Assembly: GCA_003554665.1 (NCBI GenBank)
Contig: PWGY01000071.1
Location: 1-8,563, forward strand
Direction: 5' to 3'
From: Bacteroidales bacterium
GTDB lineage: Bacteria; Bacteroidota; Bacteroidia; Bacteroidales; UBA7960
Length of the DNA: 8,563 nt
Positions 1 to 8,563 of the stretch are shown here, in pieces (position 1 is the stretch's first letter; every line of letters starts with the position of its first letter). A program made the translations under genes and the position numbers. The notes beneath the pieces are model-generated. The model was not told the DNA's origin. It saw only the letters and a list, made by a program, of their open reading frames with translations, and did not search any database.

Positions 1-44
1 GCTGATTACAAATCAGCTGCTCTGACCAACTGAGCTACATCGGC
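1..44 (-). tRNA. tRNA-Thr (anticodon UGU), 3' part cut by window edge
   Basis: Read leftward from 44, the sequence gives the 5' half of a tRNA: a 7-nt acceptor strand GCCGATG (44-38), TA, a D arm with stem GCTC/GAGC around a loop containing the usual GG, then a 5-bp anticodon stem GCTGA/TCAGC around loop TTTGTAA. The anticodon UGU lies at 8-10 and reads ACA (threonine). The window ends exactly after the anticodon arm, so the variable loop, T arm and acceptor 3' strand are not visible. In many Bacteroidota a tRNA-Thr like this begins a tRNA cluster that leads into tuf and secE; that is known context, not seen here. Confidence 0.93.
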
Positions 45-51
45 AACAGCG

Positions 52-79
52 TTTTTGCAATTGAAATACCTTGCAAAAA
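52..79 (-). other. Inverted repeat in the tRNA-Thr leader
   Basis: TTTTTGCAA (52-60) and TTGCAAAAA (71-79) form a perfect 9-bp inverted repeat around a 10-nt spacer. It lies between the predicted tRNA promoter and the mature tRNA 5' end at 44. If transcription starts near 80-83, as the promoter predicts, this hairpin would be the very 5' end of the precursor. It could protect the precursor or guide processing. It has no run of U after it on the tRNA strand that would make it a plain terminator. Confidence 0.5.
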
Positions 80-85
80 GGTCTG

Positions 86-116
86 CAAATGTACAAAAGA
101 TTTAAAACCTACCAAA
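86..116 (-). promoter_or_regulatory. Bacteroidota-type promoter for the tRNA-Thr transcript
   Basis: On the minus strand TTTG (plus 113-116) is followed after 19 nt by TACATTTG (plus 86-93), a full match to the Bacteroidota sigma-factor pattern TTTG - TAnnTTTG. The predicted start is near 80-83, about 36-40 nt before the tRNA 5' end. It lies downstream of hpf, so the tRNA cluster need not depend on read-through from rpsU-xerC-hpf. Confidence 0.65.
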
Positions 117-151
117 GAATATATAATTTTTTTTCTGGCATTTCTTCCGGG

Positions 152-451
152 TTACAATCCCTTCATTTTTTCCTTGTGCTTCTTCACCTGTCGCTTCAGG
201 GCATCTACGGAATTGTCCACGGCCTCTTCAAAACTTTTGGCCTGCTTCTTGGCAAAAAGATCATTTCCGGGGATCATCACCTTTATTTCTGCCACCTTGT
301 TTTCATTATTTGAGGCGCCGTCAAGGCGCAGGATCACGTCGCAACCATGCACTCCGTCAAACAGGGTGGAAAGCTTGGCTGTTTTTTCCCTGATAAAATC
401 TTCCAGTTTTGCATCTGCTTTAAAATGAACTGAATTGATGTTAACTTTCAT
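152..451 (-). CDS. hpf: Ribosome hibernation-promoting factor (HPF/YfiA family, short form)
   Basis: This 99-residue protein belongs to the HPF/RaiA (sigma-54 modulation) family, which binds the 30S decoding region and silences or stores ribosomes in slow growth. The sequence shows the family's beta-alpha-beta-beta-beta-alpha layout: a first strand (about residues 2-8), helix (12-30), strands around 36-46 and 51-61 with the typical EIKVMIPG stretch, and a basic last helix (72-96, KRQVKKHKEKMK) suited to rRNA contact. It lacks the C-terminal dimerisation domain of long HPF, so it is the short form. It follows xerC by 18 nt and is probably the last gene of an rpsU-xerC-hpf transcript. Unlike most genes here it has a clear Shine-Dalgarno sequence, GGAGG, 8 nt before ATG, which fixes the start. 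No intrinsic terminator is visible after it. Confidence 0.93.
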   Translation of the reverse strand: MKVNINSVHFKADAKLEDFIREKTAKLSTLFDGVHGCDVILRLDGASNNENKVAEIKVMIPGNDLFAKKQAKSFEEAVDNSVDALKRQVKKHKEKMKGL

Positions 452-459
452 GATGATTT

Positions 460-464
460 CCTCC
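460..464 (-). promoter_or_regulatory. Shine-Dalgarno sequence of hpf
   Basis: The minus strand reads GGAGG, then 8 nt, then the ATG of hpf. This is a full core match to the 16S anti-Shine-Dalgarno sequence. It is notable because Bacteroidota mostly initiate without such sites; xerC, purS, pssA, the protease, the peroxiredoxin and the beta-barrel gene in this window show none. Confidence 0.7.
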
Positions 465-469
465 AGGAT

Positions 470-1357
470 TTAAGCCTTTGGATGGGCTTGTTTATAAATA
501 TTTTTAATTTTCTCAATTGAGTTGTGGGTGTAAACCTGGGTGGCCGAAAGACTCGCATGACCAAGCAGCTCTTTGATCGCATTCAGGTCAGCTCCGTTAT
601 TGAGCATATGCGTTGCAAAAGAATGTCGCAACACATGCGGGCTTCTTTTTACCAGTGTGGTCAAACGGCTAAGGTAGGCATTCACCCGCCGATATACAAA
701 TACAGGATAGGTTTTCGCCCCTTTATCCGTTACAAAAACCCAGGGAATCTCACAACCGAAAACTTTGGCTTTTTCTTCACAGTAACGCTGATAACTATCC
801 ACCACGCGTTCAAGAAGTGGCAACAACCGCTCTTTGTTTCCCTTTCCTTTAATACGCATCTGTTGCTTTTCGGTATCCACATCAGTGTGCTTCAATTCAA
901 TCAGTTCAGCACGGCGTATTCCGGTGGTATAAAATAATTCGAGGATCAGCTGATCCCGCAAATCCTGGAAATCCTGCCCAAACTGGCGCGGATCAAGAAT
1001 ATCCTCCAGTTGCTCCTGATCCATAAACACCGGAAGTCGTCGTTCCTTTTTCAGGGACACAACCTTATCCATGGGGTTATCATGGATAATTTCCGACTTG
1101 TTCAGATAGCTGAAAAGCGAACGCAGGGCCGAACGCTTCCTGTTAAAAGTACTGCGTGCCGTCCCTGCCCTGCGAAGTGAAGCAAACCACGACCGGACCA
1201 TTCCCTGGTCTGCCAGGTGACAGGAGTCGGTGTCATACTGGTCTTTCAGGTACCTTTCAAATTGATCCAGATCATTGCGATATGCAAGGAGCGTGTGCTC
1301 AGAGTAACGTCTTACCTGACACAGATATTCAAGAAATTGTTCAGAATAAACGCCCAT
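470..1357 (-). CDS. xerC: Tyrosine recombinase, XerC/XerD family
   Basis: This 295-residue integrase resolves chromosome dimers at dif in partnership with a second Xer protein. The N-terminal SAM-like DNA-binding domain covers about residues 1-90 (FLEYLCQVRRYSEHTL, RSALRSLFSYL). The C-terminal catalytic domain has the complete active site: Arg148 (TTGIRRAEL), Lys172 (GKGNKER), His241 and Arg244 (SPHVLRHSFATHML), His267 (LLGHAS) and the Tyr276 nucleophile (ATQVYTH). An in-frame ATG at 1414 would add 19 hydrophobic residues unlike the family; the start at 1357 gives normal Xer length and follows a promoter-like box at 1384-1415. Whether it is the XerC or the XerD partner cannot be told from sequence alone; xerC is the usual label for the gene beside rpsU and hpf in Bacteroidota. 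Confidence 0.92.
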   Translation of the reverse strand: MGVYSEQFLEYLCQVRRYSEHTLLAYRNDLDQFERYLKDQYDTDSCHLADQGMVRSWFASLRRAGTARSTFNRKRSALRSLFSYLNKSEIIHDNPMDKVVSLKKERRLPVFMDQEQLEDILDPRQFGQDFQDLRDQLILELFYTTGIRRAELIELKHTDVDTEKQQMRIKGKGNKERLLPLLERVVDSYQRYCEEKAKVFGCEIPWVFVTDKGAKTYPVFVYRRVNAYLSRLTTLVKRSPHVLRHSFATHMLNNGADLNAIKELLGHASLSATQVYTHNSIEKIKNIYKQAHPKA

Positions 1358-1383
1358 AATGACAGAAAGAAGAAACCCTTGCT

Positions 1384-1415
1384 TAAAGTTATGCCAAAAA
1401 AACAGCTTCTGCAAA
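1384..1415 (-). promoter_or_regulatory. Possible internal promoter before xerC
   Basis: On the minus strand TTTG (plus 1412-1415), 20 nt, then TAACTTTA (plus 1384-1391) matches the Bacteroidota promoter pattern at all but the last -7 base. Transcription would begin near 1377, about 20 nt before the chosen xerC ATG at 1357 and downstream of the alternative ATG at 1414. It would let xerC-hpf be made apart from rpsU. Confidence 0.35.
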
Positions 1416-1458
1416 AATTTCTCCTGAAAAGCGAAAAGATTTACTGGTAACGGCCGGA

Positions 1459-1653
1459 TTAGCTATCCTGCTGATTTCTCAACTGCTGGATGTAGATCGC
1501 CTTGAGCTTCTCTTCCCTTTTCTTAACTGAAGGCTTGGTATACTTTTGACGATCCCTGAGTTCCCTGAGAACACCAGTTTTCTCAAACTTCCGCTTCATC
1601 TTCTTCAGGACACGGTCAATGTTTTCGCCTTCTTTTATAGGAACAATAATCAT
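1459..1653 (-). CDS. rpsU: 30S ribosomal protein bS21
   Basis: This 64-residue, strongly basic protein is bS21, a late-assembling small-subunit protein near the 3' end of 16S rRNA. Family features seen are the start MIIVPIKEGENIDRVLKKMKRK, the helix with KFEKTGVLRELRDRQ, and the following KPSVKKREEK. The length is normal for Bacteroidota. It is probably the first gene of an rpsU-xerC-hpf group, with xerC beginning 101 nt downstream. A full-match promoter lies 67-96 nt upstream, and a Shine-Dalgarno-like stretch precedes the ATG. In Flavobacterium, bS21 is known to help hide the anti-Shine-Dalgarno sequence in the ribosome, and rpsU is one of few genes with such a site, which allows feedback on its own translation. 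The same control is plausible here but inferred. Confidence 0.96.
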   Translation of the reverse strand: MIIVPIKEGENIDRVLKKMKRKFEKTGVLRELRDRQKYTKPSVKKREEKLKAIYIQQLRNQQDS

Positions 1654-1657
1654 GTTT

Positions 1658-1667
1658 ACCTCTTTCT
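1658..1667 (-). promoter_or_regulatory. Shine-Dalgarno-like site of rpsU
   Basis: The minus strand reads AGAAAGAGGT, then AAAC, then ATG. GAGGT pairs with the anti-Shine-Dalgarno core, and the preceding AGAAAG resembles the next part of the extended complement. The spacing to ATG is short (4 nt after GAGGT). It supports the chosen rpsU start and possible bS21 autoregulation. Confidence 0.55.
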
Positions 1668-1719
1668 TTTAACTGATTATAAACTAAATACAATAATAGA
1701 TTCGCCCAAAAAGCGGTCG

Positions 1720-1749
1720 CAAATTTACAAATATTTTGTTGTAAACAAA
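1720..1749 (-). promoter_or_regulatory. Promoter of rpsU, with palindrome over the -33 region
   Basis: On the minus strand TTTG (plus 1746-1749), 18 nt, then TAAATTTG (plus 1720-1727) is a full match to the Bacteroidota promoter boxes. The expected start is near 1713, giving a leader of about 60 nt before rpsU. A palindrome, TTTTGTT (1734-1740) / AACAAAA (1744-1750) with a 3-nt centre, covers the -33 box and the spacer and could be an operator. It could equally be a weak hairpin at the end of the yraN transcript, which stops just 4-20 nt upstream. Confidence 0.6.
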
Positions 1750-1753
1750 AATT

Positions 1754-2113
1754 TTAATGTGGATAAAACGCATCCTCCAAATGTTTTAAGTTGATGCGTG
1801 GTGACTGCAAGACAATGGAAATAATGTCAAAGCGCACCTCCAGATCCAGCCCGTTCAGGGAAACATAATGATTGGCTGTTTTTATGAGCCTGCGCTGTTT
1901 CTGTTTGCTCACAAAGCCCTCCGGACTGCCGAAGTAATCGGTTTTCCGGGTCTTGACCTCAACAATTACCAAAAGATCATCCTTCCGGGCAATAATGTCC
2001 GCTTCATGATGGCTGGAGTACCAGTTGGTCTCAAGGATATCCCATCCTTTGGATGCCAGGTATGCGGCTGCAATTGCCTCTCCCTGCTCACCGGTATTGT
2101 GCGATTCAGCCAT
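1754..2113 (-). CDS. yraN: YraN/UPF0102 family protein with endonuclease-like fold
   Basis: This 119-residue protein belongs to the UPF0102 (YraN) family, which has a Holliday-junction-resolvase/restriction-like fold and a poorly known cellular role. The core shows the expected nuclease residues: Glu12 in the first helix (GEQGEAIAAAYL), Asp39 (HHEADII), Glu52-x-Lys54 (VIVEVKTR) and a basic QKQRRL helix near 71-76, followed by FDIISI (95-100) and the family's ending KHLEDAF. It follows purS by 10 nt; its Shine-Dalgarno-like AGGTG (2121-2125) overlaps the purS stop codon, which suggests translational coupling. All putative catalytic residues are present, so activity is possible, but no substrate can be inferred from the context. 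Confidence 0.9.
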   Translation of the reverse strand: MAESHNTGEQGEAIAAAYLASKGWDILETNWYSSHHEADIIARKDDLLVIVEVKTRKTDYFGSPEGFVSKQKQRRLIKTANHYVSLNGLDLEVRFDIISIVLQSPRINLKHLEDAFYPH

Positions 2114-2123
2114 AATGAACCAC

Positions 2124-2387
2124 CTATTTGTCGCAACCCGACTCCGTCAGCTCAAACTCATAATATTCCATAATCGGATTGGCCAACAACTTTTTACAGG
2201 CCGTTTCCACCATGTCCTTTGCTTCAACAGGGGTTTCAGCCTCCACTTCAAGACTGATATGCTTCCCCACCCGCACATTGCTGATCCGGGAGAGATCAAG
2301 ATTTTTCATGCTGGCGGTAATCGCTTTCCCCTGCGGATCCAGCAAAGCCTTAAGGGGCATCACATTGATTTCTGCGCAAAACTTCAT
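2124..2387 (-). CDS. purS: FGAM synthase subunit PurS
   Basis: This 87-residue protein is PurS, the small subunit of the three-part phosphoribosylformylglycinamidine synthase (PurS-PurQ-PurL), which makes FGAM in purine synthesis. PurS dimers bridge the glutaminase PurQ to small PurL. The evidence is the start with VMPLKALLDPQGKAI, the central SNVRVGKHISLEVEAE, and the end KLLANPIMEYYEFEL, all typical. Length is normal. It begins 3 nt after the pssA stop, and yraN follows by 10 nt, so the three are very likely co-transcribed. purQ and purL are not in the window; their presence elsewhere in split form is expected from this subunit but is inference. No Shine-Dalgarno site is seen, so coupling to pssA translation is likely. 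Confidence 0.92.
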   Translation of the reverse strand: MKFCAEINVMPLKALLDPQGKAITASMKNLDLSRISNVRVGKHISLEVEAETPVEAKDMVETACKKLLANPIMEYYEFELTESGCDK

Positions 2388-2390
2388 AAC

Positions 2391-3116
2391 TCAATGATAT
2401 TGTTGTACATGATAAACAAGCGACAAAAGTAGGTAAAAAATCAGGAACAAAGGTACTCCCGACAATCCAAATATGACCAGCAGCAGCAGGCAGCCGGCAA
2501 GAAAAACATATATATACCGGTTATCTTTCCAGCCGAGGGATTTAACTTTCAGAGAAAACATCCGCACCGGCGAAACCAGCAGCCAGGAAATGATCAGGGT
2601 CAGCCCGAGGCCAAACCACAATTTTGTGGTAAGCGCTTCAAGCAGCCGAAAAACAAAGCTGTCGGGATCGGCATAGGTCAGCACAAAGGGGATGGAGGCA
2701 ATCAGCAAAGCACTGGCAGGTGTGGGTAACCCACGAAAATCACTTTGCTGCTCCTCGTCAATATTGAATCGTGCCAGGCGGAGACCGGAAAAAACCGCAA
2801 CCAGGAATGCAAGCGAGGGCAAAAGGATATGTGGCTGCTCAGGATGAGGCTTTTGAAACGCCTCCTGCAAGTAAAAGAAAAGAATAGTGGCGGGAGCCAC
2901 CCCAAAGCTGACCAGATCAGCCAGAGAATCCAGCTGCTGTCCGATTGGGGAGCCTGCACGAAGCAACCTGGCCGCAGCACCATCCAGAAAATCAAGGAGT
3001 GCACACAAACCGATAACTACAGCCGCCACCCCGGGTTGCCCCTGAAGGGTGATTACGATGGCTACGCAACCAAGAAACAGGTTAATCAGCGTGATGGTAT
3101 TGGGGATGTGTTTCAT
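2391..3116 (-). CDS. pssA: CDP-diacylglycerol-serine O-phosphatidyltransferase
   Basis: This 241-residue membrane enzyme joins CDP-diacylglycerol and serine to make phosphatidylserine, the precursor of phosphatidylethanolamine. The CDP-alcohol phosphatidyltransferase motif is complete: Asp42-x2-Asp45-Gly46-x2-Ala49-Arg50-x8-Gly59-x3-Asp63-x3-Asp67. The first segment (MKHIPNTITLINLFLGCVAI) and the later GLRLARFNI and FRGLPTPASALL stretches are typical of the PssA branch rather than PgsA. About six to eight hydrophobic segments fit a polytopic inner-membrane protein. The psd decarboxylase gene, often next to pssA, is not here. It heads a group with purS and yraN. Its start is preceded at one base by a long array of degenerate 7-nt repeats, so its leader is most unusual; no promoter box or Shine-Dalgarno site was recognised there. 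Confidence 0.93.
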   Translation of the reverse strand: MKHIPNTITLINLFLGCVAIVITLQGQPGVAAVVIGLCALLDFLDGAAARLLRAGSPIGQQLDSLADLVSFGVAPATILFFYLQEAFQKPHPEQPHILLPSLAFLVAVFSGLRLARFNIDEEQQSDFRGLPTPASALLIASIPFVLTYADPDSFVFRLLEALTTKLWFGLGLTLIISWLLVSPVRMFSLKVKSLGWKDNRYIYVFLAGCLLLLVIFGLSGVPLFLIFYLLLSLVYHVQQYH

Positions 3117-3117
3117 A

Positions 3118-3369
3118 GTTGGAAATTAGAGGTTGGAAGTTGGAGGTTAGAAGGTGGAGGCTGAAGGTTCGAATGTTGAAGCTGGCAGCCCAAAGGTCGA
3201 AGCTGGAAGATCAAAGGTGAAAGCCCGAAGGTTGGAGTTTGAAACCCGAAGGTCGGCACCCGAAGCCGGAAGTCCGAAGGTTGGGGCCCGGAGTCCGAAG
3301 GTCGGGGCCCGGAGTCCGAAGGTTGAAAACGGGGACTTCGGGCCGGAGCTTCGGGGCCGGAGGGCCTGA
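3118..3369 (-). repeat. Degenerate in-phase heptamer array (36 x 7 nt) in the pssA leader
   Basis: From 3118 the plus strand divides without any insertion or loss into 36 units of 7 nt, for example GTTGGAA, GCTGGAA, GCCCGAA, GTCCGAA, GGTCGGG, GCCCGGA. Unit position 3 is always a pyrimidine, and positions 6 and 7 are purines in nearly every unit. In the pssA message each unit reads roughly TTC-SRR-C. Units next to pssA are A/T-rich (GTTGGAA, GTTAGAA), and those far from it are G/C-rich. A 21-nt higher-order repeat is clearest at 3272-3334 (GTCCGAA-GGTYGGG-GCCCGGA). Function is unknown: it may be a translation or mRNA-stability leader, a protein-binding array, or selfish low-complexity DNA. The last five units (from 3335) are the most diverged, so the far boundary is approximate. 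Confidence 0.88.
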
Positions 3370-3393
3370 AACCGGTTCCCCGGCTTCAGGCCC
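3362..3393. other. Strong hairpin capping the heptamer array
   Basis: GGGCCTGAA (3362-3370) pairs perfectly with TTCAGGCCC (3385-3393). Inside, CCGG (3372-3375) can pair with CCGG (3380-3383) across a 4-nt loop, with one mismatch between the stems. It lies between the protease stop codon and the array. No T run follows on either strand, so it is not a standard intrinsic terminator. It could be an mRNA 3' or 5' structure or the terminal repeat of an element that carries the array. The rest of the gap (3394-3510) holds only short ATAC-like repeats near 3436-3453 and nothing else I could identify. Confidence 0.65.
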
Positions 3394-3510
3394 ATCGCCC
3401 GCAATACCTGCATCAGTGTGTTCCGCATGTTGCGCATACATTCATACATACATCCCTCACAATCATATATTCAGGCAATCCAGTTGACGACTTCCCCGAA
3501 CCAGCCTGAT

Positions 3511-6500
3511 TTACGGGGTTCTCACCGGATAGGGAGGCACCGGATGAATCTCCTGGTCGTAATCTTCCATGCGTTCCAGTGCCTCTTCAATGGCCCGCTG
3601 AAGTTGCTGGTCAATGCCATCAAACTCCTTGGCCGGGTCGTTTTCCACATAAATATCAGGCTCTACCCCAATTCCTTCAATGATCCATTCTTCACCGTGA
3701 ATGTCATAGGGTGCAAATTCGGGTTTGGAAAGGGTCGCACCATCAATAAACGGGAGTGTTCCGCGGATACCAACCACCCCACCCCAGCTTGTGGTACCAA
3801 TCAGGGGGCCAAGGCCAAGCTTCTTAAACTGGTAAGGGAACAAATCACCATCTGAAGCAGAATACTTATCAACCAGGCAGATCTTCGGCCCCAGGTGGAT
3901 CTGGGCGGGCCGTGTCCCCGGCGCCTGATTCCTGGCCATGGACAACCCGGTCAGCTCCCTTGACAAACGCTCAATCAACATGGGCGACACATTGCCACCA
4001 CCGTTTCCGCGCACATCAATAATCAGTGCCTCCTTACGAAGCTGCGGATAAAAGTGTTTCACAAACTCGTTCAATCCGGCAGGGCCCATATCCGGTACGT
4101 GAATATAACCCACCCTGCCATCGGTGGCCTCATTTACTTTCCTGATGTTTTCCTGCACCCAGTTATAGTAGTAGAGGTCCGACTCATCTGCTATGGGCTT
4201 GACAATCACCTTTCTGGCACCATCAGCCCCGGGTGAATCATTTACGGTCAGCTCCACCTGCTGCCCGGCTTTACCAACCAACGACTCATAAATATTATTC
4301 ATCCTGTCGGTTGAGTGTCCGTTCACTTCAATGATATAATCTCCTTCCGACACATCCACGCCCAGTTCGGTCAGCGGCGACCTTCGTGAAGACTGCCAGT
4401 TCTCTCCTTTCAGTATCCTGTCAATCCGGTAATAGCCTGACTCATGCTGGCTCAATTCTGCACCAAGCAACCCCATGGGGATGCGCTCCACTTCCGGCAC
4501 ATCACCACCACCGACATAGGCATGACCGACGTTCAGCTCACCCACAAGCTCGCCCAACACATAGGTCAAATCCAGGCGGTTGTTCACATAGTCAACCAGG
4601 GGGCGGTATTTTTCCTTCATGGCCTCCCAATCTACCCCATGCATATTGGGTGCATAAAAGAAATCACGCATCTGACGCCAGGTTTCCTCGTATATCTGCA
4701 TCCATTCTTCCCGGAGGTTCACCCAAACTTTCATATTGGAGAGATCCACAAAGTCATTGACCGAAAAAGAAGAATGCGGCAGGTCGATCACACTGTACTG
4801 CCCCCTGGCACGGACCATCATTTTGCTTTTGTCCGCACTGATGTCATATCCGTTGATACCGGCAAGTTCAGTTTCGCGGCGGTTTTCCATATTGAACATC
4901 ATCAGGTTTGAACCCTTCATGTAATAGATATTGTTACCCACCGTCTGAATATTTCCATAACTGGCAACATCAACCGGCAGGTCGGCAATCCGGTGTTTAA
5001 TGTTCTCACGGTCAATTTCCACCCGCAGCTCATCATTATTTCCATTCCCGCCTCCGCTGTTGTTGTCGTCGTTCAGCTTCACCTCATCATTGCGGTATTC
5101 CAGAAATGAGGGCACATCCTCACGAAGGGTCACAAAATAGATCCGGCTCATGGTTGAGTAGGCGAAGTTCCACTCCACACTGCTGTAAATGGGATTAAAG
5201 TCGCGGTTCGAAACAAAGAACAAATATTTCCCCTGATCGCAGAAAGAGGGGCTGGAAGACACATACCATCCATCAGTCACGGGAAAACCGTCCTGACTTT
5301 CCGTATCGAAAACAAAAATCCTGTTATAATGCTCCAGTTCAGGGCGGGTATAGCTAATCCAGCGGCCATCAGGCGACCAGTCATATTGCCTTATCTCCCC
5401 TGATTCAGCCTGGTCCACCATTGTAACCTCCTTTGATTCGATATCCACATATTGCAGCCTGAGCTTCTTGTCTGACCACATGATCTTTTCCGAATCCGGT
5501 GACCAACTCAGACTGTATTTATAAGTATCGGCATCTGAAGTTAACTGCACTGGTTCTTCCCGGCCACATTGCGACCTCATATAGATTTCATCCTCCCCGG
5601 TTTCATCACTGATATAGGCGATATAACGGCCATCGGGAGACCAGGCCACGTTGCGTTCGTGAACGCCGGAAGTTTCCGTAAGATTGCGGGTGATGCCGCT
5701 GCTTGCCGGCACACTCCATACATCTCCGCGGGCACCAAAGGCAATCCGGCTACCGTCAGGTGCCAGCGAAGCACTGCGGATCATCTCAGAAGCATCCTTT
5801 TGCTGATCGCGGCCCATGGCCAGATCTTCGGCAATTTTTATCTCCAGTCGCTCCACAGCCTCAGTGGCAAGGTCAAAAAGATAAAGATACCCGCCATTTT
5901 CAAAAATGATCACATCATCACCCAGTGAAGGGAACTTGACATCAAACTCCTCGAAATGGGTCACTTTCCTGGTCTGCTCACTGGTCAGGTCATACACAAA
6001 CAAATTGGCACGTCCGTCGCGGTCCGACACAAAATACACCTTGTCATCAACCCACATCGGAAAAACATCCTGCGACTGATTTTCGGTCAAATTCACCGTT
6101 GAACGGTCAGAAAGGTCATGCAGCCATACATCATCTGCCATCCCGCCTTCATAATATTTCCAGGTTCTGAACTCCCTGAAAACCCGGTTGTAAACAAAAC
6201 GATCCCCGTCATCCGCATAACTGATCCATCCACCCTCCGGTACCGGCACCTGTTCAGGCATCCCTCCATCGATATTCACAAGGAACAACTCCCCTTTAAA
6301 AGCATTAAAGGAACGTTTACGGGTACGGAAAACAATATTTTCATTGTCCTTCCACCCCATTACTATGTTATTGGGCCCCATCCGGTCGGAGAGGTCGTCA
6401 CGGCCAAGGGTGGCAGTGTAAGTTAGCCGCTCAGGGACGCCTCCACTTGCAGGCATCAGGTAAACTTCAGTATTTCCGTCATACTGGCCGGTAAAGGCAA

Positions 6501-6732
6501 TATGCTCTCCGTCAGGACTGAAGCGGGCAAACATCTCATAACCCGGGTGGCTGGTCATTTTACGGGCCAGCCCGCCATCCCGGCCTACTGTGTAAAGATC
6601 ACCTGCATAGGAAAACACTACCTGGTCTCCGTGTACGGCCGGAAAACGTAACAAGCGTGCATCCTCAACCACCTGTGCCGAGGCGATAAAGGGCAATAGA
6701 ACACAAATCAGTATTGTAAACAGTTTTTTCAT
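3511..6732 (-). CDS. Secreted tricorn-like S41 family peptidase
   Basis: This 1073-residue protein resembles tricorn protease, a large peptidase that trims oligopeptides. A signal peptide (residues 1-19, ending IASA before Gln20) predicts export, unlike cytoplasmic archaeal tricorn. Two beta-propellers follow (about 25-300 and 315-650) with PD40/TolB-like repeats at 71, 323, 364, 410 and 452 (pattern xSPDGxxIxY). A Gly/Asn/Asp linker lies near 555-567, a helical C1 domain at about 670-745, a PDZ domain at about 746-848, and the S41 core at about 855-1025. Active-site equivalents are His737 (LNVGHAY), Ser960-Asp961 (SASDGD), Gly911 in RGNGGG, and Glu1019 (WIIEGIGVEPDI). The Ser before the catalytic His in tricorn is Gly736 here. 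The start at 6732 is chosen over an ATG at 6753 because the signal peptide begins MKKLF. It is flanked by large gaps, so it is probably transcribed alone. Confidence 0.92.
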   Translation of the reverse strand: MKKLFTILICVLLPFIASAQVVEDARLLRFPAVHGDQVVFSYAGDLYTVGRDGGLARKMTSHPGYEMFARFSPDGEHIAFTGQYDGNTEVYLMPASGGVPERLTYTATLGRDDLSDRMGPNNIVMGWKDNENIVFRTRKRSFNAFKGELFLVNIDGGMPEQVPVPEGGWISYADDGDRFVYNRVFREFRTWKYYEGGMADDVWLHDLSDRSTVNLTENQSQDVFPMWVDDKVYFVSDRDGRANLFVYDLTSEQTRKVTHFEEFDVKFPSLGDDVIIFENGGYLYLFDLATEAVERLEIKIAEDLAMGRDQQKDASEMIRSASLAPDGSRIAFGARGDVWSVPASSGITRNLTETSGVHERNVAWSPDGRYIAYISDETGEDEIYMRSQCGREEPVQLTSDADTYKYSLSWSPDSEKIMWSDKKLRLQYVDIESKEVTMVDQAESGEIRQYDWSPDGRWISYTRPELEHYNRIFVFDTESQDGFPVTDGWYVSSSPSFCDQGKYLFFVSNRDFNPIYSSVEWNFAYSTMSRIYFVTLREDVPSFLEYRNDEVKLNDDNNSGGGNGNNDELRVEIDRENIKHRIADLPVDVASYGNIQTVGNNIYYMKGSNLMMFNMENRRETELAGINGYDISADKSKMMVRARGQYSVIDLPHSSFSVNDFVDLSNMKVWVNLREEWMQIYEETWRQMRDFFYAPNMHGVDWEAMKEKYRPLVDYVNNRLDLTYVLGELVGELNVGHAYVGGGDVPEVERIPMGLLGAELSQHESGYYRIDRILKGENWQSSRRSPLTELGVDVSEGDYIIEVNGHSTDRMNNIYESLVGKAGQQVELTVNDSPGADGARKVIVKPIADESDLYYYNWVQENIRKVNEATDGRVGYIHVPDMGPAGLNEFVKHFYPQLRKEALIIDVRGNGGGNVSPMLIERLSRELTGLSMARNQAPGTRPAQIHLGPKICLVDKYSASDGDLFPYQFKKLGLGPLIGTTSWGGVVGIRGTLPFIDGATLSKPEFAPYDIHGEEWIIEGIGVEPDIYVENDPAKEFDGIDQQLQRAIEEALERMEDYDQEIHPVPPYPVRTP

Positions 6733-6775
6733 AGTGCAAAGGTTTTGGATCATTGAACAAATATCAATCAGGTAG

Positions 6776-6783
6776 CAAATATA
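6776..6783 (-). promoter_or_regulatory. -7 promoter box of the tricorn-like protease gene
   Basis: The minus strand reads TATATTTG, a full match to the Bacteroidota -7 box TAnnTTTG. Transcription would start near 6770, giving a leader of about 38 nt before the ATG at 6732 and excluding little upstream. No convincing TTTG -33 box is seen at the usual distance, so strength may depend on an activator. Confidence 0.5.
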
Positions 6784-6853
6784 ACTTTTTATGGCTTTTC
6801 ATATGGAGAAATTGGTTGAACAAATCCGGAATAGACCTGTTGAATGTACAGAA

Positions 6854-6880
6854 GCATGCAAATATTTTGCAAAGGCATGC
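6854..6880. promoter_or_regulatory. Paired GCATGC sites around a palindrome
   Basis: Two GCATGC hexamers (6854-6859 and 6875-6880) lie 21 bp apart, two helical turns. Between them is a palindrome TGCAAA (6857-6862) - TAT - TTTGCA (6866-6871). The block lies in the divergent gap between the protease and peroxiredoxin genes. It may be an operator, but no known regulator is assigned. Further on, TTACGAACAC is directly repeated at 6941-6950 and 6954-6963. Confidence 0.35.
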
Positions 6881-6978
6881 AGTATCATCCAGGCGTACAA
6901 AGCAATAGCATTTGGGTCTGGGACGCACTGGAATTTGGGCTTACGAACACGGTTTACGAACACACAAAACCACCCGGG

Positions 6979-7061
6979 GCGTATGCATGCTGAAGCATAA
7001 CCTGCATACGCTTAAGTTGGCATCTGCTGCATACGCATATGAAAATCAACTGCTGTATGCA
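6979..7061. promoter_or_regulatory. Cluster of four GTATGCA/TGCATAC boxes upstream of the peroxiredoxin gene
   Basis: Four copies of a 7-nt box occur in 83 bases: GTATGCA at 6981-6987, TGCATAC at 7003-7009 and 7028-7034, and GTATGCA at 7055-7061. The first two extend to a perfect 9-bp inverted repeat, GCGTATGCA (6979-6987) / TGCATACGC (7003-7011); the second and third share the 10-mer CTGCATACGC, 25 bp apart. Partial copies (GCATA) occur at about 6994 and 7066. The layout looks like a multi-site operator for the peroxiredoxin gene that starts at 7118, but the binding protein is unknown and no clear TAnnTTTG box was found. Confidence 0.5.
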
Positions 7062-7069
7062 TCGTGCAT

Positions 7070-7089
7070 ATTTAATCATATTATTAAAT
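7070..7089. promoter_or_regulatory. AT-rich 20-bp palindrome before the peroxiredoxin gene
   Basis: ATTTAAT (7070-7076) and ATTAAAT (7083-7089) form a perfect inverted repeat around CATATT. It ends 28 nt before the peroxiredoxin ATG, so it could lie in the leader or at the promoter. AT-rich DNA makes chance palindromes more common, so this is a weaker call than the GC-containing boxes upstream. Confidence 0.35.
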
Positions 7090-7117
7090 CATCAACCTGA
7101 TTCAAAAACTTATAATT

Positions 7118-7813
7118 ATGGAAGAAAACAAACAAGTCCAGCAAGAACAAACAAAATTACCCCTGATCGGTGATCCGGCCCCTTCATTCAAAGCCAAAAC
7201 CACCATGGGGCCCATTAATTTTCCGGAAGACTACAAGGGTAAATGGGTTATTCTTTTCAGTCACCCTGCAGATTTCACCCCCGTGTGTACCACGGAGTTT
7301 ATGACTTTTGCCACCATGCAGGAAGATTTCCGCAAATTAAACACAGAGCTTATCGGACTGTCAATTGACAGCATCTACGCCCACATAGCCTGGCTCCGTA
7401 CCATCAAAGAGAAAATTGAGTTCAACGGCATGAAAGACGTGGAAGTTATGTTCCCGGTAATTGAAGACCTCAAGATGGATGTTTCCAGGAAGTTTGGCAT
7501 GGTGCAGCCCAATGCCTCCACCACCCAGGCAGTAAGGGCAGTATTCATCATGGATCCGGAAGCTAAAGTAAGAGCCATCCTGTATTACCCGCTGAGCACA
7601 GGTCGCAATATGGACGAGATCAAGCGGATGATCATAGCCATGCAGAAAGCAGACAAGGAGCAGATTGCCACCCCGGCCAACTGGCAACCCGGTGACGATG
7701 TGATCGTACCTCCCCCGGGATCCTGTGGAACAGCCAAAGACCGTGTTGACAGCAAAGAGGATGACCAGTACTGTCTGGATTGGTTCATGTGCTTCCGGAA
7801 GGAAAAGAAGTAA
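7118..7813 (+). CDS. Peroxiredoxin (Prx6/AhpC-TSA family, archaeal-type with C-terminal cysteines)
   Basis: This 231-residue thiol peroxidase reduces hydrogen peroxide and organic hydroperoxides in the cytoplasm; no signal peptide is present. The peroxidatic site is complete: Pro50-x3-Thr54-x2-Cys57 in SHPADFTPVCTTEF, with Arg140 (QAVRAVFIMDP) as the active-site arginine. The long C-terminal region with IATPANWQPGDDVIVPPP marks the Prx6 branch. Three further cysteines (203, 219 and 225) lie near the C terminus; the spacing of 219 and 225 equals that of the two resolving-region cysteines in archaeal thioredoxin peroxidases such as that of Aeropyrum, so a 2-Cys mechanism is likely. It is transcribed alone, with a box-rich upstream region and a strong terminator 86 nt after its stop. 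The reducing partner is not encoded here. Confidence 0.95.
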   Translation: MEENKQVQQEQTKLPLIGDPAPSFKAKTTMGPINFPEDYKGKWVILFSHPADFTPVCTTEFMTFATMQEDFRKLNTELIGLSIDSIYAHIAWLRTIKEKIEFNGMKDVEVMFPVIEDLKMDVSRKFGMVQPNASTTQAVRAVFIMDPEAKVRAILYYPLSTGRNMDEIKRMIIAMQKADKEQIATPANWQPGDDVIVPPPGSCGTAKDRVDSKEDDQYCLDWFMCFRKEKK

Positions 7814-7898
7814 AAAGGAAACAGGGATGGAGGCATTTGCAGGTCATGAAACGCTGCATATCGCCTGACCTTCAATGGCCCCTGGCCTTCACAACAAT

Positions 7899-7948
7899 AA
7901 GAGGACACTTCAGGTTTTATAACCCATCTGGCGGTGTCCTCTTTTTTT
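7899..7948 (+). terminator. Intrinsic terminator of the peroxiredoxin gene
   Basis: AAGAGGACAC (7899-7908) pairs perfectly with GTGTCCTCTT (7934-7943), and a run of seven T (7942-7948) follows. The 25-nt loop contains a smaller inverted repeat GGTT-TTAT-AACC (7913-7924). It closes the peroxiredoxin transcript and separates it from the beta-barrel gene. Confidence 0.88.
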
Positions 7949-8010
7949 ACCCCAAAAAAACACCCCTGCATCAAACAAAATAAAAAAGCATCTGTTTATA
8001 TCGTAAACAC

Positions 8011-8042
8011 TTGTATAAACCAGAAAAAAGTATATACCTTTA
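8011..8042 (+). promoter_or_regulatory. Likely promoter of the outer-membrane protein gene
   Basis: TTG (8011-8013), 21 nt, then TACCTTTA (8035-8042) matches the Bacteroidota pattern except at the last -7 base and one -33 base. Transcription would start close to 8048-8050, giving a leader of about 150 nt before the ATG at 8198. Confidence 0.45.
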
Positions 8043-8048
8043 CAAGTA

Positions 8049-8097
8049 ATACCGGGCACCAAAACCACTTACCGGTATCGTTTTCGGGTTTAACCCG
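8049..8097 (+). other. Two inverted repeats in the leader of the outer-membrane protein gene
   Basis: ATACCGG (8049-8055) and CCGGTAT (8072-8078) form a 7-bp inverted repeat with a 16-nt spacer. Just after it, CGGGTT (8085-8090) and AACCCG (8092-8097) form a 6-bp repeat with a one-base centre. With the promoter at 8011-8042, the first would sit at the very 5' end of the message, as stabilising hairpins do in some outer-membrane protein mRNAs. The second has too small a centre for a full hairpin and may be a DNA operator instead. The rest of the leader (8098-8197) is A-rich with no Shine-Dalgarno site. Confidence 0.4.
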
Positions 8098-8197
8098 GCG
8101 AATTAAACCAGCGAACCGGAGCATGCCGGTCAATCCTGGCGCCTAAAAGAAAAAATCAATAATAAACCACTTAATTACTAACAAAAAGAAAAGACAA

Positions 8198-8563
8198 ATG
8201 AAACAAGTGAAACAATTTGCAATGGTTTTAAGCACCCTGATCATCATGGGCTTGTTTTCCAATCAGGTGGCTGCCCAGCCCAATATGGAAGAGGGACAGA
8301 TCGCTGTTAATGCGGGTTTTGCCTACGGTTTTACCATTGAGGAACCCGGACTTCGCGTGGGTGCGACCTATTTTCTCAGCGAAGACATGCGCGTTGGTGG
8401 AGACCTGACATACTGGTTTGTGGATTCCCACGCAGGCGTTGATTTCACTTACCTGGAATTTAACGGAAATTTTCATTATCTGCTTCACAAGGAGGATGAG
8501 CTTGTTATTTATGGGATTGGCGCCCTGGGCATCCATTATGCCGATGTATCCTCACCCCAGACC
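8198..8563 (+). CDS. Outer-membrane beta-barrel protein, 5' part only
   Basis: The first 122 codons are in the window and remain open at the right edge. The N terminus is a signal peptide (residues about 1-26; KQVKQ, hydrophobic VLSTLIIMGLF, then QVAA before Gln27, a common Bacteroidota cleavage pattern). The mature part alternates hydrophobic and polar residues in strand-like stretches ending in aromatic residues, such as QIAVNAGFAYGFTI, LRVGATYFL, MRVGGDLTYWFV, YLEFNGNFHYLL and ELVIYGIGALGIHY. This is the pattern of a small OmpA/OmpX-like barrel of the type often named outer membrane beta-barrel or porin family protein. Family and function cannot be refined without the missing C-terminal half. 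The ATG follows an A-rich tract without a Shine-Dalgarno site, typical for the phylum. It has its own promoter candidate and follows a terminator, so it is not in an operon with the peroxiredoxin gene. Confidence 0.82.
   Translation, partial: MKQVKQFAMVLSTLIIMGLFSNQVAAQPNMEEGQIAVNAGFAYGFTIEEPGLRVGATYFLSEDMRVGGDLTYWFVDSHAGVDFTYLEFNGNFHYLLHKEDELVIYGIGALGIHYADVSSPQT

Follow-up and report, generated by a model that had tools for sequence, protein, structure and literature searches.

The stretch of degenerate heptamers directly in front of a pssA-like gene in a Bacteroidales contig is probably one member of a dispersed repeat family, grown by slippage or unequal exchange, filtered for orientation by selection and carried by its gene as a passive leader. 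Our comparison of genomes from the Bacteroidota shows arrays of this kind at many loci. They hold their 7-nt register, what a given locus carries differs from relative to relative, and the nearer gene end tends to be found on the 5′ side of the purine strand. The array in front of pssA looks like a general intergenic feature rather than a switch made for this gene. Throughout, the window is the whole stretch of DNA that was analysed (contig PWGY01000071.1, 8,563 nt), and coordinates without a locus label refer to it.

Results

The pssA-like gene (2391–3116, minus strand) encodes a CDP-alcohol phosphatidyltransferase (Pfam CDP-OH_P_transf), and its ATG directly adjoins the first base of the array at 3117. 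Counted from there in steps of seven, 36 heptamers follow and end at 3368, with a pyrimidine at position 4 of all 36 units (T in 22, C in 14) and purines in 35 of 36 units each at positions 7 and 1 and in 34 of 36 at position 6. These are the 36 phased units of the earlier note, which had counted from 3118 and had correctly described a pyrimidine at position 3 throughout (position 4 in our register) and purines at positions 6 and 7 (ours 7 and 1) in nearly all of them. The note had also proposed autocorrelation at lags 7 and 21 as a check. Identity was 0.512 at lag 7 (shuffle mean 0.282, z 8.2), 0.552 at lag 14 (z 9.3) and, above the value for lag 7, 0.625 at lag 21 (z 11.8); at none of the three lags was it reached by any of 2000 dinucleotide shuffles, which rules out a chance origin of the heptamer signal. 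As expected from the degeneracy of the units, Tandem Repeats Finder reported a patchwork of periods, with period 7 only at 3117–3158, period 14 at 3118–3160 and 3336–3362, and several period-21 pieces between 3117 and 3325. A cyclic, 7-state HMM in which phase slips were permitted returned 3117–3327 (minus strand) as one array with zero slips and excluded 3328–3369, a degenerate and G+C-rich continuation in the register of the earlier note. The claim of 36 units without indel thus stands as far as the register goes, which runs through 3368, while the last six units are weaker than had been implied.

On the plus strand the array has purine sense, with AGNTNGA-type units. Since pssA lies on the minus strand, its leader RNA is the pyrimidine strand, with TTCNANC-type units; the description as a leader therefore holds for the position beside the pssA start and fails for the strand, the leader RNA being the complement of the strand described. 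Within the HMM array, the G+C content rises from 0.47 in the third next to the gene to 0.67 in the distal third, in agreement with the note's A/T-rich units near the ATG and G/C-rich units far from it. The end of the leader is unfolded, yet no more so than its own shuffles (z 0.58), so that no selection on structure is shown at the pssA locus. Among Rfam families only a partial tRNA gene was matched in the window at the gathering threshold (RF00005; 1–44, minus strand, cut by the window edge), and the promoter motif TANNTTTG was absent from the 484 nt before pssA. At its distal end the array meets an inverted repeat (3362–3393, identified by eye and common to the related locus L001), which is possibly the terminator of the upstream gene, a tricorn-type protease (3511–6753, minus strand; PD40, Tricorn_C1, PDZ_Tricorn and Peptidase_S41 domains).

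A 100-aa open reading frame (3147–3449, minus strand) begins upstream of the array and continues through it. Could the array be the body of a small minus-strand protein built of 7-residue repeats? Most of the array is free of stops in this frame, and by eye L001 resembles the window in the portion ahead of the array; but L001 has no array in this frame, the related locus L002 has neither part (by eye), and heptamer arrays readily yield open frames because 21 nt preserves the frame. We regard a coding repeat as extremely improbable.

When genome contigs were scanned with the pssA protein as query, 29 related loci were recovered, 28 of them with upstream sequence; no pssA relative was confirmed in viral contigs. 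The three closest loci (91, 86 and 85% identity) belong to Bacteroidales MAGs, which, to judge from their isolate names, come from sediment samples. In none of these 29 loci did we detect an array reaching 42 nt, and a permissive run over them added only a remnant in L002 and, in L005, a hit of 24 nt on the downstream side of pssA. The array thus does not belong to pssA as a conserved component. Upstream of pssA, L001 shares with the window the inverted repeat and the bases beyond it and then carries different repeats rich in AACCAACAACC (by eye). In L002 we found another hairpin, the 30-nt heptamer remnant (L002 1972–2001, in the sense of the window array) and then AACCAACAACC-type repeats (hairpin and repeats by eye). 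The remnant hints at an older heptamer stretch, and with two close relatives compared upstream, loss in them and gain in the window both fit. A third contig, L003, terminates inside pssA, at 1–3, and is thus uninformative on the array; its end near the expected repeat position may reflect an assembly break at a repeat. The AACCAACAACC motif, joined to G+C-rich hairpins, forms a second intergenic repeat family that replaces or adjoins heptamers (by eye) and was seen upstream of pssA in L001 and L002, near 7700–7840 in L083 and after 7288 in L089.

These loci bear on the proposal of the earlier note that the array is a leader controlling membrane-lipid synthesis. The array takes up everything between the inverted repeat and the pssA start codon, as a dedicated regulatory leader might; but no full array is present at the readable related pssA loci, the window array matches no known RNA family at the gathering threshold, and similar arrays adjoin many other, unrelated genes. 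Control specific to pssA is therefore not supported, and we consider a dedicated leader very improbable. The note itself had named absence of the array from the pssA locus of close relatives, together with random intergenic placement elsewhere, as arguing against a pssA-specific role; a full array was indeed absent from the loci read, whereas placement and orientation elsewhere proved strongly non-random.

Used as a query at a loose limit (E≤10), the window array matched all five genomes behind the nearest pssA loci, with best E values of 5.7e-23 in G001, 1.7e-13 in G003, 6.5e-11 in G005, 7.1e-7 in G004 and a weak 0.005 in G002, the genome behind L002. At least 13 of 79 relatives of G001 (G001 included) matched the window array at E≤1e-4, and at least 10 of 296 genomes of the phylum (G001 included) matched another array at E≤1e-5. 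Tandem intergenic 7-nt units are dispersed over these genomes; the suspicion that similar arrays are scattered in the genome is borne out in relatives. Their consensus, from a PWM, is AG[GCT]T[AGC]GA with free drift at three unit positions, and genomes have dialects such as AAGGTCG-type units in G027 and AGTTAGA-type units in G010. As had been claimed for the window, the register is kept while the bases drift: 94 of 113 distinct arrays have zero phase slip under the HMM that permits slips. In stretches around BLAST hits, lag 7 yielded 11 arrays in G001 and 4–6 in G003, lag 14 yielded 11 and 3, and the other lags from 4 to 15 yielded 0 to 2. Among lags 7, 14, 21, 28 and 35, the best one in the 44 arrays with 84 nt or more was 7 in 17, 14 in 10, 21 in 9, 28 in 1 and 35 in 7, a spread that suggests that in many arrays whole blocks of units have been duplicated. 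At orthologous loci of G001 and G003, arrays were present on both sides. Nearly all arrays analysed were located through BLAST hits. In stretches chosen by contig number instead, there was no array in 179,325 bases of G003 and there were four arrays of 43–62 nt in 143,460 bases of G010, so the arrays are sparse.

An origin of the array from plasmids or phages was set aside: blastn with the window array (E≤0.001, low-complexity filter on) gave no match in plasmid and phage collections, and two exact patterns matched 0 and 1 stretches in IMG/VR, the single one (L178) being without an HMM array. Several arrays of G001 (L061, L063, L065, L067, L069 and L071) are preceded or followed by a short GACCCC...GGGGTC-type hairpin and by tandem copies of a CACATGTTACT-type motif. 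Furthermore, a flank like gacacacagNNNgatgattat is common to arrays of four genomes, G004, G005, G010 and G013 (L033, L036, L037, L112, L123 and L175); two of these loci, L123 and L175, have a purine-sense array with a pyrimidine-sense one immediately behind it, as in a composite element.

For the placement of arrays relative to genes, we determined the flanking genes of every array with a simple open-frame criterion (a minimum of 90 codons; for a frame overlapping the array at its start, the first ATG beyond the array was used) and asked which gene end was nearer. Across 113 distinct arrays, 88 had called genes on both sides, and in 75 of these 88 the nearer gene end lay on the 5′ side of the purine strand. 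The first set comprised 61 arrays after duplicate sequences were dropped from 84, and 17 without a called gene on both sides were removed. A first gene caller gave 37 of 46 with this polarity (29 of 33 for abutting arrays) and the revised one 36 of 44 (27 of 29 abutting), with median distances of 9.5 nt on the purine 5′ side versus 147 nt. The second set, from loci collected after the pattern was seen (52 arrays, 8 removed for the same reason), gave 39 of 44 (p=1.4e-7), median distances of 10.5 versus 135.5 nt, and 25 of 26 among arrays within 20 nt of a gene end. It partly shares genomes with the first set (15 arrays from G010, 22 from G027, G041 and G047); polarity held in 9 of 11 two-sided arrays of G010, in 16 of 18 of the other three genomes and in 14 of 15 from genomes outside the first set. 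When genes of at least 150 codons were required, the counts were 27 of 37 (p=0.008) and 28 of 35 (p=0.0005) in the two sets, and 22 of 24 and 21 of 22 for abutting arrays. These p-values overstate independence, because several arrays share a genome and four orthologous locus pairs of G001 and G003 were counted apart.

Between co-directional genes, the upstream stop was the nearer gene end for 37 of 42 purine-sense arrays and the downstream start for 14 of 17 pyrimidine-sense ones (both sets; Fisher p=4e-7), and the rule also held in 13 of 15 convergent and 11 of 14 divergent gene pairs. Leaders are therefore pyrimidine-sense and trailers purine-sense. Most abutting arrays follow stop codons (38 of 52), and in 18 of 57 cases the array starts within the last codons of the gene. 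The window array obeys the rule, lying 0 nt from the pssA start versus 183 nt from the next called frame. Genes abutted at their starts are diverse, with Pfam matches in nine of the ten tested; they include genes for a HisIE-type protein, an Era-like GTPase (MMR_HSR1 and KH_2; both names assigned from domains), FtsX, a sulfatase, an epimerase and PD40 proteins. We found no report of such polarity in Bacteroidota in our literature search, and one may still be in print.

Over the 14 start-abutting arrays, start codons (ATG, GTG, TTG) number 0.76 per 100 nt in pyrimidine versus 5.81 in purine sense, and folding amounts to −9.4 versus −15.6 kcal/mol per 100 nt. The lower G+C content beside the start codon, noted for pssA, extends to other arrays: among those of at least 63 nt, G+C was lower beside the gene in 10 of 12 start-abutting versus 7 of 27 stop-abutting arrays (Mann-Whitney p=0.009), and under a looser start-type definition it was lower near the start in 11 of 14 unequal pairs (Wilcoxon p=0.16).

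Discussion

We propose, from one genome per species, that arrays grow and shrink by whole units through replication slippage or unequal exchange, that point mutation makes the units drift, and that selection filters the sites and orientations in which arrays persist. Beside start codons, pyrimidine-sense RNA would be tolerated for its few start codons, little G and less structure; purine sense would place many extra start codons and purine runs before the gene. For pssA this would mean a passive leader with weak structure, favourable to the initiation of translation, rather than a dedicated regulator. Such a selective filter at start codons is plausible. It would cover the start side only, and the purine-sense trailers, on the side where most abutting arrays lie, fall outside it. 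Moreover, one consensus at many loci needs a dispersal route or repeated seeding, and we found none.

The arrays might instead be a translation element common to all array-bearing genes, pssA among them, with pyrimidine-sense units binding ribosomal protein S1, a cold-shock protein or a similar RNA-binding protein that recruits ribosomes. Start-side arrays are indeed pyrimidine-sense and close (15 of 31 pyrimidine-sense arrays lie within 20 nt of a start, versus 2 of 56 purine-sense ones), and the parts of MacGregor (2015; PMC4679880) compared here propose such proteins for TAACTGA repeats. Nevertheless we consider this unlikely: the RNA has the opposite sense after stop codons, the units drift freely at three positions, the array-bearing genes are diverse, and the array is absent from related pssA loci.

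Alternatively, polarity might be a matter of origin and not of selection, if purine heptamers were added by a directional process that works away from gene ends, much as a strand is extended at its 3′ end. A single rule would then fit the start and stop sides alike, and in L122 two arrays (862–909 and 1798–1848), 2 and 4 nt away, bracket one gene (FtsX by Pfam) with the purine strand running outward on both sides; in the parts of the literature compared, the same rule is reported from two other phyla. Against this, 79 arrays of at least 63 nt show no clear gradient in unit quality (in 44 of 79 the third at the purine 5′ end had the higher score, p=0.06) or in self-similarity at lag 7 (p=0.73), and no in-phase residue was found beyond array ends (n=103, p=0.23). 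We hold such a process to be improbable, as we do its wider form, in which the one polarity of Bacteroidota, Xanthomonas and Nostoc would stem from a common directional DNA synthesis or repair that adds 7-nt units outward from gene boundaries; by analogy, the purine strand would run 5′ to 3′ away from the gene like the G-rich strand of telomeres. The pssA case carries a warning, namely that a repeat beside a start codon need not be gene-specific control.

Comparison with known heptamer repeats

Cyanobacterial STRR are repeats with a 7-nt period, and they and the heptanucleotide-rich long simple sequence repeats are reportedly near-perfect. Our arrays share the period with both, whereas their units drift. 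The long repeats were described by Mrazek (2007, as related in the parts of PMC4679880 and PMC4692102 compared here), where slippage was proposed as their source.

A second kind are the TAACTGA direct repeats. According to the parts of MacGregor (2015; PMC4679880) compared here, they occur in Beggiatoaceae, Cyanobacteria and some Bacteroidetes, many of them just before starts, and some Bacteroidetes carry long heptamer arrays which close relatives lack between the same genes. The likeness to our family lies in heptamer units, start-adjacent position and long arrays that relatives lack. However, the TAACTGA unit is near-invariant and of another sequence, is not what the window array is built of, and contrasts with units that drift; purine-strand polarity at both gene ends is not described for it in those parts of the paper.

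The closest counterpart is found in Rehm et al. (2015; PMC4692102), who, in the parts compared here, describe G-rich heptamers (GGGAATC and GGGGA(C/T)T) in Xanthomonas and Nostoc. In xanthomonads the 5′ neighbouring ORF is 28 nt away versus 160 nt for the downstream one, whatever the direction of the ORFs; the Nostoc heptamers are distributed likewise, and their function is described there as still to be found. As far as those parts go, both families consist of intergenic, dispersed 7-nt units beside functionally mixed genes, vary between relatives at the same locus and obey one rule of placement, with the array closer to its 5′ neighbouring ORF (75 of 88 arrays in Bacteroidota); in ours the G-richer strand likewise lies close to that ORF, upstream antisense or downstream sense. 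The repeats of Rehm et al. contain tracts of three or four G and adopt quadruplex structures in vitro, whereas the Bacteroidota consensus has single G or GG and matches neither GGGNATC nor GGGGAYT with G-tracts of at least three, and the Bacteroidota arrays are degenerate and often longer. Without G-tracts of that length, they work like the Rehm repeats and belong to a different sequence family. On this partial comparison, the Bacteroidota arrays are a degenerate variant of gene-end heptamers of the Xanthomonas and Nostoc kind. The placement and strand rule of quadruplex-forming heptamers thus recurs, at similar distances, in a degenerate family of another phylum; as it holds in a family whose consensus lacks three-G runs, the polarity is probably not a property of quadruplexes, and its general cause, mutational or selective, is open to testing on public genomes.
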